Shown here: in pieces, positions 1 through 64,000 of the stretch
Layout of the letters: every line of letters starts with the position of its first letter
Position numbering within the stretch: position 1 is the first letter of the stretch
DNA from: Zestomonas insulae
GTDB taxonomy: Bacteria; Pseudomonadota; Gammaproteobacteria; Pseudomonadales; Pseudomonadaceae
Length of the DNA stretch: 64,000 bases
Assembly: GCF_016901015.1 (NCBI RefSeq)
Contig: NZ_JAFEUP010000002.1
Coordinates: 124,001-188,000 of the forward strand
Reading direction: 5' to 3'
Notes under the pieces: model-generated
Seen by the model: only the letters and a program-made list of their open reading frames with translations
What the model was told of the DNA's origin: nothing
Databases searched by the model: none
Position numbers and translations under genes: made by a program

Positions 1-421
1 CGAGGGTGGCCAGCACCTGCGGGAAGGCCACCAGCGACTGCACGCTCGGGTCCCAGGGCTGGTCGGCCACCTGCTTCACCGCGGCATCGCCATTGGCATC
101 CGGGTGCGCCTTGGACCAGGCCACCGCGTCGGCGACGTTGCCGGGGTAGGTGGTCGCCATCAGCACCTGGGCGAGCAGCGAGTCGGGGTAGAGCGCCAGG
201 GGGGCGAGCATCTGGTCCAGCTCCTCGACGCTGAACACCGCATCGCGCTGCGGCGCGGCGGGTGGCGCGGGCGTGGCGGGCGCCGGGGGTGCTGCCGGAG
301 CGGCGCTGGCCGGCGGTGCGGCCGGGGTGGCCGAGGCCGGTGGTGGCGGTGGGTCTTCCTTGTTGCAGCCTGCCAGCGCCAACATGGCGAACAGGACTGC
401 GCGATAGCGACAGGCAAACAT
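1..421 (-). CDS. DUF3300-type lipoprotein, C-terminal part outside window
   Basis: The reading frame starts at the ATG at 421 and runs off the left edge, so only about 140 N-terminal residues are visible. It has a short signal peptide ending in a lipobox-like LALAGC around residue 19, then a 40-residue linker almost wholly of Pro and Ala. The folded part begins LDQMLAPLALYPDSLLAQVL, the hallmark of DUF3300 proteins, which are envelope proteins of unknown function. A good ribosome binding site (AAAGGAGAAG) precedes the ATG. The gene is not obviously linked to the steroid genes. The family is recognised; the function is unknown. Confidence 0.8.
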   Translation of the reverse strand, partial: MFACRYRAVLFAMLALAGCNKEDPPPPPASATPAAPPASAAPAAPPAPATPAPPAAPQRDAVFSVEELDQMLAPLALYPDSLLAQVLMATTYPGNVADAVAWSKAHPDANGDAAVKQVADQPWDPSVQSLVAFPQVLATL

Positions 422-596
422 GACGCTTCTCCTTTGGCGGAAAAAGCGGAACGGTTCAGATGCGCCATGGCCGCTGCGGGCGCGCCCGGGCACTCGGTAA
501 ACCTTGGCCCAGGCGGTTCACACCGCACGGGCTGGCAGTCTCAGCGTAGAAGAATTGCGGCGAAGCCGAGCGCAATTTGCTCGGCGGTCGCGCCGG

Positions 597-1154
597 CTAG
601 CGCGCCGCCCAGATCTTGCTCAGCAGGTAGCTGCCCACCGCGGCCAGCATCAGCAGGCTGGGCGCGGGCGTGGCGTGGAGGAAATCGGTGGCGCGCCAGT
701 GGATGAACAACGCCAGCAGCGGCGGCAGCCACATCGCGCCCATCCAGCCGAGGAACCAGGTCTTCCACAGCGACTTGTCGAACTGCCCGGCGCGGATGTT
801 CCACACCAGGGTCAGCCCCCAGTAGACCAACAGCAGCGCCCAGAAATAGCGTGGCTTGCCCACCCCCGGCAGGCTGGCGCTGACGTCGACGTTCATCGCG
901 TTGATCGTCGGGTTGAGCACCAACAGTGCCCAGGTCAGCAGGCTGAAGGTGAGCATGTCGAGCAGCTTCATGTCGATGCGGTAATCGACCGGCTGGGTCT
1001 TGCGCTCGACCAGCTCGGAGGTCACCACCGTCTCGTTGAGCACGGTGATCACCAGCACCGCGGCCGGCCACATCAGCGGCGTGCCGAGGCCGACCAGGAA
1101 AGCCTGGCAGGCGCCGAGAAACAGGATGCCGCTGATCACGCTGTAGAAGCCCAT
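597..1154 (-). CDS. Hypothetical integral membrane protein
   Basis: This 185-residue protein starts at the ATG at 1154; the longer open frame upstream looks non-coding because it is rich in Arg and Pro and overlaps the TetR gene. About five hydrophobic segments are visible (roughly residues 3-25, 28-45, 68-85, 105-122 and 135-185), with a charged loop around residues 45-65. No family was recognised. It is the last gene of a minus-strand set lipoprotein - TetR - membrane protein, about 67 bases after the TetR stop, and may share the steroid-type promoter at 3370. Function unknown. Confidence 0.65.
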   Translation of the reverse strand: MGFYSVISGILFLGACQAFLVGLGTPLMWPAAVLVITVLNETVVTSELVERKTQPVDYRIDMKLLDMLTFSLLTWALLVLNPTINAMNVDVSASLPGVGKPRYFWALLLVYWGLTLVWNIRAGQFDKSLWKTWFLGWMGAMWLPPLLALFIHWRATDFLHATPAPSLLMLAAVGSYLLSKIWAAR

Positions 1155-1221
1155 GGGGTGTAGCCCTCCGCGCCGGCCTGGAGGAAAAGGTAGCTGCGCC
1201 CGCGGCGCTCTGCGCGCCGCG

Positions 1222-1770
1222 CTAGCGCCTGGCCAGGCTGCGCGCCACGCGCCGGGCCAGCGCCTGCTCGTCGACCGCCAACGCGCGGTCACCCTGGGTC
1301 AGCTCGCTGAGCGTGGTGTGCATGGCGGCGCCGAGCAGCAGCAGGGCGAGCGTCTCCGGGTCGGGTTGCTGCAACTCGGCGAGGCGCTGGCTGAGCGCGC
1401 GGTGCGCGGCGTAGCTGGCCTGGCCCTGCGGATCGGCATGGCGTGGCGGCGCGCTGGCGAGGCTCGCGCCGGCCAGCGGCAGCACGCGGCGGAACCAGGC
1501 GCGGGCGTGGACGAACAGCCTGGCCAGCCAGGCTTCGAACGGCTCGGCCGGGGCGGCGAGGGCGGTGAGCAGCGCCGGGTGCTCGTCGCCGGTCTCCAGC
1601 AGCAGCGCGCGCAGCAGCCCGGCCTTGTCGCCGAAGTTGTTGAACAGACTGGCCTCGGTGACCGCCGCGCGCCGCGCCACCGCACGGGTGGTCAGCACGC
1701 CGACACCCTGTTCGGCGAGCAGCGCGGCGGCGGCTTCGAGCAGCCGTTGGCGGACTCGCGGGCGAGCCAT
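1222..1770 (-). CDS. TetR/AcrR-family transcriptional regulator
   Basis: This 182-residue protein has an N-terminal TetR DNA-binding domain: residues 8-50 contain a helix-turn-helix with TTRAVARRAAVTEASLFNNF, the usual position and pattern. The C-terminal ligand-binding half is not specific enough to suggest an effector. Its ATG directly abuts the TGA of the upstream lipoprotein gene, so the two are very likely translationally coupled. It could regulate the lipoprotein gene or the neighbouring acyl-CoA dehydrogenase operon. Whether it binds the palindrome at 3370 is unknown; that palindrome recurs across the cluster and a LuxR-type protein is the likelier binder. Confidence 0.85.
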   Translation of the reverse strand: MARPRVRQRLLEAAAALLAEQGVGVLTTRAVARRAAVTEASLFNNFGDKAGLLRALLLETGDEHPALLTALAAPAEPFEAWLARLFVHARAWFRRVLPLAGASLASAPPRHADPQGQASYAAHRALSQRLAELQQPDPETLALLLLGAAMHTTLSELTQGDRALAVDEQALARRVARSLARR

Positions 1771-3306
1771 TCAGTCGGCGTCCCAGAGTGCCACCAGGCC
1801 GCCGAAGGTGCCGACGTAGGCGGTGCCGTCCGGCGCCAGGGTGATCGGCGACCAGTTGTTGTCGAACGCCTGACCGACCCCGGCGAGCGCCTTGAAGCGT
1901 GTCGCGCCGCTGGCGAAGTCCAGCGCGGTGAGGTACCAGGCGTTCTCGCCATTGGCCTGCGGCTCGAAGCTGTAGAAGTAGGCCAGGCCGCTTTGCACCG
2001 AGAGCTTGGGCACCGCCGACGGCGAGCGCTCCGGCGAATGCCAGACCAGATCGCAGCCCGATTCGTCGGCGCGCAAGTCGACGCGGCTGATCCCGCCGCT
2101 CACCGCGCCCCAGTCTTCCTGCGCAAAGGCGCTGCTGTAGCCGTGGTTGTTCTCGGCGATCAGCGAACGGCCCCAGCCGATCAGCGAGTTGTCGGTGGCC
2201 GAGGCGTCGTTGGCGAACAGCGGCAACTGGCAGATCAGGCGCTGGCCGGCGAAGCCCGGTTCGCGGCGGTAGACCAGCAGGTTGATGCGCCGATCGGCGT
2301 TGTCGGTGATCGCCACGTAGCGCTCGCCGAGCAGCGTCGGCGTGGTGCCGCTGCCCTGGCTGAGCGAGCCGGACTTGCGCGCGCTGCCGCGGTCGTAGAC
2401 CTCGCGCCAGGCCTGTTGCGGCTGACCGGCGGCGTCCAGGGCGAACAGGTACATAGCATGGTCGGAGACCAGGTACAGGCCGGCGGCGTCCAGTGCCACG
2501 CCGTTCTGGATCTCCTCGCCGGCCAGCTGCGTGCCGTGCACCGCGCCGTCCTGTGGGTTCAGCGTGCCGAGCCGGCCGCGTCGGGTCCACCACCAGATCA
2601 GTCCACCCTCGTCGGGCATCACCCCGGTGATCGGGTCGCACTCGCCGCTGGGGAACCAGGCGCTCGGTCGCACGCAGTCGTGCGGCACCTGCGTGCTGAG
2701 GTCCCAGGCGTCGACCTGCTCGAAGCGCCACTGGCCCTCGGCGTCCTGGCGGTGGGCGATGCGCTGGATGCGCTGCTCGGCGTTGGCGATCACCACGCGG
2801 TCCTGGTTGTCGAGGTAGAAGTAGGCGCCCGACGAGTCGGACATGATCTTGTCCGGGTCGAGGGTGATCAGCGCATGGAAGGTCGACGGCCGTGCCGGCA
2901 GCGGGTAGCGCGCCAGCAGTTTGAGGCTGCGCGGTTCGAGCAGCTGCAGTTCGAACTGCAGCAGGTTGGCGCACAGCACCACCAAGCGCCCACCGCGATC
3001 GAAGGTGTGGATCGGGCACATGCCGCCCGGCTTGCGGCTGCCGTCGCGGCTGGCGACCTGCATCGCGCGACCGAGCGGGCCGGGGCCGGGATGGCTGTCC
3101 GAGCTGTAGCCGTCGCCGTGCATGTAGCCGTTGCCGTTGGCGGCCAGGTGCGGGTTCCGCGGCAGGCGGCCGGGCAGTGGCGTCGCGGTCGCCGGTTGGC
3201 CGAGCAGTAGCGGCGCTGCGCCGGCGCTGGCCAGCGGGGTCGGCTCGGGCGGTTCGCTGCAGGCGCTGAGCAACGCGAGCAGGAGCAGCAGCAACAGGTG
3301 GCGCAT
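1771..3306 (-). CDS. Exported lipoprotein, beta-propeller-like, unknown function
   Basis: This 511-residue protein has a very hydrophobic signal sequence ending in LLALLSAC, a clear lipobox with Cys around residue 16, so it should be lipid-anchored. The rest contains repeated short strands, each with a Gly/Asp turn and an aromatic end, such as VSDHAMYLFALDAAG and APDGTAYVGTFGGLVALWD, as in PQQ- or NHL-type beta-propellers. No catalytic motif was recognised. It is transcribed away from the acyl-CoA dehydrogenase operon, with the shared palindromic site at 3370-3385 between them, which links it to steroid growth by inference. It might bind or transfer a hydrophobic substrate in the envelope; that is a guess. 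Confidence 0.7.
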   Translation of the reverse strand: MRHLLLLLLLALLSACSEPPEPTPLASAGAAPLLLGQPATATPLPGRLPRNPHLAANGNGYMHGDGYSSDSHPGPGPLGRAMQVASRDGSRKPGGMCPIHTFDRGGRLVVLCANLLQFELQLLEPRSLKLLARYPLPARPSTFHALITLDPDKIMSDSSGAYFYLDNQDRVVIANAEQRIQRIAHRQDAEGQWRFEQVDAWDLSTQVPHDCVRPSAWFPSGECDPITGVMPDEGGLIWWWTRRGRLGTLNPQDGAVHGTQLAGEEIQNGVALDAAGLYLVSDHAMYLFALDAAGQPQQAWREVYDRGSARKSGSLSQGSGTTPTLLGERYVAITDNADRRINLLVYRREPGFAGQRLICQLPLFANDASATDNSLIGWGRSLIAENNHGYSSAFAQEDWGAVSGGISRVDLRADESGCDLVWHSPERSPSAVPKLSVQSGLAYFYSFEPQANGENAWYLTALDFASGATRFKALAGVGQAFDNNWSPITLAPDGTAYVGTFGGLVALWDAD

Positions 3307-3369
3307 GGCGGTCGTCCTTGGGTGGTTGTTCGAGTGCCGCTATAAAAACCGCTCGGCGCGCCGGGCGCC

Positions 3370-3385
3370 TCGTCCACACGGACGA
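3370..3385. promoter_or_regulatory. Steroid-regulon palindrome, divergent site
   Basis: Perfect 16-bp palindrome TCGTCCACACGGACGA between the lipoprotein gene and the acyl-CoA dehydrogenase operon. -10-like hexamers lie about 33 bp from the centre on both sides (3408-3413 rightward, 3342-3347 leftward). It matches eight other sites in the window. Confidence 0.7.
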
Positions 3386-3459
3386 TTCCCGCGCCGCCGC
3401 CTGCCGCCAGACTTGCCGGCAACGGGGCCTGCCGCCCCGGCAGCAGAAGGCTTGTACCC

Positions 3460-4632
3460 ATGGATTTCGCGTTCAGCGACGAGCAGGACATGATTCGCGC
3501 ATCCGCCGAGAGCTTCCTCGCCGATGTCGCCGACTCCGCGGCCGTACGCGCCGCGATGGCCAGTGCCGACGGCTACGACGCCGCGCTCTGGCAGCGCCTC
3601 TGCGGCGAATTGTACTGGCCGGCCATCCACATTCCCGAGGCCTACGGCGGGCTCGGCCTGGGCTTCGTCGAACTGGCGATCCTCCTCGAACAGATGGGCC
3701 GCCGGCTGTTCTGTTCACCGTTCTACGCCACCGCCTGCCTGGCCGTGCCGGCGCTGCTGCTCGGCGGCAGCGAGGCGCAGAAGCAGGCCTGGCTGCCGCG
3801 CCTGGCCGCCGGCGAACTGACCGCCACGCTCGGTTACATCGGTGGCGGCCGCTGGGATGCCGCGGCGGTGGAAATGACCGTCGTCGCCGAAGGCGACGGC
3901 TTCGTGCTCGACGGCCGCCTGCGCCAGGTGGTCGACGGCCACAGCGCCGGGCTGCTGATCGTCGCCGCGCGCACGCCGGGTAGCCGTGGCGCGCAGGGCC
4001 TCAGCCTGTTCGTCGTGGACGCCAGCAGCGCCGGCATCCAGCGCACGCCGCAGGCGACTCTCGACCAGACCCGCAAGCTCGCCGAGCTGCAGTTCAGCCA
4101 GGTCTACGTCGGCGCCGACTGCCTGCTCGGCGTGGCCGGGCAGGGCGCGCCGCTGCTCGACCAGGTGCTGCGCCTGGCCTGCGTGGCGCTGGCCGCCGAG
4201 CAGGTCGGCGGCGCCCAGCAGGCGCTCGACCTGACCCTCGCCTATTGCGCCGAACGCCAGCAGTTCGGTCGGCCGATCGCCAGCTTCCAGGCCATCAAGC
4301 ACCGCGCCGCGGACATGATGGTGCAGCTCGAGTGCGCGCGTTCGGCGGCCTACTACGCGGCCTGCGTCGCCGAGGAGGCGCTGGCCGTCGGCGGTGATCC
4401 GCAGGTCGCCAGCGAGCTGCCGCTGGCCGCCGCGCTGGCCAAGGCGCAGTGCTCGGAGGCGTTCTTCCACTGCGCCGCCGAGGCCATCCAGCTGCACGGC
4501 GGGGTCGGCTTCACCTGGGAATACGACCCGCACCTGTACTTCAAGCGCGCCCGCGCCAGCGAGGCGTTCCTCGGCGCGCCGGCGCTGCACCGCGAGCGCA
4601 TCGCCGCGCACCTGCTGGGAGAGCTGGCATGA
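3460..4632 (+). CDS. Acyl-CoA dehydrogenase, FadE-type subunit
   Basis: This 390-residue protein has the full acyl-CoA dehydrogenase layout: N-terminal helical domain with EAYGGLGLGFVELAILLEQMG, a middle beta domain, and a C-terminal domain with RQQFGRPIASFQAIKHRAADM and IQLHGGVGFTWEYDPHLYFKRA. It should desaturate an acyl-CoA thioester using FAD and pass electrons to ETF. The gene overlaps the next dehydrogenase gene by four bases (ATGA). Such pairs in actinobacterial steroid clusters form alpha2beta2 enzymes, which is a reasonable inference here. The substrate is probably a steroid-ring or side-chain CoA ester. It is first in an operon with an IpdF-like SDR, and the promoter palindrome lies at 3370. 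Confidence 0.88.
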   Translation: MDFAFSDEQDMIRASAESFLADVADSAAVRAAMASADGYDAALWQRLCGELYWPAIHIPEAYGGLGLGFVELAILLEQMGRRLFCSPFYATACLAVPALLLGGSEAQKQAWLPRLAAGELTATLGYIGGGRWDAAAVEMTVVAEGDGFVLDGRLRQVVDGHSAGLLIVAARTPGSRGAQGLSLFVVDASSAGIQRTPQATLDQTRKLAELQFSQVYVGADCLLGVAGQGAPLLDQVLRLACVALAAEQVGGAQQALDLTLAYCAERQQFGRPIASFQAIKHRAADMMVQLECARSAAYYAACVAEEALAVGGDPQVASELPLAAALAKAQCSEAFFHCAAEAIQLHGGVGFTWEYDPHLYFKRARASEAFLGAPALHRERIAAHLLGELA

Positions 4633-5816
4633 GGATCAGTTTCACCGCCGAAGACGAAGCCTTCCGCGCCGAGGTGGCCGCCTGGCTGGCCGCCAACCTG
4701 ACGGGCGAATTCGCCGAGCTGCGCTTTCGCGGCGGGCCGGGCGACGAACACAGTTTCCCCGAGCAGCGCAAAGCCTGGGAGCGCAAGCTCGCCGCCGGCG
4801 GCTGGACCTGCGTCGGCTGGGCGCCTGAGCACGGCGGGCGCTGCCTGTCGATCAGCCAGCAGGTGATCTTCCACGAGGAATACGCGCGCGCCGGCGGGCC
4901 GGGGCGCATGGGCCACATCGGCGAAGGCCTGGCCGGGCCGACCATCGCCGCGTTCGGCACGCCCGAGCAGCAGCGTCGCCTGCTGCCGGGCATCGTCAGC
5001 GGCGCGGAGTTCTGGTGCCAGGGCTATTCCGAGCCGGGCGCCGGTTCCGACCTGGCCAACGTCAAGACCCGCGCCACCCTGGTCAACGGCACCTGGCGGA
5101 TCAGCGGGCAGAAGGTCTGGACCTCGCTGGCCCACGAGTCCGACTGGTGCTTCGTCATCGCCCGCACCGAGCCGGGCAGCGTCGGTCATCAGGGGCTGTC
5201 GTTCCTGCTGGTGCCGATGCGCCAGGCCGGCATCACGGTGCGGCCGATCGAGCAGCTGACCGGCACCTCGGAGTTCAACGAGGTGTTTTTCGACGAGGCC
5301 GAGACCGACGCGGCGAACCTGCTCGGCGCGCCCGGCGACGGCTGGAAGATCGCCATGGCGTTGCTCGGCTTCGAGCGCGGGGTGTCGACCCTTGGCCAGC
5401 AGATGCAGTTCCACAACGAGTTGGACGAGATCATCGCCATCGCCAAGGCCAATGGCGCGGCCAACGACCCGCTGCTGCGCCAGCGTCTGGCTCAGGCCTG
5501 GGGCGGCCTGCGCATCCTCCGCTACAACTCGCTGCGCATGCTCTCCGGCAGCCAGGACGGCACGCTGCGCCGCGAGGCGATGATCTACAAGCTGTGCTGG
5601 TCGAGCTGGCACGCCGAGCTGGGCAAGCTGGCGATGGACGTGCTCGGCGCCGAGGCCGAGCTGCTCGACGGCGCGCCCTACCAGCTGGGGCGCCTGCAGG
5701 CGATGTTCCTGTTCAGCCGCGCCGACACCATCTACGGCGGCACCAACGAAATCCAACGCAACATCATCGCCGAGCGCGCCCTGGGCATGCCCCGCGAGCC
5801 GCGCGTGCGCGCCTGA
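4629..5816 (+). CDS. Acyl-CoA dehydrogenase, FadE30-like
   Basis: This 395-residue protein starts at the ATG overlapping the previous stop codon; a longer open frame upstream is a shadow of the preceding gene. Motifs include the WCQGYSEPGAGSDLANVKTR flavin/substrate loop and the C-terminal IYGGTNEIQRNIIAERALG. In many acyl-CoA dehydrogenases the second residue of that last motif is the catalytic Glu (YEGT); here it is Gly, so the base must come from elsewhere. This also occurs in other steroid-pathway FadE proteins. The overall sequence and the following SDR gene resemble the FadE30-IpdF pair acting on 5-hydroxy-HIP-CoA in actinobacteria. The assignment is by resemblance and context. Confidence 0.85.
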   Translation: MRISFTAEDEAFRAEVAAWLAANLTGEFAELRFRGGPGDEHSFPEQRKAWERKLAAGGWTCVGWAPEHGGRCLSISQQVIFHEEYARAGGPGRMGHIGEGLAGPTIAAFGTPEQQRRLLPGIVSGAEFWCQGYSEPGAGSDLANVKTRATLVNGTWRISGQKVWTSLAHESDWCFVIARTEPGSVGHQGLSFLLVPMRQAGITVRPIEQLTGTSEFNEVFFDEAETDAANLLGAPGDGWKIAMALLGFERGVSTLGQQMQFHNELDEIIAIAKANGAANDPLLRQRLAQAWGGLRILRYNSLRMLSGSQDGTLRREAMIYKLCWSSWHAELGKLAMDVLGAEAELLDGAPYQLGRLQAMFLFSRADTIYGGTNEIQRNIIAERALGMPREPRVRA

Positions 5817-5829
5817 TTCGAGGAAGACC

Positions 5830-6615
5830 ATGAGCAGTATTCCCACCTATGTTCCCGGGCACGGCCTGCTGCGCGGCAAGTCGGTGCTGATCACCGCCGC
5901 CGCCGGCGCCGGCATCGGTTTTGCCGCCGCCCAGCGCGCCGCCGAGGAAGGCTGTCGCGCGCTGATGATCAGCGACATCCACGAGGGCCGCCTGGCCCAG
6001 GCGGTCGACAAGCTGCGTGCCGAGACCGGCCTGAGCGAGGTCCACGGCCAGCTGTGCAACGTCGCCGACGAGGCCCAGGTGCAGGCGCTGATCGCCGCCG
6101 CCGAGCGCACGCTGGACGGCGTCGACGTGCTGATCAACAACGCCGGGCTGGGCGGCTCGCGGCTGCTCATCGAGATGCCCGACGAGGAGTGGCTGCGGGT
6201 GCTCGACGTCACCCTCACCGGCACCATGCGCATGACCCGGGCGATGCTGCCGCACATGATCGGCCGGAAGCAGGGGGTGATCGTCAACAACGCCTCGGTG
6301 CTCGGCTGGCGCGCGCAGAAGGAGCAGAGCCATTACGCCGCGGCCAAGGCCGGGGTGATGGCACTGACCCGCTGCGCGGCGGTGGAGGCCGCCGAACACG
6401 GCATCCGCATCAACGCGGTGAGCCCGAGCATCGCCCTGCACGATTTCCTCAAGAAGTCCGCACCGAAGGAACTGCTCGAGCGCCTGGCCGGCGGCGAGGC
6501 GTTCGGCCGCGCCGCGGAAGTCTGGGAAGTGGCCAACGTGATGATGTTCCTGGCCAGCGACTACAGCTCGTACATGACCGGCGAAGTGCTGTCGGTCTCC
6601 AGCCAGAGGGCCTGA
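5830..6615 (+). CDS. ipdF: Short-chain dehydrogenase, IpdF-like
   Basis: This 261-residue SDR begins with VPGHGLLRGKSVLITAAAG, the extended N-terminus and AAAGAGIG nucleotide-binding loop I associate with IpdF-type enzymes. The NNAG motif (around residue 105), the catalytic Ser in NNASVLGW and SHYAAAKAG with YxxxK are all present, so it should be active with NAD(P). IpdF oxidises the 5-hydroxyl of the HIP-CoA intermediate left after steroid rings A and B are removed. The gene sits 13 bases after the FadE30-like gene and two bases before a MaoC hydratase, as expected for beta-oxidation of that intermediate. The SDR fold is certain; the substrate is inferred. Confidence 0.8.
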   Translation: MSSIPTYVPGHGLLRGKSVLITAAAGAGIGFAAAQRAAEEGCRALMISDIHEGRLAQAVDKLRAETGLSEVHGQLCNVADEAQVQALIAAAERTLDGVDVLINNAGLGGSRLLIEMPDEEWLRVLDVTLTGTMRMTRAMLPHMIGRKQGVIVNNASVLGWRAQKEQSHYAAAKAGVMALTRCAAVEAAEHGIRINAVSPSIALHDFLKKSAPKELLERLAGGEAFGRAAEVWEVANVMMFLASDYSSYMTGEVLSVSSQRA

Positions 6616-6617
6616 GC

Positions 6618-7076
6618 ATGACGCAGATTTTCGCCAACCCCTTCGAGCTGTTCGCCTACGTCGCCAGCGAACTCGGCCACAGCGACTGGCTGACCGTCGA
6701 GCAGGCGCGCATCGACCAGTTCGCCGAAGCCACCGGCGACCACCAGTGGATTCACGTCGATCCGGTGCGCGCCGCCAGCGGCCCGTTCGGCACCTGCATC
6801 GCCCACGGCTACCTGACCCTGGCGCTGGTCAACCTGTTCCTGCCGCAGATCGTCGAGGTGCGCGGCATCAGCATGGGCGTCAACTACGGCTGCGAGCGGG
6901 TGCGCTTCCCCAACGTGGTCAAGGTCGGCAGCCGGGTGCGCGGCAGTGCGCGGCTGGTGGCGGTGGAAGAAGTGAAGGGCGGCGTGCAGGCGACCATCCG
7001 CGTCAGCGTCGAAATCGACGGCGAGGAACGCCCAGGCTGCGTGGTGGACACCATCAGTCGCTATTACCCGAGCTGA
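6618..7076 (+). CDS. MaoC-family hydratase (hot-dog fold)
   Basis: This 152-residue protein has the (R)-specific enoyl-CoA hydratase motif: FAEATGDHQWIHVDPVRA, with the catalytic Asp and His, followed by IAHGYLTLALV. It probably adds water to the enoyl-CoA made by the upstream dehydrogenases. The start is the ATG at 6618, two bases after the SDR stop codon; longer open frames upstream are shadows. The single-domain size fits NodN/MaoC-type hydratases. The exact position in the steroid pathway is inferred only from neighbours. The operon probably ends here or runs through the repeat-filled gap into the thiolase gene. Confidence 0.85.
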   Translation: MTQIFANPFELFAYVASELGHSDWLTVEQARIDQFAEATGDHQWIHVDPVRAASGPFGTCIAHGYLTLALVNLFLPQIVEVRGISMGVNYGCERVRFPNVVKVGSRVRGSARLVAVEEVKGGVQATIRVSVEIDGEERPGCVVDTISRYYPS

Positions 7077-7429
7077 GTGATTGGCCAACCTTCTGCCCTC
7101 ACCCTAACCCTGGCTGCGCGCCCCGCTCCTGAGGAAGAGGGGACTGATTGGCACCTGGGTCAGTCGCTATGCCGCTCTTTCCCCCTCTCCCCTTGGGAGA
7201 GGGGCAGGGGTGAGGGGGCGGTATCTCTTCCCGTGAGTCTTCTGGGTTCCCGCCTGCGCGGGAACGACGAGGGAAGGGGGTGTTCTCGCCTTGAGCGATC
7301 TGAAGGTACATGCCGACCACCTGCCACCCCCGTCGTCCCCGCGCAGGCGGGGACCCAATCAACAGCCTACCCAGCCATTTCCCCGGAGCACCTCCGGGCT
7401 ACCGAGCAACCGCAGTCGAGGAATTCGCA
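7077..7429. repeat. Gap with two repeat families (types A and C)
   Basis: No convincing gene. It holds type C elements (CCCTCACCCTAACCC and inverted copies around 7095-7215) and two type A hairpins (CCCGCCTGCGCGGGAACGACG at 7249-7269 and its inverted counterpart at 7331-7356). The two type A copies face each other. The thiolase promoter or its readthrough must cross this region. Confidence 0.7.
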
Positions 7430-8632
7430 ATGAAAGAAGCCGTCATCGTCTCCACCGCCCGCACGCCGATCGGCAAGGCCTTCCGTGGCGCCTACAACGA
7501 CACCGAGGCGCCGGTGCTCGGCGGCCATGTGGTGGCCGAGGCGGTGCGCCGCGCCGGTATCGAGCCGGGCGAGGTAGATGACGTGATCATCGGCGCCGCC
7601 GCCCAGCAGGGCACCCAGGCCTACAACCTCGGCCGCCTCTGTGCGGTGGCCGGCGGCCTGCCGCCCAGCGTGGCCGGCATGGCCATCGAGCGGCAGTGCT
7701 CGTCCGGGCTGATGTCGATCGCCTGGGCGGCGAAGAGCATCATCTGCGACGAGATCGATATCGCCGTGGCCGGCGGCCTGGAATCCATCTCGCTGGTGCA
7801 GAACAAGCACAAGAACAGCTACCGCAACCAGTCGCAGGCGGTGCTGGAACAGGACCCGACCGCCTACATCGCGATGCTCGAGACCGCCGAGATCGTCGCC
7901 GAGCGCTACGGCATCTCGCGTGCCGCGCAGGATGAATACAGCTACCACAGCCAGTTGCGCACCGCGCTGGCGCAGAGCGCCGGGCTGTTCGACGCCGAGC
8001 TGGCGCCGCTGACCACCCGCCAGGCGCTGTTCGACAAGGCGAGCGGCGAGACCCGCTACCAGGCGGTGACGCTGCAGCGCGACGAATGCAACCGCGCCGA
8101 CACCACCCTGGCCGGCCTCGGCGAACTGGCCCCGGTGTGGCCGGGCGGCCAGTGGAGCGCGGCGGGCAAGCACATCACCGCCGGCAACGCTTCGCAGTTG
8201 TCCGACGGCGCCTCGGCCTCGGTGCTGATGAGCGCCAAGCTTGCCGAGCAGAAGGGCCTGGAGCCGCTGGGCATCTACCGCGGCCTGGCGGTGGCCGGTT
8301 GCAACGCCGACGAGATGGGCATCGGCCCGGTCTACGCGATTCCCAAGCTGCTCAAGCGCCACGGCCTGAAGCTCGACCACATTGGCCTGTGGGAGATCAA
8401 CGAAGCGTTCGCCTGCCAGGTGTTGTATTGCCGCGACACCCTCGGCATCCCCGACGAGCGCCTCAACGTCAACGGCGGCGCAATCGCCATCGGCCACCCG
8501 TTCGGCATGTCCGGCGCGCGGATGGTTGGCCACGCCCTGCTCGAGGGCAAACGCCGCGGCCTGCGCTACGTGGTGGTGAGCATGTGCATCGGCGGCGGCA
8601 TGGGTGCGGCGGCGCTGTTCGAGGTGGTCTGA
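7430..8632 (+). CDS. fadA6: Acetyl-CoA acyltransferase (thiolase), FadA6-like
   Basis: This 400-residue type II thiolase has the nucleophilic Cys at residue 90 in [11 protein letters not shown], the [18 protein letters not shown] motif with the active-site His, and the C-terminal CIGGGMGAA with the second Cys. It should cleave a beta-ketoacyl-CoA and release acetyl-CoA. Its place behind FadE30-, IpdF- and MaoC-like genes matches FadA6, which acts in HIP catabolism. The start is the ATG at 7430 preceded by GAGGAATTCGCA; an upstream extension would translate repeat DNA. It is separated from maoC by 353 bases of repeats, so cotranscription is uncertain. Confidence 0.88.
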
Positions 8633-8877
8633 AGACTCTCAAGGCCACCGCGCCGACTCCACTAAGCGCGGTGCCTCCCCATCTGGGTAAAGCGATGAAC
8701 GGCGCTGGGTGCATGGCCCAGCTCGACGTGGTCAGCCAGGTTTTCGGCCTGCTCGGCAGCGTCGAGGCTGGGCCGATCACGTCGCCCTGCCAGTCCGGCA
8801 AACGCTTGAAGTAGAGCGACTGATAGAGACTCGGCGAGCCACGCCCAAGTCGCTCGGCAACCTCAATGAAACCGCTA

Positions 8878-8907
8878 ACGGCAGCCTCGCAAGCTGCCGT
8901 TTTTTTA
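8878..8907 (+). terminator. Rho-independent terminator
   Basis: Stem ACGGCAGC / GCTGCCGT with a 7-base loop followed by seven T. It would stop transcription coming from the thiolase gene before the lipase operon. Confidence 0.75.
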
Positions 8908-8969
8908 TGGCGCAGCGCGTGAGGACGCAGATGGCGTGCTCTTGCCCCCCCCCCTGGTTGGAGGGGGTA

Positions 8970-8986
8970 GGGGGTCTGAATTTGCT
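8970..8986 (+). promoter_or_regulatory. Possible sigma-54 promoter of the lipase operon
   Basis: GG at 8972-8973 and GC at 8984-8985 are ten bases apart, with TTTGC at the -12 element. The -24 element (GGGTC) departs from TGGCAC. Lipase operons of some Pseudomonas species are known to be sigma-54 dependent, which makes this weak match worth recording. Confidence 0.3.
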
Positions 8987-9108
8987 TCCAATACTTTCCA
9001 GCGATGACGGCCAAGCCGAAATTCCGGAAAGGAGGTGACCAACGAGCAGACCGCGCAACCACACGCAGCATTCCAGACATTACAAAAACAAAAAGTTGAG
9101 GGAATGAA

Positions 9109-10080
9109 ATGAACAAGCACGTTGGCAAACTCCTTGCCGTCGCAACCCTGAGCGCCGCCGCCACCATCGGTGCCGCCCTGCCGCTGTCCGCGCAAGCCGC
9201 CTGCTTCAGCCTCACCGGCCAGTGCGGCTACACCAAAACCAAGTACCCGATCGTGCTGGTCCACGGCGCACTCGGCTTCGACAAGATCGGCCTGCTCGAT
9301 TACTGGTACGGCATCCCCGATCAGCTGCGCGCCTACGACGGTGCCGATGTCTACCTGACCCAAGTCTCCGCCTCCAACAGCCATGAAGTGCGTGGCGAGC
9401 AACTGCTGATCCAGATCCAGCAAATCCTTGCCGCCACCGGCAAGGCCAAGGTCAACCTGATCGGCCATAGCCAAGGCAGCCCGACGGCGCGTTATGTCGC
9501 CTCGGTACGCCCGGACCTGGTGGCTTCGGTGACCAGCGTGCACGGCGCCAACGGCAAGGCTGAAGCGGTGGACGCGATCCTCGGCATCACCCCGCCGGGA
9601 CTCGCCGGTGATGCCGTGCAATCGATCGCCAACGGTCTCACCCAGTTGATCGGCATCCTCTCCAACGACGGCGGCCTGCCGCAGAACTCCGCGGCCTCGC
9701 TGCAATCGCTGAGCACCGCCGGCGCGATGGCATTCAACGCCGCGCATCCGGAAGGCATCCCGACCACCGAGTGCGGTGAAGGCGCCTATCAGGTCAATGG
9801 CGTGAAGTACTACTCCTGGGGTGGCGCGCAGGCCTACACCAATGCCGCCGACCCGATCGATCCGGTGCTGGGCCTGGTGTCGCTGGTGTTCAAAGGCGCC
9901 GACAACGATGGACTGGTGAGCAGCTGTGCCCAGCACCTGGGCAAAGTGATTCGCGACGACTACCGCATGAACCACATGGACGCCATCAACCACACGGCGG
10001 GCATCGTGAATCTCTTCGAGACCAACCCGGTCACGCTGTACCGTCAGCAGGCCAACCGTCTGAAGAACGCGGGCCTGTAA
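9109..10080 (+). CDS. lipA: Secreted triacylglycerol lipase (family I)
   Basis: This 323-residue protein has a Sec signal peptide of about 30 residues ending LPLSAQA. The mature part shows YPIVLVHGALGFDKIG (oxyanion-hole region) and GHSQG with the nucleophile Ser at residue 121. Near the C-terminus, DNDGLVSSCAQ supplies Asp/Cys positions and NHMDAINHTAG fits the catalytic His region of Pseudomonas family I lipases. It hydrolyses long-chain acylglycerols outside the cell and normally needs a dedicated foldase, encoded 12 bases downstream. An A-rich stretch (9083-9094) upstream of the RBS resembles an Hfq/Crc target. It lies inside the steroid cluster without the steroid palindrome, so it may also act on sterol esters, but this is speculation. 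Confidence 0.92.
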   Translation: MNKHVGKLLAVATLSAAATIGAALPLSAQAACFSLTGQCGYTKTKYPIVLVHGALGFDKIGLLDYWYGIPDQLRAYDGADVYLTQVSASNSHEVRGEQLLIQIQQILAATGKAKVNLIGHSQGSPTARYVASVRPDLVASVTSVHGANGKAEAVDAILGITPPGLAGDAVQSIANGLTQLIGILSNDGGLPQNSAASLQSLSTAGAMAFNAAHPEGIPTTECGEGAYQVNGVKYYSWGGAQAYTNAADPIDPVLGLVSLVFKGADNDGLVSSCAQHLGKVIRDDYRMNHMDAINHTAGIVNLFETNPVTLYRQQANRLKNAGL

Positions 10081-10092
10081 CAAGAGGGTGAC

Positions 10093-10947
10093 ATGCAGAA
10101 GACCAAAGCCCTTTTTGCAGGACTTGGAACGGTGGCCGTCATGGCCGCCGTTTTTTTCGGAATGAGCTACTTGCGCCAAGGCGGCGCAACGCCTACCCAG
10201 GCCGATTTGCTTGCCCTCGCCCCCTCGCTGGACGGCACCCAACCCGACGGCGATGTACGCAGCGACGGCGAAACGCTGGTCGTCGATGGCAGCCTGCGGC
10301 TGATGTTCGAATACTTCCTGACGGCGGTGGGCGAAAAGAACCCCGACGAGATCCGCGCGGCCATCGAGCGCGAGCTCGACCAGCGCCTCAGGCCTGCACC
10401 GGCTGCTGAAGCCAAGCGTCTGCTGGGCCGTTACTTCGCCTACAAGCGCGCGCTGGTAGCGGCGGAGCAACAGCTGCAGGGCCACGGTGATTCGCTGGAC
10501 GACATGCGCGCGCGCATGGAGGCGATGCGACAGACGCGGGCGCGTTTCTTCAGCCCGCGGGAAGCGCAAGCCTTGTTTGGCGACGAGGATGCCTACAACG
10601 CCGATGCGCTGGCACGACTGGAGGTCCTGCACGACAAGACGCTCAGCGCCGCGCAGCAGAAGGACAAGCTGGCCAAGCTGGATGCGGCGCTGTCGCCGGA
10701 AATGCGTGAGGCCAAGGAGGCGCCGCTGCATATCCTCAAGCTGGAAGCGGCGGTGAGCAAGATGCGCGAGCGCGGCGCCAGCGACGACGAGGTCTACCGC
10801 ATGCGGGCCGCGGCCCTCAACCCGGGCGCCGCCGAGCGCCTGGCGAAACTGGACCTGGAACTGGCGGAGCGGGCGAAGAGCCGCGCGGCGCTGGCCGCCA
10901 GCAAGGCGGCGGATACCCACGACGGCATGCATGCGGAGGCGAGGTAG
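10093..10947 (+). CDS. lifO: Lipase-specific foldase (lipase chaperone)
   Basis: This 284-residue protein has one N-terminal membrane anchor (residues 5-27), a short variable linker, then the Lif signature at residues 69-78, RLMFEYFLTA. The family consensus is RxxFDY(F/C)L(S/T)A; here the usual Asp is Glu at residue 73. The rest is charged, helical and rich in Ala, Glu and Arg, as expected for the extended domain that wraps around the lipase in the periplasm. It follows the lipase gene by 12 bases, the standard arrangement. The length is somewhat shorter than the roughly 340 residues of P. aeruginosa LifO. The Asp-to-Glu change is conservative and probably tolerated. Confidence 0.9.
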   Translation: MQKTKALFAGLGTVAVMAAVFFGMSYLRQGGATPTQADLLALAPSLDGTQPDGDVRSDGETLVVDGSLRLMFEYFLTAVGEKNPDEIRAAIERELDQRLRPAPAAEAKRLLGRYFAYKRALVAAEQQLQGHGDSLDDMRARMEAMRQTRARFFSPREAQALFGDEDAYNADALARLEVLHDKTLSAAQQKDKLAKLDAALSPEMREAKEAPLHILKLEAAVSKMRERGASDDEVYRMRAAALNPGAAERLAKLDLELAERAKSRAALAASKAADTHDGMHAEAR

Positions 10948-10957
10948 GCGCGGGGCG

Positions 10958-10973
10958 TAGTCCTGTCGGACGA
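10958..10973 (+). promoter_or_regulatory. Steroid-regulon palindrome upstream of ksi
   Basis: TAGTCCTGTCGGACGA, followed exactly 33 bp centre-to-centre by AATAAT (10996-11001) as the probable -10. Sequence similarity to the tesD promoter continues through the RBS. Confidence 0.75.
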
Positions 10974-11034
10974 TGTTGCTCTTTGGGGGCCTCGGAATAA
11001 TCCCGGCACTACAACAGGCCGAGGAGGACACCCC

Positions 11035-11121
11035 ATGGGTGCATCAAAGCAAGGGCGTTGCGTCACGCTGCAGCGGCAGTCTCGGCAACTCGACGCGGCC
11101 ACGCCGTCGGCGGTGGCCTGA
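11035..11121 (+). pseudogene. Short leader ORF, duplicated 5' end of tesD
   Basis: A 28-codon ORF (ATG at 11035) with a strong GGAGG ribosome binding site. Its first 15 codons (MGASKQGRCVTLQRQ) align with the start of the TesD hydrolase (MAAQPQGHFVTLQDG), and the DNA upstream aligns with the tesD promoter. The stop codon overlaps the ATG of the isomerase gene by one base, so it probably serves to couple translation. It is seen as a truncated copy of tesD; a functional peptide is unlikely. Confidence 0.65.
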
Positions 11122-11504
11122 TGGACGCGCTGCTGATTCGCCGGCGCATGGCGCGCTACGTGGAACTGGTGGATGCCGGCGACATCGACGGCATCCTTGC
11201 CCTGTATGCCGCCGACGCGGTGGTCGAGGACCCGGTGGGCACGCCGCCGCTGGTCGGTAGCGAGGCGATCGCGCGCTTCTACCGCGACGGCCTCGGCCGC
11301 AGCAGCGCGCGCGCCGAACTGACCGGCCCGGTGCGGGTGGCCGGCAACCGCAGTGCGGCCATGCCGTTTCGCGTCGACCTCGACTGGGGCGGCCAGCCCT
11401 GCTCGATCCATGTGATCGACGTGATGGAGTTCGACGCCGACGGCCGCATCCGCTCGATGAAGGCCTACTGGGACGAGGACAACATGGAGCGCCGTCCGGA
11501 ATGA
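11121..11504 (+). CDS. ksi: Steroid delta5-3-ketoisomerase (KSI)
   Basis: This 127-residue protein matches the Pseudomonas putida KSI pattern closely: MARYVELVDAGDIDGILALY, VVEDPVGTPPLVG and MPFRVDLDWGGQPCSIHVID. The catalytic residues appear as Tyr13, Asp37 and Asp100, each three lower than Tyr16, Asp40 and Asp103 of the P. putida enzyme. It moves the double bond of delta5-3-ketosteroids to delta4, feeding KstD and KshA. The ATG at 11121 has no good ribosome binding site of its own but overlaps the stop of the leader ORF, so translational coupling is likely. The next gene overlaps by four bases. Confidence 0.92.
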   Translation: MDALLIRRRMARYVELVDAGDIDGILALYAADAVVEDPVGTPPLVGSEAIARFYRDGLGRSSARAELTGPVRVAGNRSAAMPFRVDLDWGGQPCSIHVIDVMEFDADGRIRSMKAYWDEDNMERRPE

Positions 11505-11938
11505 CCCTGGAGCAACGCCTCGCCCGCCTGGAAGCGCTGGAAGCCATCCGCCAGCTCAAGCACCGTTACCTGAACGCCTGCGACCTCAAGGACGTGGCAG
11601 CGATTCGCGCCTGCTTCGCGGCTGGTGACGTGCTGATCGACTACGGTCCGCTGGGCAGCTTCAGCGACCGCGACAGCTTCGTCGCCCTGTACCAGCAGCT
11701 CGCCTGCCAGGCGCGGGTCATCGATTTGCACCACGGCGCCAACCCGGAGCTGCAACTGCTCGACGACGAGCAGGCCGAGGGCCGTTGGGCGCTGTACTAC
11801 TTCAACCTCGACGGTGAAAGCGGCGCGACCCGCCAGCTCGGCGGCTTCTACCAGGACCGCTATCGGCGCATCGGCGGCGAGTGGCGGATCGTCGCCACGA
11901 CGTTCCGTGCGCATTCCGAGTACAGCCGGCTGAATTAG
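11501..11938 (+). CDS. SnoaL-like / NTF2-fold protein
   Basis: This 145-residue protein has the SnoaL-like pattern: an N-terminal helix ALEAIRQLKHRYLNACDLKD, a central strand region with DVLIDYGPLG, and C-terminal GGFYQDRYRRIGGEWRIVATT. It has the same cone-shaped fold family as the ketosteroid isomerase before it but does not show the Tyr/Asp/Asp triad in the same places, so it is probably not a second isomerase. It may be a small hydratase, dehydratase or isomerase acting on steroid intermediates. The ATGA overlap with ksi shows they are one transcript. Function unknown beyond the fold. Confidence 0.8.
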   Translation: MTLEQRLARLEALEAIRQLKHRYLNACDLKDVAAIRACFAAGDVLIDYGPLGSFSDRDSFVALYQQLACQARVIDLHHGANPELQLLDDEQAEGRWALYYFNLDGESGATRQLGGFYQDRYRRIGGEWRIVATTFRAHSEYSRLN

Positions 11939-12292
11939 TCTGGGCGGAGTCGTTCACTGGGTCCCCGCCTGCGCGGGGACGACGGGGTGGGTGGGACGCC
12001 GTATGCCGAGGTGGGAGCCGTGCTGCGATTGGCCGCGCGTCCAAGCTGCGTAGGCTGGAAAACCGCGATGCGCTTTCTTCGGGGTAGCCATCCACTGGTG
12101 GCGCTCCATGCAGTGGCCAGCCGCCACGGGCCGATGGATGGAAAAGGCGACATCCACCCGACGCCTGATGGTGGCGGCCCACCACGGTTCGTCCCTTTCC
12201 TCCGTCATTCCCGCGCAGGCGGGAATCCAAGCACATCGACCGGCTTGAGCGCCGTGCTCCAGCCTGACAAAGCATCTCCTGCTTATCCGCCT
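11939..12292. repeat. Gap with repeat elements (type A and others)
   Basis: No gene. Contains two type A hairpins (about 11960-11986 and 12202-12230, opposite orientation). Between them are a GTAGGCTGGAAAACCGCGATG element at 12049 and short CATCCAC motifs that recur around 36,890-36,995. Confidence 0.65.
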
Positions 12293-12784
12293 TTACTGCG
12301 ATGCCTTGAACTCAGCGTTCTGCGTCACACCCGTTTCGTAATACAGCTTGAGGTTCTCGGTGATCTGCCGCACCGCCTTGGCGAAGGCCTTGGCCAGTAG
12401 CCACTCGACCAGCCGTCCGCCGCGCAGGCGGTAGTCCATGCGCGTGGTCAGTCGGCAGCCTTTGCCCTCGGCCTGCAGCGCGTAACGGAAAGTCGCCTCG
12501 CGAAACGGCATCGGTGCGCCCTCCGCGCCGCGGTGCAGGCGCAGCAGGAAGCCGCTGCCGTCCTGCCAGTCGATCACGCTCTCATCCAGCCACTGGCCGC
12601 GCTTCTGCAACACCCGACGGCTGGCGCCGAGGCCCTGCCGCGGGCCGGGGTGGAACTGGCAGCCGGTCAGGCCGGGCACATAGTGCGGAGCGAGGCTCAG
12701 GTCGCTGAGCTTGGCCCAGGCCTCCGCCGGGCTGAGCGCGAGGGTGACGCTGTGGCTGGCAAACGCGGGCATGCGGGTCTCCAT
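12293..12784 (-). CDS. SRPBCC (START-like) family protein
   Basis: This 163-residue protein fits the polyketide cyclase/START-like group: N-terminal SHSVTLALSPAEAWAKLSDLSLAPHYVPGLTG, a central antiparallel-strand region, and a long C-terminal helix WLLAKAFAKAVRQITENLKLYYE. Such proteins bind hydrophobic ligands in a deep cavity. Its ATG overlaps the stop of the upstream SDR gene by one base, so both are made from one transcript driven by the palindrome at 13619. Binding or processing of a steroid intermediate is an inference from context. No catalytic residues can be assigned. Confidence 0.78.
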   Translation of the reverse strand: METRMPAFASHSVTLALSPAEAWAKLSDLSLAPHYVPGLTGCQFHPGPRQGLGASRRVLQKRGQWLDESVIDWQDGSGFLLRLHRGAEGAPMPFREATFRYALQAEGKGCRLTTRMDYRLRGGRLVEWLLAKAFAKAVRQITENLKLYYETGVTQNAEFKASQ

Positions 12785-13557
12785 CAGTGGGCCTGGGCGG
12801 CGTCGAGAAAGGCGGGGCGCTCGCCGCCGCCGTGTACGCAGATATCCGCGCCGCTGACGTATGCGGCCAGCTTTGATGCCAGGTACAGGCAGGCGTCGCC
12901 GATGTCAGCAGGTGTGGCCAGACGTTGCAAGGGGATGCCGGCGGCAACCCGCGCGACCCCGGCGGCATCGCCATAGTGCAACTCGGCCTGCTCGGTGAGG
13001 ATCAGCCCGGCGGTCACCGCGTTGACCCGCACCTTGGGCGCCCACTCCACCGCCAGCGAACGACTCAGGTTGAGCAGCCCGGCCTTGGCCGCGCCGTAGG
13101 CGGCGGTGCCGGGCGAGGGGCGGGTGGCGCTGACGCTGCAGATGTTGATGATCGCGCCGCCGTCGGCCTGGCCCTGCATCACCCGGTTGGCGAACTGGCA
13201 GAGGTTCAGCGGGGCGAGCAGGTTGAGGCGGATGATCGATTCGGAGAAGCGCGGCGAGGCGCTGGCCGCCTCGGCGTGCGGTGCGCCGCCGGCGTTGTTG
13301 ATCAGCACGTCGAGGCGGCCGTGGCGGGCGACGATGGCGTCGATCAGCTGCTGCGCCTGCTCGAGATCGCGCACATCGCAGGCGAGGAACTCGGCGCGCC
13401 GTGCGGCATCGCCGGGCAGCTCGTCCGGCGCCTGGCGACCGCAGATCACCACGGTCGCGCCGCAGTCGAGAAAGCGCTGGCTGATGCCACGGCCGACACC
13501 TTTGCCGCCGCCGGTGACCAGCACCACCTTGCCGCTGAAATCCATCGGGTCTTGCAT
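12784..13557 (-). CDS. Short-chain dehydrogenase/reductase
   Basis: This 257-residue classical SDR has the TGGGKGVGRG cofactor loop near residue 15, NNAGG around residue 90, the catalytic Ser in NICSVSATRP and YGAAKAG (YxxxK). A C-terminal YVSGADICVHGG closes the fold. It should oxidise a hydroxyl or reduce a keto group with NAD(P). The substrate cannot be read from sequence; steroid ring or CoA-ester intermediates are likely given the palindrome at 13619 and the overlapping SRPBCC gene. One of six SDR genes in the cluster. Confidence 0.88.
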   Translation of the reverse strand: MQDPMDFSGKVVLVTGGGKGVGRGISQRFLDCGATVVICGRQAPDELPGDAARRAEFLACDVRDLEQAQQLIDAIVARHGRLDVLINNAGGAPHAEAASASPRFSESIIRLNLLAPLNLCQFANRVMQGQADGGAIINICSVSATRPSPGTAAYGAAKAGLLNLSRSLAVEWAPKVRVNAVTAGLILTEQAELHYGDAAGVARVAAGIPLQRLATPADIGDACLYLASKLAAYVSGADICVHGGGERPAFLDAAQAH

Positions 13558-13618
13558 GCTCGCCTCGCGCGTCGGTTACTGATGAGCGCGAGGCTAGGGC
13601 GCTGGCGCGGGCCTGCCT

Positions 13619-13634
13619 ACGTCCGAGCGGACTA
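13619..13634 (-). promoter_or_regulatory. Steroid-regulon palindrome upstream of SDR/SRPBCC operon
   Basis: ACGTCCGAGCGGACTA; read on the minus strand it is TAGTCC-GCTC-GGACGT. The -10 at the expected 33-bp distance (13591-13596, TAGCCT on the minus strand) is weak. It is the least perfect of the nine sites. Confidence 0.55.
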
Positions 13635-13647
13635 GGACGCGGCGCAC

Positions 13648-13729
13648 CTGGTCCCCGCCTGCGCGGGACGACGGGGGGCGGGGAGAGTGTGTATTGCATC
13701 CGTCATTCCCGCGCAGGCGGGAATCCAGC
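13648..13729. repeat. Two type A repeats in inverted orientation
   Basis: TCCCCGCCTGCGCGGGACGACG at about 13652-13673 and GTCATTCCCGCGCAGGCGGGAATCCAG at 13702-13728. The two face each other, as at 7249/7331. Confidence 0.75.
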
Positions 13730-13745
13730 TGCGCGGGAAAAGCTT

Positions 13746-13828
13746 CGTAGGATGGGTTGAGCGCAGCGATACCCATCGCCGCGACTCGATGGGTATCGGC
13801 GCTGCGCTTCTCAACCCATCCTACGAAT
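13746..13828. repeat. Type B inverted-repeat element (MITE-like)
   Basis: An 82-bp palindromic unit whose ends are CGTAGGATGGGTTGAGCGCAGCGATACCCATC and its complement. This is the most perfect of five copies in the window. Core: GATACCCATC and GATGGGTATC facing each other. Confidence 0.8.
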
Positions 13829-13845
13829 TTCCTGTGCTCGCCCTG

Positions 13846-13861
13846 TAGTCCTCTCGGACGA
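13846..13861 (+). promoter_or_regulatory. Steroid-regulon palindrome upstream of tesDEFG
   Basis: TAGTCCTCTCGGACGA followed by AATAAT at 13884-13889 (33 bp centre-to-centre). The RBS GAGGAG and ATG of tesD follow. Nearly identical to the ksi promoter. Confidence 0.78.
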
Positions 13862-13921
13862 TGTTGCCGCGCCGCGGCGTGGAAATAATCCCGGCACAAC
13901 AACGAGCCGAGGAGATTGCCC

Positions 13922-14749
13922 ATGGCCGCGCAACCGCAAGGACACTTCGTCACCCTGCAGGATGGCCTGCGCCTGCATTACCTGGACAGCGGCACCGGCG
14001 AGCCGGTGGTGCTGATCCACGGCAGCGGCCCGGGGGCCAGCGGGCACAGCAACTTCAAGCTGAACTACCCGGAATTCGCCGCCGCCGGCCACCGCGTGAT
14101 CATCCCCGACCTGCCCGGCTACGGCGCCTCGGATAAACCGGAAACCGACTACACCCTGGAGTTCTTCGTCGCCGCGCTGAGCGGCCTGCTCGATGCCCTG
14201 GACATCGGCCGCTGCGTGCTGGTCGGCAACTCGCTGGGCGGCGCGATCGCCATCAAGCTGGCCCTCGACCAGCCGCAGCGAGTGAGCAAGCTGGTCCTGA
14301 TGGCGCCCGGCGGGCTGATGGACAAGGAGCAGTACTACCTGCAGATGGAAGGTATTCAGCGCATGGGCGCCGCGTTCGCCGCCGGCGAGCTCAAGGACGC
14401 CGCCGGCATGCGCCGCCTGCTCGGCCTGCAGCTGTTCGATGCCAGCCAAATCAGCGACGAGACCGTCGCCGAGCGCGTCGCGGTGGTCAATCAGCAGCCG
14501 CTCTGCGTGCTGACCCGCATGCAGGTGCCGAACCTGGCCGCACGGCTCGGTGAGCTGCAGTGCCCGATCCTCGGTTTCTGGGGCATGAACGACAAGTTCT
14601 GCCCGGCCTCCGGCGCGCAGACCATGATGGACGCCTGCCGGCAGATCCGCTTCGTGCTGCTCAGCGAGTGCGGGCACTGGGTGATGGTCGAGCATCGCGC
14701 ACTGTTCAATCGCGAGTGCCTGGCATTCTTCGCGGAGCGTGCGGCATGA
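13922..14749 (+). CDS. tesD: Meta-cleavage product hydrolase (4,9-DSHA hydrolase type)
   Basis: This 275-residue alpha/beta hydrolase has HGSGPGASGHSNFKLNYP (oxyanion region typical of meta-cleavage product hydrolases), the nucleophile Ser104 in GNSLGG, an Asp in GMNDKFCP and the His in ECGHWVMVEH. In steroid degraders TesD/HsaD cleaves the C-C bond of 4,9-DSHA to give HIP and a hydroxyhexadienoate. The following three genes process that dienoate, fixing the role. The start at 13922 was chosen because GGAG lies seven bases upstream; a TTG at 13916 is also open. Biphenyl-type hydrolases are the closest alternative, but the steroid context argues against that. Confidence 0.88.
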   Translation: MAAQPQGHFVTLQDGLRLHYLDSGTGEPVVLIHGSGPGASGHSNFKLNYPEFAAAGHRVIIPDLPGYGASDKPETDYTLEFFVAALSGLLDALDIGRCVLVGNSLGGAIAIKLALDQPQRVSKLVLMAPGGLMDKEQYYLQMEGIQRMGAAFAAGELKDAAGMRRLLGLQLFDASQISDETVAERVAVVNQQPLCVLTRMQVPNLAARLGELQCPILGFWGMNDKFCPASGAQTMMDACRQIRFVLLSECGHWVMVEHRALFNRECLAFFAERAA

Positions 14750-15537
14750 GCGAAGCGCTGCGTCGCCAGCACGCCGACGAACTGTTCCAGGCCCTCAGCC
14801 AGGGTTGCACCCTGGCGCCGCTGACCGAGCGTTGGCCGGCCATCAGCATCGAGGACGCCTACCACATCTCGCGGCAGATCGTGGAACGCCGGGTCGCCGG
14901 CGGCAGCGCCATCGTCGGCAAGAAGATCGGCGTCACCTCCAAGGCCGTCCAGGACATGCTCGGCGTGCACCAGCCGGACTTCGGCTTCCTCACACGCGAC
15001 ATGTGGTTCGACAACGGCGCGGAGATTTCGCTGTCCGCCAACCGCCTGATCCAGCCGCGCGCCGAGGGCGAGATCGCCTTCCAGCTCAAGCATGACCTGT
15101 GCGGACCGGGCGTCACCGAGGCCGACGTGCTGGCAGCCACCGAGTGCGTGATGGCCTGCTTCGAGATCGTCGACTCGCGCATCCACGACTGGAACATCGC
15201 CATCCAGGACACCGTGGCCGACAACGCCTCCTGCGGGGTGTTCGTCCTTGGCGCCGAGCGCGTCGACCCGCGCAGCCTGGACCTGCCCAGCCTGCACATG
15301 CGCGTACGCAAGAACGGCGCGCCGCTCAGCGAAGGCTATGGCGCGGCGGTGCAGGGCAACCCGCTGACCGCGGTGGCCTGGCTGGCCAACACCCTCGGCG
15401 CCTTCGGCATCCCGTTCAAGGCTGGCGAGATCATCCTCTCCGGCTCGCTGGTGCCGCTGGAACCGGCGCGTGCCGGCGACCGCTTCGACCTGACCATCGA
15501 CGGCCTGGGCAGCGCCCAGGTGTCCTTCTGCGCATAG
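14746..15537 (+). CDS. tesE: 2-hydroxypenta-2,4-dienoate hydratase type
   Basis: This 263-residue protein belongs to the 2-oxopent-4-enoate hydratase family: [25 protein letters not shown], and [15 protein letters not shown], which carries metal-binding Glu residues. In the steroid pathway TesE/HsaE hydrates 2-hydroxyhexa-2,4-dienoate to 4-hydroxy-2-oxohexanoate. The ATG overlaps the tesD stop by four bases. The gene order hydrolase - hydratase - aldehyde dehydrogenase - aldolase is the classic lower meta pathway. Confidence 0.88.
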
Positions 15538-15545
15538 GAGCTCCC

Positions 15546-16454
15546 ATGAGCAAGAAACTCAAGGCGGCCATCATCGGCCCGGGCAATATCGGCACCGACC
15601 TGCTGATCAAGATGCGTCGCTCGGAATGGATCGAGCCGGTGTGGATGGCCGGCGTCGACCCGGAGTCCGAGGGCCTCAAGCGCGCCGCGGAATTCGGCAT
15701 CAAGACCACCGCCGCCGGCGTCGACGGCTTGCTGCCGCACGTGCTCGACGACGACATCCGCATCGCCTTCGACGCCACCTCGGCCTACGTGCATGCCGAG
15801 AACAGCCGCAAGCTCAACGAGCTCGGGGTGATCATGATCGACCTCACCCCGGCGGCCATCGGCCCGTTCTGCGTGCCGCCGGTCAACCTCAAGCAGCACG
15901 CGGCAACGCTGGCGATGAACGTCAACATGGTCACCTGCGGTGGCCAGGCGACCATCCCGATGGTCGCCGCGGTGTCGCGCGTGCAGCCGGTGGAATACGG
16001 CGAGATCGTCGCCACCGTGTCGTCGCGCTCGGTCGGCCCGGGCACCCGGCAGAACATCGACGAATTCACCCGCACCACCGCCGGCGCGGTGGAGCAGATT
16101 GGCGGCGCCCAGCGTGGCAAGGCGATCATCGTCATTAACCCGGCCGAGCCGCCGCTGATGATGCGCGACACCATCCATTGCCTGACCACCGGCGAGCCGA
16201 ACCAGGACGAGATTCGCGCCTCGGTGCTGCACATGGTCAAGGAAGTGCAGCGCTACGTGCCCGGCTACAAGCTGATCAACGGCCCGGTGTTCGACGGCCG
16301 CAAGGTGTCGATCTTCATCGAGGTCGAGGGCCTCGGCGACTTCTTGCCGAAGTCCGCCGGCAACCTCGACATCATGACCGCCGCCGGTCTGCGCACCGCC
16401 GAGATGTTCGCCGAAGAGGCCCACAAGGGCGCTCTGCAACTGCCTGCCCGCTGA
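15546..16454 (+). CDS. tesF: Acylating acetaldehyde/propanal dehydrogenase
   Basis: This 302-residue protein has the N-terminal [15 protein letters not shown] Rossmann loop and [20 protein letters not shown] with the catalytic Cys, as in BphJ/DmpF/HsaG. It oxidises the aldehyde released by the aldolase to an acyl-CoA using NAD and CoA; in steroid catabolism the substrate is mainly propanal. It forms a channeling complex with the aldolase encoded next. Eight bases separate it from tesE. Confidence 0.92.
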
Positions 16455-16597
16455 AAAGTGCCTGCGCTTTGGTGATGCGGCGTTAAGAACAGGCTCAGAC
16501 TGCTCATTTACACCTCGTAAACTGCGTGTCTTCGCCTGCTCTTGCCTTGCCTCACCTGCGCTCGGCGACTTTTCCTACCGAACCAAGGAGAAGCCCA

Positions 16598-17632
16598 ATG
16601 AACCTGCAAGGTAAGAGCGTGCGCCTGCACGACATGAGCCTGCGCGACGGCATGCACGCCAAGCGCCATCAGATCAGCCTCGACGAGATGGTCGCGGTCG
16701 CCAGCGGCCTCGACGCCGCCGGCGTGCCGCTGATCGAGATCACCCACGGCGACGGCCTCGGCGGCGCCTCGCTGAACTACGGCTTCCCGGCGCACAGCGA
16801 CGAGGAGTACTTCGCCGCGGTGATTCCCAAGATGAAGCAGGCCAAGGTCTCGGCGCTGCTGCTGCCGGGCATCGGCACTGTCGATCACCTGAAGATGGCC
16901 CACGAGCACGGGGTGTCGACCATTCGCGTGGCCACCCACTGCACCGAGGCGGACGTCTCCGGCCAGCACATCGGCATGGCGGCGAAGATGGGCCTGGATA
17001 CCGTCGGCTTCCTGATGATGGCGCACATGCTCAGCGCCGAGCAGCTGCTCGCGCAGGCGCGGCTGATGGAGAGCTATGGCGCCAACTGCATCTACTGCAC
17101 CGACTCGGCCGGTTACATGCTGCCCGATGAGGTGACCGAGAAGATCGGCGTGCTGCGTGCCGGGCTGAATGCCGGTACCGAAGTCGGTTTCCATGGCCAC
17201 CACAACATGGGCATGGCCATCGCCAACTCGCTGGCCGCCATCGAAGCCGGCGCGGCGCGCATCGACGGTTCGGTGGCGGGGCTCGGCGCCGGTGCCGGCA
17301 ACACGCCGCTGGAGGTGTTCGTCGCGGTGCTCGAGCGCATGGGCGTGAGCAGCGGCATCGACCTGTACCAGATCATGGACGTCGCCGAGGACCTGGTGGT
17401 GCCGATGATGGATCAGCCGATCCGCGTCGACCGCGATGCGCTGACCCTGGGCTACGCCGGGGTGTACAGCTCGTTCCTGCTGTTCGCCAAGCGCGCCGAG
17501 CAGAAGTACGGCATCCAGGCCCGCGAGCTGCTGGTCGAACTGGGCAAGCGCGGCACCGTGGGCGGTCAGGAAGACATGATCGAAGACCTGGCGCTGACCC
17601 TGTCGCGCGCCCGTGGGGTACTGCCGACCTGA
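16598..17632 (+). CDS. tesG: 4-hydroxy-2-oxovalerate/oxohexanoate aldolase
   Basis: This 344-residue class II aldolase of the DmpG/BphI/HsaF group shows [20 protein letters not shown] at the N-terminus, where the Arg-Asp pair binds substrate and metal, and [20 protein letters not shown] with the two metal-binding His. It splits the hydroxy-oxoacid into pyruvate and an aldehyde passed directly to TesF. The start is the ATG at 16598 with AAGGAG eight bases upstream. A 143-base spacer from tesF is longer than usual but has no terminator. A terminator lies 56 bases after the stop. Confidence 0.92.
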
Positions 17633-17687
17633 GACTGGCGGGGCCGCGGCAAGGCGGCGGCTCCGACCTTCCATCACATCCCTTTTT

Positions 17688-17732
17688 GCCGGATATCCCT
17701 CTGCGCCAATTGCGGGGTATCCGGCTTTTTTA
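17688..17732 (+). terminator. Terminator of the tesDEFG operon
   Basis: Stem GCCGGATA(T)CCC / GGGGTATCCGGC with an A/T-containing loop, followed by six T. Confidence 0.85.
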
Positions 17733-17787
17733 TGGCTGTATTCCTGGCAAGAAAGCTCGCTCGCACAGCCTGGTTGCCCAGCGCCCT

Positions 17788-17869
17788 GCTGGATTCCCGC
17801 CTGCGCGGGAATGACGGAGTTCACAGGCCGAGCCTTCCTCGTCATTCCCGCGCAGGCGGGAATCCAGGG
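17788..17869. repeat. Pair of type A repeats, inverted
   Basis: CTGGATTCCCGCCTGCGCGG at 17788 onward and the opposite GTCATTCCCGCGCAGGCGGG at 17841 onward. The rest of the gap 17,733-18,073 shows no gene. Confidence 0.75.
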
Positions 17870-18073
17870 CGTCCGGCTCGTCAGACACTGCAGCACGCAA
17901 CGGGGACATAGTCTGTTTATGCGGCCAGCCGCTGGTCGCTTTGGGCAGGTGCTACAAGCGCCTTTAGGTGAGGGCTTATCCGCGAGCACGGCAGGCGACA
18001 CACGCAAGCGTTTCGCGAATGAATTCGATGCTACGCGGTGACAGTCCGTGTCACGCGATTACCACCCAGCGGC

Positions 18074-18232
18074 TTAGCGCAGGTTGAACGAAGGCGAGGG
18101 GATGTAGCAGTTGCCGGTGGCGTTCGGGCAGGCGTTCAGCGTGACGATACGCGGTGGCTGGTTTTGCAGGATCACGGCGGCGGAAGCGCCGGCGCAGACG
18201 AACAGGAGCAGAACGAAAGTGATGTGGCGCAT
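18074..18232 (-). CDS. Small secreted peptide, hypothetical
   Basis: A 52-residue ORF starting at the ATG at 18232 (GAGG upstream). It has a signal peptide (HITFVLLLFVCAGASA, residues 3-18) and a mature part of about 33 residues with two Cys eight positions apart (NACPNATGNCYIPSP), which could form a disulfide. No family was recognised. It lies between tesG and the tesR-like gene, read in the direction of tesR. It is small, so coding status is moderately sure only. Confidence 0.5.
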   Translation of the reverse strand: MRHITFVLLLFVCAGASAAVILQNQPPRIVTLNACPNATGNCYIPSPSFNLR

Positions 18233-18511
18233 GGGGGACCTCGATTCGGCCTGATGCACGCCCTGGGGGGAGTGTCTGGCCCGATCTTGTTGTTGTGCCT
18301 GAACCATAACAGCGCCACGCGCGGGCAGTCGCCCCCCCGAAAGCAGGAGGGCGACGGGCGGCATTTCGCTTGGTGCGCAAGCAATTTGCGTGGGTAGACG
18401 ATCGGCCTCTGGCGGCTGGCAATAACCGCCGCGTTGGCCTGGCAGCCGCCCCCGACCCCGCTCCGGCAAAGCGGGCGAGGGGAGTGGTGCGGTGAGGGTG
18501 TGGGGGGGCCG

Positions 18512-19642
18512 TCAGCCGAGCGTCGCCACGCTGCGCAGGATCAGGCGCACCAGCATGGTCTGGCGGGTCACGCCGGTCTTCGAGAAGGTCGAGCGCAGGT
18601 GCGCGCGCGCCGTGTTGCGGCTGATCCCCAGTTCCTCGGAGGCTTCGTCGAGGGTCAGACCGTTGGCCAGCAGCATGGCCAGCTGGGTTTCCGCTGGGGT
18701 GAAGTCGAACAGTGCGCGGACGATTTCCTGTGGCGCGCTGGACTGCTGCTCCGGGTCGCTGATGAAGATCGCCACTGCCGGACACTGTTTGCCCTCGTTC
18801 CACGCCGACAGCGGCACCGAACGCACGATGATGCCGAGGTCGGCGCGGCCGGACGGGCGCTGCACGCGCAGTGCCTCGACCACCGAGGGGTTGCTGCTCT
18901 TCTGCGACAGCAGCGCCTGCTTCACCAGACGGCGGAACTCCTGGTTGTCACGCGCGTTGCCGACCTGCAGGCCGTCGTCGACGCGCTTCAGACCGTCCTT
19001 GTCCTGTAGCAGGCGCTCGGCGACCTGGTTGGTCTGCAGCACCTTGCCTTCCTCGTCGAGGATGATGGTGCCGACCGCCATCTGGTCGACCGCGCCGGCG
19101 TACAGGTTGCGCTCCGACTCGATGCGGTTGAGGCGGATGTGCAGCTGCACGGCGCGCTCGAGGTGCGGCACGAACAGCGCCAGCAAGTCCTTGTCGGCCT
19201 GGGTGAAGGACGGTTGCTCCGGGCCGCGGCTTATGCGAATGCGGCACTGCGCGCCGTCGCTGGTGCGGATGTCGGCGCCGAGGATGTGCAACACGCCGAC
19301 CGGCTCGAGGAAGTTCTTGTAGAACTCCGAGGCGGTCCACTCCGCCAGCGGAATGAACTCGGTGTTGCACACCACCTGGCGGTTGGGCAGGTCGACGAAC
19401 GGGTCGAGCGCGTAGAAGTGCTTGTTGTACGACGCGGTCGCCTCGGCCGAGGTGCCGTTGGTGTTGACCATCAGGCCGTCGACGTGACTGCTCGGCGGCC
19501 GCAGGATGAAGGTGACGTACTTGCTCTGCAGGGTGTGGTTGAGCAGGTTGAGAAACGACGCCCATGGCACGTTTTCCAACGGGCCCTGGTACAGGCTGCC
19601 CAGCGCATCGCTGAACGCCTCGAAACTGAGGGGGTGAGCCAT
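18512..19642 (-). CDS. tesR: LuxR-type regulator, TesR-like
   Basis: This 376-residue protein has a GAF/PAS-like sensory N-terminus (residues 1-300) and a C-terminal LuxR helix-turn-helix, FTPAETQLAMLLANGLTLDE followed by SEELGISRNTARAHLRSTFSKTG. This layout matches TesR, the activator of steroid genes in Comamonas. Its gene lies directly downstream of kshA, transcribed the same way. A repeated AAC motif (19656-19667) precedes the start codon, suggesting Hfq/Crc control. It is the best candidate to bind the nine palindromes, since LuxR-type domains bind inverted repeats next to -35. Steroid sensing itself is inferred. Confidence 0.82.
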   Translation of the reverse strand: MAHPLSFEAFSDALGSLYQGPLENVPWASFLNLLNHTLQSKYVTFILRPPSSHVDGLMVNTNGTSAEATASYNKHFYALDPFVDLPNRQVVCNTEFIPLAEWTASEFYKNFLEPVGVLHILGADIRTSDGAQCRIRISRGPEQPSFTQADKDLLALFVPHLERAVQLHIRLNRIESERNLYAGAVDQMAVGTIILDEEGKVLQTNQVAERLLQDKDGLKRVDDGLQVGNARDNQEFRRLVKQALLSQKSSNPSVVEALRVQRPSGRADLGIIVRSVPLSAWNEGKQCPAVAIFISDPEQQSSAPQEIVRALFDFTPAETQLAMLLANGLTLDEASEELGISRNTARAHLRSTFSKTGVTRQTMLVRLILRSVATLG

Positions 19643-19655
19643 GGTAATTGCGCTC

Positions 19656-19667
19656 TGTTGTTGTTAT
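19656..19667 (-). promoter_or_regulatory. Possible Hfq/Crc motif upstream of tesR
   Basis: On the minus strand ATAACAACAACA, 14 bases before the ATG, fits AANAANAA catabolite-repression motifs. Confidence 0.5.
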
Positions 19668-19689
19668 GGAAACGCGGCCAGCGAGCATA

Positions 19690-19716
19690 AGCGTTGCCTG
19701 CTGGCCCAGGCAACGC
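19690..19716 (-). terminator. Hairpin between kshA and tesR
   Basis: GCGTTGCCTG / CAGGCAACGC stem with a six-base loop right after the kshA stop. No long T run, so it could be an attenuator or RNA-stabilising hairpin rather than a true terminator. Confidence 0.45.
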
Positions 19717-19743
19717 CGCTTCGCTGGCGCTAGACAGCCGGCG

Positions 19744-20799
19744 TCAGGCCGGCTGGGCGGCGCGCTGGGCACCCAGCACGCGGTACTCCTTGCGCTCGCT
19801 GACCTCGGCCGGCACTTCAGCGAGATCCTGGTAGAACTGCTCGTACCACTTGCGCAGCTGGTACACCGGGCCGTCGCCGTCGCACAGCAGCGGGTTGTCG
19901 ACGCGGGTCTTGCTGCGCCAGATCGCTACGTCCTCGTAGAACGCCGCGCGCGCCTGCTCGACATAGGCCTGGGCCATGGCGCGGTTCTGTTCCTCGCTGA
20001 GGCCTGGGATCTTCTTCACCAGCACGCCGTAGCGCAGGGTGAAGCTGTTCTGGTCGATCGGCACATGACTGTTGAGCAGGATCGACTGGATGGTCTGGCC
20101 GTCCATCGCGCCGGTCATGTCGGTGATCTGGTAGGCCGGGCCGTAGTAGGTGGCCACGGTGTACAGCTCGGCATCACCGGACAGCCGTGCGCTACGGCCG
20201 CGCATGATCTGCGCCGCGGTGTGGCCCTCGAAGACGTTGCTGAATTCGCTCAGCGGCGCGCCGTGCACGCTGCCGAAGTGCGCCATGTCGGAAATGTTGT
20301 CGACCAGCTCGCGGCAGTTGGTCTCGATGACCATCTCCTCGATCGCCCAGGCCGCCCAGCTGTCGTCGAAGCAGGCGTCGATGCGCGGGATGTCCTGCTC
20401 GGCGAGCGGCGGATTGCCTTCCGGGTCGTTCCACACGAACAGCAGCTGGTTCTCCTCGAGCACCGGCCAGGACTTGATCTTGGCCCGCGGCGGGATGCGC
20501 TTGGCGTAGGGGATGTCGTCGCACACGCCGTTGGCCGCCCAGCGCCATTCGTGGAACGGGCAGCGCAGCGAGTTGCCTTCCACGCAGCCTTCGCTGAGGT
20601 CGGCGCCCATGTGCGGGCAGTAGCCGTCGAGGATGTGGATCTGCCCGTCTTCGCCCTGGAAGGCGACCAGGCGGGTGCCGAACACGTCGAGACGGTGCGC
20701 CTTGCCGTCGCGGTAGTCGGCGGCCAGGCCCAGGCAGTGCCAGCCGCGGGCGTAACGCTCGGGCAGTTGTTTGGCTTCGATACGGTGCAGGGTGCTCAT
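19744..20799 (-). CDS. kshA: 3-ketosteroid 9alpha-hydroxylase, Rieske oxygenase
   Basis: This 351-residue protein has the Rieske cluster ligands Cys61, His63, Cys80 and His83 (YCPHMGADLSEGC and RCPFHEW) and the mononuclear iron motif DNISDMAHFGSVHG with Asp171, His174 and His179. The spacing and flanking PYAKRIPP match KshA, which hydroxylates 3-ketosteroids at C9 and, with KstD, opens ring B. Electrons should come from the KshB-like reductase encoded at 39,991-41,091. The start at 20799 is preceded by GGAGAACAACAAG, where the RBS merges with an Hfq/Crc-like motif. The promoter palindrome at 20906 is shared with the divergent SDR. Confidence 0.92.
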   Translation of the reverse strand: MSTLHRIEAKQLPERYARGWHCLGLAADYRDGKAHRLDVFGTRLVAFQGEDGQIHILDGYCPHMGADLSEGCVEGNSLRCPFHEWRWAANGVCDDIPYAKRIPPRAKIKSWPVLEENQLLFVWNDPEGNPPLAEQDIPRIDACFDDSWAAWAIEEMVIETNCRELVDNISDMAHFGSVHGAPLSEFSNVFEGHTAAQIMRGRSARLSGDAELYTVATYYGPAYQITDMTGAMDGQTIQSILLNSHVPIDQNSFTLRYGVLVKKIPGLSEEQNRAMAQAYVEQARAAFYEDVAIWRSKTRVDNPLLCDGDGPVYQLRKWYEQFYQDLAEVPAEVSERKEYRVLGAQRAAQPA

Positions 20800-20812
20800 C
20801 TTGTTGTTCTCC
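20800..20812 (-). promoter_or_regulatory. Possible Hfq/Crc motif at the kshA start
   Basis: GGAGAACAACAAG directly before the ATG; AACAACAA fits AANAANAA and would mask the RBS. Confidence 0.5.
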
Positions 20813-20905
20813 GGTTGCGGCTCACGGCGTGGTCCGACGAGTCAGGCAGGCCCGCGGACAGCTCTTTTCACGGTCCGGATTCTGCCGACCCTGGCCGGCG
20901 CGGCA

Positions 20906-20921
20906 TCGTCTGAACGGACGA
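20906..20921. promoter_or_regulatory. Steroid-regulon palindrome, divergent kshA / SDR
   Basis: TCGTCTGAACGGACGA between divergent genes. Leftward -10 AGAATC at 20878-20883; rightward TCTACT at 20944-20949, each 33 bp from the centre. Like the 3370 site, it has TCGTC-type half sites on both sides. Confidence 0.7.
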
Positions 20922-20980
20922 TGGCCGCGCCGAGGCGGGCGGCTCTACTGGCGCCACGAGAACAAGAACGGGAGTCAGCG

Positions 20981-21817
20981 ATGAATCAGCAAGCCGGCCG
21001 CGTGGCGGTCATCACCGGAGCCGCCAGCGGAATTGGCCGCGGCCTGGCCGAGCACGCCGCGGCGCAGGGCCTGCGCCTGCTGCTCAGCGACGTCGACGGC
21101 GCACGCCTCGATGCGCTGTGCGGCGAACTGCGCGCCGGCGGCGCCACCGCGGTGCCGTGCATCGCCGATGTCGGCGATCCGGCGCAGGTCGACTACCTGC
21201 GCGACACCGCGCTCGACCATTTCGGTGGCGTCGACCTGCTGTTCAACAACGCCGGGGTGATGCAGACCGGGCTGTGCTGGGAGATCAGCGCGGCGCAGTG
21301 GCAGCGCATGCTCGAGGTCAACCTCAACGGGGTGATCAACGGCATCCGCGCCTTCGTGCCGCTGCTCCTGCAGCAGGGTCGCCCGGCGCACGTGATCAAC
21401 ACCGCGTCGCTGGCCGGGTTGGTCAGCAGCCCGCTGATGGGCCCCTACAACGTCACCAAGCAGGCGGTGGTCGCGCTCTCGGAAACCCTGCATTACGAAC
21501 TGGCCATGCTCGGTGCGCCGGTATCGGTGTCGGTGCTCTGCCCGGGCCCGGTGGCCAGCGCGATCATGGCCTCCAACCAGGCCCGCGATGGCGCTTCCAG
21601 CCAACTCGATGCGCTACTCGACAGCGGCATTCGCGCCGGCATGGCGCCGCGCGAGCTGGCCGAGCAGGTGTTCGCTGGCATCGCCGAGCGGCGCTTCTGG
21701 CTGCTGCCGCACAAGTTCTTCAAGCCGGCGCTGGAGCGCCGCATGCAGAGCATCCTCGAAGAAACCAACCCGGTATTTCAGATGGCCGCCATGGAAGGAG
21801 AAGACCATGCCGCTTGA
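20981..21817 (+). CDS. Short-chain dehydrogenase
   Basis: This 278-residue SDR has VAVITGAASGIGRG, LFNNAGVM and a YNVTKQA active site (YxxxK). Beyond the catalytic core it keeps about 80 extra residues (PHKFFKPALERRMQSILEE), a form common among SDRs annotated as acting on lipids or steroids. The start ATG at 20981 follows GGGAG and an AACAAGAAC motif. It overlaps the next gene by 11 bases, so translation is probably coupled. The substrate is unknown; a hydroxysteroid is possible. Confidence 0.87.
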   Translation: MNQQAGRVAVITGAASGIGRGLAEHAAAQGLRLLLSDVDGARLDALCGELRAGGATAVPCIADVGDPAQVDYLRDTALDHFGGVDLLFNNAGVMQTGLCWEISAAQWQRMLEVNLNGVINGIRAFVPLLLQQGRPAHVINTASLAGLVSSPLMGPYNVTKQAVVALSETLHYELAMLGAPVSVSVLCPGPVASAIMASNQARDGASSQLDALLDSGIRAGMAPRELAEQVFAGIAERRFWLLPHKFFKPALERRMQSILEETNPVFQMAAMEGEDHAA

Positions 21818-22733
21818 TCCGCAGATCGCCGCCGTACTCAGCCAGTTCAGCGGTATGCCGCAACCTGATTTCAGCCAGCTCGACGCGGCCAGCTACCGCC
21901 AGGTTGCCGATCATATGATGCCGCCGCTGCCCGGCGCGGTGATGGCCGAAGTGCGCGAGCTGCGCGTGGCCGGCGCCGCCGGCGAACTCGATGCACGCCT
22001 GTACCGCCCGTTGGAGCAGGCGAACCTGCCGTTGCTGGTGTTCTTCCACGGGGGTGGCTTCGTCATCGGCACCCTGGATACCCACGACAACCTGTGCCGC
22101 AGCCTGGCCGAGCAGACCGGCGCGGTGGTGGTCTCGGTGGCCTACCGGCTGGCCCCCGAGGCGAAGTTCCCCGCAGCGCCGCACGACTGCTACCGCGCCA
22201 CCTGCGCGCTGGTCGAGCGTGCCGCCGAGCTGGGTGTCGACGCCAGTCGCCTGGCCGTGGCCGGCGACAGCGCCGGGGCCAACCTGGCGATCGCCGTCAG
22301 CCGCCTGACCGCCAGTCAGGGCGGGCCGCGCATCAGCCACCAGTGCCTGTTCTACCCGGTCACCGATGGCGGCTGCGACAGCGCCTCCTACGAGCGCTTC
22401 GCCGACGGCTACTTCCTCAGCCGCGCCGCCATGCAGTGGTTCTGGCAGCAGTACTTGAGCGACCCGGCGCAGATCGCCGATCCGCTCGCCTCGCCGCTGC
22501 GCGCGGACAGTCTCGCCGGCCTGCCGCCGACCACCCTGCTGACCGCCGAGTTCGACCCGCTGTGCGACGAGGGCGAGGCGTTCGCCCAGCGCCTGCGCGA
22601 CGCCGGGGTCAGCGTGCGCCTGCAGCGCTGCGCCGGGATGATCCACGGCTTCGCCAGCATGGCGGCGTTCGTCGACCGCGCCGGCGAAGCGTTGGCCGGC
22701 GCTGCCGCCGACCTGCGCAGCGCGCTCAACTGA
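21807..22733 (+). CDS. Alpha/beta hydrolase, hormone-sensitive lipase family
   Basis: This 308-residue esterase has HGGGFVIGTLDTHDN (HGGG oxyanion motif) and GDSAGANLA with the nucleophile Ser, followed by EFDPLCDEG (Asp) and MIHGFASM (His). All residues of the hormone-sensitive lipase triad are present and there is no signal peptide, so it is cytoplasmic. It may hydrolyse a steroid ester or a lactone formed during degradation. It lies in the operon SDR - hydrolase - RibB-like - flavin oxidoreductase. Confidence 0.87.
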   Translation: MPLDPQIAAVLSQFSGMPQPDFSQLDAASYRQVADHMMPPLPGAVMAEVRELRVAGAAGELDARLYRPLEQANLPLLVFFHGGGFVIGTLDTHDNLCRSLAEQTGAVVVSVAYRLAPEAKFPAAPHDCYRATCALVERAAELGVDASRLAVAGDSAGANLAIAVSRLTASQGGPRISHQCLFYPVTDGGCDSASYERFADGYFLSRAAMQWFWQQYLSDPAQIADPLASPLRADSLAGLPPTTLLTAEFDPLCDEGEAFAQRLRDAGVSVRLQRCAGMIHGFASMAAFVDRAGEALAGAAADLRSALN

Positions 22734-22747
22734 GCGGAGGAGTGGGC

Positions 22748-23857
22748 ATGCCGTTCGACACGACGCAGCAACTGATCGACGCGATCCGCGTCGGGCAGAT
22801 GGTGGTGATCACCGACGATGAACAGGACGGCGAAGGCGCGCTGCTGATGGCCGCCGAGCAGGTCGACGCGGCGGCGATCACCTTCATGGCGGTGCAGGCA
22901 CGCGGGCTGATTTGCCTGGCGCTGACCGAGCAGCGCTGCCGCGCGCTGGGCCTTGAGCTGATGGTGCCGAACTCGCGGGCGCCGCACGGCATGGGCTTCA
23001 CCCGCTCGATCGAGGCGCGCACCGGGGTGTCCACCGGCATCTCCGCCGCTGACCGGGCGCGCTCGGTGCAGGTCGCGGTCGACCCGGCCAGCGGCCCGGC
23101 TGACCTGGTGCAGCCCGGGCACATCTTCCCGGTCCAGGCGCTGGCCGGCGGGGTGATGCAGCGCGCCGGGCACGTCGAGGCAGCCTGCGACCTGACCCGT
23201 CTGGCCGGCCTGCAACCGGCGGCGACCCTGGTCAGCATCCTCGACGAGGACGGCGAACTGGCGCGCGGTGCCGCGCTGCACGCCTTCGCCGCGCGCCACG
23301 GCCTGCGCATCGGCAGCCTGGCCGAGCTGATCCACTACCGCATCCTCCACGAGGGCACCATCCAGCGCTCCGGCGAGTACCCGCTGCAGACCCGCCACGG
23401 CGAGTTCCAGGTGCTCACCTACCAGGACGCCTACCAGGGCCTGCTGCACCTGGCGCTGGTCAAGGGCCGCGTCACGGCGGATACACCAACCCTGGTGCGC
23501 GTGCAGGCCATCGAGACGCTGCGCGATGCGCTCGGCTGCGAGGCGAACAGTGCCCCGGCGCAATGGAACCTCGACCGCGCCCTGGCGCACATCGCTGCCG
23601 CCGGCAATGGCGTGGTGGTGCTCCTGGCGCAGCGGGAAAGTCCCGAGGCGCTGCTCGAGCAGCTACGCCAGCGCGGTGGCAAGCCGCGTGCGCCGCAGTT
23701 CCCGCAACGCACCCTGGGCATCGGCGCGCAGATCCTCCGCGACCTCGGCGTGCGGCGCATGCGCCTGCTGAGTTTCCCGGTGCCCTACAAGGCGGTGTCC
23801 GGCTTCGAGCTGGAAGTCGCCGAATTCATTCCCTTCAGCAGTGAGCCAAGCCGATGA
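22748..23857 (+). CDS. RibB-type DHBP synthase fused to degenerate RibA-like domain
   Basis: This 369-residue protein has an N-terminal 3,4-dihydroxy-2-butanone-4-phosphate synthase domain: TDDEQDGEGALLMAAEQV, PHGMGFTRSIEARTGVSTGI and GHVEAACDLTRLAGL, with the acidic metal residues and active-site His. The C-terminal half (about 205-369) follows the GTP cyclohydrolase II fold but lacks the zinc-binding Cys cluster, so it is probably not a cyclohydrolase. It should make one riboflavin precursor. A dedicated copy in a cluster full of FAD/FMN enzymes suggests a local flavin supply. The start at 22748 follows GGAGG by nine bases. Confidence 0.82.
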   Translation: MPFDTTQQLIDAIRVGQMVVITDDEQDGEGALLMAAEQVDAAAITFMAVQARGLICLALTEQRCRALGLELMVPNSRAPHGMGFTRSIEARTGVSTGISAADRARSVQVAVDPASGPADLVQPGHIFPVQALAGGVMQRAGHVEAACDLTRLAGLQPAATLVSILDEDGELARGAALHAFAARHGLRIGSLAELIHYRILHEGTIQRSGEYPLQTRHGEFQVLTYQDAYQGLLHLALVKGRVTADTPTLVRVQAIETLRDALGCEANSAPAQWNLDRALAHIAAAGNGVVVLLAQRESPEALLEQLRQRGGKPRAPQFPQRTLGIGAQILRDLGVRRMRLLSFPVPYKAVSGFELEVAEFIPFSSEPSR

Positions 23858-25080
23858 GCCCCGACCTCGCCCCGCTGTTCGCTCCAGTGCAGCTGGCCGG
23901 CCTGACCCTGCGCAACCGGGTGATCAAGACCGCCACCTTCGAGGGCATGTGCCCGGCCGGGGTACCTGGCGACGAGTTGATCGCCCACCATGCGCGCATG
24001 GCGCGCGGCGGCGTCGGCCTGACCACCGTGGCCTACTGCGGGGTGTCGCCGGACGGCCTGACCTTCGCCGACCAGATGTGGATGCACGAGGGCATCTTCC
24101 CGCAGCTGCAGCGCCTCGCGGATGCGGTGCATGCCGAGGGCGGCGCGGTATCGGCGCAGCTGTCGCATTGCGGCGGCTTCAGCCGCACCAAACCGGCGAC
24201 CCAGCCACGACCGAAGGGCCCGCACGCCGGCATCAACCAGTACGGGGTGTTTTCCGGGGTGCCGTTCAGCGGTGCGATGACGGCCGGCGACATCGCCCGC
24301 ACGGTCGCCGAGTACGCCCGCGCCGCCGCCCTGGTGCGGCGCGCCGGTTTCGACGCGGTGGAAATCCACATGGGCCACGGCTACCTGCTCAGCCAGTTCA
24401 TCTCGCCGGCCACCAACCGACGTCGCGACGCCTATGGCGGCTCGCTGCAGAACCGCATGCGCTTTCCTCTCGAGGTGCTCGCCGCAGTGCGCGCCGCGCT
24501 GGGCCCGGCGGTGCCGATCCTCGCCAAGTTCAACCTCAGCGACGGCTTCGACGGCGGGCTGGCCATCGACGAAGCCTGCCAGGCCGCGCAGCTGCTCGAA
24601 CGCGCCGGCCTCGATGCGCTGGTGATGAGTGGCGGCTCGGTGCTGCGCACACCGATGTTCCTGTTCCGCGGCGCCAGCCCGCTGCCGGCCATGGTGCGCC
24701 TGGAGAAGAACCCGCTGCAGCGCACCGCGATGAAACTGTTCGGCGGCGCCGCCTTCCCGAACATGCCGTACCGCGAACTGTACTTCCTCGACCTGGCCCG
24801 ACAGATGCGCCAGGCCACGCGGCTACCGCTGGCCTACCTCGGCGGCGTGAGCAGCGCCGACGGTCTGCGCCAGGTGCTCGCCGAAGGCTTCGAGTTCGCC
24901 ACCCTCGGCCGCGCCCTGCTGCAAGACCCCGACCTGCTGCACAAGGTGCAGGCCGGCGCCAGCGATTTCCGCAGCCCGTGCAACCACTGCAACCTGTGCG
25001 TGGCGAGCATGGTTCTGCCGGGCGGCATTCGCTGTGTGTTGAATCAGCCGCAGGGCTTTCCCGAGGCGGCGCCCGCCTGA
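23854..25080 (+). CDS. NADH:flavin oxidoreductase (old yellow enzyme family)
   Basis: This 408-residue protein has the OYE barrel with LFAPVQLAGLTLRNRVIKTA at the N-terminus, SAQLSHCGGF, EIHMGHGYLLSQFISPATNR with the substrate-binding His pair, and RRDAYGGSLQNR. The last 60 residues carry CNHCNLC followed by a fourth Cys, resembling the 4Fe-4S loop of dienoyl-CoA reductase-type members, although the long FAD/NAD domain is missing. It may reduce an enone or dienone of a steroid intermediate. It overlaps the RibB-like gene by four bases. Its last 147 bases are repeated at 27,095-27,241. Confidence 0.87.
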   Translation: MSPDLAPLFAPVQLAGLTLRNRVIKTATFEGMCPAGVPGDELIAHHARMARGGVGLTTVAYCGVSPDGLTFADQMWMHEGIFPQLQRLADAVHAEGGAVSAQLSHCGGFSRTKPATQPRPKGPHAGINQYGVFSGVPFSGAMTAGDIARTVAEYARAAALVRRAGFDAVEIHMGHGYLLSQFISPATNRRRDAYGGSLQNRMRFPLEVLAAVRAALGPAVPILAKFNLSDGFDGGLAIDEACQAAQLLERAGLDALVMSGGSVLRTPMFLFRGASPLPAMVRLEKNPLQRTAMKLFGGAAFPNMPYRELYFLDLARQMRQATRLPLAYLGGVSSADGLRQVLAEGFEFATLGRALLQDPDLLHKVQAGASDFRSPCNHCNLCVASMVLPGGIRCVLNQPQGFPEAAPA

Positions 25081-25359
25081 CGGTAAAACGGTCCCGCCTT
25101 AGCGGGGGAGCCCACAGGCCTCGGCTGCCACGCAGTAGCGCCCGCCACTCGTGGCATTCCTGGGGAAGCCACACGCCACACAACTCTCTCTGCACTCGTC
25201 ATCCCCGCGCAGGCGGGGATCCAGTGCGCGCCCCAGCGAAGGCATTGCTCCGCCAATGGACAGGCCGCCGGCAACTCAGTAGCGTCTGCCCACAGACTTA
25301 ACCAGCCGAGTGGCCTTGCCGAGCACGCGACCCGGCCACCCGCAGCGAGAATCCAGCGC
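25081..25359. other. Short intergenic stretch with one type A repeat
   Basis: GTCATCCCCGCGCAGGCGGG at 25198 onward. No gene or terminator seen; the operon terminator appears to have been displaced to 27275. Confidence 0.5.
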
Positions 25360-25923
25360 ATGAGCAAAATCCCTTCGGTCGATGCCAACTACCGGTTCAT
25401 CGCCGCCAGCCAGGAAGTCAACGCGCGTATCAACCAGCGGCAACAGGCCCTGGCCCTATACGTCACCCTGGTGGTCAGCCTGCTCGCCGCGCTGGTCGCC
25501 CTCAAGCCCAGCGAAGGCCGCGGCACAGTGCCGGTCGAATGGCTGCTGCTGGGCTTTCCGGTCGCCTCGCTGTGCCTCGCCTTTCTCAACTACAAGGCCG
25601 AACGGGCGATCACCAACCTGCGTCGCTTCATGTCGGCGCTGGAGCGCCTGGACGACGCCCATGAGCGCCTGCCGAGCTACAACACCCACCAGCAGTGGGC
25701 GGTCGGCGCGAACAAGGCGCGCCGTTTCCACGACTACGCCGCCGCGGTGCTGGTCGCCGGCGGCAACGCCGTCGGCCTTGGCGCGGTGCTGAAGATCTAC
25801 CCCGAGCGGATCGGCGAAGCGCCGCTCATCCTCTGGCTGTCGCTGGCCATCGTCGTGGTTTCCCTGGTGGTGCTGTTGCTCAGCCCGCGCTGGAGCTTCA
25901 CACCGAGCGACAGCGCGGACTGA
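25360..25923 (+). CDS. Hypothetical four-helix membrane protein
   Basis: This 187-residue protein has two hydrophobic pairs: ALYVTLVVSLLAALVAL with WLLLGFPVASLCLAFLNY near the N-terminus, and AAAVLVAGGNAVGLGAVL with WLSLAIVVVSLVVLLL near the C-terminus. A charged helical loop (residues 75-120) lies between. The family is not recognised. It is the first gene of the segment inserted between the complete old-yellow-enzyme gene and its repeated 3' end. Function unknown. Confidence 0.65.
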   Translation: MSKIPSVDANYRFIAASQEVNARINQRQQALALYVTLVVSLLAALVALKPSEGRGTVPVEWLLLGFPVASLCLAFLNYKAERAITNLRRFMSALERLDDAHERLPSYNTHQQWAVGANKARRFHDYAAAVLVAGGNAVGLGAVLKIYPERIGEAPLILWLSLAIVVVSLVVLLLSPRWSFTPSDSAD

Positions 25924-26025
25924 TACGGCGGGGCAGGGCGGGCGCCTTGGTGCAAACCGTCATCCACCTCGGGGTCTACGCTTGCACAGGTAAGGCATCG
26001 TCTGAGGTCCGTGCAGCGCGCCGCT

Positions 26026-26433
26026 ATGTCTATCGAACTCGACCATACCCTGGTCCCCGCCCGTGACCGTCGCGCCTCAGCCAAGCTATTGGCGACGCTG
26101 CTCGGCGTACCTTGGGCGGACTCCGGCCTGGGCCCGTTCAGCGCGGTGTACGTCAATCCTGGCCTGACCCTCGACTTCGATCAGGCCGACGGTCCGCTGA
26201 CCATCCAGCACTACTGCTTTCGCGTCAGCGACGCCGAATTCGATGCAATCCTCGCCCGCCTGAACAGCCATGCCATCGCCTACCGCAGCACCCCGCACGG
26301 CCCGATCGACCGGCAGATCAACACCCTGCATGGAGGGCGCATCCTCTACTGGAGCGAGCCCGACGGGCATGTCTGGGAAATGCTGACGGTGAGTTACGCG
26401 CGCCCAGCGGCAGAGCCTCGACAAGAGAGCTGA
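26026..26433 (+). CDS. VOC-family (glyoxalase/bleomycin resistance-like) protein
   Basis: This 135-residue single VOC domain has MSIELDHTLVPARDR at the N-terminus (His metal ligand), the strand CFRVSDAEFDAILARL, and GGRILYWSEPDGHVWEMLTV at the C-terminus with the Glu ligand. Size and pattern fit small metal-dependent VOC proteins, not the roughly 300-residue extradiol dioxygenases, so it does not supply the missing ring-cleaving enzyme. The start was taken as the ATG at 26026. Function unknown; metal ligands appear intact. Confidence 0.8.
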   Translation: MSIELDHTLVPARDRRASAKLLATLLGVPWADSGLGPFSAVYVNPGLTLDFDQADGPLTIQHYCFRVSDAEFDAILARLNSHAIAYRSTPHGPIDRQINTLHGGRILYWSEPDGHVWEMLTVSYARPAAEPRQES

Positions 26434-26448
26434 GCGGCTCTACGACGC

Positions 26449-26482
26449 GGTGGACAGGGTGATGGCAAATTAGTAGCGTGAC
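26449..26482. repeat. Direct repeat, copy 1
   Basis: Shares GTGATGGCAAATTAGTAGCG and flanking GGTGGAC with 27360-27393. The copies bracket the hypothetical gene at 26564 and the old-yellow-enzyme 3' fragment. Confidence 0.65.
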
Positions 26483-26563
26483 CGCGCTGCTCGCGAACGC
26501 GCCCCTTGCGTTTCGCGCGTTTGGCAGCACAACCAACAGTCGTCATGCCACTAAGGATGGAAC

Positions 26564-27031
26564 ATGCCAGTTGAAACACTGATCGTCGCAGTAGTGTCTC
26601 TGATCGTCGGCGCAGGGATTTCCTTTTTGATCTGCAAGTTCCGCACGGACAGTGTCCGGGTGCAGTTGACGGAGCGCGTGGCCGCGCACGAGAAGGAGCT
26701 GGAAAACTTCCGCAAGAACGGCCTGTCTGTGGTGACTTACCCGTACAAGGAAGAGCACGGCGAGAATGGCTTCTTCACCGACGAGCGCCGTGCCGAGGTT
26801 GGCTACAAGTTCCAGGTATTCGTTGCCGGCGTTCCCTGTTTCGAGGCCCACAAGGTCGTGGTCGATGTGTTCTCGAAAAAGGAGGTGAATGTCGAGCGGA
26901 TAGAACAGGCGCTGCAGCAGACGTTCGCGTTGATCGAGACCTTTGCCTCGCGACATCCGGCATTCGTGGCGCTGAAGGCCGCCCCGATGGGTTCCAAAGC
27001 CGCCAAGGCAAAAGCGGGCGAGGTCGCCTAA
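26564..27031 (+). CDS. Hypothetical membrane-anchored protein
   Basis: This 155-residue protein has an N-terminal membrane helix (LIVAVVSLIVGAGISFLICKF), then a charged coiled-coil-like stretch (RVQLTERVAAHEKELENFRKNG), a mixed domain of about 80 residues and a Lys/Ala-rich tail. No family was recognised. It lies between the two direct repeats and upstream of the old-yellow-enzyme remnant. Codon use is still GC-rich, unlike the AT-rich genes further right. Confidence 0.55.
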   Translation: MPVETLIVAVVSLIVGAGISFLICKFRTDSVRVQLTERVAAHEKELENFRKNGLSVVTYPYKEEHGENGFFTDERRAEVGYKFQVFVAGVPCFEAHKVVVDVFSKKEVNVERIEQALQQTFALIETFASRHPAFVALKAAPMGSKAAKAKAGEVA

Positions 27032-27053
27032 ATCTCCACGAGCACGCGTCGCC

Positions 27054-27091
27054 GTTAGGGTGGTGGATGTGCAAAGCGACATCCACCCTAA
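27054..27091. repeat. Short inverted repeat (GTAGGGTGGATGTCG type)
   Basis: TTAGGGTGG(TGG)ATGT ... ACATCCACCCTAAG hairpin. A relative lies at 36894 onward. It directly abuts the duplicated gene fragment. Confidence 0.55.
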
Positions 27092-27094
27092 GAA

Positions 27095-27241
27095 CTGCTG
27101 CAAAACGTGCAGGCCGGCGCCAGCGATTTCCGCAGCCCGTGCAACCACTGCAACCTGTGCGTGGCGAGCATGGTTCTGCCGGGCGGGATTCGCTGTGTGT
27201 TGAATCAGCCGCAGGGGTTCCCCGAGGCGGTCGCCGGATAG
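27095..27241 (+). pseudogene. Duplicated 3' end of the old yellow enzyme gene
   Basis: This 147-base segment repeats 24934-25080 with only about ten differences, including the four-Cys tail and a stop codon at the same position (TAG instead of TGA). There is no upstream part of the gene. It is followed by a strong terminator, so it is probably the original 3' end. Confidence 0.85.
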
Positions 27242-27274
27242 GTCTTCCTTGCTACATCCCGGAGCCAGGCATTG

Positions 27275-27313
27275 GCCCGCTTTCCCCGAATGAGGGGAAA
27301 GCGGGCTTTTTTG
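27275..27313 (+). terminator. Strong terminator after the duplicated fragment
   Basis: CCCGCTTTCCCC / GGGGAAAGCGGG stem, six-base loop, six T. Confidence 0.9.
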
Positions 27314-27359
27314 TTGCGGGCGAAAGCTTATGCGCAGGAATTTAATCGTTGCACTGCCA

Positions 27360-27393
27360 GGTGGACGGCGTGATGGCAAATTAGTAGCGTTGA
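27360..27393. repeat. Direct repeat, copy 2
   Basis: Second copy of the 26449-26482 sequence. The AT-rich cassette-like region starts just after it. Confidence 0.65.
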
Positions 27394-27532
27394 CGCTGGT
27401 GCGGGTGTGCTCCTTCGCTGGGCGGGGAGGTAGACCCGGTGAAGGGCATGGGGAATGTTATCCACCAAATGGTGCGTTTGTTTGCGACATTTGGTGTTTA
27501 TTAATAGTTATGAATCGAGCAATAGGGGCATC

Positions 27533-27919
27533 ATGAGAACAATAAGACCGTTCATCGCACTCTGCGCTATATTTCTTTCAGGGTGTGCAACTACTGCCAA
27601 ATATGAAGCTATTTTAGCTTCTTGGGTTGGCTCTCCCGAAAGCGATCTTATACGTAGCTGGGGTCCTCCCCAGCAGGTATATGACACTGGAAGTGGAGCG
27701 AAATACCTAACCTATTCAAGCTCTCGCCAAGTTTATATTCCTGGAACAAGTCCGACGTATACAACGAATTACAATCAATACACCAATAGCGCCACAACGA
27801 CAAGCTATGGTGGTACGCCTGCGCAAAATATTACCATGGGGTGCCGGACAACCTTCGAGGTAAGCGGCGGGATAATCTCAAGTTGGCGCTGGCAGGGAAA
27901 CGATTGCGCAGCACAATAG
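27533..27919 (+). CDS. Hypothetical small lipoprotein, AT-rich
   Basis: This 128-residue protein has a signal sequence ending AIFLSGC (lipobox Cys around residue 18), followed by a region with WVGSPESDLIRSWGPPQQVY, reminiscent of small outer-membrane assembly-type lipoproteins, and a Thr/Ser/Tyr-rich stretch. Base composition and codon use are much more AT-rich than surrounding genes. An attC-like site begins six bases after the stop, as in an integron cassette. The start ATG at 27533 has only a weak RBS (AGGGGCATC). No specific function. Confidence 0.7.
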   Translation: MRTIRPFIALCAIFLSGCATTAKYEAILASWVGSPESDLIRSWGPPQQVYDTGSGAKYLTYSSSRQVYIPGTSPTYTTNYNQYTNSATTTSYGGTPAQNITMGCRTTFEVSGGIISSWRWQGNDCAAQ

Positions 27920-27924
27920 TGCGC

Positions 27925-28001
27925 GCATAATAATGCGTTCAACTATTGCCAGCTTCGTTAGTTTGGCAGTCAAAGGCTACGCTTTTGCCTGTTCGTTAGC
28001 T
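27925..28001 (+). repeat. attC-like site 1 (degenerate)
   Basis: GCATAATAATGCGTTCAAC, close to the left half of standard attC (GCCTAACAATTCGTTCAAG), follows the lipoprotein stop codon by five bases. A matching right end TTCGTTAGCTT lies 60 bases on. The right half is poor, so confidence is moderate. Confidence 0.45.
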
Positions 28002-28071
28002 TGGTTTTTGGACTATTCAAATAGCCGAAGGAATTATTAGGATTCCCATAAATTCACGGAAATGGTTTCAG

Positions 28072-28275
28072 GTGTATTGCTCTGTGCTGTTTCTTGTGGT
28101 GATGATAAAGTTCGCCAGTATTAAATTTGCAATCGCAGTAGTCTTTGCTTTGAACACAGTAATGCTGGCGAGACCTGTGGCGGTGTTGATAAATACACAG
28201 AATAAAATCCTGAAGTATCTATGCAGAAAGCCGTTTTCAGTTGGGGGCAGTTGGAGGTTGATCTTTCAACTCTAG
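28072..28275 (+). CDS. Doubtful small ORF with hydrophobic N-terminus
   Basis: A 67-codon ORF in AT-rich DNA with a hydrophobic stretch (CSVLFLVVMIKFASIKFAIAVVFALNTVML). No RBS is evident and no family was recognised. The cassette between the first two attC-like sites may encode this, or the minus-strand ORF at 28310-28498, or nothing. The region 27,920-28,549 otherwise holds only the attC-like sites. Confidence 0.2.
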   Translation: MYCSVLFLVVMIKFASIKFAIAVVFALNTVMLARPVAVLINTQNKILKYLCRKPFSVGGSWRLIFQL

Positions 28276-28456
28276 AGCCTACGCGAAAATCGAAAGCTAC
28301 GCCGGCCGATCATTGCACCTGAGTGGCCCGAAAGGCGAGCATTATACTCTCGCAAAGTTTAATCAAAGCCCCGTGTCCGCTAGTCAGCACATCATAGAGA
28401 TAATTACATGCAGAGAGATCATGGCAATGGCGCTCGAAATTCATGACGGCGGCGAG

Positions 28457-28539
28457 GCATAATCTAATTGTGTGGTTAAATCTGTTCGCTTCGCTCACTT
28501 GGAACTGGCTAATGCCGCCCCCTTAACCAACAGTTAGGC
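28457..28539 (+). repeat. attC-like site 2
   Basis: Right end CTTAACCAACAGTTAGGC has the L' and R' (GTTAGGC) boxes. The left end (CTAATTGTGTGGTTAA) is nearly its reverse complement, including GGTTAA/TTAACC, with one extra unpaired base. An ATG lies 11 bases after R', the normal distance for the next cassette gene. Confidence 0.6.
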
Positions 28540-28549
28540 CACAAACAAG

Positions 28550-29167
28550 ATGAACGATCTCGTCACCATTTGTGCAGACGTGGGTTCAGTTGCAAAGGGT
28601 AATTTTGGCTGGTGGTCGTCCGAAGGTGAGAGCGGAGACAAGCCATCTACTCTTGCGAGTCACGTTCGTACCACCTTGGAATCGGGCGCCCCGGTGGCGC
28701 TAGGATTCGAGTGCCCGCTGTTCTTGCCGCTGGTCGACGATGAACTTTCCCTCACTAGCGCTCGCCCAGGCGAAGGTTCCCGGCCCTGGAGCGCTGGAGC
28801 CGGCTGCGGCGCGTTGTCTACCGGCTTAGTACAAGTCGCCTGGGTACTTCAAGAGATTCGCCGGCAACTGACGCAGCCGGCGCAGTCCTTCTTGTCTTGG
28901 CAGTCATTTTCTGCCGCCGGCTCCGGATTGTTCCTCTGGGAGGCTTTCGTATCCGGCAAGGCTAAGGGCGATAGTCATACCGCGGATGCCAAGTTGGGCG
29001 CAGAGGCCTTTATGCTGGCCCTGCCTGATCCAACTCAATCCAATGCAGTTGTATGTAGGTCCAGCGTCTACTCATTAGTTGGTGCCGCACTTCTCCGCAC
29101 AGGTTGGTCCACTGATCCGCGCATTCTCCAAGAGCCGTGTCTTGTGATCCGCGCTAGTGTGACCTAG
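28550..29167 (+). CDS. Hypothetical protein in a cassette-like position
   Basis: This 205-residue protein starts ICADVGSVAKGNFGWW, an Asp-initiated strand-loop that recalls the first motif of RNase H/actin-like folds, followed by GAPVALGFECPLFLP with an acidic residue in the next strand. No known family can be named. It is bounded on both sides by attC-like sites, and its stop codon lies within the left end of the third one, a classical cassette layout. GC content is intermediate. It is likely a real mobile gene of unknown role. Confidence 0.6.
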   Translation: MNDLVTICADVGSVAKGNFGWWSSEGESGDKPSTLASHVRTTLESGAPVALGFECPLFLPLVDDELSLTSARPGEGSRPWSAGAGCGALSTGLVQVAWVLQEIRRQLTQPAQSFLSWQSFSAAGSGLFLWEAFVSGKAKGDSHTADAKLGAEAFMLALPDPTQSNAVVCRSSVYSLVGAALLRTGWSTDPRILQEPCLVIRASVT

Positions 29168-29220
29168 CAATTCATTCGCGCCGCACTAGGCTCCGTGCGT
29201 CGGCTTAGTTCAGTTCGTAG
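29163..29220 (+). repeat. attC-like site 3
   Basis: CCTAGCAATTCATTCGCGCC on the left and CGGCTTAGTTCAGTTCGTAG on the right correspond box by box to a 59-base-element such as that of aadA cassettes. The arms pair through GCGCCGCAC/GTGCGTCGGC. The last bases merge into a type B repeat. Confidence 0.6.
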
Positions 29221-29291
29221 GATGGGTCGAGTGAAACGATACCCATGCAGTGCTAATCGATTGGTATCGCCTCCTCAACCCATCCTACAAC
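29214..29291. repeat. Type B inverted-repeat element
   Basis: TTCGTAGGATGGGTCGAGTG ... CTCAACCCATCCTACAA, about 76 bp. Less perfect than the copy at 13746; it joins directly to attC-like site 3. Confidence 0.75.
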
Positions 29292-29307
29292 TGCCTTTCC
29301 ATCGCGG

Positions 29308-29335
29308 ACAAAAAAGCCCGGCCTAAGCCGGGCTC
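29308..29335 (-). terminator. Terminator of the SurE-like gene
   Basis: AGCCCGGCTTAGGCCGGGCT stem on the minus strand followed by TTTTTTG. Confidence 0.85.
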
Positions 29336-29353
29336 AAAGACTAGCGGTGAACC

Positions 29354-30343
29354 TCAGGGCTTGATCCCGCGCATCATCCCACGCACCTGATCCTGCAGCT
29401 TGGCGTCGGCGGTCATGTTGCCGTCGATCACGGTGATTACCGCCTTGCCGAGCCACAGTTGGTAGGAGTCGCCCTGTTGCTGGGCGGCGGTCGGGGTTGG
29501 TGGGGCGACCAGGTTGATGCGTACAGTGCCGTCGGCGCTGCGTTGCGCGGCGAAGTTGACGGTGCCCCAGTCGCCGATCGGTGCGTAGGCGACGCCCTTG
29601 ACCTCGGCGGCTTCCAGGGCCGGGTAGTTGATGTTCAGCCCGGTGGTACCCGGCAGGCCGAGCACGTTGAGCGCGCAGGCCGGCTTGTGCTTGTGCTTGC
29701 TGCGTTGGCAGGCGTGCTGCGCCTGGGCGCCGACCGCGGCGGCCTTGTCGATCACCTTGGCGGCGAAGTTGGCGGTGTCGTCCATGGCGTTGAGGGTCTT
29801 CTGGTAGCCGGCCTGCTGGTCGCGCATGAACAGTTCCATGTCGATCGCGGTGGACACCGCCACTGCCGGCACGCCTTTGAACATGGCGCGCACCGCGGCG
29901 TTGACCGTGCCGGACATCTGCGTCAGCGGGCCGACGTTGTCACCGAAGTTGGTGCCGGAAACCACCAGGTCGGGACGATTGTCCTTGAGCAGCAGGTCGA
30001 GACCGACGTTGACCGCGTCCACCGGCGTGCCGATGGCCGAGGTCTTGCCGGCCGGCGGGGTGTAGCCGTCGGGTGGGCCGACGCAGAATTTGCCCGGCGC
30101 CAGGCTGGTCACCGCCACGGCCTGGCCGGGGTTGACCACGCTGGCGGCGCCGATTCCGCTGCTGTCGTTCAGCGGGCCGACCAGGGTGACCTGGTGGCCG
30201 TGGCTGACCAGCGCCTGGTACACGGCGTTGATGCCGGGGGCGCGGCAGCCGTCGTCGTTGGTGAGCAGGATGTTCAGGGCGTTGGCATTCAAGGACAGGC
30301 CCGCGCTGGCAAGGGCGAGGGCGGCAGCTGACAGTTTGTGCAT
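29354..30343 (-). CDS. Exported SurE-family phosphatase-like protein
   Basis: This 329-residue protein has a signal peptide (residues 1-22, ending SLNANA) followed by LNILLTNDDGCRAPGINAVY, the SurE metal site with Asp30 and Asp31, and VSGTNFGDNVGPLTQMSGTV with the Asn/Ser of the active site. Cytoplasmic SurE is a 5'/3'-nucleotidase of about 250 residues; this one is longer and should be periplasmic. A role in the steroid cluster is unclear, perhaps hydrolysis of a phosphate or sulfate ester outside the cytoplasm. It lies downstream of the DUF1329 gene in the same direction. Fold certain, substrate unknown. Confidence 0.85.
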   Translation of the reverse strand: MHKLSAAALALASAGLSLNANALNILLTNDDGCRAPGINAVYQALVSHGHQVTLVGPLNDSSGIGAASVVNPGQAVAVTSLAPGKFCVGPPDGYTPPAGKTSAIGTPVDAVNVGLDLLLKDNRPDLVVSGTNFGDNVGPLTQMSGTVNAAVRAMFKGVPAVAVSTAIDMELFMRDQQAGYQKTLNAMDDTANFAAKVIDKAAAVGAQAQHACQRSKHKHKPACALNVLGLPGTTGLNINYPALEAAEVKGVAYAPIGDWGTVNFAAQRSADGTVRINLVAPPTPTAAQQQGDSYQLWLGKAVITVIDGNMTADAKLQDQVRGMMRGIKP

Positions 30344-30478
30344 CGAGGTTGCTCCGTGCGTTGGTATGGGTGCCTACAACGGCAGCGCGAGGCTGTCAGG
30401 ACGGGGTTGCCGGCGTGCGGCAGGACGCCGCCACACGCCAGAACGGCGGCTCCCCGGCGCGGGCCGGGGAGCGCGGGC

Positions 30479-31861
30479 TCAGCGGGTGCCCAGCTTGCGC
30501 AGGTTGCCTGGGGTGAAGTCGCTGGCGGTGAACTTGCTGGCGTTGAGCAGCGCCGGCTTCTGGCCGTCGAGCAGGCGATCGACCATGTACGAACCGGCGA
30601 TCAGGTCGTGGTACATGCCCAGGCGGGCGTGGAAGCGCTGCAGGTCGTAGGCGTAGATCGAGGTCTGCATGTTGGTGCGCCAGAACTGCCCGCGGCTGTC
30701 GTAGTTGTCAGCCAGCGCGGCGGCCCAGGTGTCCTCGTCGAGGTAGATCACCCGCTTGGCGTAGATGTGCCGGGCGTTGGCCTTGAGGGTGGCCTCGAGG
30801 ACCCACACGCGGTGCTTCTCGTAGCGCATGAACTCCGGATTGATGTGCCCGGTGGTCGACAGCAGCTGGTCGAGGCCCACCTCGGGCTCGTCGATCTTGT
30901 AGTTGTGGTAGGGGATGAACAGCTCGCGCTTGCCGACGATCTTCCAGTCGTAGCGATCGGCCGCGCCGTTGAACAGGCGGTCCTCGTCGTACACGCGGAA
31001 GCCGCCGGCGCCGGTCGGCGAGTCGTAGCCGACGGTCGGTGCACGGCGCACGCGGCGCTGCCCGGGGGCGTACTGCCAGGCCTGGCGCGGCTGGCTGACC
31101 GGGTTGATGTATTCGTGGCCGACGACGATCTCGCCCTTCTTGCGCACCGGCTCGAGGTTGGTCAGCAGGAAGTGCGAGAGGATGCCTTCGGAGGTGCCGA
31201 GGTTGTAGTCGGGCGACGACCAGATCGAGTAGATCTTGTAGTTGACCTTCTCGAACACCTTGTTGCCGTCGGCGTAGTTGACCACCTGTACATAGTCGGC
31301 CTCCTCGGTGGCGGCGCGGCCCTGCATGGTGTGGTTGAACATCAGCTCGTTGCCGTTCTGCGGGATCGGGAACGGCGAGGCGCCCCAGGCATTGGTGGTG
31401 CCATAGCCGCCTTCGCTGAGCTCGGCATTCAGCGCGTTGCGCTTGATGTTCTGCTCGCTGGCGTCGTCCAGGCGGAAGTCGCGGTGGCTCGCGTACACCG
31501 GCATCTTGAAGGTCGCCGGGTAGCGCTTGAGCAGGGCCTTCTCGCCGTCGCTGAGGTTGGCGGCGTACTGCTCCATGTTCTCGGCGGTGATGACGAACAG
31601 CGGCTTCTCGTCGGCGTAGGGGTCCGGGTAGGGCGAACCGGCGCCGCCGAACTTGACCTGCGGCGGGGTGCCGCGCCATTTTCCGGTCCAGGCCGGGATG
31701 CTGCCATCGGCATTGCCGGCCTTCTCGGCGCCCATCGGCGTGAGGTCCTGGCCAAGGCGCGCGGCCTCGGCTTCGCTGACCTTGGCGTGGGCGACCAGGC
31801 TGCTGCCGAGCAGGGTGAGGGCGAGGGCTGTGCGGTACAGCGGGGTAGTGGTCGTGGACAT
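30479..31861 (-). CDS. DUF1329 outer-membrane-associated protein
   Basis: This 460-residue protein has a signal peptide (ALALTLLGSSLVAHA, ending about residue 22), then KVSEAEAARLGQDLTPMGAEKAG, the typical N-terminus of DUF1329 proteins. The family is found beside DUF1302 proteins in clusters for hydrophobic substrates, including steroids. It probably folds as a LolB/LolA-like lipid-binding shell, but its activity is unproven. The start at 31861 (GGAG seven bases upstream) removes a long non-coding extension. It follows the DUF1302 gene by 23 bases. Confidence 0.88.
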   Translation of the reverse strand: MSTTTTPLYRTALALTLLGSSLVAHAKVSEAEAARLGQDLTPMGAEKAGNADGSIPAWTGKWRGTPPQVKFGGAGSPYPDPYADEKPLFVITAENMEQYAANLSDGEKALLKRYPATFKMPVYASHRDFRLDDASEQNIKRNALNAELSEGGYGTTNAWGASPFPIPQNGNELMFNHTMQGRAATEEADYVQVVNYADGNKVFEKVNYKIYSIWSSPDYNLGTSEGILSHFLLTNLEPVRKKGEIVVGHEYINPVSQPRQAWQYAPGQRRVRRAPTVGYDSPTGAGGFRVYDEDRLFNGAADRYDWKIVGKRELFIPYHNYKIDEPEVGLDQLLSTTGHINPEFMRYEKHRVWVLEATLKANARHIYAKRVIYLDEDTWAAALADNYDSRGQFWRTNMQTSIYAYDLQRFHARLGMYHDLIAGSYMVDRLLDGQKPALLNASKFTASDFTPGNLRKLGTR

Positions 31862-31884
31862 GCTGCGCTCCTCCATCGGGGGCT

Positions 31885-33477
31885 TCAGAAGCGGTACTTG
31901 AAGGTCAGGGCGACGTTGTCGCGGTCGGCCAACGAGGCGTTGTTGGGGTTGCCGAGGTAGGCGCTGTAGAGCGCCTCGACCGAGAAGTTGCTGAGGTAGC
32001 GCCAGGTGGTGCCGACGCTCATGCGGTCGTCGCCCTGGCCGTCGTTGATCGAGCCGGTCAGCGCACTGTCGTGTTGCGCGGCAGTGCTGTAGGTGATCGG
32101 CACGCTCATGTCCCAACCGCTGAACACGTTGTTGTAATCGAACGAGGCCTGCACCGTGTAACCCCAGGCGTCGCGGTCGGCGGCCAGGCTGTCGGTGCCC
32201 GGCAGGCTGAAGCCGGGGAACAGCTGCACCGGGGCGGAGGCGTCGTTGTCGAGCACGGTGTTGTAGACCAGCTCGCCGACCAGGGTGGTGTTGTCGGCGA
32301 ACGAGGTCGGGCCGACCACATGGACCAGCGAGGTCTGCGCCTGCAGGGTCTGGCCGCGCACCGCGCTGCCGAAACCGTTGTCGACCATCACCGGCTGGCC
32401 GTCGCGGTAGCTGACTTCACCGGCCCAGCTGGTGTCGCCGAGTACGGTGGCGAAGCTCGCGCCGTACTGGTCGATGTTGTCGAAGTAGCGCGCGCGGTAG
32501 CTGCCCAGCTCGGTGGCGAAATCCAGGGTCGGCGTCTTGGCGTGGAAGCGCGAGTAGTACAGACCGAACTCGGTGTTGTTCAGCGACTCGGCGGTGTAGG
32601 TCATCGCCACGCCGTACTGGCCGCTGTCGCCCGGCGTGTCGTCGTGCAGGCGGCGGACGAAGCCGGTGGAATCGTTGAAGCCGCCCTCGTCGATGTAGTC
32701 GGTGGTCGAGAAGTAGCTGCCGACGCCGAACAGTTGGGTCTTCTCCCATTCGTACTGGTAGTAGCCCTGCAGGTTGAGAGCATCGGTCAGGCTGAACTGG
32801 GCGAACACCTGGCCGACCGGCAGGAGGATCTCCTTGACCTCGACGCCCGGGCTGGTCGACTTGGTCGCGTCCACCGGGCTCTGTGCCGAGGAAATGCCCT
32901 GGTAGAACAGGCTCTCGCCCCAGCTCACCACCTGGTCACCAACGCGCACGTTGAGGTTGTGACCGGCGAGGTCCCAGGTGCCGTAGGCGTAGTAGTCGAG
33001 GAAGCGCAGGTCGTCGCGGTGCTGGTCGATGGTGTCGTCGGAGAACTCGTTGGCGCGGTTGCAGCGGCCGCCAGCCAGGCAGTTGGAGGTGCCGGTGCCG
33101 TTGTCGTTGCTCTGGTCGTAGACCGAGTCGTAGAAGCCGGTGGCCCGTACGAACACGCCGAAGTTGTCCTGCCAGCTGATGTTCGCCTCGCTGAGGAAGC
33201 TCGCCCGGTTGTTGATCAGGCTGCCCTTGTCGAAGGCGTTGTCACCGTCGTTGCCGTCGGGGTTGCGCGCGTTGTCGCTGAGCTGGTGGTCGCGGCCTTC
33301 GGTACGCCAGGCCATGCCATAGCTGAGGGTGGTGTCCAGGTCGACCTTGAGATCGGGGTTGGGGGTGAAGGTCAGCGCCTGGGTGGGCGTGCACAGGCTG
33401 CCGAGCAGGCCCAGCGCCGCGAGGCGCACGGCCAGGTCGAGCGAATTCCGAGTGTTGACGCTTGTTGTTTTTATCAT
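31885..33477 (-). CDS. DUF1302 outer-membrane barrel-like protein
   Basis: This 530-residue protein has a signal peptide ending around CTPTQA and then LTFTPNPDLKVDLDTTLSYGMAWRTEGRD, the usual start of the DUF1302 family. The sequence is full of alternating-strand segments and ends in ALTFKYRF with a terminal Phe, the signature of outer-membrane barrels. It may allow steroids across the outer membrane together with the DUF1329 protein. The start at 33477 was preferred over the ATG at 33525 because the signal peptide and RBS (GGAGAGGG) fit. The first codons contain AAAAACAACAA, a possible Hfq/Crc site. The promoter palindrome is at 33582. Confidence 0.87.
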   Translation of the reverse strand: MIKTTSVNTRNSLDLAVRLAALGLLGSLCTPTQALTFTPNPDLKVDLDTTLSYGMAWRTEGRDHQLSDNARNPDGNDGDNAFDKGSLINNRASFLSEANISWQDNFGVFVRATGFYDSVYDQSNDNGTGTSNCLAGGRCNRANEFSDDTIDQHRDDLRFLDYYAYGTWDLAGHNLNVRVGDQVVSWGESLFYQGISSAQSPVDATKSTSPGVEVKEILLPVGQVFAQFSLTDALNLQGYYQYEWEKTQLFGVGSYFSTTDYIDEGGFNDSTGFVRRLHDDTPGDSGQYGVAMTYTAESLNNTEFGLYYSRFHAKTPTLDFATELGSYRARYFDNIDQYGASFATVLGDTSWAGEVSYRDGQPVMVDNGFGSAVRGQTLQAQTSLVHVVGPTSFADNTTLVGELVYNTVLDNDASAPVQLFPGFSLPGTDSLAADRDAWGYTVQASFDYNNVFSGWDMSVPITYSTAAQHDSALTGSINDGQGDDRMSVGTTWRYLSNFSVEALYSAYLGNPNNASLADRDNVALTFKYRF

Positions 33478-33581
33478 CGGGTCCCTCTCCGGGGAGTCGT
33501 GGTGCGGCCACACGTGGACCGACACCTAAGGGTTGGTGGATGAGGCGGGAGGGACTATGTGGTCACGGCGGACGGGCAACA

Positions 33582-33597
33582 TCGTCCGAAGAGACTA
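33582..33597 (-). promoter_or_regulatory. Steroid-regulon palindrome upstream of DUF1302/DUF1329
   Basis: TCGTCCGAAGAGACTA; on the minus strand TAGTCT-CTTC-GGACGA followed at 33 bp by CATAGT (33554-33559). Confidence 0.72.
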
Positions 33598-33654
33598 CTG
33601 AACTTGAACGAGCCGGCCGGGCCGACGGAAGCGCTCTGCGCGGGGCCGCGGCGC

Positions 33655-33670
33655 TAGTCTCATCGGACGA
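33655..33670 (+). promoter_or_regulatory. Steroid-regulon palindrome upstream of kstD
   Basis: TAGTCTCATCGGACGA followed at exactly 33 bp by AACAAT (33693-33698). It forms a divergent pair with the site at 33582. Confidence 0.75.
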
Positions 33671-33750
33671 TGTTGTGGGGCCGGACGAGGCGAACAATCC
33701 GCGCCAACGCAGGGTCGCAAGCGTGCTTCGCGGGACCTGCATTCGCCTCG

Positions 33751-33766
33751 AACAATAAAAAAGGAG
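33751..33766 (+). promoter_or_regulatory. Possible Hfq/Crc motif at the kstD RBS
   Basis: AACAATAAAAAAGGAG; AACAATAA fits AANAANAA and runs into the Shine-Dalgarno sequence. Confidence 0.5.
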
Positions 33767-33774
33767 CAGGCCCG

Positions 33775-35517
33775 ATGACCCCTTCCGATAGCCCCTGGGA
33801 TCACAGTTGCGACGTGCTGGTGGTGGGTTCCGGCGCCGGTGCGATGACCGCCGCGCTACGCGCCCACGACCTCGGTCTGCAGGTGCTGGTGGTGGAGAAG
33901 AGCGACCGCTACGGCGGCACCTCGGCGGTGTCCGGTGGCGGCATCTGGATCCCCGACAACTCCGGCATCGCCGCGCTCGGCGGTGCGGATTCGCCGGCCG
34001 AGGCGATCCGCTACATCCGCCAGGTGACCCACGACGAGATCGACGACGGGCGCATCGAGGCCTACGTCGCCCACGGCCGCGAGATGGTCGACTACCTGGC
34101 GCAGCACAGCCGCGTGCGCTTCGAGGCGCAGCCGGCCTACGCCGACTACTACCCGGAGGTCGACGGCGGCAAACCTGGCTACCGCTCGATGGACCCCTGT
34201 CCGTTCGATGCGCGTCTGCTCGGCGCGGAATTCGCCCGCATGCGCGCGCCGTCGCCCGGCACGCTGATGATGGGCCGCGTGGCGATGACCATGAAGGAGG
34301 CCCAGGTGCTGCTGTGCCGGCGCCCCGGCTGGCTGGGCCTGACCCTGAAGATCTTCTGGCGCTACTGGCGCGACCTCGGTGGCCGCCTGCGCTCGCCGCG
34401 CGACCGTTTCCTGACCCTCGGCAACGCGCTGGTTGGCGCGCTGCGCCGCTCGCTGCTCGACCGCGAGGTGGCGCTGTGGCTGGACAGCCCGCTGGAGCGC
34501 CTGATCGAGGCCGGCGGCCGCGTGCTGGGTGCCGAAGTGCGCCAGGGCGAGCGCCTGTTGCGTATCCAGGCGCGTCGTGGCGTGGTGCTCGGCGCCGGTG
34601 GTTTCGAGCGCAACCAGGCGATGCGCAGCCAGTACCACCCGCAGCCGTCGCGTAGCGAATGGAGCGCCACACCGCCGTACAACACCGGCGACGCGATCCG
34701 AGCCGGCCAGGCGCTCGGCGCGCAGACCGCGCTGATGGGCCACAGCTGGTGGGCGCCGACCACCCATGTCGAAGGCGAGGAGAAACAGCGCGCGCTGTTC
34801 GTCGAGCGCACCTTGCCCGGCTGCATCCTGGTCGACTCGGCCGGCCAGCGTTTCGTCAACGAGGCGGCGCCCTACACCGACATCGTCTACGCCATGTACG
34901 CCCACGACGCCGAGGGCGCGCGCAGCGTGCCGTGCTGGATGGTGTTCGACGCCGAGTTCCGCCGCAAATATCCCTGCGGCGCGCTGCTGCCCGGCTACGC
35001 ACAGCCCGACTGGCAGGTGCCCAAGCAGCTGCGCAGCTACTTCCACAAGGCCGACAGCCTGGAGGCGCTGGCCGCGCAGATCGGCGTCGACGGCGCCGGC
35101 CTGGTCGCCAGCGTGCAGCGCTTCAACCCGATGGCCGAGCGCGGCCGCGACGAGGACTTCCACAAGGGCGAGTCGCTGTTCGACCGCTACTACGGCGATC
35201 CGCACGTGCAGCCCAATCCGTGCCTGGCGCCGCTGGCCAAGGCGCCGTTCTACGCGGTGCGCGTCGACGCCGGCGACATCGGCACCAAGGGCGGCCTGCT
35301 GACCGACGTGCATGCCCGCGTGCTGCACGAGGACGGTCAGCCGATCGCCGGGCTGTACGCCATCGGCAACAGCGCGGCGTCGATGATGGGTCGCACCTAC
35401 CCGGGCGCCGGCTCGACCATCGGCCCGGCGATGACCTTCGGCTACCTGGCTGCCAACCACCTCGCCAGCCTGAGTGCGGTGGCGCAGGCCGCCGACAGTC
35501 CCGCGCTGTCCGTCTAA
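33775..35517 (+). CDS. kstD: 3-ketosteroid delta1-dehydrogenase
   Basis: This 580-residue flavoprotein has the FAD-binding VLVVGSGAGAMTAALRAHDLG loop, GGTSAVSGGGIWIPDNSG, the YADYYPEVDGG segment with a catalytic-type Tyr, and near the C-terminus MGRTYPGAGSTIGPAMTFGY, which carries the Tyr and Gly of the KstD active site. It introduces the 1,2 double bond in ring A of 3-ketosteroids and, with KshAB, triggers ring B opening. The RBS AAGGAG precedes the ATG at 33775 by nine bases. An SDR gene follows after 89 bases. Among the best-supported steroid genes here. Confidence 0.93.
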   Translation: MTPSDSPWDHSCDVLVVGSGAGAMTAALRAHDLGLQVLVVEKSDRYGGTSAVSGGGIWIPDNSGIAALGGADSPAEAIRYIRQVTHDEIDDGRIEAYVAHGREMVDYLAQHSRVRFEAQPAYADYYPEVDGGKPGYRSMDPCPFDARLLGAEFARMRAPSPGTLMMGRVAMTMKEAQVLLCRRPGWLGLTLKIFWRYWRDLGGRLRSPRDRFLTLGNALVGALRRSLLDREVALWLDSPLERLIEAGGRVLGAEVRQGERLLRIQARRGVVLGAGGFERNQAMRSQYHPQPSRSEWSATPPYNTGDAIRAGQALGAQTALMGHSWWAPTTHVEGEEKQRALFVERTLPGCILVDSAGQRFVNEAAPYTDIVYAMYAHDAEGARSVPCWMVFDAEFRRKYPCGALLPGYAQPDWQVPKQLRSYFHKADSLEALAAQIGVDGAGLVASVQRFNPMAERGRDEDFHKGESLFDRYYGDPHVQPNPCLAPLAKAPFYAVRVDAGDIGTKGGLLTDVHARVLHEDGQPIAGLYAIGNSAASMMGRTYPGAGSTIGPAMTFGYLAANHLASLSAVAQAADSPALSV

Positions 35518-35606
35518 GCGCAATCACCTGCGGCCGCTGCGACGCCGCGCTTAGCCCCTCGCCCGCACGTGGGCGAAGGGCGTGCTTTTACTTGCGAGGA
35601 ACTTCC

Positions 35607-36485
35607 ATGACTCAACCGCAACCGCAGATCGCCGTGGTCACCGGCGCCAGCCGTGGCGTCGGCCAGGGCATCGCCGAGGCGCTCGGCGCCGCCGGGATGA
35701 CCGTCTACCTCACCGGTCGCGCCGCCGCGCAGGGCGGCTCGACCCTCTACGGCCAGGCCCTGCACGGCTCGCTGGAAGCCACCGCGGCCGCCATCGACGC
35801 CGCCGGCGGACGCGGCATCCCGGTGTTCTGTGACCACGCCGACGACGCCCAGGTGCAGGCATTGTTCGCCCGCATCGAACGCGAGCAGGGCCGCCTCGAT
35901 CTGCTGGTCAACAACGCCGCGTTCATCCACGAGCAACTGATCGAGCCGGGACCGTTCTGGGCCAAACCGCTCGAGCTGGTGCGCATTCTCGACATCGGCC
36001 TGCGCTCGGCCTACGTCGCCAGCTACCACGCCGCGCCGTTGCTGCTGAACAGCGCGCAGGGCCTGGTGTGCTTCACCTCGTCGTTCGGCGGCACCTGCTA
36101 CATGCACGGCCCGGCCTACGGCGCGCAGAAGGCCGGGGTCGACAAGCTCGCCGCGGACATGGCGGTGGACTTCGAGGGCAGCGGCGTGGCGGCGCTGTCG
36201 CTGTGGCTCGGCCCGCAACTGACCGAACGCACGCGCATCGCCGGGGCCAATCACGGCGAGCAGTACGAGGCCTTCCTCTCCCAGGCGGAGACCCCGCAGT
36301 TCAATGGCCGGGTGATCCACGCGCTGCTCAACGACCCGCAACTAATGAGCCTGTCCGGGCAGACCTTGATCAGCGCCGAGCTGGCGCCGCGCTACGGCAT
36401 CAGCGAAGCGCAAGGGCGCCAGCCGCCGTCCTACCGCGAGATGCTCGGCGCGCCGCGCGTGGCACATCCGGCGCGGGTGGTGTGA
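35607..36485 (+). CDS. Short-chain dehydrogenase (DHRS1-like)
   Basis: This 292-residue SDR has IAVVTGASRGVGQGIAEAL, the long loop TGRAAAQGGSTLYGQALHGS typical of DHRS1-like members, VNNAAF and GPAYGAQKAG (YxxxK). The ATG at 35607 follows GAGGAAC; the much longer open frame upstream is a shadow of kstD. Human DHRS1 acts on steroids among other carbonyls, which is consistent with cotranscription with kstD but not proof. The exact reaction is unknown. Confidence 0.86.
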   Translation: MTQPQPQIAVVTGASRGVGQGIAEALGAAGMTVYLTGRAAAQGGSTLYGQALHGSLEATAAAIDAAGGRGIPVFCDHADDAQVQALFARIEREQGRLDLLVNNAAFIHEQLIEPGPFWAKPLELVRILDIGLRSAYVASYHAAPLLLNSAQGLVCFTSSFGGTCYMHGPAYGAQKAGVDKLAADMAVDFEGSGVAALSLWLGPQLTERTRIAGANHGEQYEAFLSQAETPQFNGRVIHALLNDPQLMSLSGQTLISAELAPRYGISEAQGRQPPSYREMLGAPRVAHPARVV

Positions 36486-36554
36486 GGGGTTAGGAAAGGC
36501 CGAGCGGGGCCACCGTGAGCCGGCGATGTGCGGCGCATGAGGTTCTGCTTGGGG

Positions 36555-36616
36555 TAGGAGCGAATTCATTCGCGATCAAGGGTTAATCCCGATCGCGAAT
36601 GAATTCGCTCCTACGG
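36555..36616. repeat. Type D inverted repeat (GTAGGAGCGAATTCATTCGCGA)
   Basis: TAGGAGCGAATTCATTCGCG and its complement facing each other over a short loop. One copy in the window. Confidence 0.8.
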
Positions 36617-36638
36617 ATCTGGTGTGTGCGGAGCGGAC

Positions 36639-36714
36639 GTAGGATGGGTTGAACGCAGCGATACCCATCAGCACCGTTCGTTGGCTATCGCTGCGCTCAA
36701 CGCCAATCTACAAC
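36639..36714. repeat. Type B inverted-repeat element, decayed
   Basis: ACGTAGGATGGGTTGAACGC ... GCTCAACGCCAATCTACAA. The right arm has mutated from CCCATCCTACG. Confidence 0.7.
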
Positions 36715-36749
36715 CCGATGCACCTGGATGAAGTCCGGAGATACCCTCG

Positions 36750-37002
36750 ACGCCATTCCCTCACCCTAACCCTCTCCCGAGGGGAGAGGGTTAGGGGGTT
36801 AGCGAGGCCTGGCACAGCCACTGTGCATAGCTATGCCACCGACCAGTCCCCTCTCCCTCCGGGAGGGGGCGAGATCAGTTCAGACATGTAAACCGTAGGG
36901 TGGATGTCGCTTCTCAAATCCACCGGCTTTTGGTGGATGGCCAACCCGTTGATCGTCACCCGGTGGAAAACGCTGCACGGTTTCCAGCCTACGAGCTACG
37001 AC
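36750..37002. repeat. Type C repeats and hairpin elements
   Basis: CCCTCACCCTAACCCTCTCC facing its complement (36758-36799), CCCCTCTCCCTCCGGGAGGG at 36845 onward, a GTAGGGTGGATGTCGCTT element at 36895, and TGGAAAACGCTGC...TTTCCAGCCTACGA at 36963-36995. The gap 36,486-37,002 holds no gene. Confidence 0.65.
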
Positions 37003-38574
37003 CTATCGCGTGACCCACTCGCGCAACACGTTCTTGGTCACCTTGCCCGCCGCGTTCAGCGGCATCGCCTCGAGCAGCTGCACGCGGCGCGGCACTTTGT
37101 AGTTGGCCATGTGTTCGCGGCACCAGCTGATCACGCTGGCGCTGTCGAGCACCCGGCCCGGCGCCGGCAGCAGGAAGGCCATCGCTACCTCGCCGAGGCG
37201 TTCGTCGGGGATGCCGATCACCGCCGCCTGGGCGACGCCCGGGTAGTCGAGCAGGCTCTGCTCGATCTCTGCCGGATAGACGTTGAAGCCGCCGGTGATG
37301 AACATGTCCTTGAGGCGGTCGGTGATACGCAGGTAGCCGTCGGCATCCAGCACACCGATGTCGCCGGTGTGCAGCCAGCCGTCGGCGTCGATGGTCTCGG
37401 CGGTGGCCTGCGGGTCGTTGAAGTAGCCCTGCATCAGGTTGTAACCGCGTACCACGATCTCGCCCGCCTGGCCGGCCGGCACGGGTTGGCCGGCGCCATC
37501 CACGCAGCGCACTTCGACGCCCGGCATGGCGCGCCCGCTGGTGCTGGCGACCAGCTGCGGGGCGTCGCCGGGGCGGCAGATGGTGACGAAGCCGCAGCTC
37601 TCGGTGAGCCCGTAGGCGGTGACGATGGTGCTGAAGCCCAGCTCGTCGCGCATGCGCCCGATCATCTCCACCGGGATCGCCGCCGCGCCGGTCACCGCCA
37701 CGCGCAGCGAGGACAGGTCGAAGGCGCCGCGCTGCGGGTCGGCGAGCAGCGATTGGTAGAGCGTCGGCGGGCCGGGCAGCACGTTGATCCGCTCGCGCGC
37801 CACGCAGGCGAGCACCGCCTGCACGTCGAACACCTGTTGCGGCAGCAGGGTGCAGCCGCGCATCAGTGCCGCCAGCCAGCCGGCCTTGTAGCCGAACGAG
37901 TGGAAGAACGGATTGACGATCAGGTAACGGTCGCCCGGCTGCAGGCCGACCACCGCGCTCCAGTCGCGCACCACCTGGAGGTTCTGCGCGTGGCGGGTCA
38001 TCACGCCCTTGGGCTTGCCGGTGGTGCCGGAGGTGAACAGCAGGTCGGACATGCACTCGCCGTGGACCGCCGCCTCGCGTGCCGCCTGGGCGGTCGGCGC
38101 GACCTCGGCGGCGCGGGCGATGAACGCCTCCCAGCTCAGGCAGCCGGGCGCCGTGCCGCGCAGCGCGATGCGCTGGCGCAGCGCCGGCAGCTCTTCGTCG
38201 TCGAGCAGCGCCGGGTAGTCGACGCCGAGGAATTCGCCGATCACGAACAGCACGCTGGCGCCGCTCTCGCGCAACACGAACGCCGCCTCGCTGCCCTTCA
38301 TCCGCGTGTTCAGCGGCACCAGCGCGGCACCGACGCTGTGCAGCGCGGTGGCGGCGACGATCCACTCCCAGATGTTCGGCGCCCAGATCGCCACCCGCTC
38401 GCCGTGCGCCACGTCGAGGGCGAGCAGGGCGCGCGCGGCCTGGCGACGCAGCGCGTCGAGCTCGCGGTAACTGACGCGCCAGGCGGCGTCCTCGATGGCT
38501 GGCGCGTCGCCGTACTGGCGGGCGGCGGCGGCGAGCAGTTGCGGGATGGTGCTGGCGGTTTCCACGGGCGACAT
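37003..38574 (-). CDS. fadD3: Acyl-CoA ligase, FadD3-like (HIP-CoA ligase type)
   Basis: This 523-residue AMP-forming ligase has the P-loop LLFTSGTTGKPKGVMTRHAQ, the YGLTESCG A5 motif, GWLHTGDIGVLDADGYLRIT and the C-terminal PLNAAGKVTKNVLRE with the catalytic Lys. The overall sequence resembles FadD3, which activates HIP to its CoA thioester and starts degradation of rings C and D. The FadE30-, IpdF- and FadA6-like genes elsewhere in the window support this. The start at 38574 is preceded by GAGGAGGCCCC; a 38-residue extension from 38688 lacks sense. It lies downstream of an SDR in the operon from the 39476 palindrome. Confidence 0.87.
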   Translation of the reverse strand: MSPVETASTIPQLLAAAARQYGDAPAIEDAAWRVSYRELDALRRQAARALLALDVAHGERVAIWAPNIWEWIVAATALHSVGAALVPLNTRMKGSEAAFVLRESGASVLFVIGEFLGVDYPALLDDEELPALRQRIALRGTAPGCLSWEAFIARAAEVAPTAQAAREAAVHGECMSDLLFTSGTTGKPKGVMTRHAQNLQVVRDWSAVVGLQPGDRYLIVNPFFHSFGYKAGWLAALMRGCTLLPQQVFDVQAVLACVARERINVLPGPPTLYQSLLADPQRGAFDLSSLRVAVTGAAAIPVEMIGRMRDELGFSTIVTAYGLTESCGFVTICRPGDAPQLVASTSGRAMPGVEVRCVDGAGQPVPAGQAGEIVVRGYNLMQGYFNDPQATAETIDADGWLHTGDIGVLDADGYLRITDRLKDMFITGGFNVYPAEIEQSLLDYPGVAQAAVIGIPDERLGEVAMAFLLPAPGRVLDSASVISWCREHMANYKVPRRVQLLEAMPLNAAGKVTKNVLREWVTR

Positions 38575-38641
38575 GGGGCCTCCTCGGCGTGAGGATGAGT
38601 GCGGTGGGGAGACGGGCCGGGCAGGGCGCCCGGCCCGGAAC

Positions 38642-39406
38642 TTACAGGGCTGGCGGGGCGAAGCGGCGGCCGGCGGAGAAACCGCCATCCACCGCGAGCA
38701 TCTGCCCGCTGACGAACGAGGCTTCGTCGGAGGCGAGGAACAGCGCGACGTTGGCCACTTCCTCCGGCTGCCCGGCGCGCGACAGCATGTGCTGCGAGGC
38801 GAAGTAGGCGTGGAACTCGGCGTGCTCCTTGACCATGGTGGTCATCGGCGTGTCGATCAGCCCCGGGCACAGGCCGTTGACGCGCACGTTGGCGTGGCCG
38901 TAGTCGATCGCCATCGAACGGGTCAGCTGGGTGATGCCGCCCTTGGCGACGTTGTAGGCGACGTTGCCGTCGCAACCCTGCAGGCCGAAGATCGAGCCGA
39001 AGGTGATGATCGAGCCGCTGCGCTGGGCGACCATCTGCGGCAGCGCGTACTTGCAGGCGAACATGCAGCCGTTCAGGTGGATGTCGAGCATGCGCTGCCA
39101 GTTGGCGGTGTCGGTCTGCGTGACGCTGCCCTGGCTGGCGATGCCGGCGGCGGTGACCAGCGCGTCGATGCGCCCGAAGCGCGCGATCACCTCGGCCATC
39201 ACCGCCTGGGTCTGCGCTTCGTCGGTGACGTTCAGGCGCAGGAACAGCGGCGCCGGGTCGAGACCCTGCAGCGCCTCGGCCGGCGGTTCGCCGAGGTCGA
39301 GACCGACCACCTGGGCGCCTTCGGCGGCGAAGCGCCGCACGCAGGCCAGACCGATACCGGATGCGGCGCCGGTGATCACGGCGACCTTGTTGAGCATACG
39401 AGCCAT
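38642..39406 (-). CDS. Short-chain dehydrogenase
   Basis: This 254-residue classical SDR has VAVITGAASGIGLACVRRFA, a degenerate NNAG (TAAGIAS), the catalytic Ser in GSIFGLQG, VAYNVAKGG (YxxxK), and VSGQMLAVDGGFSAGR at the C-terminus. The TAAG instead of NNAG occurs in some active SDRs. It is first in the two-gene operon with the FadD3-like ligase. Its leader contains CAATAACAAGAGG, an Hfq/Crc-like motif beside the RBS. Substrate unknown; a hydroxylated steroid or HIP derivative is likely from context. Confidence 0.87.
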   Translation of the reverse strand: MARMLNKVAVITGAASGIGLACVRRFAAEGAQVVGLDLGEPPAEALQGLDPAPLFLRLNVTDEAQTQAVMAEVIARFGRIDALVTAAGIASQGSVTQTDTANWQRMLDIHLNGCMFACKYALPQMVAQRSGSIITFGSIFGLQGCDGNVAYNVAKGGITQLTRSMAIDYGHANVRVNGLCPGLIDTPMTTMVKEHAEFHAYFASQHMLSRAGQPEEVANVALFLASDEASFVSGQMLAVDGGFSAGRRFAPPAL

Positions 39407-39415
39407 AACGAACCT

Positions 39416-39426
39416 CTTGTTATTGT
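39416..39426 (-). promoter_or_regulatory. Possible Hfq/Crc motif upstream of the SDR-fadD3 operon
   Basis: ACAATAACAAG on the minus strand; AATAACAA fits AANAANAA and directly precedes GAGG. Confidence 0.45.
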
Positions 39427-39475
39427 GGGGCCGAGTGTCTGCTGCGCAGTCTACCCAGCCGGCGAGCGCTGGTGA

Positions 39476-39491
39476 TCGTCCGATGGGACTA
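39476..39491 (-). promoter_or_regulatory. Steroid-regulon palindrome upstream of SDR-fadD3
   Basis: TCGTCCGATGGGACTA; on the minus strand TAGTCC-CATC-GGACGA, with TAGACT (39448-39453) 33 bp on as -10. Confidence 0.75.
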
Positions 39492-39609
39492 GCCAGCCGG
39501 CAAGTGCGGGCCGACGGGCTGAACGCTGGTATCCGCGTTCACTGGATCCTCGCCTTCGCGAGGATGACGGTGGGGGAGAGGGCGAGGGTGAGGGGTGACG
39601 CTGAGGGCT

Positions 39610-39747
<138 letters not shown>

Positions 39748-39811
39748 TGAGATGGAAATGAAGATCGAGGTGGGGACGGTAGTGGTGAAGGTGTGGCCAC
39801 GCGGCTGCCCT

Positions 39812-39935
39812 TCCGTCGCTCCCGCGCAGGCGGGAGCCCAGCTTCGTAGGATGGGTTGAGCGCAGCGATGCCCATGCTGCGGAGAAAGATGGGTATCGCG
39901 GCGCTCAACCTACGCGGCCCGACCCATCCTACAAA
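39812..39935. repeat. Type A repeat joined to a type B element
   Basis: CGTCGCTCCCGCGCAGGCGG at 39814, then CGTAGGATGGGTTGAGCGCA at 39845 with its distal arm GACCCATCCTACAA near 39934. The right arm has a small insertion (CTACGCGGCC). Confidence 0.75.
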
Positions 39936-39946
39936 CGCATCGGCAT

Positions 39947-39971
39947 TAAAAAGCCCGGCCGCGGCCGGGCA
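39947..39971 (-). terminator. Terminator of the tesA1-kshB operon
   Basis: GCCCGGCCGCGGCCGGGC stem on the minus strand followed by TTTTTAATG. Confidence 0.85.
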
Positions 39972-39990
39972 AACAGGGAAGACGTGGGTT

Positions 39991-41091
39991 TCAGTCGGGG
40001 AACTTCAGGTGTACCCGCGCGCTGGACGGGCGGCTCTGGCAGGCCAGGGTCCAGCCGTCGGCGAGCTCCTGGGCGCTGAGCACATCGTTGCGCGCCAGTT
40101 GCGTGGCGCCGTCGCGGACCTGGCACATGCAGGCGCCGCAGAAACCCTCCTCGCAGGAAAACGGCACGTCGAGGCCGGCCGCCTTGCAGCTCTGCAGCAG
40201 GGTGTCGCCGGGCTGACAGGTGATCTCGTGCTGCTCGCCGTCGAGTTCGACGAGCAGCGCCTCGCACGCCGAGTCGGCTGCCGCGGCACGCGCCGCGGCG
40301 TCCTGGGCCTGCACTTCGTCGGGATCGGGCGGTGAGACGAAGCGCTCGACGTGGATGCGCGCGGCGTCCTCGCCGAGGCCGAGCAGCGCGCCTTCCACGG
40401 TGTCCATGAACGGCGCCGGGCCGCAGATGAAGTACTCCGCGCCGGCATGCCCGCGCACCAGCTGGCGCACCTCGGCACCGGTCAGGTAGCCGTGCAGCGA
40501 GTCGAGCACGTGCACCACTTCCAGCTGTTCGGGGTGCGCCTTGGCCAGCGCGCGCAGCTCGTCCTTGAAGATCACCGAGGCTTCGTCGCGGTTGGCGTAG
40601 ATCAGCTTGATCGGCCGCGCGCTGGTGCGCAGCGCCGACTTGAGGATGGAGAACACCGGGGTGATGCCCGAGCCGCCGCCGAACAGCACGAGCTGGTTGT
40701 CGCCGGCGTCGAGGTGGCTCTCGTTCAAAAAGAAATGCCCGGCCGGCGGCAGCACCTCCAGCCAGTCGCCGGCCTGCACCTGCTCGTTCATCCAGTTCGA
40801 CACGCGGCCGCCGGCGACGCGCTTGACCGTGACCTTGGGCAGCGCGTCGCAATCCGGCGAGCTGGCCATCGAGTAGCAGCGGGTCAGCTGCTTGCCGGCC
40901 ACCGGTACCCGGAAGCTGAGGAACTGCCCGGGCTTGTAGCGGAAACGGTCGCGCAGCTCGTCCGGCACCTGCAGGACCAGCGAGCGGGCGTCGGCGGTCT
41001 CGTCGATCACCGCCGCCACCTGCAAGCGGTAGGCGTTGCTCGCCGGGCTGCCGGCGAGCGGTTGCGGGAGGTGCTGCGCGCCCATGTCCAC
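39991..41091 (-). CDS. kshB: Ferredoxin reductase of 3-ketosteroid 9alpha-hydroxylase
   Basis: This 366-residue protein has three modules in KshB order: an FAD domain with RCYSMASSPD, an NAD domain with LVLFGGGSGITPVFSILK and YFICGPAPFMD, and a C-terminal plant-type 2Fe-2S domain with CEEGFCGACMCQV and a distal Cys (LACQS). It passes electrons from NADH to the KshA Rieske centre. kshA lies 20 kb away on the same strand. Here it ends an operon tesA1 - KstD-like - SDR - kshB driven by the palindrome at 44116. Phenol- or phenylacetyl-CoA-type reductases have the same layout, but the context favours KshB. Confidence 0.87.
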   Translation of the reverse strand: MDMGAQHLPQPLAGSPASNAYRLQVAAVIDETADARSLVLQVPDELRDRFRYKPGQFLSFRVPVAGKQLTRCYSMASSPDCDALPKVTVKRVAGGRVSNWMNEQVQAGDWLEVLPPAGHFFLNESHLDAGDNQLVLFGGGSGITPVFSILKSALRTSARPIKLIYANRDEASVIFKDELRALAKAHPEQLEVVHVLDSLHGYLTGAEVRQLVRGHAGAEYFICGPAPFMDTVEGALLGLGEDAARIHVERFVSPPDPDEVQAQDAAARAAAADSACEALLVELDGEQHEITCQPGDTLLQSCKAAGLDVPFSCEEGFCGACMCQVRDGATQLARNDVLSAQELADGWTLACQSRPSSARVHLKFPD

Positions 41092-41097
41092 CTCCGC

Positions 41098-41853
41098 TCA
41101 GATGCCGCTGATCAGTTGGGCGTTGTCGACGCGGATCTCCGCGCCGTTGATGAAGCGCGACTCGTCGCTGGCGAGGAACAGCACCACGTTGGATACCTCG
41201 CGCGGCGCGCACATGCGGTTCATCGGGTCGGCGTCCAGGGCTTCCTGGGGAATCGGCTGGCCGCCGGCCAGGGCCTGGGTCATCGGCGTGTTGATGCCGT
41301 CCGGGTGCACGCTGTTGACGCGGATGCGGTAGCCCTGCTGCTTGCAGTGCAGGGCGATCGAGCGGGTCATCGCCGCCACCGCGCCCTTGGACGCCGAGTA
41401 GGCGCAGAACGCCGGCATACCGCCCAGTGCGGCGACCGAGGACATGTTGACGATCGAGCCGCCGCCGCTGTCCTTCATCGCCCCGATGGCGTACTTGCAG
41501 CCGAGGAAGTAGCCGTCGGCGTTGATCCGCTGGACCTTCTGCCACAGCTCCAGGCTGGTGTCCTCGATGCTGCCGAGGGCGAGGATGGCGGCGTTGTTGA
41601 CCAGCACGTCGAGGCGCCCGAAGGTTTCCAGGGTCAGCTTGATGACGTGCTGCCAGTCGGCCTCGCTGGCGATGTCCTGGCGGATGAACAGCGCATTGGC
41701 GCCGATCTCCGCGGCGACCTGACGGCCGGCCTCCTCGTTGAGGTCGGTGATCACCACTTTGGCGCCCTCGCTGGCCAGCAGCAGCGCGTCCTCGCGGCCC
41801 ACGCCGCTGGCCGCGCCGGTGACGATGCAGACCTTGCCTTGTACTCGATTCAT
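41098..41853 (-). CDS. 3beta/17beta-hydroxysteroid dehydrogenase-like SDR
   Basis: This 251-residue SDR resembles the Comamonas testosteroni 3beta/17beta-hydroxysteroid dehydrogenase along its length: N-terminal NRVQGKVCIVTGAASGVG, the segment RQDIASEADWQHV, NNAAIL, CAYSASKGAVAAMTRSIAL (YxxxK), the RVNSVHPDGINTPM segment, and VLFLASDESRFINGAEIRVDN. It should oxidise 3beta- or 17beta-hydroxyls to ketones with NAD, the entry step for sterol-type substrates. Six bases separate it from kshB. Confidence 0.87.
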   Translation of the reverse strand: MNRVQGKVCIVTGAASGVGREDALLLASEGAKVVITDLNEEAGRQVAAEIGANALFIRQDIASEADWQHVIKLTLETFGRLDVLVNNAAILALGSIEDTSLELWQKVQRINADGYFLGCKYAIGAMKDSGGGSIVNMSSVAALGGMPAFCAYSASKGAVAAMTRSIALHCKQQGYRIRVNSVHPDGINTPMTQALAGGQPIPQEALDADPMNRMCAPREVSNVVLFLASDESRFINGAEIRVDNAQLISGI

Positions 41854-41865
41854 GCTTGTTTTCCT

Positions 41866-43527
41866 TCAGGCGGTTTCCAGGGGAACGGTCGCCGCGTGCG
41901 TCGCCAGGTGGGCGGCGGCGCGGCGGCCGGAGTAGATGCAGTCGGCCAGCGACAGGCCGGAGACGTACAGGTTGGAGGCGATGCCCACGGCGTTGCGGCC
42001 GGCGCTGTACAGCCCGGTGATCGGTTCGCCGGCGTGGTCGAGCACCCGTCCGCTGCGCTCGCAGACTTTCAGCCCGCCGAGGGTGATCGCCGGGCAGGGG
42101 AACAGACGGCTGTCGAACGACAGGTCGAGGGCGTACCAGGGGCCTTGGCTGAGATCGGCGCGCATCGCCGGCGACTTGCCGAAGGCATCGGCTTCCTCGC
42201 CACGTGCGCCGCGGTTGTAGGCGGCGAGGCTGGCTTCCAGTGCGGCGGCCGGCAGGCCGAGGCGTTCGGCCAGCGCGGCCGGGCTGGCCGCGCGCTTGGC
42301 GTTGAACAGCAGGTTGAGCAGCACCGGCAGGCGCTGGAACTGCCAGACCTTGCCGGGGCCGACCTGGCGCAGCGCCTCGCGGACCAATGCCTTGTTGAGA
42401 ATCAGGATGGCGCGGCCGCCCTGTTCCTCGACCATCGCGTGGCCGAGGGTGGCGCCGTACACCTCTTCGTTGGCGTAGCGGCGGCCCTGACCGTTGACGA
42501 TCAGGCCGCGCGCCCAGGCCAGCGGCGGGTTGATGAAGCGCCAGGCGCTGACCTTGTCCATCCGCGTCGGCACGCCGCCGGCGCTCTGGCCGAGGGCGAT
42601 GCCGCTGCCGTCGCAGCCAGTGGCGCCGAGCGGCAGGCCGGCCAGGTAGTGCGGCGCGTGCTGGGCGACCAGCGCGCGGTTGAAGATGAAGCCGCCGGCG
42701 CTGAGCAGCACGCCACGTTCGGCGCGAATCAGGCGGCGCTCGGCGTGCTGCTGTTCGAGGCGACGCAGCCTCACGCGCAGCCGCTCGGCCAGCGCCGGGG
42801 CGTACATGTGGATTGCCGTGGCCCAGCGTGCCAGGCGCGCATGTTGGCGCGCGGCGCGGCTGCCAACGGGCAGTTGCCAGGCTTCGACGCCGAGCACCCG
42901 GTCGCGGCCATCGAGCACCAGGCGGCGCACCGTGCATTGCCCGTGCAGGCGCACGCCGGCGGTCAGTGCGGCGTTGTGCAGCGCGGCGAACAGCGCCGCG
43001 CCGGACATGCCGCGGCCCTTGGCGCGATGCCCGCGCGGCGCGGCGGCGGCCTGTGCGGCATAGGCGGGCACCGCCTCGTTGCCGGAGTAATAGAGGTAGT
43101 ACTGGTCGCTCGGGTAGGAGGTCTTGTGCGGCGGCACGCTGGCCTCGAACTGCACGCCCTGGCGCTGCAGCCAGGCGAGCTGGTCGCAACTGCGTTCGCA
43201 GAAGTCGCGCAGGGTGGCCTCGCTGACCGCCTCGCCGACTTCGTTGCGCAGGTAGGCGTGCATCGCCGCGCTGCTGTCGGCGTAGCCGGCCTGCTGCTGG
43301 TAGGGCGTGCCGCCACCGGCGTACACTACGCCGCCACTCAAGGCGCTGGCGCCGCCACCGGCGAAGCGGTCGACGGCGAGCACCTGCAGGCCGTGGCCAG
43401 CCGCCTCGATCGCCGCGCTGGCGCCGGCGGCGCCGAAGCCGACCACCAGCAACTCGCAGCGCTCAGCCCAGGCGAGCGAGTCGGCGTGCTCCACGCGCAG
43501 CGGCGGCAAAGCCTGAGTGCCGTCCAT
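41866..43527 (-). CDS. tesI: KstD-family FAD dehydrogenase, TesI-like
   Basis: This 553-residue flavoprotein has ELLVVGFGAAGASAAIEAAG (FAD loop), GGGASALSGGVVYAGGGTPYQ, YPSDQYYLYYSGNEA, and the C-terminal GLYSAGRNAVGIASNLYVSG. It belongs to the KstD/fumarate reductase flavoprotein group but differs from the KstD at 33,775 in its C-terminal motif (no TYPGAG). This pattern fits 3-oxo-5alpha-steroid 4-dehydrogenases such as TesI, which desaturate C4-C5 of 5alpha-reduced steroids. That is an assignment by resemblance; a second delta1-dehydrogenase is the alternative. Confidence 0.72.
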   Translation of the reverse strand: MDGTQALPPLRVEHADSLAWAERCELLVVGFGAAGASAAIEAAGHGLQVLAVDRFAGGGASALSGGVVYAGGGTPYQQQAGYADSSAAMHAYLRNEVGEAVSEATLRDFCERSCDQLAWLQRQGVQFEASVPPHKTSYPSDQYYLYYSGNEAVPAYAAQAAAAPRGHRAKGRGMSGAALFAALHNAALTAGVRLHGQCTVRRLVLDGRDRVLGVEAWQLPVGSRAARQHARLARWATAIHMYAPALAERLRVRLRRLEQQHAERRLIRAERGVLLSAGGFIFNRALVAQHAPHYLAGLPLGATGCDGSGIALGQSAGGVPTRMDKVSAWRFINPPLAWARGLIVNGQGRRYANEEVYGATLGHAMVEEQGGRAILILNKALVREALRQVGPGKVWQFQRLPVLLNLLFNAKRAASPAALAERLGLPAAALEASLAAYNRGARGEEADAFGKSPAMRADLSQGPWYALDLSFDSRLFPCPAITLGGLKVCERSGRVLDHAGEPITGLYSAGRNAVGIASNLYVSGLSLADCIYSGRRAAAHLATHAATVPLETA

Positions 43528-43536
43528 GAGGCGTGC

Positions 43537-44052
43537 TCAGCCGGCGGCCGCGAGCGACGGGGCGGGCGCGGCAGTGGTGGTGTAGCTGCCGTCCAGGTAG
43601 ACCAGCGGGCTGATTTCCGCGCTGTTGTGAATCTGCTGGATGCGACCGATGAAGATGCTGTGCGTGCCGTAGCTGAACTGGCCGTCCTGGCGGCAGAGGA
43701 TCGCCGACTGCGCGTCGCCCAGATAGGGGATGCCATCGGCGCTGCTCAGCCAGTTGCCGCGCTGGAAGCGCGCCTCGCCTTTGATCGGCCCGCTGCACAG
43801 GTGCGACAGCTCTTCCTGTTCGAGGCTGAGGATGTTCACGCAGAAATCCGCGCCGGCCTCCAGCACCGCGTGCAGCGAGGCGGTCTTGTTCACGCAGATC
43901 AGCAGCGACGGCGGCTCGGTGGACAGCGAGTCGACCGCGGTGGCGGACATGGCGAAACGCTCGCGACCGTTGCTGGTGGTGATGATGGTCACCGACTTGG
44001 CCAGGCGGCGCATGGCCTGGAGCATTTCGGCTTTCAGATTGTTGTCGTTCAT
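43537..44052 (-). CDS. tesA1: Flavin reductase of the 3-HSA hydroxylase
   Basis: This 171-residue protein of the flavin reductase (HpaC/HsaB-like) family has MRRLAKSVTIITTSNGRERFAMSATAVDSLS with the FMN-binding Thr/Ser, and SLLICVNKTASLHAVLEAG, CVNILSLEQEELS downstream. It reduces FMN or FAD with NADH and supplies it to the oxygenase encoded divergently at 44,387 (TesA2/HsaA). The start at 44052 sits 36 bases after a likely -10. Upstream open-frame extension translates a type B repeat and is rejected. First gene of a four-gene operon. Confidence 0.86.
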   Translation of the reverse strand: MNDNNLKAEMLQAMRRLAKSVTIITTSNGRERFAMSATAVDSLSTEPPSLLICVNKTASLHAVLEAGADFCVNILSLEQEELSHLCSGPIKGEARFQRGNWLSSADGIPYLGDAQSAILCRQDGQFSYGTHSIFIGRIQQIHNSAEISPLVYLDGSYTTTAAPAPSLAAAG

Positions 44053-44115
44053 CGCACGGCCCTCTGGTTGTGCTGGCAGTGCGACAGATTCTTGCGCCGC
44101 CCACCAGCGCCAACA

Positions 44116-44131
44116 TCGTCCGAGGGGACTA
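44116..44131 (-). promoter_or_regulatory. Steroid-regulon palindrome upstream of tesA1 operon
   Basis: TCGTCCGAGGGGACTA; on the minus strand TAGTCC-CCTC-GGACGA with AAGAAT (44088-44093) as -10 at 33 bp. Confidence 0.76.
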
Positions 44132-44170
44132 GGCAGTTCACAGCCTCGCTGGACGGGCGAGACGCATAGG

Positions 44171-44248
44171 TTCGTAGGATGGGTTGAGCTTGCGATACCC
44201 ATGCCGGCCATCGATGGGTATCGCTTCGCTCCACCCATCCTACGAGTC
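44171..44248. repeat. Type B inverted-repeat element
   Basis: TTCGTAGGATGGGTTGAGCT ... CTCCACCCATCCTACGA, 76 bp. It lies between the divergent promoters of tesA1 and tesA2. Confidence 0.8.
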
Positions 44249-44376
44249 GCGGCGGCCGACGCCGACATGGTCCGTTTGTAGGATGCCGGGTCTTTTCCGG
44301 GTTGTTTGAATGCCCGTGTAGGGGCGCTTGCTCGCCCCGCTGCACGCGCGCCCCGGCGGACGGGGTGACCCAAGGA

Positions 44377-44386
44377 GAACAACAAG
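44377..44386 (+). promoter_or_regulatory. Possible Hfq/Crc motif at the tesA2 start
   Basis: GAACAACAAG immediately before the ATG, overlapping the Shine-Dalgarno region. Confidence 0.5.
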
Positions 44387-45571
44387 ATGCTCGACCAAGA
44401 CCTGATCCGTCAGCGCCTGCGCCAACGCGCCCGTGAGCTGGTGCCGACCCTGCGCGAGCGCGCCGCCCAGGCCGCGCAGAACGGCCAGCTGCCCGAGGAA
44501 ACCATTCGCGATTTCCACGACGCCGGCTTCTTCCGCATCCTCCAGCCGGCGCGCTGGGACGGCTACGAGCTGGAGCCGCGCGACTTCTTCGACGTGCAGA
44601 TGACCCTCGCCGAAGGCTGCATGTCGTCGGCCTGGGTGCTCGGCGTGGTGGCGATCCACAACTGGCAGCTGGCGCTGTTCGACGACCGCGCCGCGCAGGA
44701 CGTGTGGGCCGAGGACTCCAGCGTGCTGATCTCCTCTTCCTATATGCCGGTGGGCAAGGTCGAACGGGTCGACGGCGGCTTCCGCCTGTCCGGGCGCTGG
44801 GGCTTCTCCTCGGGCAGCAAGCATTGCCAGTGGGCGTTCCTCGGTGCCATGGTGCCGCCGGCCGAGGCGGGCGGCGCGCCGGACTACCGGACCTTCCTGG
44901 TGCCGCGCAGCGACTACCAGATTCTCGACAACTGGAACGTCATGGGCCTGGAAGCCACCGGCTCGCACGACGTGCTGGTGGAGAACGCCTTCGTCCCCGA
45001 GTACCGCACGCACCGCTCGATCGACGGCTTCATGCAGAACAGCCCGGGCAACGCGGTGAATACTGCGCCGCTGTTCCGCCTGCCGTTCGGGCAGATTTTC
45101 GTGCGTGCCGTGTCGTCCTCGGCGATCGGTGCGCTGCAGGGCGCGGTCGACCTGTTCATCGAGCACAACCGCGCGCGGGTTGGGGTCAACGACGGGCGCA
45201 AGATGGGCACCGACCCGGCCGCGCAGAACGCCCTGGCCAGCGCGATGGTCTGCGTCGACGAGTGCAAGACCGTGCTGCTGCGCAACTTCGACCTGATGCT
45301 GCAGCGCGCGCAAAGCGGCGCGCCGCTGGAGATGAGTGAGCGGGTGAAGATGCGCTACGACTCGGCACTGGTCGCCGACAAGTGCGCCAAGGCCGCCGCC
45401 GAGCTGATGTTCAACAGCGGCGCCTCGACCATCTTCAAGAGCCACCCGATCAACCGCGCCTTCCGCGACATCCACACCGGCCGCGCGCACGTCGCCAACA
45501 ACCCGGCCAAGTACGCCTGGAACCTCGGTGGGGTGAGCATGGGCTTGGATTCGACGGACTTTTTCCTCTGA
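44387..45571 (+). CDS. tesA2: 3-HSA hydroxylase, flavin-dependent oxygenase component
   Basis: This 394-residue protein is an acyl-CoA dehydrogenase-fold monooxygenase of the HsaA type: RARELVPTLRERAAQAAQNG, GFFRILQPARWDGYELEP, WVLGVVAIHNWQLALFD, GRWGFSSGSKHCQWAFLG and the C-terminal ASTIFKSHPINRAFRDIHTG. It hydroxylates 3-HSA to the catechol 3,4-DHSA using reduced flavin from TesA1. The catechol must then be opened by an extradiol dioxygenase not found in this window. The RBS GGAG overlaps AACAACAAG, an Hfq/Crc-like motif. The promoter may use the variant repeat around 44,270-44,284. Confidence 0.9.
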   Translation: MLDQDLIRQRLRQRARELVPTLRERAAQAAQNGQLPEETIRDFHDAGFFRILQPARWDGYELEPRDFFDVQMTLAEGCMSSAWVLGVVAIHNWQLALFDDRAAQDVWAEDSSVLISSSYMPVGKVERVDGGFRLSGRWGFSSGSKHCQWAFLGAMVPPAEAGGAPDYRTFLVPRSDYQILDNWNVMGLEATGSHDVLVENAFVPEYRTHRSIDGFMQNSPGNAVNTAPLFRLPFGQIFVRAVSSSAIGALQGAVDLFIEHNRARVGVNDGRKMGTDPAAQNALASAMVCVDECKTVLLRNFDLMLQRAQSGAPLEMSERVKMRYDSALVADKCAKAAAELMFNSGASTIFKSHPINRAFRDIHTGRAHVANNPAKYAWNLGGVSMGLDSTDFFL

Positions 45572-46060
45572 GCGGGCTCCGTCCCTCACCCTAGCCCTCT
45601 CCCTACGGTGTTGCAGGCTTCGTCACCCCTCTCCCATTCATGGGAGAGGGGCCGGGGGAGAGGGCAAGGGCAGGCAGCGCGGAGTTTGAATGAGAGGAAC
45701 GTAGCCCGGATGAAATCCGGGGGAGCCGTCGACTCCGCCCCTCACCCTAACCCTCTCCCGAAGGGAGAGGGGATTGGTCGGTGTTGTATTGACGCACAGT
45801 GTCACGGTCGAGGCTCGATCACTCCCTCTCCCCTCGGGAGAGGGCGGGGGTGAGGGGCCGATCGCTCCCGCTGCTTCAACCTTGATGACCCGACGCCCGC
45901 CCTTGCGCGGGCGTCGTCGTTTCCGCCCTTCGGCCACTGCAAACAGTTCGATTCGAGTAGTCCGTTTGCGGGATTCGGGGCCTCCGGCGATCTCCGAACA
46001 TGACCCCAAGGCGCCCGTTGCGACCGCCGACCGACCCGTCAAGAACAACAAGGACCAGCC
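45572..46060. repeat. Cluster of type C repeats
   Basis: At least three CCCTCACCC.../...GGGAGAGGG units: 45583-45658, 45740-45775 and 45822-45860. A GTAGCCCGGATGAAATCCGGG palindrome lies at 45702-45722. No gene is supported in these 489 bases; the LLM promoter should lie in 45,950-46,040. Confidence 0.7.
46041..46052 (+). promoter_or_regulatory. Possible Hfq/Crc motif upstream of LLM gene
   Basis: AAGAACAACAAG followed by GG; a three-times-repeated AAN motif. Confidence 0.5.
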
Positions 46061-47185
46061 ATGAAATTCTCCCTGATTTACGAAGCCCAGACGGTGGACT
46101 CCAGCCGCGCCGGCGACCGGCGTATCTTCGATGAAACCGTCGAACAGGCGGTGCTCGCCGACCAACTCGGCTTCGACACCTTCTGGTGCGTGGAACACAC
46201 CGCGCTGAGCAACTACTCGCACATGTCCGCGCCGGAAACCATGCTGGCCTTCGTCGCCGGCAAGACCGAACGCATCGGCATCGGCCACGGCGTGGTCTGC
46301 CTGCCGCCGGCGATGAACCACCCGGTGAAGGTCGCCGAGCGCATCGCCACCCTCGACCTGCTGTCCAAGGGCCGCGTGCACTTCGGCGTCGGCAAGGGCG
46401 GCACCCAGCAGGAAGCCGGCACCTTCGGCTATGACCTGGCGACCCTGCAGCCACAGATCGACGAAGCCATGTACCTGATCCCGAAGATGTTCGTGCAGGA
46501 CGAGATCGAGCATAACGGCGACTTCGTGAAGATCCCCAAGCGGCCGATCCACCCCAAGCCGTACCAGGACCCGCATCCGCCGATGTACCTGGCCTGCACC
46601 AACACCGAGTCGCTGAAGAATGCCGGCGGCCGTGGCATGGGCGCGCTGGTGCTGGGCTTCGGTGGTCCGGAGGAAATCGCCAAGAAAGTCGCCGTGTACC
46701 ACGAGGCCTGGGACAACCGTGACGAGAAGCAACAGGTCGGCTTCCGCCCGAATCGCCACATCGCCGCGCTGTGCCCGGCCATCGTCCTCGACGACAACGA
46801 GACCGCGCGCCGCATCGGCATCCGCGGCCAGCGCTACTTCATGGAATCGCTCGGCTACTGGTACGGCGGCGGCGAGCGTCCGGACCCGGAGAAGTGGAAG
46901 GACGACACCTTCGTCGACGGCAACGGCCAGAGCGTGATCAAGTCGCGCTTCGCCTCGGAAGAGGTGACCGTGGACTTCTCCGACCCGACCATGGCGATGA
47001 TGAACCCCAACCACGCCTACGGCACGGTCGAGGACTGCATCGGCTACGTGCAACGCCTGATCGACGCCGGCGCCGACGAAATCCTGTTCATCTGCCAGAT
47101 GGGCACCGTGCCGCAGTGGGCACAGCTGGAAACCCTGAAGAACATCGGCGAGAAGGTCATTCCTTACTTCCGCAACCGCGCCTGA
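46061..47185 (+). CDS. LLM-class flavin-dependent oxidoreductase
   Basis: This 374-residue protein has the luciferase-like barrel: N-terminal MKFSLIYEAQTVDSS, QAVLADQLGFDTFWCVEHT with the His of the flavin site, GKTERIGIGHGVVCLPPAMNHPV, and GRVHFGVGKGG. It would use reduced FMN or F420-like flavin for a monooxygenation or reduction; F420 is unlikely in Pseudomonas. LLM proteins occur in actinobacterial cholesterol regulons, but the reaction has not been settled to my knowledge. It is transcribed alone, with its own terminator. Confidence 0.87.
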   Translation: MKFSLIYEAQTVDSSRAGDRRIFDETVEQAVLADQLGFDTFWCVEHTALSNYSHMSAPETMLAFVAGKTERIGIGHGVVCLPPAMNHPVKVAERIATLDLLSKGRVHFGVGKGGTQQEAGTFGYDLATLQPQIDEAMYLIPKMFVQDEIEHNGDFVKIPKRPIHPKPYQDPHPPMYLACTNTESLKNAGGRGMGALVLGFGGPEEIAKKVAVYHEAWDNRDEKQQVGFRPNRHIAALCPAIVLDDNETARRIGIRGQRYFMESLGYWYGGGERPDPEKWKDDTFVDGNGQSVIKSRFASEEVTVDFSDPTMAMMNPNHAYGTVEDCIGYVQRLIDAGADEILFICQMGTVPQWAQLETLKNIGEKVIPYFRNRA

Positions 47186-47205
47186 CCGCCAGCGCGATCA
47201 ACACC

Positions 47206-47229
47206 ACGGGCCCTGCGGGGCCCGTTTTC
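47206..47229 (+). terminator. Terminator after the LLM gene
   Basis: CGGGCCC / GGGCCCG stem with a short loop and TTTT. The remainder of the gap to 47,644 shows no convincing gene. Confidence 0.8.
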
Positions 47230-47644
47230 GTTGCCGCTCGGCACCGCCGCTGCGCGCCGACCCAGCGCTCAGCGCGTGCCGCGGCACCGCGCTGGCATCG
47301 CGCGCTTTGCATCAATCGCTGACAGTTTATGCATTGGACCTTTTCACCCCGCCTCCCAATACTCAGTCGGGAGCGTTGTCGCTCACGTTGCCGCTCCACA
47401 ACAAAAACGACTCTCCGAGCAGCCCTATGGACAGAGCAATGCAACGCGCGGGATCAATCGCCTTGAGCTTCAGGCCCGGCATCAATGCCGCCGGCCACGC
47501 GTTTTCCGCTGCACCCGCGTCCGTCGCACCGTTGCCGAGCCGCCAGCGGCTGGCGATGCCGTGGCCCCACGGCTGCCTGCGAGTCGTTATCCCATCTGAG
47601 CTCGCTCGGCGGCCGTGGCCGCCGACATCACCTGGAAATCAACG

Positions 47645-48967
47645 ATGCGTGCATTCCCGATCCGCTGCCTGGCGCTGCTGTCCCTGGGCCTGTTGAGTCA
47701 CCACCCCGCGATGGCTGCCAGCACCCCCACATTCGCCGATGCCAAGGCCTCCGACCCGATCACCCTGGGCCTGATGCAGGGCACCCCGCCGCCGGCGGAC
47801 AAACAGGTGAATTTCGCCAACTACCTGCAGTTCCCCAACACCCGCTGGGCGTTCTCCCATCAGCGCGAACTGGTGCCGACCGCCAATATCGCGCGCGGCC
47901 AGGGTGCGGTGAGCGAGCTGCCGCGCGCCGAGCGCAGCGACCTCGACGGCGTGCAGTTCACCCCGCTGGGCGGCACGCAGCCGATGACCTGGGGGCAGTC
48001 GCTGGCCGCCAACTACACCGACGGGATCGTCGTGCTGCACCGCGGCAAGGTGGTCTACGAGCGTTACTTCGGCGCCCTCGGCGCGCAGGGCCAGCACATG
48101 GCGATGTCGGTGACCAAGTCGTTCGTCGGCACCCTGGCGGCGATGCTGGTCGACGAGGGCCGGCTGAACCCGGCTGCCGAGGTCGCCAGCTACGTGCCGG
48201 AGCTCAAGGACAGTGGTTTCGGTCATGCGACGGTGCGCCAGGTGATGGACATGACCACCGGCATCCACTACTCGGAAAACTACGCCGACCCCAAGGCGGA
48301 AATCTGGGAGTACGCGCGCGCCGGCCATGTGCTGCCGCGTCCTGCCGGCTACAACGGGGCGAAGACGCTCTACGAGTTCCTCCAGAAGGTGCAGGCGGAA
48401 GGCGCGCACGGCGACGCCTTCGCCTACAAGACGGTGAACACCGACGTGCTGTCGTGGATCATCCAGCGGGTCACCGGCCAATCGATCATGGCCAACCTGC
48501 AGGAGCGCATCTGGAGCAAGCTGGGCGCCGAACAGGACGCCTATATGGCCGTCGACGAAAGCGGCACCGGCTTTGCCGGTGGCGGCCTCAACCTGTCGTT
48601 GCGCGACATGGCGCGCTTCGGCGAGATGCTGCGCCTCGACGGCCGCTTCAATGGCCAGCAGATCGTCCCGGCCGCGGTGGTCGCCGACATCCGCAACGGC
48701 GGCGACAAACCGGCCTTTGCCAAGGCCGGCTACACCACACTGCCGGGCGGCAGCTACCGGAACATGTGGTGGGTCCTGCACAACGCGGACGGTGCCTACT
48801 CGGCGCGCGGCATCCACGGTCAGGCCATCTACATCGACCCGAAGGCGGAGATGGTCATCGCCCGCTTCGCCTCCCACCCCCTGGCGGCGAACGCCAACCT
48901 GGACCCCACCTCGCTGCCGGCCTACGAGGCCGTGGCGAAGCAGCTGATGGCCAGCGACGCACGCTAA
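47645..48967 (+). CDS. Serine hydrolase, beta-lactamase class C fold
   Basis: This 440-residue protein has a signal peptide (residues 1-25, ending HPAMA) and the SxxK motif at Ser155-Lys158 (MSVTKSFVG), with MDMTTGIHYSENYADP giving the YxN/S-type motif and HGQAIYIDP near the C-terminus. This fits the EstB/6-aminohexanoate-dimer hydrolase group of exported serine hydrolases, probably an esterase or amidase rather than a resistance beta-lactamase. The start at 47645 is the ATG giving a good signal peptide. It stands alone, right of the steroid cluster. Confidence 0.84.
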   Translation: MRAFPIRCLALLSLGLLSHHPAMAASTPTFADAKASDPITLGLMQGTPPPADKQVNFANYLQFPNTRWAFSHQRELVPTANIARGQGAVSELPRAERSDLDGVQFTPLGGTQPMTWGQSLAANYTDGIVVLHRGKVVYERYFGALGAQGQHMAMSVTKSFVGTLAAMLVDEGRLNPAAEVASYVPELKDSGFGHATVRQVMDMTTGIHYSENYADPKAEIWEYARAGHVLPRPAGYNGAKTLYEFLQKVQAEGAHGDAFAYKTVNTDVLSWIIQRVTGQSIMANLQERIWSKLGAEQDAYMAVDESGTGFAGGGLNLSLRDMARFGEMLRLDGRFNGQQIVPAAVVADIRNGGDKPAFAKAGYTTLPGGSYRNMWWVLHNADGAYSARGIHGQAIYIDPKAEMVIARFASHPLAANANLDPTSLPAYEAVAKQLMASDAR

Positions 48968-49137
48968 GCGCTGCCCAGCCAAAGGTCCGCAGCCGTTTCG
49001 GCGTGCGGGCCTGTACTTGGCTGGCCGGATGAAGGCGCTGATGGAGCGTGATAGCCACGGCCGCTGCGCGGATAGTTGTCCCATTGGCAAACTGACTGTG
49101 TAGAATCCCGCGCCCGAAAAATGCCGGAGACAACACG

Positions 49138-49464
49138 TTGGTTATTCACTTCTTCACGTCGCCAGAGAATGTTGCGTGCGGACGCACGGGTTCGAGCCTG
49201 AACGGCACCCAGGATATGGTGCAGGTTTCCTGCAAGCTCTGCCTTCGCACCGTTGAAAAGCAAGCGGATGCGCCTGCGCGCAAGACCCCCAGCCTGGCCG
49301 AGCTACGCGCTGCGGCAAAGGCAGAGAAGGCCGCGGCGGCTGCAGCTGAAGTTGCCAAGTCGACCCCAGCCCTGACCCCGCGCGCCGAGTGGCAGAAGCG
49401 CTTGGAGCAATTGCCCGGCCGAAATCGTCTGCCGCGTGGCGTATCGCGACAGACCTTCATCTAA
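49138..49464 (+). CDS. Conserved-type hypothetical protein, TTG start
   Basis: This 108-residue protein apparently starts with TTG at 49138, eight bases after GGAG. It has a small N-terminal domain with Cys14 and CKLC (about residues 32-35), possibly a metal site, followed by an Ala/Lys-rich helix and a basic tail. No family with known function was recognised. It is a single gene with nothing cotranscribed. Confidence 0.6.
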   Translation: MVIHFFTSPENVACGRTGSSLNGTQDMVQVSCKLCLRTVEKQADAPARKTPSLAELRAAAKAEKAAAAAAEVAKSTPALTPRAEWQKRLEQLPGRNRLPRGVSRQTFI

Positions 49465-49647
49465 CGCTGAGATGATTGTTCGCTGTGGTGGCGAGGCGTC
49501 ATCTTGCCACCATTGCGCTCCCTGACTGGCTGACCATACTCCCCGCGCGCCATTGGCCTGACCGGCGCATCGGGCAGATGAGGGGCCGGTCGGGTCAGTG
49601 GTGCGCCTAAGGGACTATTCTGGTAACTCACAATTTGGAGGTGAGGT

Positions 49648-49875
49648 ATGGAACTGAATCAACCCACGCAGCAATTGCGCAAAGAGCTGTTCGACATGGC
49701 GCATCGAACCGAGAACCTCGCGCTTGAACTCGGGAGAATTGCCGAGCTGTTGCCCGAGGAGGCGGCATTTGCCTTGCTCGGTGCCATCGGCACGATGTTC
49801 AAGGATGCCGATCGTCTCCGGGCTATGGGGCAGTCAGCGAGCGACGGCCGCATTGTTGTGGCGTCGGCCGCGTAG
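49648..49875 (+). CDS. Small hypothetical protein
   Basis: A 75-residue, mostly helical acidic protein (RKELFDMAHRTENLALELGR, EEAAFALLGAIGTMF). An excellent Shine-Dalgarno sequence (TTGGAGGTGAGGT) precedes the ATG at 49648, arguing that it is translated. No family was recognised. Confidence 0.6.
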   Translation: MELNQPTQQLRKELFDMAHRTENLALELGRIAELLPEEAAFALLGAIGTMFKDADRLRAMGQSASDGRIVVASAA

Positions 49876-50068
49876 CGCGCTTGGCTCACTCCCCACAATG
49901 CCGTCGGATTCGTGCAGCCACGAGCGGCTGCGGCGGGCATTACTGCTGCTGGATCATTGGTGTCTGGGCGGCAGGGCCGGTGGATAGATGTCCTGAGCGA
50001 GCGGCTGCTTGAGGCCAAAAACGGACGCGACGGCCTACTTTCGCTACTGCTGCACCATCAAACCCCAG

Positions 50069-50106
50069 AAATGACGAGGCCCTGTAGATACAGGGCCTCG
50101 TCATTT
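50069..50106 (-). terminator. Long perfect hairpin after tRNA-Gly
   Basis: AAATGACGAGGCCCTGTA and its complement with a 2-base loop, immediately downstream of the tRNA 3' end. Without a long T run; probably the tRNA transcription terminator or a processing hairpin. Confidence 0.7.
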
Positions 50107-50112
50107 GGGTTC

Positions 50113-50186
50113 TGGAGCGGGCGAAGGGAATCGAACCCTCGTCATGAGCTTGGGAAGCTCAGGTAATGCCATTATACGACGCCCGC
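50113..50186 (-). tRNA. tRNA-Gly (anticodon CCC)
   Basis: A 74-base cloverleaf beginning GCGGGCG and ending CGCCCGCTCCA, with anticodon stem TGAGC/GCTCA, loop TTCCCAA and T arm GAGGGTTCGATTCCCTT. CCA is encoded. No duplication of its 3' end was seen nearby, so no integration event is apparent. Confidence 0.97.
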
Positions 50187-50276
50187 TTTGCGGGTGACTT
50201 TGTACCAGAAAGGCGGGGCGAATTGAAGCCCGCTCCGAGCGCGACGCTCGGGACGGCCGGGCCTGTCTTCGCGCAC

Positions 50277-51158
50277 TCACATTGCCATCGCCGGAATTTC
50301 GCCAAGCGGCTGCCGTTGTTCGCGGCTGCGGCTGGGGGCGGTTTGCAGGAAACCGAGCAGGGCGTGCTGCATCTGCAGCCAGGCGCCTTTGTGCTCCATG
50401 TCCAGGAAGTGCCCGGCGTTGTCGATGGTGGCGAACTGGCAGTCATTGATGTAGCGGGCGAATAGCCGGGCATCCTGCGGCGCGGTGTACTCGTCGCGAT
50501 CACCGTTGACGAACAGCAGGGGGATCTCGATGCCGGCCAGGCAATCCAGCTGGCAGTGGCTGTCGAGGTTGACCACCTTGTGGATGTGCGCGTGCATCTG
50601 TTGATACTCGTGACGATCCAGGCTGCTGATGTGGCGGTGGTTGTAGCGTTTGAACAGCGACGGCAGGTGCTTGCCGATGGTGTCGTTGACCAGATGGCCG
50701 ATGCCGTCGCGGTCGCAGCTTTGCAAGTAGCCGACACCTTTGCCCAGGTAGTCGAGCATGGCGTCGTTGAGCAGCGGCGAGAACGAGCTGATCACCGCCT
50801 TCTCGATGCGTGCCGGTTGCTGGGCGAGGGCCAGCAGGGCGGCGACGCCACCCCAGGAGAACGACATCAGGTAGTTCACCCGGAAGTGCTCGATGAGACC
50901 GAGGAGGATCTCGGCCTCGTCTTCCTTGCTGATCGGCTGCTGGTTGAGATTGTGCGCTTTCGACTGCCCGGCATAGGGCTGATCGTAGAGCACCACGTTG
51001 AACTGCTGTTGCAGGTACTTGACCGTCTGCGCGAATGAGGCGGTGGTTGCCAGCGAGCCGTTGACCAGAATGATGGTCTTGCGGGCGGCCGGGCAGGAGT
51101 AAAACTCGGTATGTACGTTGTGGCTGTGTACGTGAACGACCGCGGTTTCTGGCCTCAT
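50277..51158 (-). CDS. phaG: PhaG-type 3-hydroxyacyl-ACP transferase/thioesterase
   Basis: This 293-residue alpha/beta-fold protein closely follows P. putida PhaG: MRPE at the N-terminus, TIILVNGSLATTASFAQTVK, NVVLYDQPYAGQSKAHN, SFSWGGVAALLALAQQP with the nucleophile Ser, SLFKRYNHRHISSLDRHEY, and DNAGHFLDMEHK with the catalytic His. It links fatty-acid synthesis to medium-chain PHA synthesis by releasing 3-hydroxyacyl groups from ACP. RhlA is the nearest alternative, but the closeness to PhaG favours the first. The start at 51158 has AGGAGG upstream. Confidence 0.92.
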   Translation of the reverse strand: MRPETAVVHVHSHNVHTEFYSCPAARKTIILVNGSLATTASFAQTVKYLQQQFNVVLYDQPYAGQSKAHNLNQQPISKEDEAEILLGLIEHFRVNYLMSFSWGGVAALLALAQQPARIEKAVISSFSPLLNDAMLDYLGKGVGYLQSCDRDGIGHLVNDTIGKHLPSLFKRYNHRHISSLDRHEYQQMHAHIHKVVNLDSHCQLDCLAGIEIPLLFVNGDRDEYTAPQDARLFARYINDCQFATIDNAGHFLDMEHKGAWLQMQHALLGFLQTAPSRSREQRQPLGEIPAMAM

Positions 51159-51418
51159 GTCGTTTTCCTCCTGGCGCAGTTTGGGCATGGCGGACGGGAT
51201 CACCGTTCACCGGGCTTAATGGGCAGTCAGCTAAGCGCCTGGACATGACGAGCTAATGTCAGGCTGGAGGTTTTTATTGGGATGTGGCTCGAACGGTCAG
51301 GACCGCAAAGCGTTCCGTCAGCCGCCGCCGGGTGAGGCGGGGTGGGGGGCTTTGCCAGGCAGGGGAATCCAGTTTTGCGCAGAGCGCAGGTAACCGCGGA
51401 ACGCTTAGATGGTCGCCG

Positions 51419-51434
51419 GTGACTTGTAAGTCAC
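51419..51434. promoter_or_regulatory. Perfect 7+7 inverted repeat, candidate operator
   Basis: GTGACTTGTAAGTCAC lies in the 457-base gap between divergent phaG (51158) and the binding-protein gene (51616). Arms GTGACTT/AAGTCAC are perfect. No known binding protein is recognised. Nothing else stands out in this gap. Confidence 0.35.
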
Positions 51435-51615
51435 ACTCTGACCTTATGGGCTGATTTAAGCAGGGTGCCCTTGGACGCGCAAGAAGCTTCAACGCCTTTT
51501 TAAGGATCAATAAGGCATAAGCCCGGCGTATTTCCATGTGCCGATTACACTGGGTCTGACAGCTCGAAAATGCAGTGGCCGGAAGCTGTCGCTCCTACTC
51601 GACAGGGATTGCACC

Positions 51616-52482
51616 ATGCGCATGAACGCTTCCGCAGCGCCACCTCTTCGCCGCTGGCATTGGCTGCTGGTGCCCTTGCTGGGTAGCCTGCTAGCTGCCG
51701 TCCAGGCGGACGAGGTGGCGCATGGTTATGGCTGCGATCGGCCGATCCGTTTGGCGCTCTATGAGAACCGGGTGTTCTACCACGACGCTCAGGGCATCGA
51801 CCCCGACCTGGTGGCCGAACTGCGGCGCCGCAGCGGCTGCGCCTTCGAGGTCTCGGTGATGCCGCGCAGCGACATCTGGCGTGCCTTGCAGGCTGGCACC
51901 CTGGACATGGCTACCAGCGGCATCGCCACGCCGGAGCGTGAGCGCTTCGCCTACTTCGTGCCGTATCTGTACCTGCGCAACAAGCTGATCGTGCCGGCCA
52001 GCCTGGCGCCGCAGCTCGTCAGCATGAGCGATTTCGTGCAAATGCCTGGCGCTCGACTGGGCATTATCGCCAGCTACCGGCACGGCCCCTTTATGGACAG
52101 CAGCGTGCGCATCCTGCGTTTGGCCGGACGGGTGTCGGAGTACCCGGACGAGGCGACGCGTTTTCGCGCGCTGGCGAGCGGTGAGGTCAGCGCGCTGATC
52201 GGTCATGACCTCAACCTGGATGGCGCGGTGCCGGCGGCAGAGCGGCTCAACTATCGTCTCGTCGATGTCGCCCCGGGGCCGGCGATCCCGCATGGCCTGG
52301 TCCTGGCCCGCGCGCACTTCAGCGCGCCGCAGGCGGCGCAGTGGCTGCGGCTGATCGAGGCGATGCGCCTGGATGGGCGGCTGGCCGGGATCATGCGCGC
52401 CAATGCCCCGCAGCCGGCGGCGGATGAACTGCTCAACAGCGGCTATCACTACGAATTGGCCAAACAAGGACGTCAGCCATGA
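51616..52482 (+). CDS. Periplasmic solute-binding protein (SBP_bac_3-like)
   Basis: This 288-residue protein has a signal peptide (WLLVPLLGSLLAAVQA, residues 15-31) and a type II periplasmic binding fold: RPIRLALYENRVFYH, GIDPDLVAELRRRSGCAFEV, LDMATSGIATPERERFAYFV. Its ATG-to-stop runs four bases into the HD-GYP sensor gene, so both are cotranscribed. It probably works as the periplasmic ligand sensor for that membrane protein instead of feeding a transporter, since no ABC genes are present. Confidence 0.84.
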   Translation: MRMNASAAPPLRRWHWLLVPLLGSLLAAVQADEVAHGYGCDRPIRLALYENRVFYHDAQGIDPDLVAELRRRSGCAFEVSVMPRSDIWRALQAGTLDMATSGIATPERERFAYFVPYLYLRNKLIVPASLAPQLVSMSDFVQMPGARLGIIASYRHGPFMDSSVRILRLAGRVSEYPDEATRFRALASGEVSALIGHDLNLDGAVPAAERLNYRLVDVAPGPAIPHGLVLARAHFSAPQAAQWLRLIEAMRLDGRLAGIMRANAPQPAADELLNSGYHYELAKQGRQP

Positions 52483-55346
52483 ACAATGTGGGACGCGGTA
52501 TTTCGTTGCAGGTGCTGATCGCCATCTCGATCATGCTCAGTACCCTGCTGCTGGGGGCGGCGCTGGCCTATCAGGGCTATCGCGGCATCCAGCAGACCCT
52601 GGTCGCCGCCGCCGGGGATTCCGCGCAGCTGCTGGGCAAGACCATCAACGAACGGGCGCGGCGGCTGATCGATCCGGCGCAAAGCTCGATCCGCCTGCTG
52701 ACCTACGATGATGTCGCCCAGGCCGACAACCTGCCGCAGCGCCTCGAGCGCTTGCCGCTGCTGGTGGAGAGCCTGGATGCCAACAAGATGCTCAGTGCGG
52801 TGTACGTCGGCTATCCGAACGGCGAGTTCATGCTGGTGCGGCGGCTGCGTGGTGCTGAGCTCAAACAGCGTTTCGCCGCGCCGGACATGGCGGCCTTCCT
52901 GGTGCAGACCATCACCGCGGGCGAGGGCGGGGCGATGCTCGGCGAATGGCGCTTCTTCGATCGCCAGCTGACCCTGCTGAAGGCCGAGCTCAAGGCGGAC
53001 TACCACTTCGATCCGCGCACCCGGCCCTGGTTTCAGGACGCGATTACCCGCTCCGAGACCGTGCTGACACGTCCCTACGTGTTCTTCACCACCGGGCAGA
53101 TCGGTCTGACGCTGGCCCAGCGCAGTGTCAGCGGGGCCGCGGTGATCGGCATGGACGCCTCGGTGGACGACCTGGGCGGCGAGGTGAAGGACTTGCGCAT
53201 GACTGCCGGCACCGAGATGGCGGTGGTCGACGGCGAGGGCAGCGTGGTGGCCTACCCGGACCTCAAGCGGGTGGTGGTCACCGACAACGACGGGCCGCGG
53301 CTGTCGAAGATTGGCGAGCTGGGCGTCGCCAGCCTGACCCAGTTGTTCGGCGAGTCGGCCGCTGGCGAGACCCCGTACAAGTTTCGCGTAGATGGTGCGG
53401 AGTGGTACGGCATGCGTGCGCCGCTTTCCACCTTCGCCCGGCAGGATGTGCGCGTGCTGATCGCCGTGCCGGCCAACGAGCTACTCGCCGGGGCGCGCCA
53501 GGTGCTGGTCGATCAGGTGCGCTGGGCGGCGGTGCTGATCGCTTTGCTGCTGCTCATCGGCTGGGCAGTCGGTCATCGCATCGGCCGGCCGCTGCGCGCC
53601 TTGGCCGATCAGGTGCGCGCCCTGGCCGGCTTCGATTTCAGCCGCGAAGTCGGCGTCCGCTCGCGGGTCACCGAGGTGCGCGAGCTCAGCCATGTGATCG
53701 GGCGCATGTCGCGGACCATTCACAACTTCCAGGCCATCACCCTCAACCTGAGCCGCGAGACGCGCCTGGACCGCATGCTCGGCGGGGTGCTGGAGCGCCT
53801 GGTGGATGCCAGCGGCGCGAGTGGCGGGGCGGTCTACCTGACCGATGAAAACGACGACAGCCTGCGTCTTTCCGCGCAGTGCCAGGGCAACGGCTACCCG
53901 CCGACCCTGTCACTGGTGGCGCGCAGCCACGAGGATCTGGCCGCCGCGGTGGCGCAGGCGTTGGATAGCCATGCGCACTACCTGGCGGTGGCATTGAATG
54001 ATCGCAGCCATGAGCTGCTCGGCATCCTGGTCCTGCAGCTGGCGCCCGAGCACGAGGCCGGTGGCACAGTGCAGCAGCCGTTCCGCAAGTTCGTCGAGGA
54101 GCTGTCCGGCGCGGCGGCGGTGGCCATCGAGACGCGCCAGTTGATAGAGGCCCAGCAGCGTTTGCTGGACGCCATCATCAAGCTGCTCGCCGATGCCATC
54201 GACGCCAAGAGCCCCTACACCGGCGGGCACTGCGAGCGTGTACCGCAGCTCGCGCAGATGCTGCTCGACAAGGCGGTGGCCAGCGACAGCGGGCCCTACG
54301 CCGACTTCGCCATGAATGATGCCGAGCTGTACGAGTTTCGCATCGCCGCCTGGTTGCACGACTGCGGCAAGATCACCAGCCCGGAGTACGTGGTCGACAA
54401 GGCGACCAAGCTGGAGACCCTGTACAACCGCATCCATGAGGTGCGCACCCGCTTCGAGGTGCTCTGGCGCGACGCCGAGATCGACTACTGGCAGGGGCTG
54501 GCCGGCGGCGGTGATCAGGAGGCGTTGCAGCTGACCCTGGAGCGACGGCGCGCCGAGCTGCAGGAGGAGTTCGCCTTCGTCGCCAACGCCAACATCGGCG
54601 GCGAATTCATGAAGGACGAGGACGTCGCGCGTCTGCAGCAGATCGGTGCGCGGCGCTGGCAACGGCACTTCGACGACCGCCTGGGGCTGTCCCATGACGA
54701 GTCGGTGCGCCTGGCGGCGGTGCCGGTGCCGCTGCTGCCGGTGGACGAGCCGCTGCTCGCCGATCGCCCTGAACACATCGTGCCGTGGGGCGAGCGCAAG
54801 CCGCCGGTGGCCAAGGACGATCCGCGCAACCTGTGGGGCTTCGACATGCGCCTGCCGGCGCAGGCCTACAACTACGGCGAGCTGTACAACCTCGGCATCC
54901 GCCGTGGCACGCTCAACGAGGAAGAGCGCTTCAAGATCAACGAGCACATCGTGCAGACCATCATCATGCTCAACACCCTGCCGCTGCCCAAGCACCTGCG
55001 GCGCGTGCCGACCATCGCCGGCAACCACCACGAGAAGATGGACGGCACCGGCTACCCGCGGCGCCTCGGCAAGGACGACATGAGCATCGCCGAGCGGGTG
55101 ATGGCGATCGCCGATATCTTCGAGGCGCTGACCGCCGCCGACCGGCCGTACAAGGCGCCGAAGACGCTGTCCGAGTCGGTGAAGATCCTCGGCTTCATGG
55201 CGCGCGACCAGCACGTCGACCCGCAGCTGTTCCGCCTGTTTCTCAGCAGTGGGGTGTACCGCGAGTACGGCGAGAAATTCCTGCGTCGCGAGCAGATCGA
55301 CGAGGTGGATATCCAGCCCTGGCTGGACATGGTGGATGGCGCGTAG
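52479..55346 (+). CDS. Membrane sensor with HAMP, GAF and HD-GYP domains
   Basis: This 955-residue protein has a transmembrane helix (residues 9-28), a large periplasmic Cache-like domain (about 30-340), a second membrane helix (VRWAAVLIALLLLIGWAVG), a HAMP linker, a GAF domain (about 430-570) and a C-terminal HD-GYP domain. HCERVPQLAQML, HDCGK and NHHEKMDGTGYP are present, so c-di-GMP hydrolysis is likely. About 220 residues lie between HD and GYP, far more than the usual 60-70, including WRDAEIDYWQGLAGGG and a long helical insert. Its partner is the binding protein encoded just upstream. Confidence 0.87.
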   Translation: MNNVGRGISLQVLIAISIMLSTLLLGAALAYQGYRGIQQTLVAAAGDSAQLLGKTINERARRLIDPAQSSIRLLTYDDVAQADNLPQRLERLPLLVESLDANKMLSAVYVGYPNGEFMLVRRLRGAELKQRFAAPDMAAFLVQTITAGEGGAMLGEWRFFDRQLTLLKAELKADYHFDPRTRPWFQDAITRSETVLTRPYVFFTTGQIGLTLAQRSVSGAAVIGMDASVDDLGGEVKDLRMTAGTEMAVVDGEGSVVAYPDLKRVVVTDNDGPRLSKIGELGVASLTQLFGESAAGETPYKFRVDGAEWYGMRAPLSTFARQDVRVLIAVPANELLAGARQVLVDQVRWAAVLIALLLLIGWAVGHRIGRPLRALADQVRALAGFDFSREVGVRSRVTEVRELSHVIGRMSRTIHNFQAITLNLSRETRLDRMLGGVLERLVDASGASGGAVYLTDENDDSLRLSAQCQGNGYPPTLSLVARSHEDLAAAVAQALDSHAHYLAVALNDRSHELLGILVLQLAPEHEAGGTVQQPFRKFVEELSGAAAVAIETRQLIEAQQRLLDAIIKLLADAIDAKSPYTGGHCERVPQLAQMLLDKAVASDSGPYADFAMNDAELYEFRIAAWLHDCGKITSPEYVVDKATKLETLYNRIHEVRTRFEVLWRDAEIDYWQGLAGGGDQEALQLTLERRRAELQEEFAFVANANIGGEFMKDEDVARLQQIGARRWQRHFDDRLGLSHDESVRLAAVPVPLLPVDEPLLADRPEHIVPWGERKPPVAKDDPRNLWGFDMRLPAQAYNYGELYNLGIRRGTLNEEERFKINEHIVQTIIMLNTLPLPKHLRRVPTIAGNHHEKMDGTGYPRRLGKDDMSIAERVMAIADIFEALTAADRPYKAPKTLSESVKILGFMARDQHVDPQLFRLFLSSGVYREYGEKFLRREQIDEVDIQPWLDMVDGA

Positions 55347-55376
55347 CCGGCGGGCGCCGCTAAGGCGCCGCCGATC

Positions 55377-56090
55377 TTACTTGCTGGCGAGGGTCTGCTC
55401 GGCCAGCGGGCAGCTCTGCGCGCTGAGGAAGCGCGAGTTCTTCAGCCAGTCTTTCTGCGGGTAGTAGGCGAACACGTAGCTGCCGCGCTTGAGGGTTTCG
55501 ATCAGCTTGCCGGCGATCGCCGGGCGGACGGCCGGGCAACCCTGGCTGCGGCCGAGACGGCCGAGGCCCGGTACGACCTTGGGGTCGGCGTAGGCGGCGG
55601 CGTGCATGACAATGGCGCGCGACATGCTGTTGTCGTTGAAGCCCGGTTCCATGCCCTGCAGGCGCAGCGAACGGCCGTGCTTGCCGCTGTAGGTCTGGCC
55701 GGTGTGGAACAGGCCGATCGACGACTGGTAGCTGTTCGGCCGGTTGGAGAACGAAGTCGGCACGTCGGCGCCGCTGTTCTTGCCATGCGCGACCCACTCT
55801 TCGAACAGCAGCTTCTTGCTCTTCAGGTCGAACACCCACAGGCGCTTGTCGCGCGATGGCCGCGAATAGTCGATCACCGTGAGCAGCTGCTGGGCGGTAC
55901 CCTGGCTGGCGCAATCGTAGGCGGTCAGCGCCAGGCGCAAGGCGTCGAGACTGGCGTTGGGCGCCAGGCGATGCAGTTCTGTGGCGCTGGGCAGCGCCTG
56001 AGCGTGAGCAGTTTGCCAGCCACAGCCAGCCGCCAGCAGGCCAATACTGGCCGCGCAGAGCCGCAAGGCTCCCCCCAATCGGTCAATCAT
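55377..56090 (-). CDS. Murein L,D-transpeptidase catalytic-domain protein
   Basis: This 237-residue protein has a signal peptide with a possible lipobox (LLAAGC near residue 22). The catalytic region includes SIGLFHTGQTYSGKHGRSLRLQG, IVMHAAAYADP with His, and GRSQGCPAVRP with the nucleophile Cys, a variant of the YkuD SHGC motif. It should act on peptidoglycan in the periplasm, perhaps attaching lipoprotein or making 3-3 cross-links. It is convergent with the HD-GYP gene; the start at 56090 gives a normal signal peptide. Confidence 0.83.
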   Translation of the reverse strand: MIDRLGGALRLCAASIGLLAAGCGWQTAHAQALPSATELHRLAPNASLDALRLALTAYDCASQGTAQQLLTVIDYSRPSRDKRLWVFDLKSKKLLFEEWVAHGKNSGADVPTSFSNRPNSYQSSIGLFHTGQTYSGKHGRSLRLQGMEPGFNDNSMSRAIVMHAAAYADPKVVPGLGRLGRSQGCPAVRPAIAGKLIETLKRGSYVFAYYPQKDWLKNSRFLSAQSCPLAEQTLASK

Positions 56091-56163
56091 TCCCCAATCC
56101 TGCACAGTCTTTATGGTTATGGACCCGCCGCGGCATTGTGCTTGAAATTTATACAGATTCCGA

Positions 56164-57192
56164 TCATTTCTTGACCGACGGCACAACCTTGTCGGCCTCA
56201 TCCGTGCTGATTACCGTGAGGTGACCATCGCTGCGGGTGTCCTGGGTAGAGCGCAAATCGGTGATCGCCAGGGTGGTGCCGACATCCATCGCCTGGTGCA
56301 GTTTGCGCAGGAATTCCGGGTCGACGCTGATCTGCCCGAGCTGGTCCTGCGGGGTGCTGCCGAACTCCGGATTGCTCAGCTGCACCGCCGACCAGCGCAG
56401 CGGCGGCGCCGGGTCGAACTCGGTGGCGGTGGGCTTCTGCAGCAGCGAGAACACCGCCATGCCGTGGCGCTGGCTGGCGCTCTGCGCCACCACCGGCGCG
56501 GCGCCGATCAACTGGCCGCCGCGGAACACATAGGCGCGCAAGTCGGCGCGGCTGATCAGGATCGACAGCGGCCCCTTGGCCTCGCCCGGGTCGTTCAGGT
56601 AGGAGTCGCCGGCCACCAGCGGTGCGCCTTCGACCTTGCCGTTGCCCACCAGCGGGGCGATCAGGCCGGGGTGATAGACCTCGACCGGGGCGCTGTTGAC
56701 GTCGGAAATCACCACCGTAGTGGTGCTGAAGCCGGTGATCGCATAGAGCTTCTTGGCGAACTCGGCGGGCATCCGCACGCAGCCGTGGGAGGCCGGGTAG
56801 CCCGGCAGGTTGCCGGCGTGCAGGGCGATGCCGTCCCAGGTCAGGCGCTGCATGTAGGGCATCGGCGCGCTGTTGTAGAGGTCCGAGTGGTGGTTGACGC
56901 TCTTCTGCAGAATGGTGAAGACGCCGGTCGGCGTGTCGTGGCCGTGCTTGCCGGTGCTCACCGTGCTGACCCCGATGGCGACGCCGTTGCGGTACACGTA
57001 GGCGCGTTGCTCGGTGAGGCTGACCACCACGGTGACCGGGCCCTGCGGAGAAACCTGCGGCAGCCAGAGGAACTGCCCCGGCTTCAGCGCATTGAGGCGG
57101 CTGCGCAACTCATCGGTGGTCGGCGCCTGCAGCGGCGAGGCGACGCTGAGCGTGGCAAAGATCAAGGTCAGGGCGACCAGCAACTGTTTCAT
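56164..57192 (-). CDS. YkuD-type L,D-transpeptidase
   Basis: This 342-residue exported protein has a signal peptide (residues 1-18) and a YkuD domain: GPVTVVVSLTEQRAYVYRNG, STGKHGHDTPTGVFTI, and LHAGNLPGYPASHGCVRMP with catalytic His and Cys. A second half repeats a decayed version of the same domain (LSILISRADLRAYVFRGGQLI) without the active-site Cys. It probably forms 3-3 cross-links or anchors proteins in the cell wall. The duplicated, inactive C-terminal domain is noteworthy. Confidence 0.87.
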   Translation of the reverse strand: MKQLLVALTLIFATLSVASPLQAPTTDELRSRLNALKPGQFLWLPQVSPQGPVTVVVSLTEQRAYVYRNGVAIGVSTVSTGKHGHDTPTGVFTILQKSVNHHSDLYNSAPMPYMQRLTWDGIALHAGNLPGYPASHGCVRMPAEFAKKLYAITGFSTTTVVISDVNSAPVEVYHPGLIAPLVGNGKVEGAPLVAGDSYLNDPGEAKGPLSILISRADLRAYVFRGGQLIGAAPVVAQSASQRHGMAVFSLLQKPTATEFDPAPPLRWSAVQLSNPEFGSTPQDQLGQISVDPEFLRKLHQAMDVGTTLAITDLRSTQDTRSDGHLTVISTDEADKVVPSVKK

Positions 57193-57331
57193 CGGGACCT
57201 TCCTGGAGGGTGAAACGGGACGACGCCGTCGGGTGAGCTTGCCTGGCAGCTTAGTCAGCGGATTTGCCGCCAGGCAAATGCGTGGCGACGCCAGTGCTAG
57301 AGCGCTTGCCTGTGGATGAGGCGGGGGCGGA

Positions 57332-58021
57332 CTAGAAGGCGGCGATTTCGCCGGCGCTCAGCGCGCGGTAGCTGCCTTCGGGCAGATCGCCGAGCTCGAG
57401 AGCGCCGACGCGCTCGCGGTGCAGGCGCAGCACGCGGTTGCGGAAGTGGCCGAACATGCGCTTGACCTGGTGGTAGCGCCCTTCGAGGAGGGTCAGGCGG
57501 GCGCTGTGGCTGCCGAGGATCTCCAGCGCGGCGGGGCGCGTGGTGATGTCCTCGTAGGCGAAGTACAGGCCGCGGGCGAAGGTCTCCACATACTCGGCGT
57601 CGATCGCCTGCTCGGTCTCGACGTAGTAGACCTTGGGCTTCTCGCTCTGCGGCAGGGTCAGGCGCCGCGACCAATGGCCGTCGTTGGTGATCAGCAGCAG
57701 ACCGGTGGTGGTCAGGTCGAGGCGCCCGGCCAGGTGCAGTTCGTGGCGGTCCGGCTCGTCGAGCAGCTCGAGCACGGTGCGGTGCTCGGGATGCTCGGTG
57801 GCGCTGACCACCCCGGCCGGCTTGTGCAGCATGAAGTAGCGAGCCGGCTTGCCGGCCTGCAGCAGCTCGGCGTCGAGCTCGACGCGGTGAAACTCGCGAA
57901 TCTCCAGCAGGCCGTCGCGCACCGTGGCCCCGTCCACCCGCACGCGGCCGGCGGCTAGCGCCAGGCGGGCGTCGCGGCGATTGCTGTGCGGCAGGTTGGC
58001 GAGCAGCCGATCGAGGCGCAT
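57332..58021 (-). CDS. rsuA: 16S rRNA pseudouridine synthase, RsuA family
   Basis: This 229-residue protein has an N-terminal S4 domain (RLDRLLANLPHSNRRDARLALAAG), the HKPAGVVSA strand, the catalytic motif LAGRLDLTTTGLLLITNDG with Asp, and EGRYHQVKRMFGHFRNRVLRLHR. RsuA makes pseudouridine 516 of 16S rRNA. The ATG overlaps the stop of the upstream small Cys-rich gene by one base. The start at 58021 removes an unrelated extension. Confidence 0.9.
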   Translation of the reverse strand: MRLDRLLANLPHSNRRDARLALAAGRVRVDGATVRDGLLEIREFHRVELDAELLQAGKPARYFMLHKPAGVVSATEHPEHRTVLELLDEPDRHELHLAGRLDLTTTGLLLITNDGHWSRRLTLPQSEKPKVYYVETEQAIDAEYVETFARGLYFAYEDITTRPAALEILGSHSARLTLLEGRYHQVKRMFGHFRNRVLRLHRERVGALELGDLPEGSYRALSAGEIAAF

Positions 58022-58230
58022 CAGTCTGCCTGTTCCGGCGGCAACAGCTGCGCGCAGCGCGGGCACAGGCAGGCACGGCGGCGCAGTTCGGGCGGGATGC
58101 GTTGCAATGCTGCGGGGTCGATCTTGGCAGTGAAGCACCAGCAGTCCTCGCCAGCGCGCGCCGGGTCGCTCTGGGTGCAGGTGTTGGATTGGCCGCACAG
58201 CGGGCAGCGCGAGGGATCGACGGTGGTCAT
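58021..58230 (-). CDS. Small cysteine-rich CWC-type protein
   Basis: A 69-residue protein with CPLCGQSNTC, CWCF and CLCPRC, a metal-binding pattern of the cysteine-rich CWC group. It is translationally coupled to the pseudouridine synthase gene (stop and start overlap in TGATG). It probably binds zinc; function unknown. Confidence 0.8.
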   Translation of the reverse strand: MTTVDPSRCPLCGQSNTCTQSDPARAGEDCWCFTAKIDPAALQRIPPELRRRACLCPRCAQLLPPEQAD

Positions 58231-58305
58231 GGCGACGGATGCGGGGGCAAGGGCGCTCAGGGTGCAGCGCGGCCGGCGTGAAGGCAAGGCTCGCCAGCCG
58301 GCCGG

Positions 58306-59784
58306 TCAGTGCCCGGCCGGTTCCACGCAGACGCGGTTGCGCCCGGACTGCTTGGCCCGGTACAGCGCGTGGTCGGCACGCAGGATCAGGCTGTGCAGGG
58401 TGTCGTCTTGACGCAGATCGGTGATGCCGATGCTGGTGGCAATCTGCAGATTCGCGCCGTTGTAGGCGAACTGCGCGGCATCGATCTGCTGACGCAGCTT
58501 TTCCGCGAGCTTGAAGGCGGCGTGGTGATCGGTGTCCTTGAGCAGCACGATGAACTCCTCGCCCCCCCAGCGGCAGAGGATGTCGGACTGCCGCAGGCTG
58601 TTGCGCAGCAGGCTGGCGAAGCCGCGGAGCACCTGATCACCAGCGAGATGGCCGTGGGTGTCGTTGAGCACCTTGAAGTGGTCGAGGTCGATCAACAAGG
58701 CACTCAGTGGGTTCTGGTTGCGCTGCGCTTCGCGCAGGGCCTGGCTCGCCAGCAGGTCGAAGCCGTGGCGGTTGGGCAGTTCGGTCAGCGCGTCGGTGGT
58801 GGCCAGCGCCTCGATGTTGCGCTGGTAGCGGCGCACTGCCAGACCGACCAGGCCGAGCACCACCGCGGTGATCAGCAGGCAGGCGAGCAGGTTCAGGTAG
58901 AGGCTGTGACGAATGCCGGCGAAGGCCTGGCGGTCGTGCTTGTCGACGAACAGGTACCAGTTCAGCTCGGGAATGAAGCGCACGTTGAGGAAGTGCCCGC
59001 GGTCGCGCTCCTGATACTCGAAGCTGCCGCTCTGCGGGGTCGGCAGCTTGTGCAACAGGCTTTCCAGGCCGGCGATGTCCTGCAGCGACTGGCCGACCCG
59101 CGCGCCGAACGGCCCACCCTCGGCGCCAGTCAGGGTCAGTTTGCCCTGGGTGTCGACGAAGTAGATGCTGCGGTCGTACTTGCGCTGGTACTGGTCGATC
59201 AGCTTGACCACCGCGTCGACGGTCAGGCCGACGCCGGTGGCGCCGATGAACTGGCCGTCGTAGTCGAGCACCTTGTAGTTGATGAAGAAGGTCAGGCGGT
59301 CCTGGTTGGCCATGTCCGGATCGACATTGATCTCGTAGGGTTCCTGCATGGCGCGAACGCGGTAGTACCAGGCATCGCGCGGTTCGTCCTCGCGCACCTG
59401 CTTGAGCACGCCCTTGGCCTGGTAGTAGGTGTGGGTGCGTTCGGAGATGAAGAAGCTGGTGAACGCCCCGTAGTGGTTCTGCACCTCGTGCAGGTAGCGG
59501 GTCAGCTGGCCGACGTCCTGCTCGCCGCTCATTACCCAGTCGCGCACGAAGGTGTCGCGGCTCATCATCGAGGAGATCAGTACCGGGCGGATCAGGTCCT
59601 TCTGGATTTCCGAGTAGACCGTGTCGGAGGTCAGCGGCAGCTCGGTGTTGACGATGCTGTCGCGAATCGCGTCGCGCGAGGCGTAGTAGCTGGCCAGCGA
59701 AGTGGCGAGGAAACCGCAGACGAGGAGGAGGCAGAGCAACACGAGCAAGGACAGCCGAGGGCTATGCAGGGAGCGCTGCGCCAT
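58306..59784 (-). CDS. Membrane diguanylate cyclase with Cache sensor
   Basis: This 492-residue protein has two membrane helices (about 11-32 and 282-306) framing a periplasmic dCache-like domain, then a GGEEF domain. The active site is RWGGEEF, preceded at five residues by RQSD, an intact I-site for product inhibition. Substrate binding FKVLNDTHGHLAGD and LIDLDHFK are conserved, so it should make c-di-GMP. The start at 59784 was chosen because the first membrane helix follows. It is divergent from the hybrid kinase gene. Confidence 0.88.
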   Translation of the reverse strand: MAQRSLHSPRLSLLVLLCLLLVCGFLATSLASYYASRDAIRDSIVNTELPLTSDTVYSEIQKDLIRPVLISSMMSRDTFVRDWVMSGEQDVGQLTRYLHEVQNHYGAFTSFFISERTHTYYQAKGVLKQVREDEPRDAWYYRVRAMQEPYEINVDPDMANQDRLTFFINYKVLDYDGQFIGATGVGLTVDAVVKLIDQYQRKYDRSIYFVDTQGKLTLTGAEGGPFGARVGQSLQDIAGLESLLHKLPTPQSGSFEYQERDRGHFLNVRFIPELNWYLFVDKHDRQAFAGIRHSLYLNLLACLLITAVVLGLVGLAVRRYQRNIEALATTDALTELPNRHGFDLLASQALREAQRNQNPLSALLIDLDHFKVLNDTHGHLAGDQVLRGFASLLRNSLRQSDILCRWGGEEFIVLLKDTDHHAAFKLAEKLRQQIDAAQFAYNGANLQIATSIGITDLRQDDTLHSLILRADHALYRAKQSGRNRVCVEPAGH

Positions 59785-59916
59785 GAAGTCATCCAGCAAA
59801 CAGAAAGGTGGCGCAATGCTAGCGTGGTTCGCCGGTGCGCACCATGGGCGCCGCGGGTGATGTGGCAGTGCGGGTCGGGCAGGCATACTCCAGTTTCTTT
59901 ATCAGGGGAGCCGTCC

Positions 59917-61725
59917 ATGTTGAACAGCCAGGAAGCATGGCATCAGGCGTTGCTGAGCCAACAGCGGCGCGGACATCGTAATCTGCGCTTCAGCCCAGCG
60001 CTGGAGGCGGTGTACGTGGACTATCGCCGCCAGCGTCTGACCAGCGCTACCCGGCGCTTGCTCTACGCGATTGGCGTCCCGGTGTTCATCGGGTTGCTGA
60101 TCCTGCTGGATTTTCTCTCCCTGCCCGGTGAGGTGGCGCGGGCGATATTGCCGCTGCGCCTGCTAGGCATAGGTGTCTCCACACTGGCCGCGGTGTATTG
60201 CCAGTTGCATCGCGATCATCCCGGCCGAGTGGAGCTGGGCTATGTCGTCGCCTATCTGCTTTATGGGCTGACGGTGGTGGCGGTCGCCAGGGTCGGCACG
60301 CAGCACGGCGTGGGTATCTTCGTCGACGGCATGCTGATCATGCTGATGCTGGTCTACATGGTCTTGCAGCTGACGTTCCGGCAGATCATCTGCGCGTCCT
60401 GGCTGCTGAGCATTCTGTATGTGGTGTTCGGCCTGATGCCCGACGGGCAGGGCGGCAGCGAGCTGGAATACCAGGTCTCCACACTGCTGTGCATCACCCT
60501 CATCGGCTTCTTCAGCGTCTATCGCCGCGATCATGGCCGGCGGACTACCTGGCTGCGATTCGCGCTGCTCGACATCGCCCGCCAGCGCGAGGAAGAGGAT
60601 GCGCGGCGCATGCGCCTGCTCGCGGCGGTCGGCCACGACCTGCGCCAGCCGCTGAACGCCATGGGGTTGTACGCCGAGCATCTGCAGGAGCACGCCGGGG
60701 ACGACGAGATGGGCGACATCAGCCGGCGTCTGTCGGCCTCGGTCAAGCAACTCGGCTGCCTGCTGCAATCGCTGCTCGACTACACCAGCCTGAGCTTGCC
60801 GGGCGTGGTGCAGGTCCAGCCGCAACCGGTGGCCTTACGGCCGCTGCTCGAGCGACTGGCGGCGGAGGCCAACACCGAAGCGTCGCGGCAGGGGCTGGCG
60901 CTGACGCTGACCTGCGAGTCAGAGCTCTGGGTGCGCAGCGACCCGCTGTTGCTTGAGCGCATCCTGCGCAACCTGCTCACCAATGCGCTGCGCCATTCGC
61001 GCGCGACACGGGTCTGGCTGCGCACCGAGTTGACCGGCGGGGAGGTCACTCTGGAGGTCGGCGACGACGGTCGCGGTTTCAGCCCCGAGGAGCAGAGTCG
61101 GGCCTTCGAGGAGTTCCAGCAGCTGGAACGCAATCGACCCGGCGGCGAGCGGGGCTTGGGGCTGGGGCTGGCGATCGTCCGTCAGCTGGCGAGCCTGCTC
61201 GGCCACCCGCTGACGCTGACCTCGGCACTCGGCGAGGGCGCGCGCTTCACCCTGCAGTTGAAGCTCTGCGAGCCATTGCATACGGCAAATCCGACGCTGC
61301 CGACAGTGCCGGCGGGTGCGCGACTCGACGCACGAGTCTTGCTGGTGGAGGACGACCAATCGAGCCGCGAGGCCTTGAGTGGGCTGCTCACCCGCTGGGG
61401 CTGCACGGTGACCGCCTGTGCCTCGCTGGCGGAAGCCGAGCTCCAGTTGGCGGCGGCGAGCCCGCAGTTGCTGATCAGCGATTTTCGCCTGGGCAATGGC
61501 GAGGATGGCCTGCAGGTCATCGAGGCGGTGCGTCAGCGCATCGGTCGGCAGCTGCCAGCCGTGCTGATCACTGCGGACGTCAGCTCGGTGCTGGCCGACC
61601 GCTGTGCCCTCGCCAACGTCATGCTGTTCGGCAAGCCGATCCTACCGGTACGTCTGCTGCAGGCCCTCGCCGTGCAGATCGGCAAACGACCGACTACAGC
61701 AGCCCAAGTTGCCGCGCCGCGCTGA
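59917..61725 (+). CDS. Hybrid sensor histidine kinase with receiver domain
   Basis: This 602-residue protein has about six membrane helices (residues 48-210), a HisKA domain with AAVGHDLRQPLNAMGLYAEH (phospho-acceptor His), an ATP-binding domain with NLLTNALRHS, GDDGRGFS and GLGLGLAIVRQLA, and a C-terminal receiver with VLLVEDDQSSRE, LLISDFRLGNGEDG and the Lys in LFGKPILP. Its partner is very probably the LuxR-type response regulator encoded convergently, whose stop lies inside this gene. The sensed signal is unknown. Confidence 0.9.
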   Translation: MLNSQEAWHQALLSQQRRGHRNLRFSPALEAVYVDYRRQRLTSATRRLLYAIGVPVFIGLLILLDFLSLPGEVARAILPLRLLGIGVSTLAAVYCQLHRDHPGRVELGYVVAYLLYGLTVVAVARVGTQHGVGIFVDGMLIMLMLVYMVLQLTFRQIICASWLLSILYVVFGLMPDGQGGSELEYQVSTLLCITLIGFFSVYRRDHGRRTTWLRFALLDIARQREEEDARRMRLLAAVGHDLRQPLNAMGLYAEHLQEHAGDDEMGDISRRLSASVKQLGCLLQSLLDYTSLSLPGVVQVQPQPVALRPLLERLAAEANTEASRQGLALTLTCESELWVRSDPLLLERILRNLLTNALRHSRATRVWLRTELTGGEVTLEVGDDGRGFSPEEQSRAFEEFQQLERNRPGGERGLGLGLAIVRQLASLLGHPLTLTSALGEGARFTLQLKLCEPLHTANPTLPTVPAGARLDARVLLVEDDQSSREALSGLLTRWGCTVTACASLAEAELQLAAASPQLLISDFRLGNGEDGLQVIEAVRQRIGRQLPAVLITADVSSVLADRCALANVMLFGKPILPVRLLQALAVQIGKRPTTAAQVAAPR

Positions 61726-62311
61726 CACAGGCGGTGCGGTTGTTCACCCCGAGTTCCTGGAACAGCACCTTGAGGTGGAACTTCACGGTGTCCTGGCTGA
61801 TGTGCAGACGGCGACTGATCAGCTTGTTCGGCAGGCCTTCGGCGAGCAGCAGCAGGATGTCGAACTGCCGCTGGGTCAGGCGGCCGTGGGACCGTGCGGC
61901 CGGTCCGGGCAGCACTTCGCCGAGCAGCACGCGGCTGACCGCGTCGCGCAGCGCTTCGGCACCACAGTTCTTCGAGATGAAGCCGCGCGCGCCAGCGGCG
62001 TAGGCGGCCTGCACCTCATGGCTGGCGTCGGTGGCGCTGAGGATTGCCACCGGCGTTAGCCGTCCCTCTTGCTGCCAGCGACGCAGCAAATCCAGCCCGG
62101 AACCGTCGGGCAGCCGCAGGTCGAGCAGGATCAGGTCGAAGTCCTGTTTTCCGACGAGCTGTCGTGCCTCTTCGGCGGTTTGTGCCTTGTGAATGCGCAG
62201 ATCGGGCGCCAGCGAGCCGAGCACGAGGCTCAGCCCGTCGAGGAGAAGGTTGTGATCATCGACCAGCAGCAGGTTGAGACTGGCTGGAAGCTGGTTCAGG
62301 AGTGCGGACAT
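61694..62311 (-). CDS. LuxR/NarL-type response regulator
   Basis: This 205-residue protein has a receiver domain with LLLVDDHNLLLDGLSLVLG and the phospho-acceptor Asp in LILLDLRLPDGSGL. The C-terminal LuxR helix-turn-helix is LTQRQFDILLLLAEGLPNKL followed by SRRLHISQDTVKFHLKVLFQ. It probably receives phosphate from the convergent hybrid kinase, with which it shares 32 bases at the 3' ends. The start at 62311 gives the normal family length. Confidence 0.9.
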   Translation of the reverse strand: MSALLNQLPASLNLLLVDDHNLLLDGLSLVLGSLAPDLRIHKAQTAEEARQLVGKQDFDLILLDLRLPDGSGLDLLRRWQQEGRLTPVAILSATDASHEVQAAYAAGARGFISKNCGAEALRDAVSRVLLGEVLPGPAARSHGRLTQRQFDILLLLAEGLPNKLISRRLHISQDTVKFHLKVLFQELGVNNRTACVSAARQLGLL

Positions 62312-62411
62312 AAATACTGCCTTGCCACCTCATATTGTTGTCCGCAGCAGCGTAGTGCGGGCCGCGAGTAGGGTAACCGCCCGAGGTGGGGGGGCGGTAC
62401 GGCCCGGTAAT

Positions 62412-64000
62412 TCAGCGGGAGGCGAGGTAGGCGCGCCAGCTACCCAAATTGGTAATGGCTTTTGCGCCCTCCAGGCCGTAGGGCTCACAGATGAAGCCGG
62501 TCTCCCAACGGCCATCGGCGAGCTGTACCTTGCCCAATCCCAGTGGCGCCGGGATGCCGGTCAGAAACGAACCCAGCTCGGCGCTCGGCAGTTCCCAGAC
62601 CTCCACCTCGATGGCCGCGCCACCCTCGCTGACGCGCACCATGCCCGGGCGGAACGGCGGGCCGCCGGCCAGCGCGTAGAGCTGATAGTCCGGCGAGCTG
62701 CGGGTCGCCTCGACCAGTCGGCCGCCGCGCTGGCGCAGTTGCCAGTTGAGCGGCAGGCCGTCCAGATGCGCGCCACACACCACCACGCGGGCCATGTCGT
62801 TGCGCGCGACCGTCGCCGGAGCGGCGAGCTGCAGGGCGCGCGCGCCGCTGAGTGGCAGGCTGGTGTGGCGCTGCAGCGCGTCGGCCAGGCCGAGCAGGTA
62901 CTGGTCGGTGAAGGCGCGGCCGAACAGGGTCACACCCCAGGGCAGGCCGTTGGCCATGAAACCGGCCGGTACCGCCACGGCGGCGTAGTCGAGCATGTTC
63001 ATGAAGTTGGTGTAGTAGCCCAGATCCGAATTGCGCTTGACCGGTTCGGCGGCCAGCTCGGCCAGGGTCACCGGACGCGGGTAGGCCGGGGTGAGCACGC
63101 AGTCGAGGTCGCTGAGGATCGCGTCGCACAGTATCTTCAGCGCCTGCAGACGGTATTGGGCGCGGAAGGTCTCGACGCCGCTGACGCTTGGGGCCTTCTC
63201 CAGCACGGCGCGGATCACCGGCAGCACGGCATCGGGCTGCTGTTCGATCAGCTCACCGGCGAGGCTGTAGCGCTCGGCCACCCAGGGGCCTTCGTAGAGC
63301 AGACGCGCGGCTTCGAGGAACGGCGCGAAGTCGATTTCCACCGCCTCGCCACCGAGCGCCTTGAGCTGCTCGATGCTCGCGGCGAACAGTGCCGGGCTTT
63401 CCGTGCAGCCGAGGAACTCCAGCTGCTTGGGCACGCCGAAGCGGAAGCCTTTGCGCGGGGCGCCGAAGGCGCTGGCGTCGTTCCACAACGGGTTGCTGCG
63501 GCTGTATTCGTCGCGCGGGTCGCGCTTGGCGGTCAGTGCCAGCAGTTGGCTGGCCTCGCGCGCGGTGGCGGTGAAGTAGGTGATGCAGTCGAGGGTGCGG
63601 CAGGCCGGCACCAGGCCGGCGGTGGAGATCAGCCCTTTGGTGGCTTTCAGGCCGATCAGGTTGTTCAGAGCCGCCGGCACCCGGCCGGAGCCGGCGGTGT
63701 CGGTGCCCAGCGCGAAGCTGGCGACGCCGAGCGCCACGGCGAGCGACGAGCCGGAGCTGGAGCCGCCGGACGGATAGTCCGGGTGCACCGAGTTCGGGCA
63801 GGCGCCGTAGGGTGAGCGGGTGCCGTTGAGGCCGGTGGCGAACTGGTCGAGGTTGGCCTTGCCCAGCGGCACGGCGCCGAGGGCGATCAGTTGGGCGACC
63901 AGGGTGGCGCTGCTGTCCGGGGTGTAGGCGAAGGCCGGGCAGCCCGCCGTGGTGGGAATGCCGGCCAGGTCGATGTTGTCCTTGATGGCGAACGGCACGC
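62412..64000 (-). CDS. atzF: Allophanate hydrolase/amidase, N-terminus outside window
   Basis: About 529 residues are visible, starting within the amidase domain at the right edge (PFAIKDNIDLAGIPTTAGCP with the catalytic Lys). YPSGGSSSGSSLAVALG and GTDTAGSGRVPAALNN supply the Ser-cisSer-Lys triad. The C-terminal part (from about residue 395) resembles the extra domain of allophanate hydrolases (VVCGAHLDGLPLNWQLRQRGG and YALAGGPPFRPGMVRV). It should split allophanate into ammonia and CO2 after urea carboxylation. The open frame runs past the window edge. Confidence 0.85.
   Translation of the reverse strand, partial: VPFAIKDNIDLAGIPTTAGCPAFAYTPDSSATLVAQLIALGAVPLGKANLDQFATGLNGTRSPYGACPNSVHPDYPSGGSSSGSSLAVALGVASFALGTDTAGSGRVPAALNNLIGLKATKGLISTAGLVPACRTLDCITYFTATAREASQLLALTAKRDPRDEYSRSNPLWNDASAFGAPRKGFRFGVPKQLEFLGCTESPALFAASIEQLKALGGEAVEIDFAPFLEAARLLYEGPWVAERYSLAGELIEQQPDAVLPVIRAVLEKAPSVSGVETFRAQYRLQALKILCDAILSDLDCVLTPAYPRPVTLAELAAEPVKRNSDLGYYTNFMNMLDYAAVAVPAGFMANGLPWGVTLFGRAFTDQYLLGLADALQRHTSLPLSGARALQLAAPATVARNDMARVVVCGAHLDGLPLNWQLRQRGGRLVEATRSSPDYQLYALAGGPPFRPGMVRVSEGGAAIEVEVWELPSAELGSFLTGIPAPLGLGKVQLADGRWETGFICEPYGLEGAKAITNLGSWRAYLASR

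Follow-up and report, generated by a model that had tools for sequence, protein, structure and literature searches.

In the window, by which we mean the whole 64,000-nt stretch of DNA that was analysed (G000:C3:124001-188000 of a 4.87-Mb genome), ksi is preceded by a 28-codon leader ORF that is well supported, by comparison with related loci, as a chimera of a tesD start and a thiolase tail. Our preferred explanation, which we hold with moderate confidence, is a promoter capture that kept ksi and snoaL in a predicted regulon or returned them to it, with the leader ORF handing ribosomes to ksi. We infer the order of events, the donor, the induction and the coupling.

The region looks like a steroid-degradation cluster because of its gene content, which runs from acyl-CoA dehydrogenases, SDRs, a thiolase, ksi and a SnoaL_4 gene to an SRPBCC-type gene, a TesD/HsaD-type hydrolase and meta-cleavage genes (coordinates in Table 1). 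Ksi resembles solved steroid delta-isomerases (1e3v, E 3.5e-44), and the tesD product scored 173.7 bits against NCBIfam HsaD, under that model's 400-bit cut-off. The gyrB gene shares 84-86% identity with those of five genomes from the P. citronellolis / panipatensis / pseudonitroreducens kind (group C), 86% with that of G168 and 81-85% with those of the other genomes tried. Groups C, F, R and G2 are labels of the present analysis, and the clades were named after the trees had been inspected.

Table 1. Positions of the genes and sequence elements discussed, numbered from the first letter of the window.
Feature	Position	Strand	Remark
Operator-like site TCGTCC-ACAC-GGACGA	3370..3385	+	1 mismatch; upstream of acyl-CoA dehydrogenase...thiolase genes
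Thiolase gene	7430..8632	+	Longest ORF from 7310; directly 5' of ksi in relatives
Putative decayed lipase C-terminus in the thiolase-lipase gap	8718..8810	+	88% to lipase ends over 34 nt, weaker elsewhere
Terminator-like hairpin and T run	8877..8901	+	Consensus match only
Lipase gene inside the putative ancestral thiolase-ksi junction	9109..10080	+	
Lipase chaperone (foldase) gene	10093..10947	+	
Operator of the putatively captured promoter, TAGTCC-TGT-CGGACGA	10958..10973	+	
-10-like hexamer AATAAT	10996..11001	+	Offset 38 from operator start
Leader ribosome-binding site CCGAGGAGG	11019..11027	+	Anti-SD duplex -11.8 kcal/mol
tesD-like leader ORF codons 1-13, MGASKQGRCVTLQ	11035..11073	+	
Leader codons 14-19, 18 nt	11074..11091	+	No source matched
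Remnant of a thiolase 3' end, covering leader codons 20-28 and the TGA	11092..11121	+	Overlaps ksi ATG
ksi, delta5-3-ketosteroid isomerase	11121..11504	+	
SnoaL_4-domain gene (snoaL)	11501..11938	+	Start overlaps ksi stop (ATGA)
Own tesD promoter	13846..13921	+	
tesD/hsaD-type hydrolase gene	13922..14749	+	Top NCBIfam match HsaD
Regulator with GerE (LuxR-type) domain	18512..19642	-	Weak PAS matches; candidate activator

A sequence-only reading of this DNA had placed an operator TAGTCCTGTCGGACGA at 10958-10973 and a 28-codon ORF from an ATG at 11035 to a TGA at 11119-11121 in front of ksi, and these coordinates were confirmed. The final A of the TGA is the first A of the ksi ATG, a one-base overlap (TGATG). 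An upstream in-frame TTG at 11058 was rejected as the ksi start, homologues starting at or near 11121. The stretch from 10958 to 11073 resembles the promoter, ribosome-binding site and first 13 codons of tesD, well past the operator, and the genome's own tesD promoter was the sole second match in the genome to 10900-11200 at E <= 0.001 (74%, E 1.2e-13). The same reading had proposed that similarity continues beyond the operator above chance, and this was borne out: the next 100 nt aligned to the own tesD promoter at z 9.7, a score reached by 0 of 500 shuffles. With the same test, nine other operator-bearing promoters of the genome gave z values of only -0.5 to 2.8, which excludes a likeness due to the shared operator alone and argues for homology between the leader and tesD. 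The block GGAATAATCCCGGCAC (allowing at most 1 mismatch) occurs at just two places in the window, 10994 and 13882, and AATAATCCCGGCAC and CCGAGGAG of the leader also match the own tesD. The proposed alignment as far as codon 15 proved too long, the match to tesD stopping at codon 13 (11073), and no match was found for the 18 nt of codons 14-19. The predicted RNA fold of the leader was ordinary (z 0.37), and a special RNA structure at this place was rejected on that value.

The other end of the leader ORF points to the thiolase gene. In 34 of the 35 named Pseudomonas loci ksi has thiolase immediately before it, as is the case in 25 of the 26 other genomes with ksi in a genus sample (398 genomes, ksi match at E <= 1e-35, overlapping the 35 named loci). 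The exceptions are L098 among the named loci and L061 in the genus sample, both with a hexapeptide-repeat gene in between; L061 (G280) and L098 (Pseudomonas sp. SJZ079) are probably one genome, because gyrB lies at the same coordinates in both. Their hexapeptide-repeat gene is a different interruption of the thiolase-ksi junction from that in the window. In four of the five group C loci (L067, L069, L070 and L071), thiolase ends in GAGGTGGCCTGATG, with its stop overlapping the ksi start; the leader in the window ends in GCGGTGGCCTGATG. With the stop fixing the register, leader codons 20-28 share 21 of their 27 nt with the 3' end of the L069 thiolase. When 5337 in-frame 27-mers from 14 window genes were compared with the L069 end, only the window's own thiolase end (24 identities) exceeded 19, and a scan of every window position, both strands included, gave 21 or more only at 8603 (24) and 11092 (21). 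Because this match is rivalled only by the own thiolase end, codons 20-28 are best read as a thiolase remnant. Since the leader tail matches the thiolase end that directly precedes ksi in relatives, we read the TGATG overlap as the old thiolase-ksi junction, which the leader inherited. The sequence-only reading was thus right that the leader stop overlaps the ksi ATG, and its view that copying had made the overlap gives way to an ancestral junction.

Relatives lack a tesD-type promoter at this place, as had been supposed: the operator, -10, ribosome-binding site and first codons stand before ksi in the window, and the exact operator (TAGTCY...CGGACGA) precedes ksi in 0 of the 35 named loci, for which the locus DNA was compared. 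Matches to the leader in other genomes always lay away from ksi in two overlapping draws of 398 and 348 genus genomes. A conserved leader peptide was therefore rejected, as these draws held no second genome with the leader beside ksi. The leader is known from one genome, in which variation cannot show selection or the order of events.

A lipase-foldase pair parts thiolase from ksi and snoaL in the window. The P. taiwanensis xwS3 genome carries a pair 80% identical over 1930 nt (L183, G432:C50), around which neither the thiolase end nor the ksi start was matched within the 3.8 kb compared, and has thiolase directly before ksi elsewhere (L096). Rearrangement of the thiolase-lipase gap on more than one occasion is suggested by what is probably a lipase C-terminal relic at 8718-8810. 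The window's genome has a further lipase-like match elsewhere, at C1:358317, and one to a foldase at C1:357113. Terminator-like matches were not enriched (1 match in the scan, against 3.4 in shuffles). A plasmid source of 8600-11200 was rejected; the 12 records retrieved covered at most 32% of it at 60-80% identity.

Exact matches to the operator number four in the genome, all of them inside the window. When three mismatches were allowed, the pattern was enriched in the window (35 against 16.8), and with two mismatches it showed no genome-wide enrichment, giving 48 and 59 matches where the reversed control gave 398 and 391. Two further operators, at 33582-33597 (-) and 33655-33670 (+), stand back to back with one mismatch each, one of them preceding a FAD_binding_2 ORF (33670-35517), and another with one mismatch is found some 110 kb ahead of the window, at G000:C3:13518. 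Because the thiolase operon, which carries ksi in relatives, has an operator-like site of its own at 3370, the leader promoter may keep or restore regulation of ksi rather than add steroid-inducible control.

We scanned offsets 28-47 from the operator start for hexamers with 3-5 of 6 matches to TATAAT in 11 promoters, hand-picked because each had an operator with 0-2 mismatches and stood in front of a gene. In 10 of the 11 the top hexamer, which shared first place in one of them, fell at offset 38, and in the other it fell at 37. The leader hexamer matches at 5 of 6 positions, and its spacing from the operator is the usual one, as expected of a promoter in the predicted TAGTCCNNNCGGACGA regulon. 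The operator would then abut the -35, as for a class II activator. The GerE-domain protein encoded on the minus strand (Table 1) is a candidate activator of the TAGTCCNNNCGGACGA sites. In C. testosteroni, a LuxR-type regulator of steroid genes, TeiR/TesR, is described (PMC6678751).

The layout upstream of ksi is of the coupling type, in that stop and start overlap (TGATG) and the leader ribosome-binding site outdoes that of ksi (-11.8 vs -6.3 kcal/mol for the anti-SD duplex). It is also stronger than that of tesD (-8.9 kcal/mol). The window ksi retains a weak Shine-Dalgarno sequence of its own; the corresponding duplex is -7.4 kcal/mol in four group C loci and -8.1 to -8.7 kcal/mol in three other relatives. 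Compared with L084 and L093, the leader differs at 1 of 34 motif positions and at 20 of 82 others (p 0.007), and over nine comparisons such avoidance of motif positions gave p 0.0003-0.033, values to be read with the motif set having been picked after the alignment was inspected and with conservation also reflecting constraint on the tesD side.

The tesD-like part of the leader is closer to promoters of other lineages than to the one nearby. It is identical at 95 of 116 positions to the fluorescens-type promoters of L080, L084, L091 and L093, at 83 of 116 to the own tesD promoter and at 71-77 of 116-118 to those of group C. Among the 33 tesD promoters compared (32 from named loci and the own one), 26 were nearer the leader than the own tesD, 1 was equal and 5 were farther. 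In a BLAST search with the leader, 19 other genomes scored above the own tesD (best 84%, E 1e-28; own 74%, E 7.5e-14).

A tree of 34 rows, without G168, placed the leader with fluorescens-type and P. fontis promoters (95/88) and the own tesD with group C (93/80); the leader and own tesD forced together gave AU p 0.094. In larger trees the own tesD pairs with that of G168 (99/90), a genome in which thiolase lies directly before ksi. Forcing the leader and own tesD together without G168, which also forces the own tesD away from G168, gave AU p 0.026 with 45 rows. One of these rows, L158, is no tesD promoter, and the 44 rows left without it gave p 0.003. In the 44-row tree the leader sat on a weak basal branch (64/81), and the own tesD, G168, C and R came together without it (98/84). 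With these 44 rows, the leader joined to own and G168 gave p 0.076, joined to own, G168, C and R p 0.39, and joined to 24 fluorescens-type/fontis rows p 0.11, a set that omits further rows on that side of the tree. None of the bootstrap trees (0%) joined the leader and own tesD. Single-site tests gave counts of 20:9 (p 0.06) with L093, 20:11 (p 0.15) with the F consensus, 9:8 with R and 7:18 with C, and for fluorescens-type against own they were borderline (p 0.05-0.15). A recent duplication of the neighbouring tesD promoter, as first proposed, is contradicted by the nearness of the leader to tesD promoters of other lineages and by the p of 0.003. It is unlikely that the copying postdates the split from G168, because the own tesD pairs with G168 and the leader with own tesD alone is rejected. 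On identity (95/116 vs 83/116), a foreign donor is weakly favoured over an older copy from the own lineage.

In the promoter capture that we favour, ksi of the ancestor would have followed thiolase with a TGATG overlap, and the lipase-foldase pair would have come to sit 3' of thiolase in the lineage of the window. A tesD-type fragment of about 116 bp, with operator, -10, ribosome-binding site and 13 codons, would then have been placed before ksi and snoaL and joined through 18 nt to the last nine thiolase codons, so that the stop-start overlap with ksi was retained. Its source would more likely be another Pseudomonas lineage, with an older own copy also possible. A LuxR-type activator on the operator beside the -35 would start the ksi-snoaL transcript upon steroid; ribosomes would enter at the strong leader site, read 28 codons, stop at the TGA and restart at the ksi ATG. 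A narrower version, to which we give only tentative credence, is the repair of an operon: insertion of the lipase-foldase pair would have stranded ksi and snoaL, and the promoter of about 116 bp from tesD of another lineage, joined to the thiolase tail, would have restored both regulon membership and coupling.

An older duplication within the lineage, in which a copy of the own tesD promoter, with the first codons, was placed upstream and then diverged, is conceivable but doubtful. It could have arisen, for example, as the junction of a tandem duplication spanning the DNA between the thiolase 3' end and codon 13 of tesD, with later loss of the left copy; a tesD start joined to a thiolase end, with a full thiolase to the left and a full tesD to the right, is the trace expected of such a junction. 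The two further blocks shared with the own tesD speak for it, as do the AU values for the leader with own (34 rows, p 0.094), with G168 added (p 0.076) and with C and R as well (p 0.39). It has to contend with the 26 of 33 tesD promoters that are nearer the leader, with bootstrap trees that never pair the two, and with the rejection of a copy postdating the G168 split. Moreover, G168 and all five group C loci keep thiolase directly before ksi, which requires loss or relocation of an older copy.

We regard as unlikely a recombination scar between two clusters, in which a fluorescens-type cluster came to lie beside the native one and a deletion removed the DNA between codon 13 of its tesD and the 3' end of the native thiolase; the leader would then be a deletion-born fusion, and the lipase pair would have arrived separately. 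A single step would account for both a foreign-looking tesD start and a native-type thiolase end, and steroid clusters have been proposed to spread horizontally among Proteobacteria (PMC4810484). Mosaic origin of the cluster genes was checked by eight gene trees, which left out the SRPBCC gene. Neither SnoaL nor the thiolase protein has its highest identity in group C: SnoaL is closest to the fluorescens-type locus L093 (80%) and thiolase to the sp. 2FG/SJZ079 loci (89%, against 81% for group C), as a second cluster would allow. The ksi (97) and tesD (95) trees nevertheless place the window with group C, the thiolase, sdr2, snoaL, acd2 and sdr1 trees do not reject that grouping (p 0.19-0.45), and acd1, which does (AU p 0.03), still falls inside the C+R set (99). 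The start of the tesD-like stretch within about 12 nt of the operator also counts against such a scar. Least probable of all, to our minds quite improbable, is that the leader is inert debris, with ksi read through from the lipase-foldase transcript or not needed. Change at 4 of 13 residues relative to fluorescens-type TesD starts, the 18 nt of unmatched source and the decayed lipase fragment nearby would suit such a relic. An exact operator, a -10 at 5 of 6 with the usual spacing and a ribosome-binding site above that of tesD would not, and the ksi and snoaL reading frames are both intact.

Read as a promoter capture, the window would offer a natural case, at the level of nucleotides, of how an operon interrupted by other genes is rewired, the route being the takeover of a promoter from the same pathway with the old translation junction kept. 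The leader also offers a candidate operator and -10 geometry for Pseudomonas steroid genes and a concrete test, namely the dependence of Ksi on the leader ATG.

A partial literature search found no earlier description of a tesD::thiolase leader arrangement. Promoter capture or gene fusion has been seen in laboratory evolution of P. fluorescens (PMC4395868) and of E. coli and B. subtilis (PMC11111574). There a gene gains expression once the promoter and first part of a different gene come to stand in front of it, an arrangement also seen in the window; those cases use an adjacent promoter reached by deletion or tandem duplication, whereas the window leader does not appear to be a recent local copy and, unlike them, re-uses the stop-start overlap of a lost neighbour. 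Deletion-born fusion genes, as portions of PMC12803068 present them, likewise combine the 5' end of one gene with the 3' end of another, and deletion is one possible route for the window leader; unlike those fusions, the window ORF has only 28 codons and is probably a leader rather than a new protein. The ORF lies directly 5' of a gene, as cbrX does before cbrA in P. putida, where the translation of the two is reported as linked (PMC6591292); unlike cbrX, the window ORF is chimeric, comes from one genome and has a predicted coupling. As in the TeiR/TesR system of Comamonas testosteroni (PMC6678751), steroid-degradation genes occur with a LuxR-type regulator, although the operator and regulator of the Pseudomonas cluster are, unlike that system, predicted from sequence alone.
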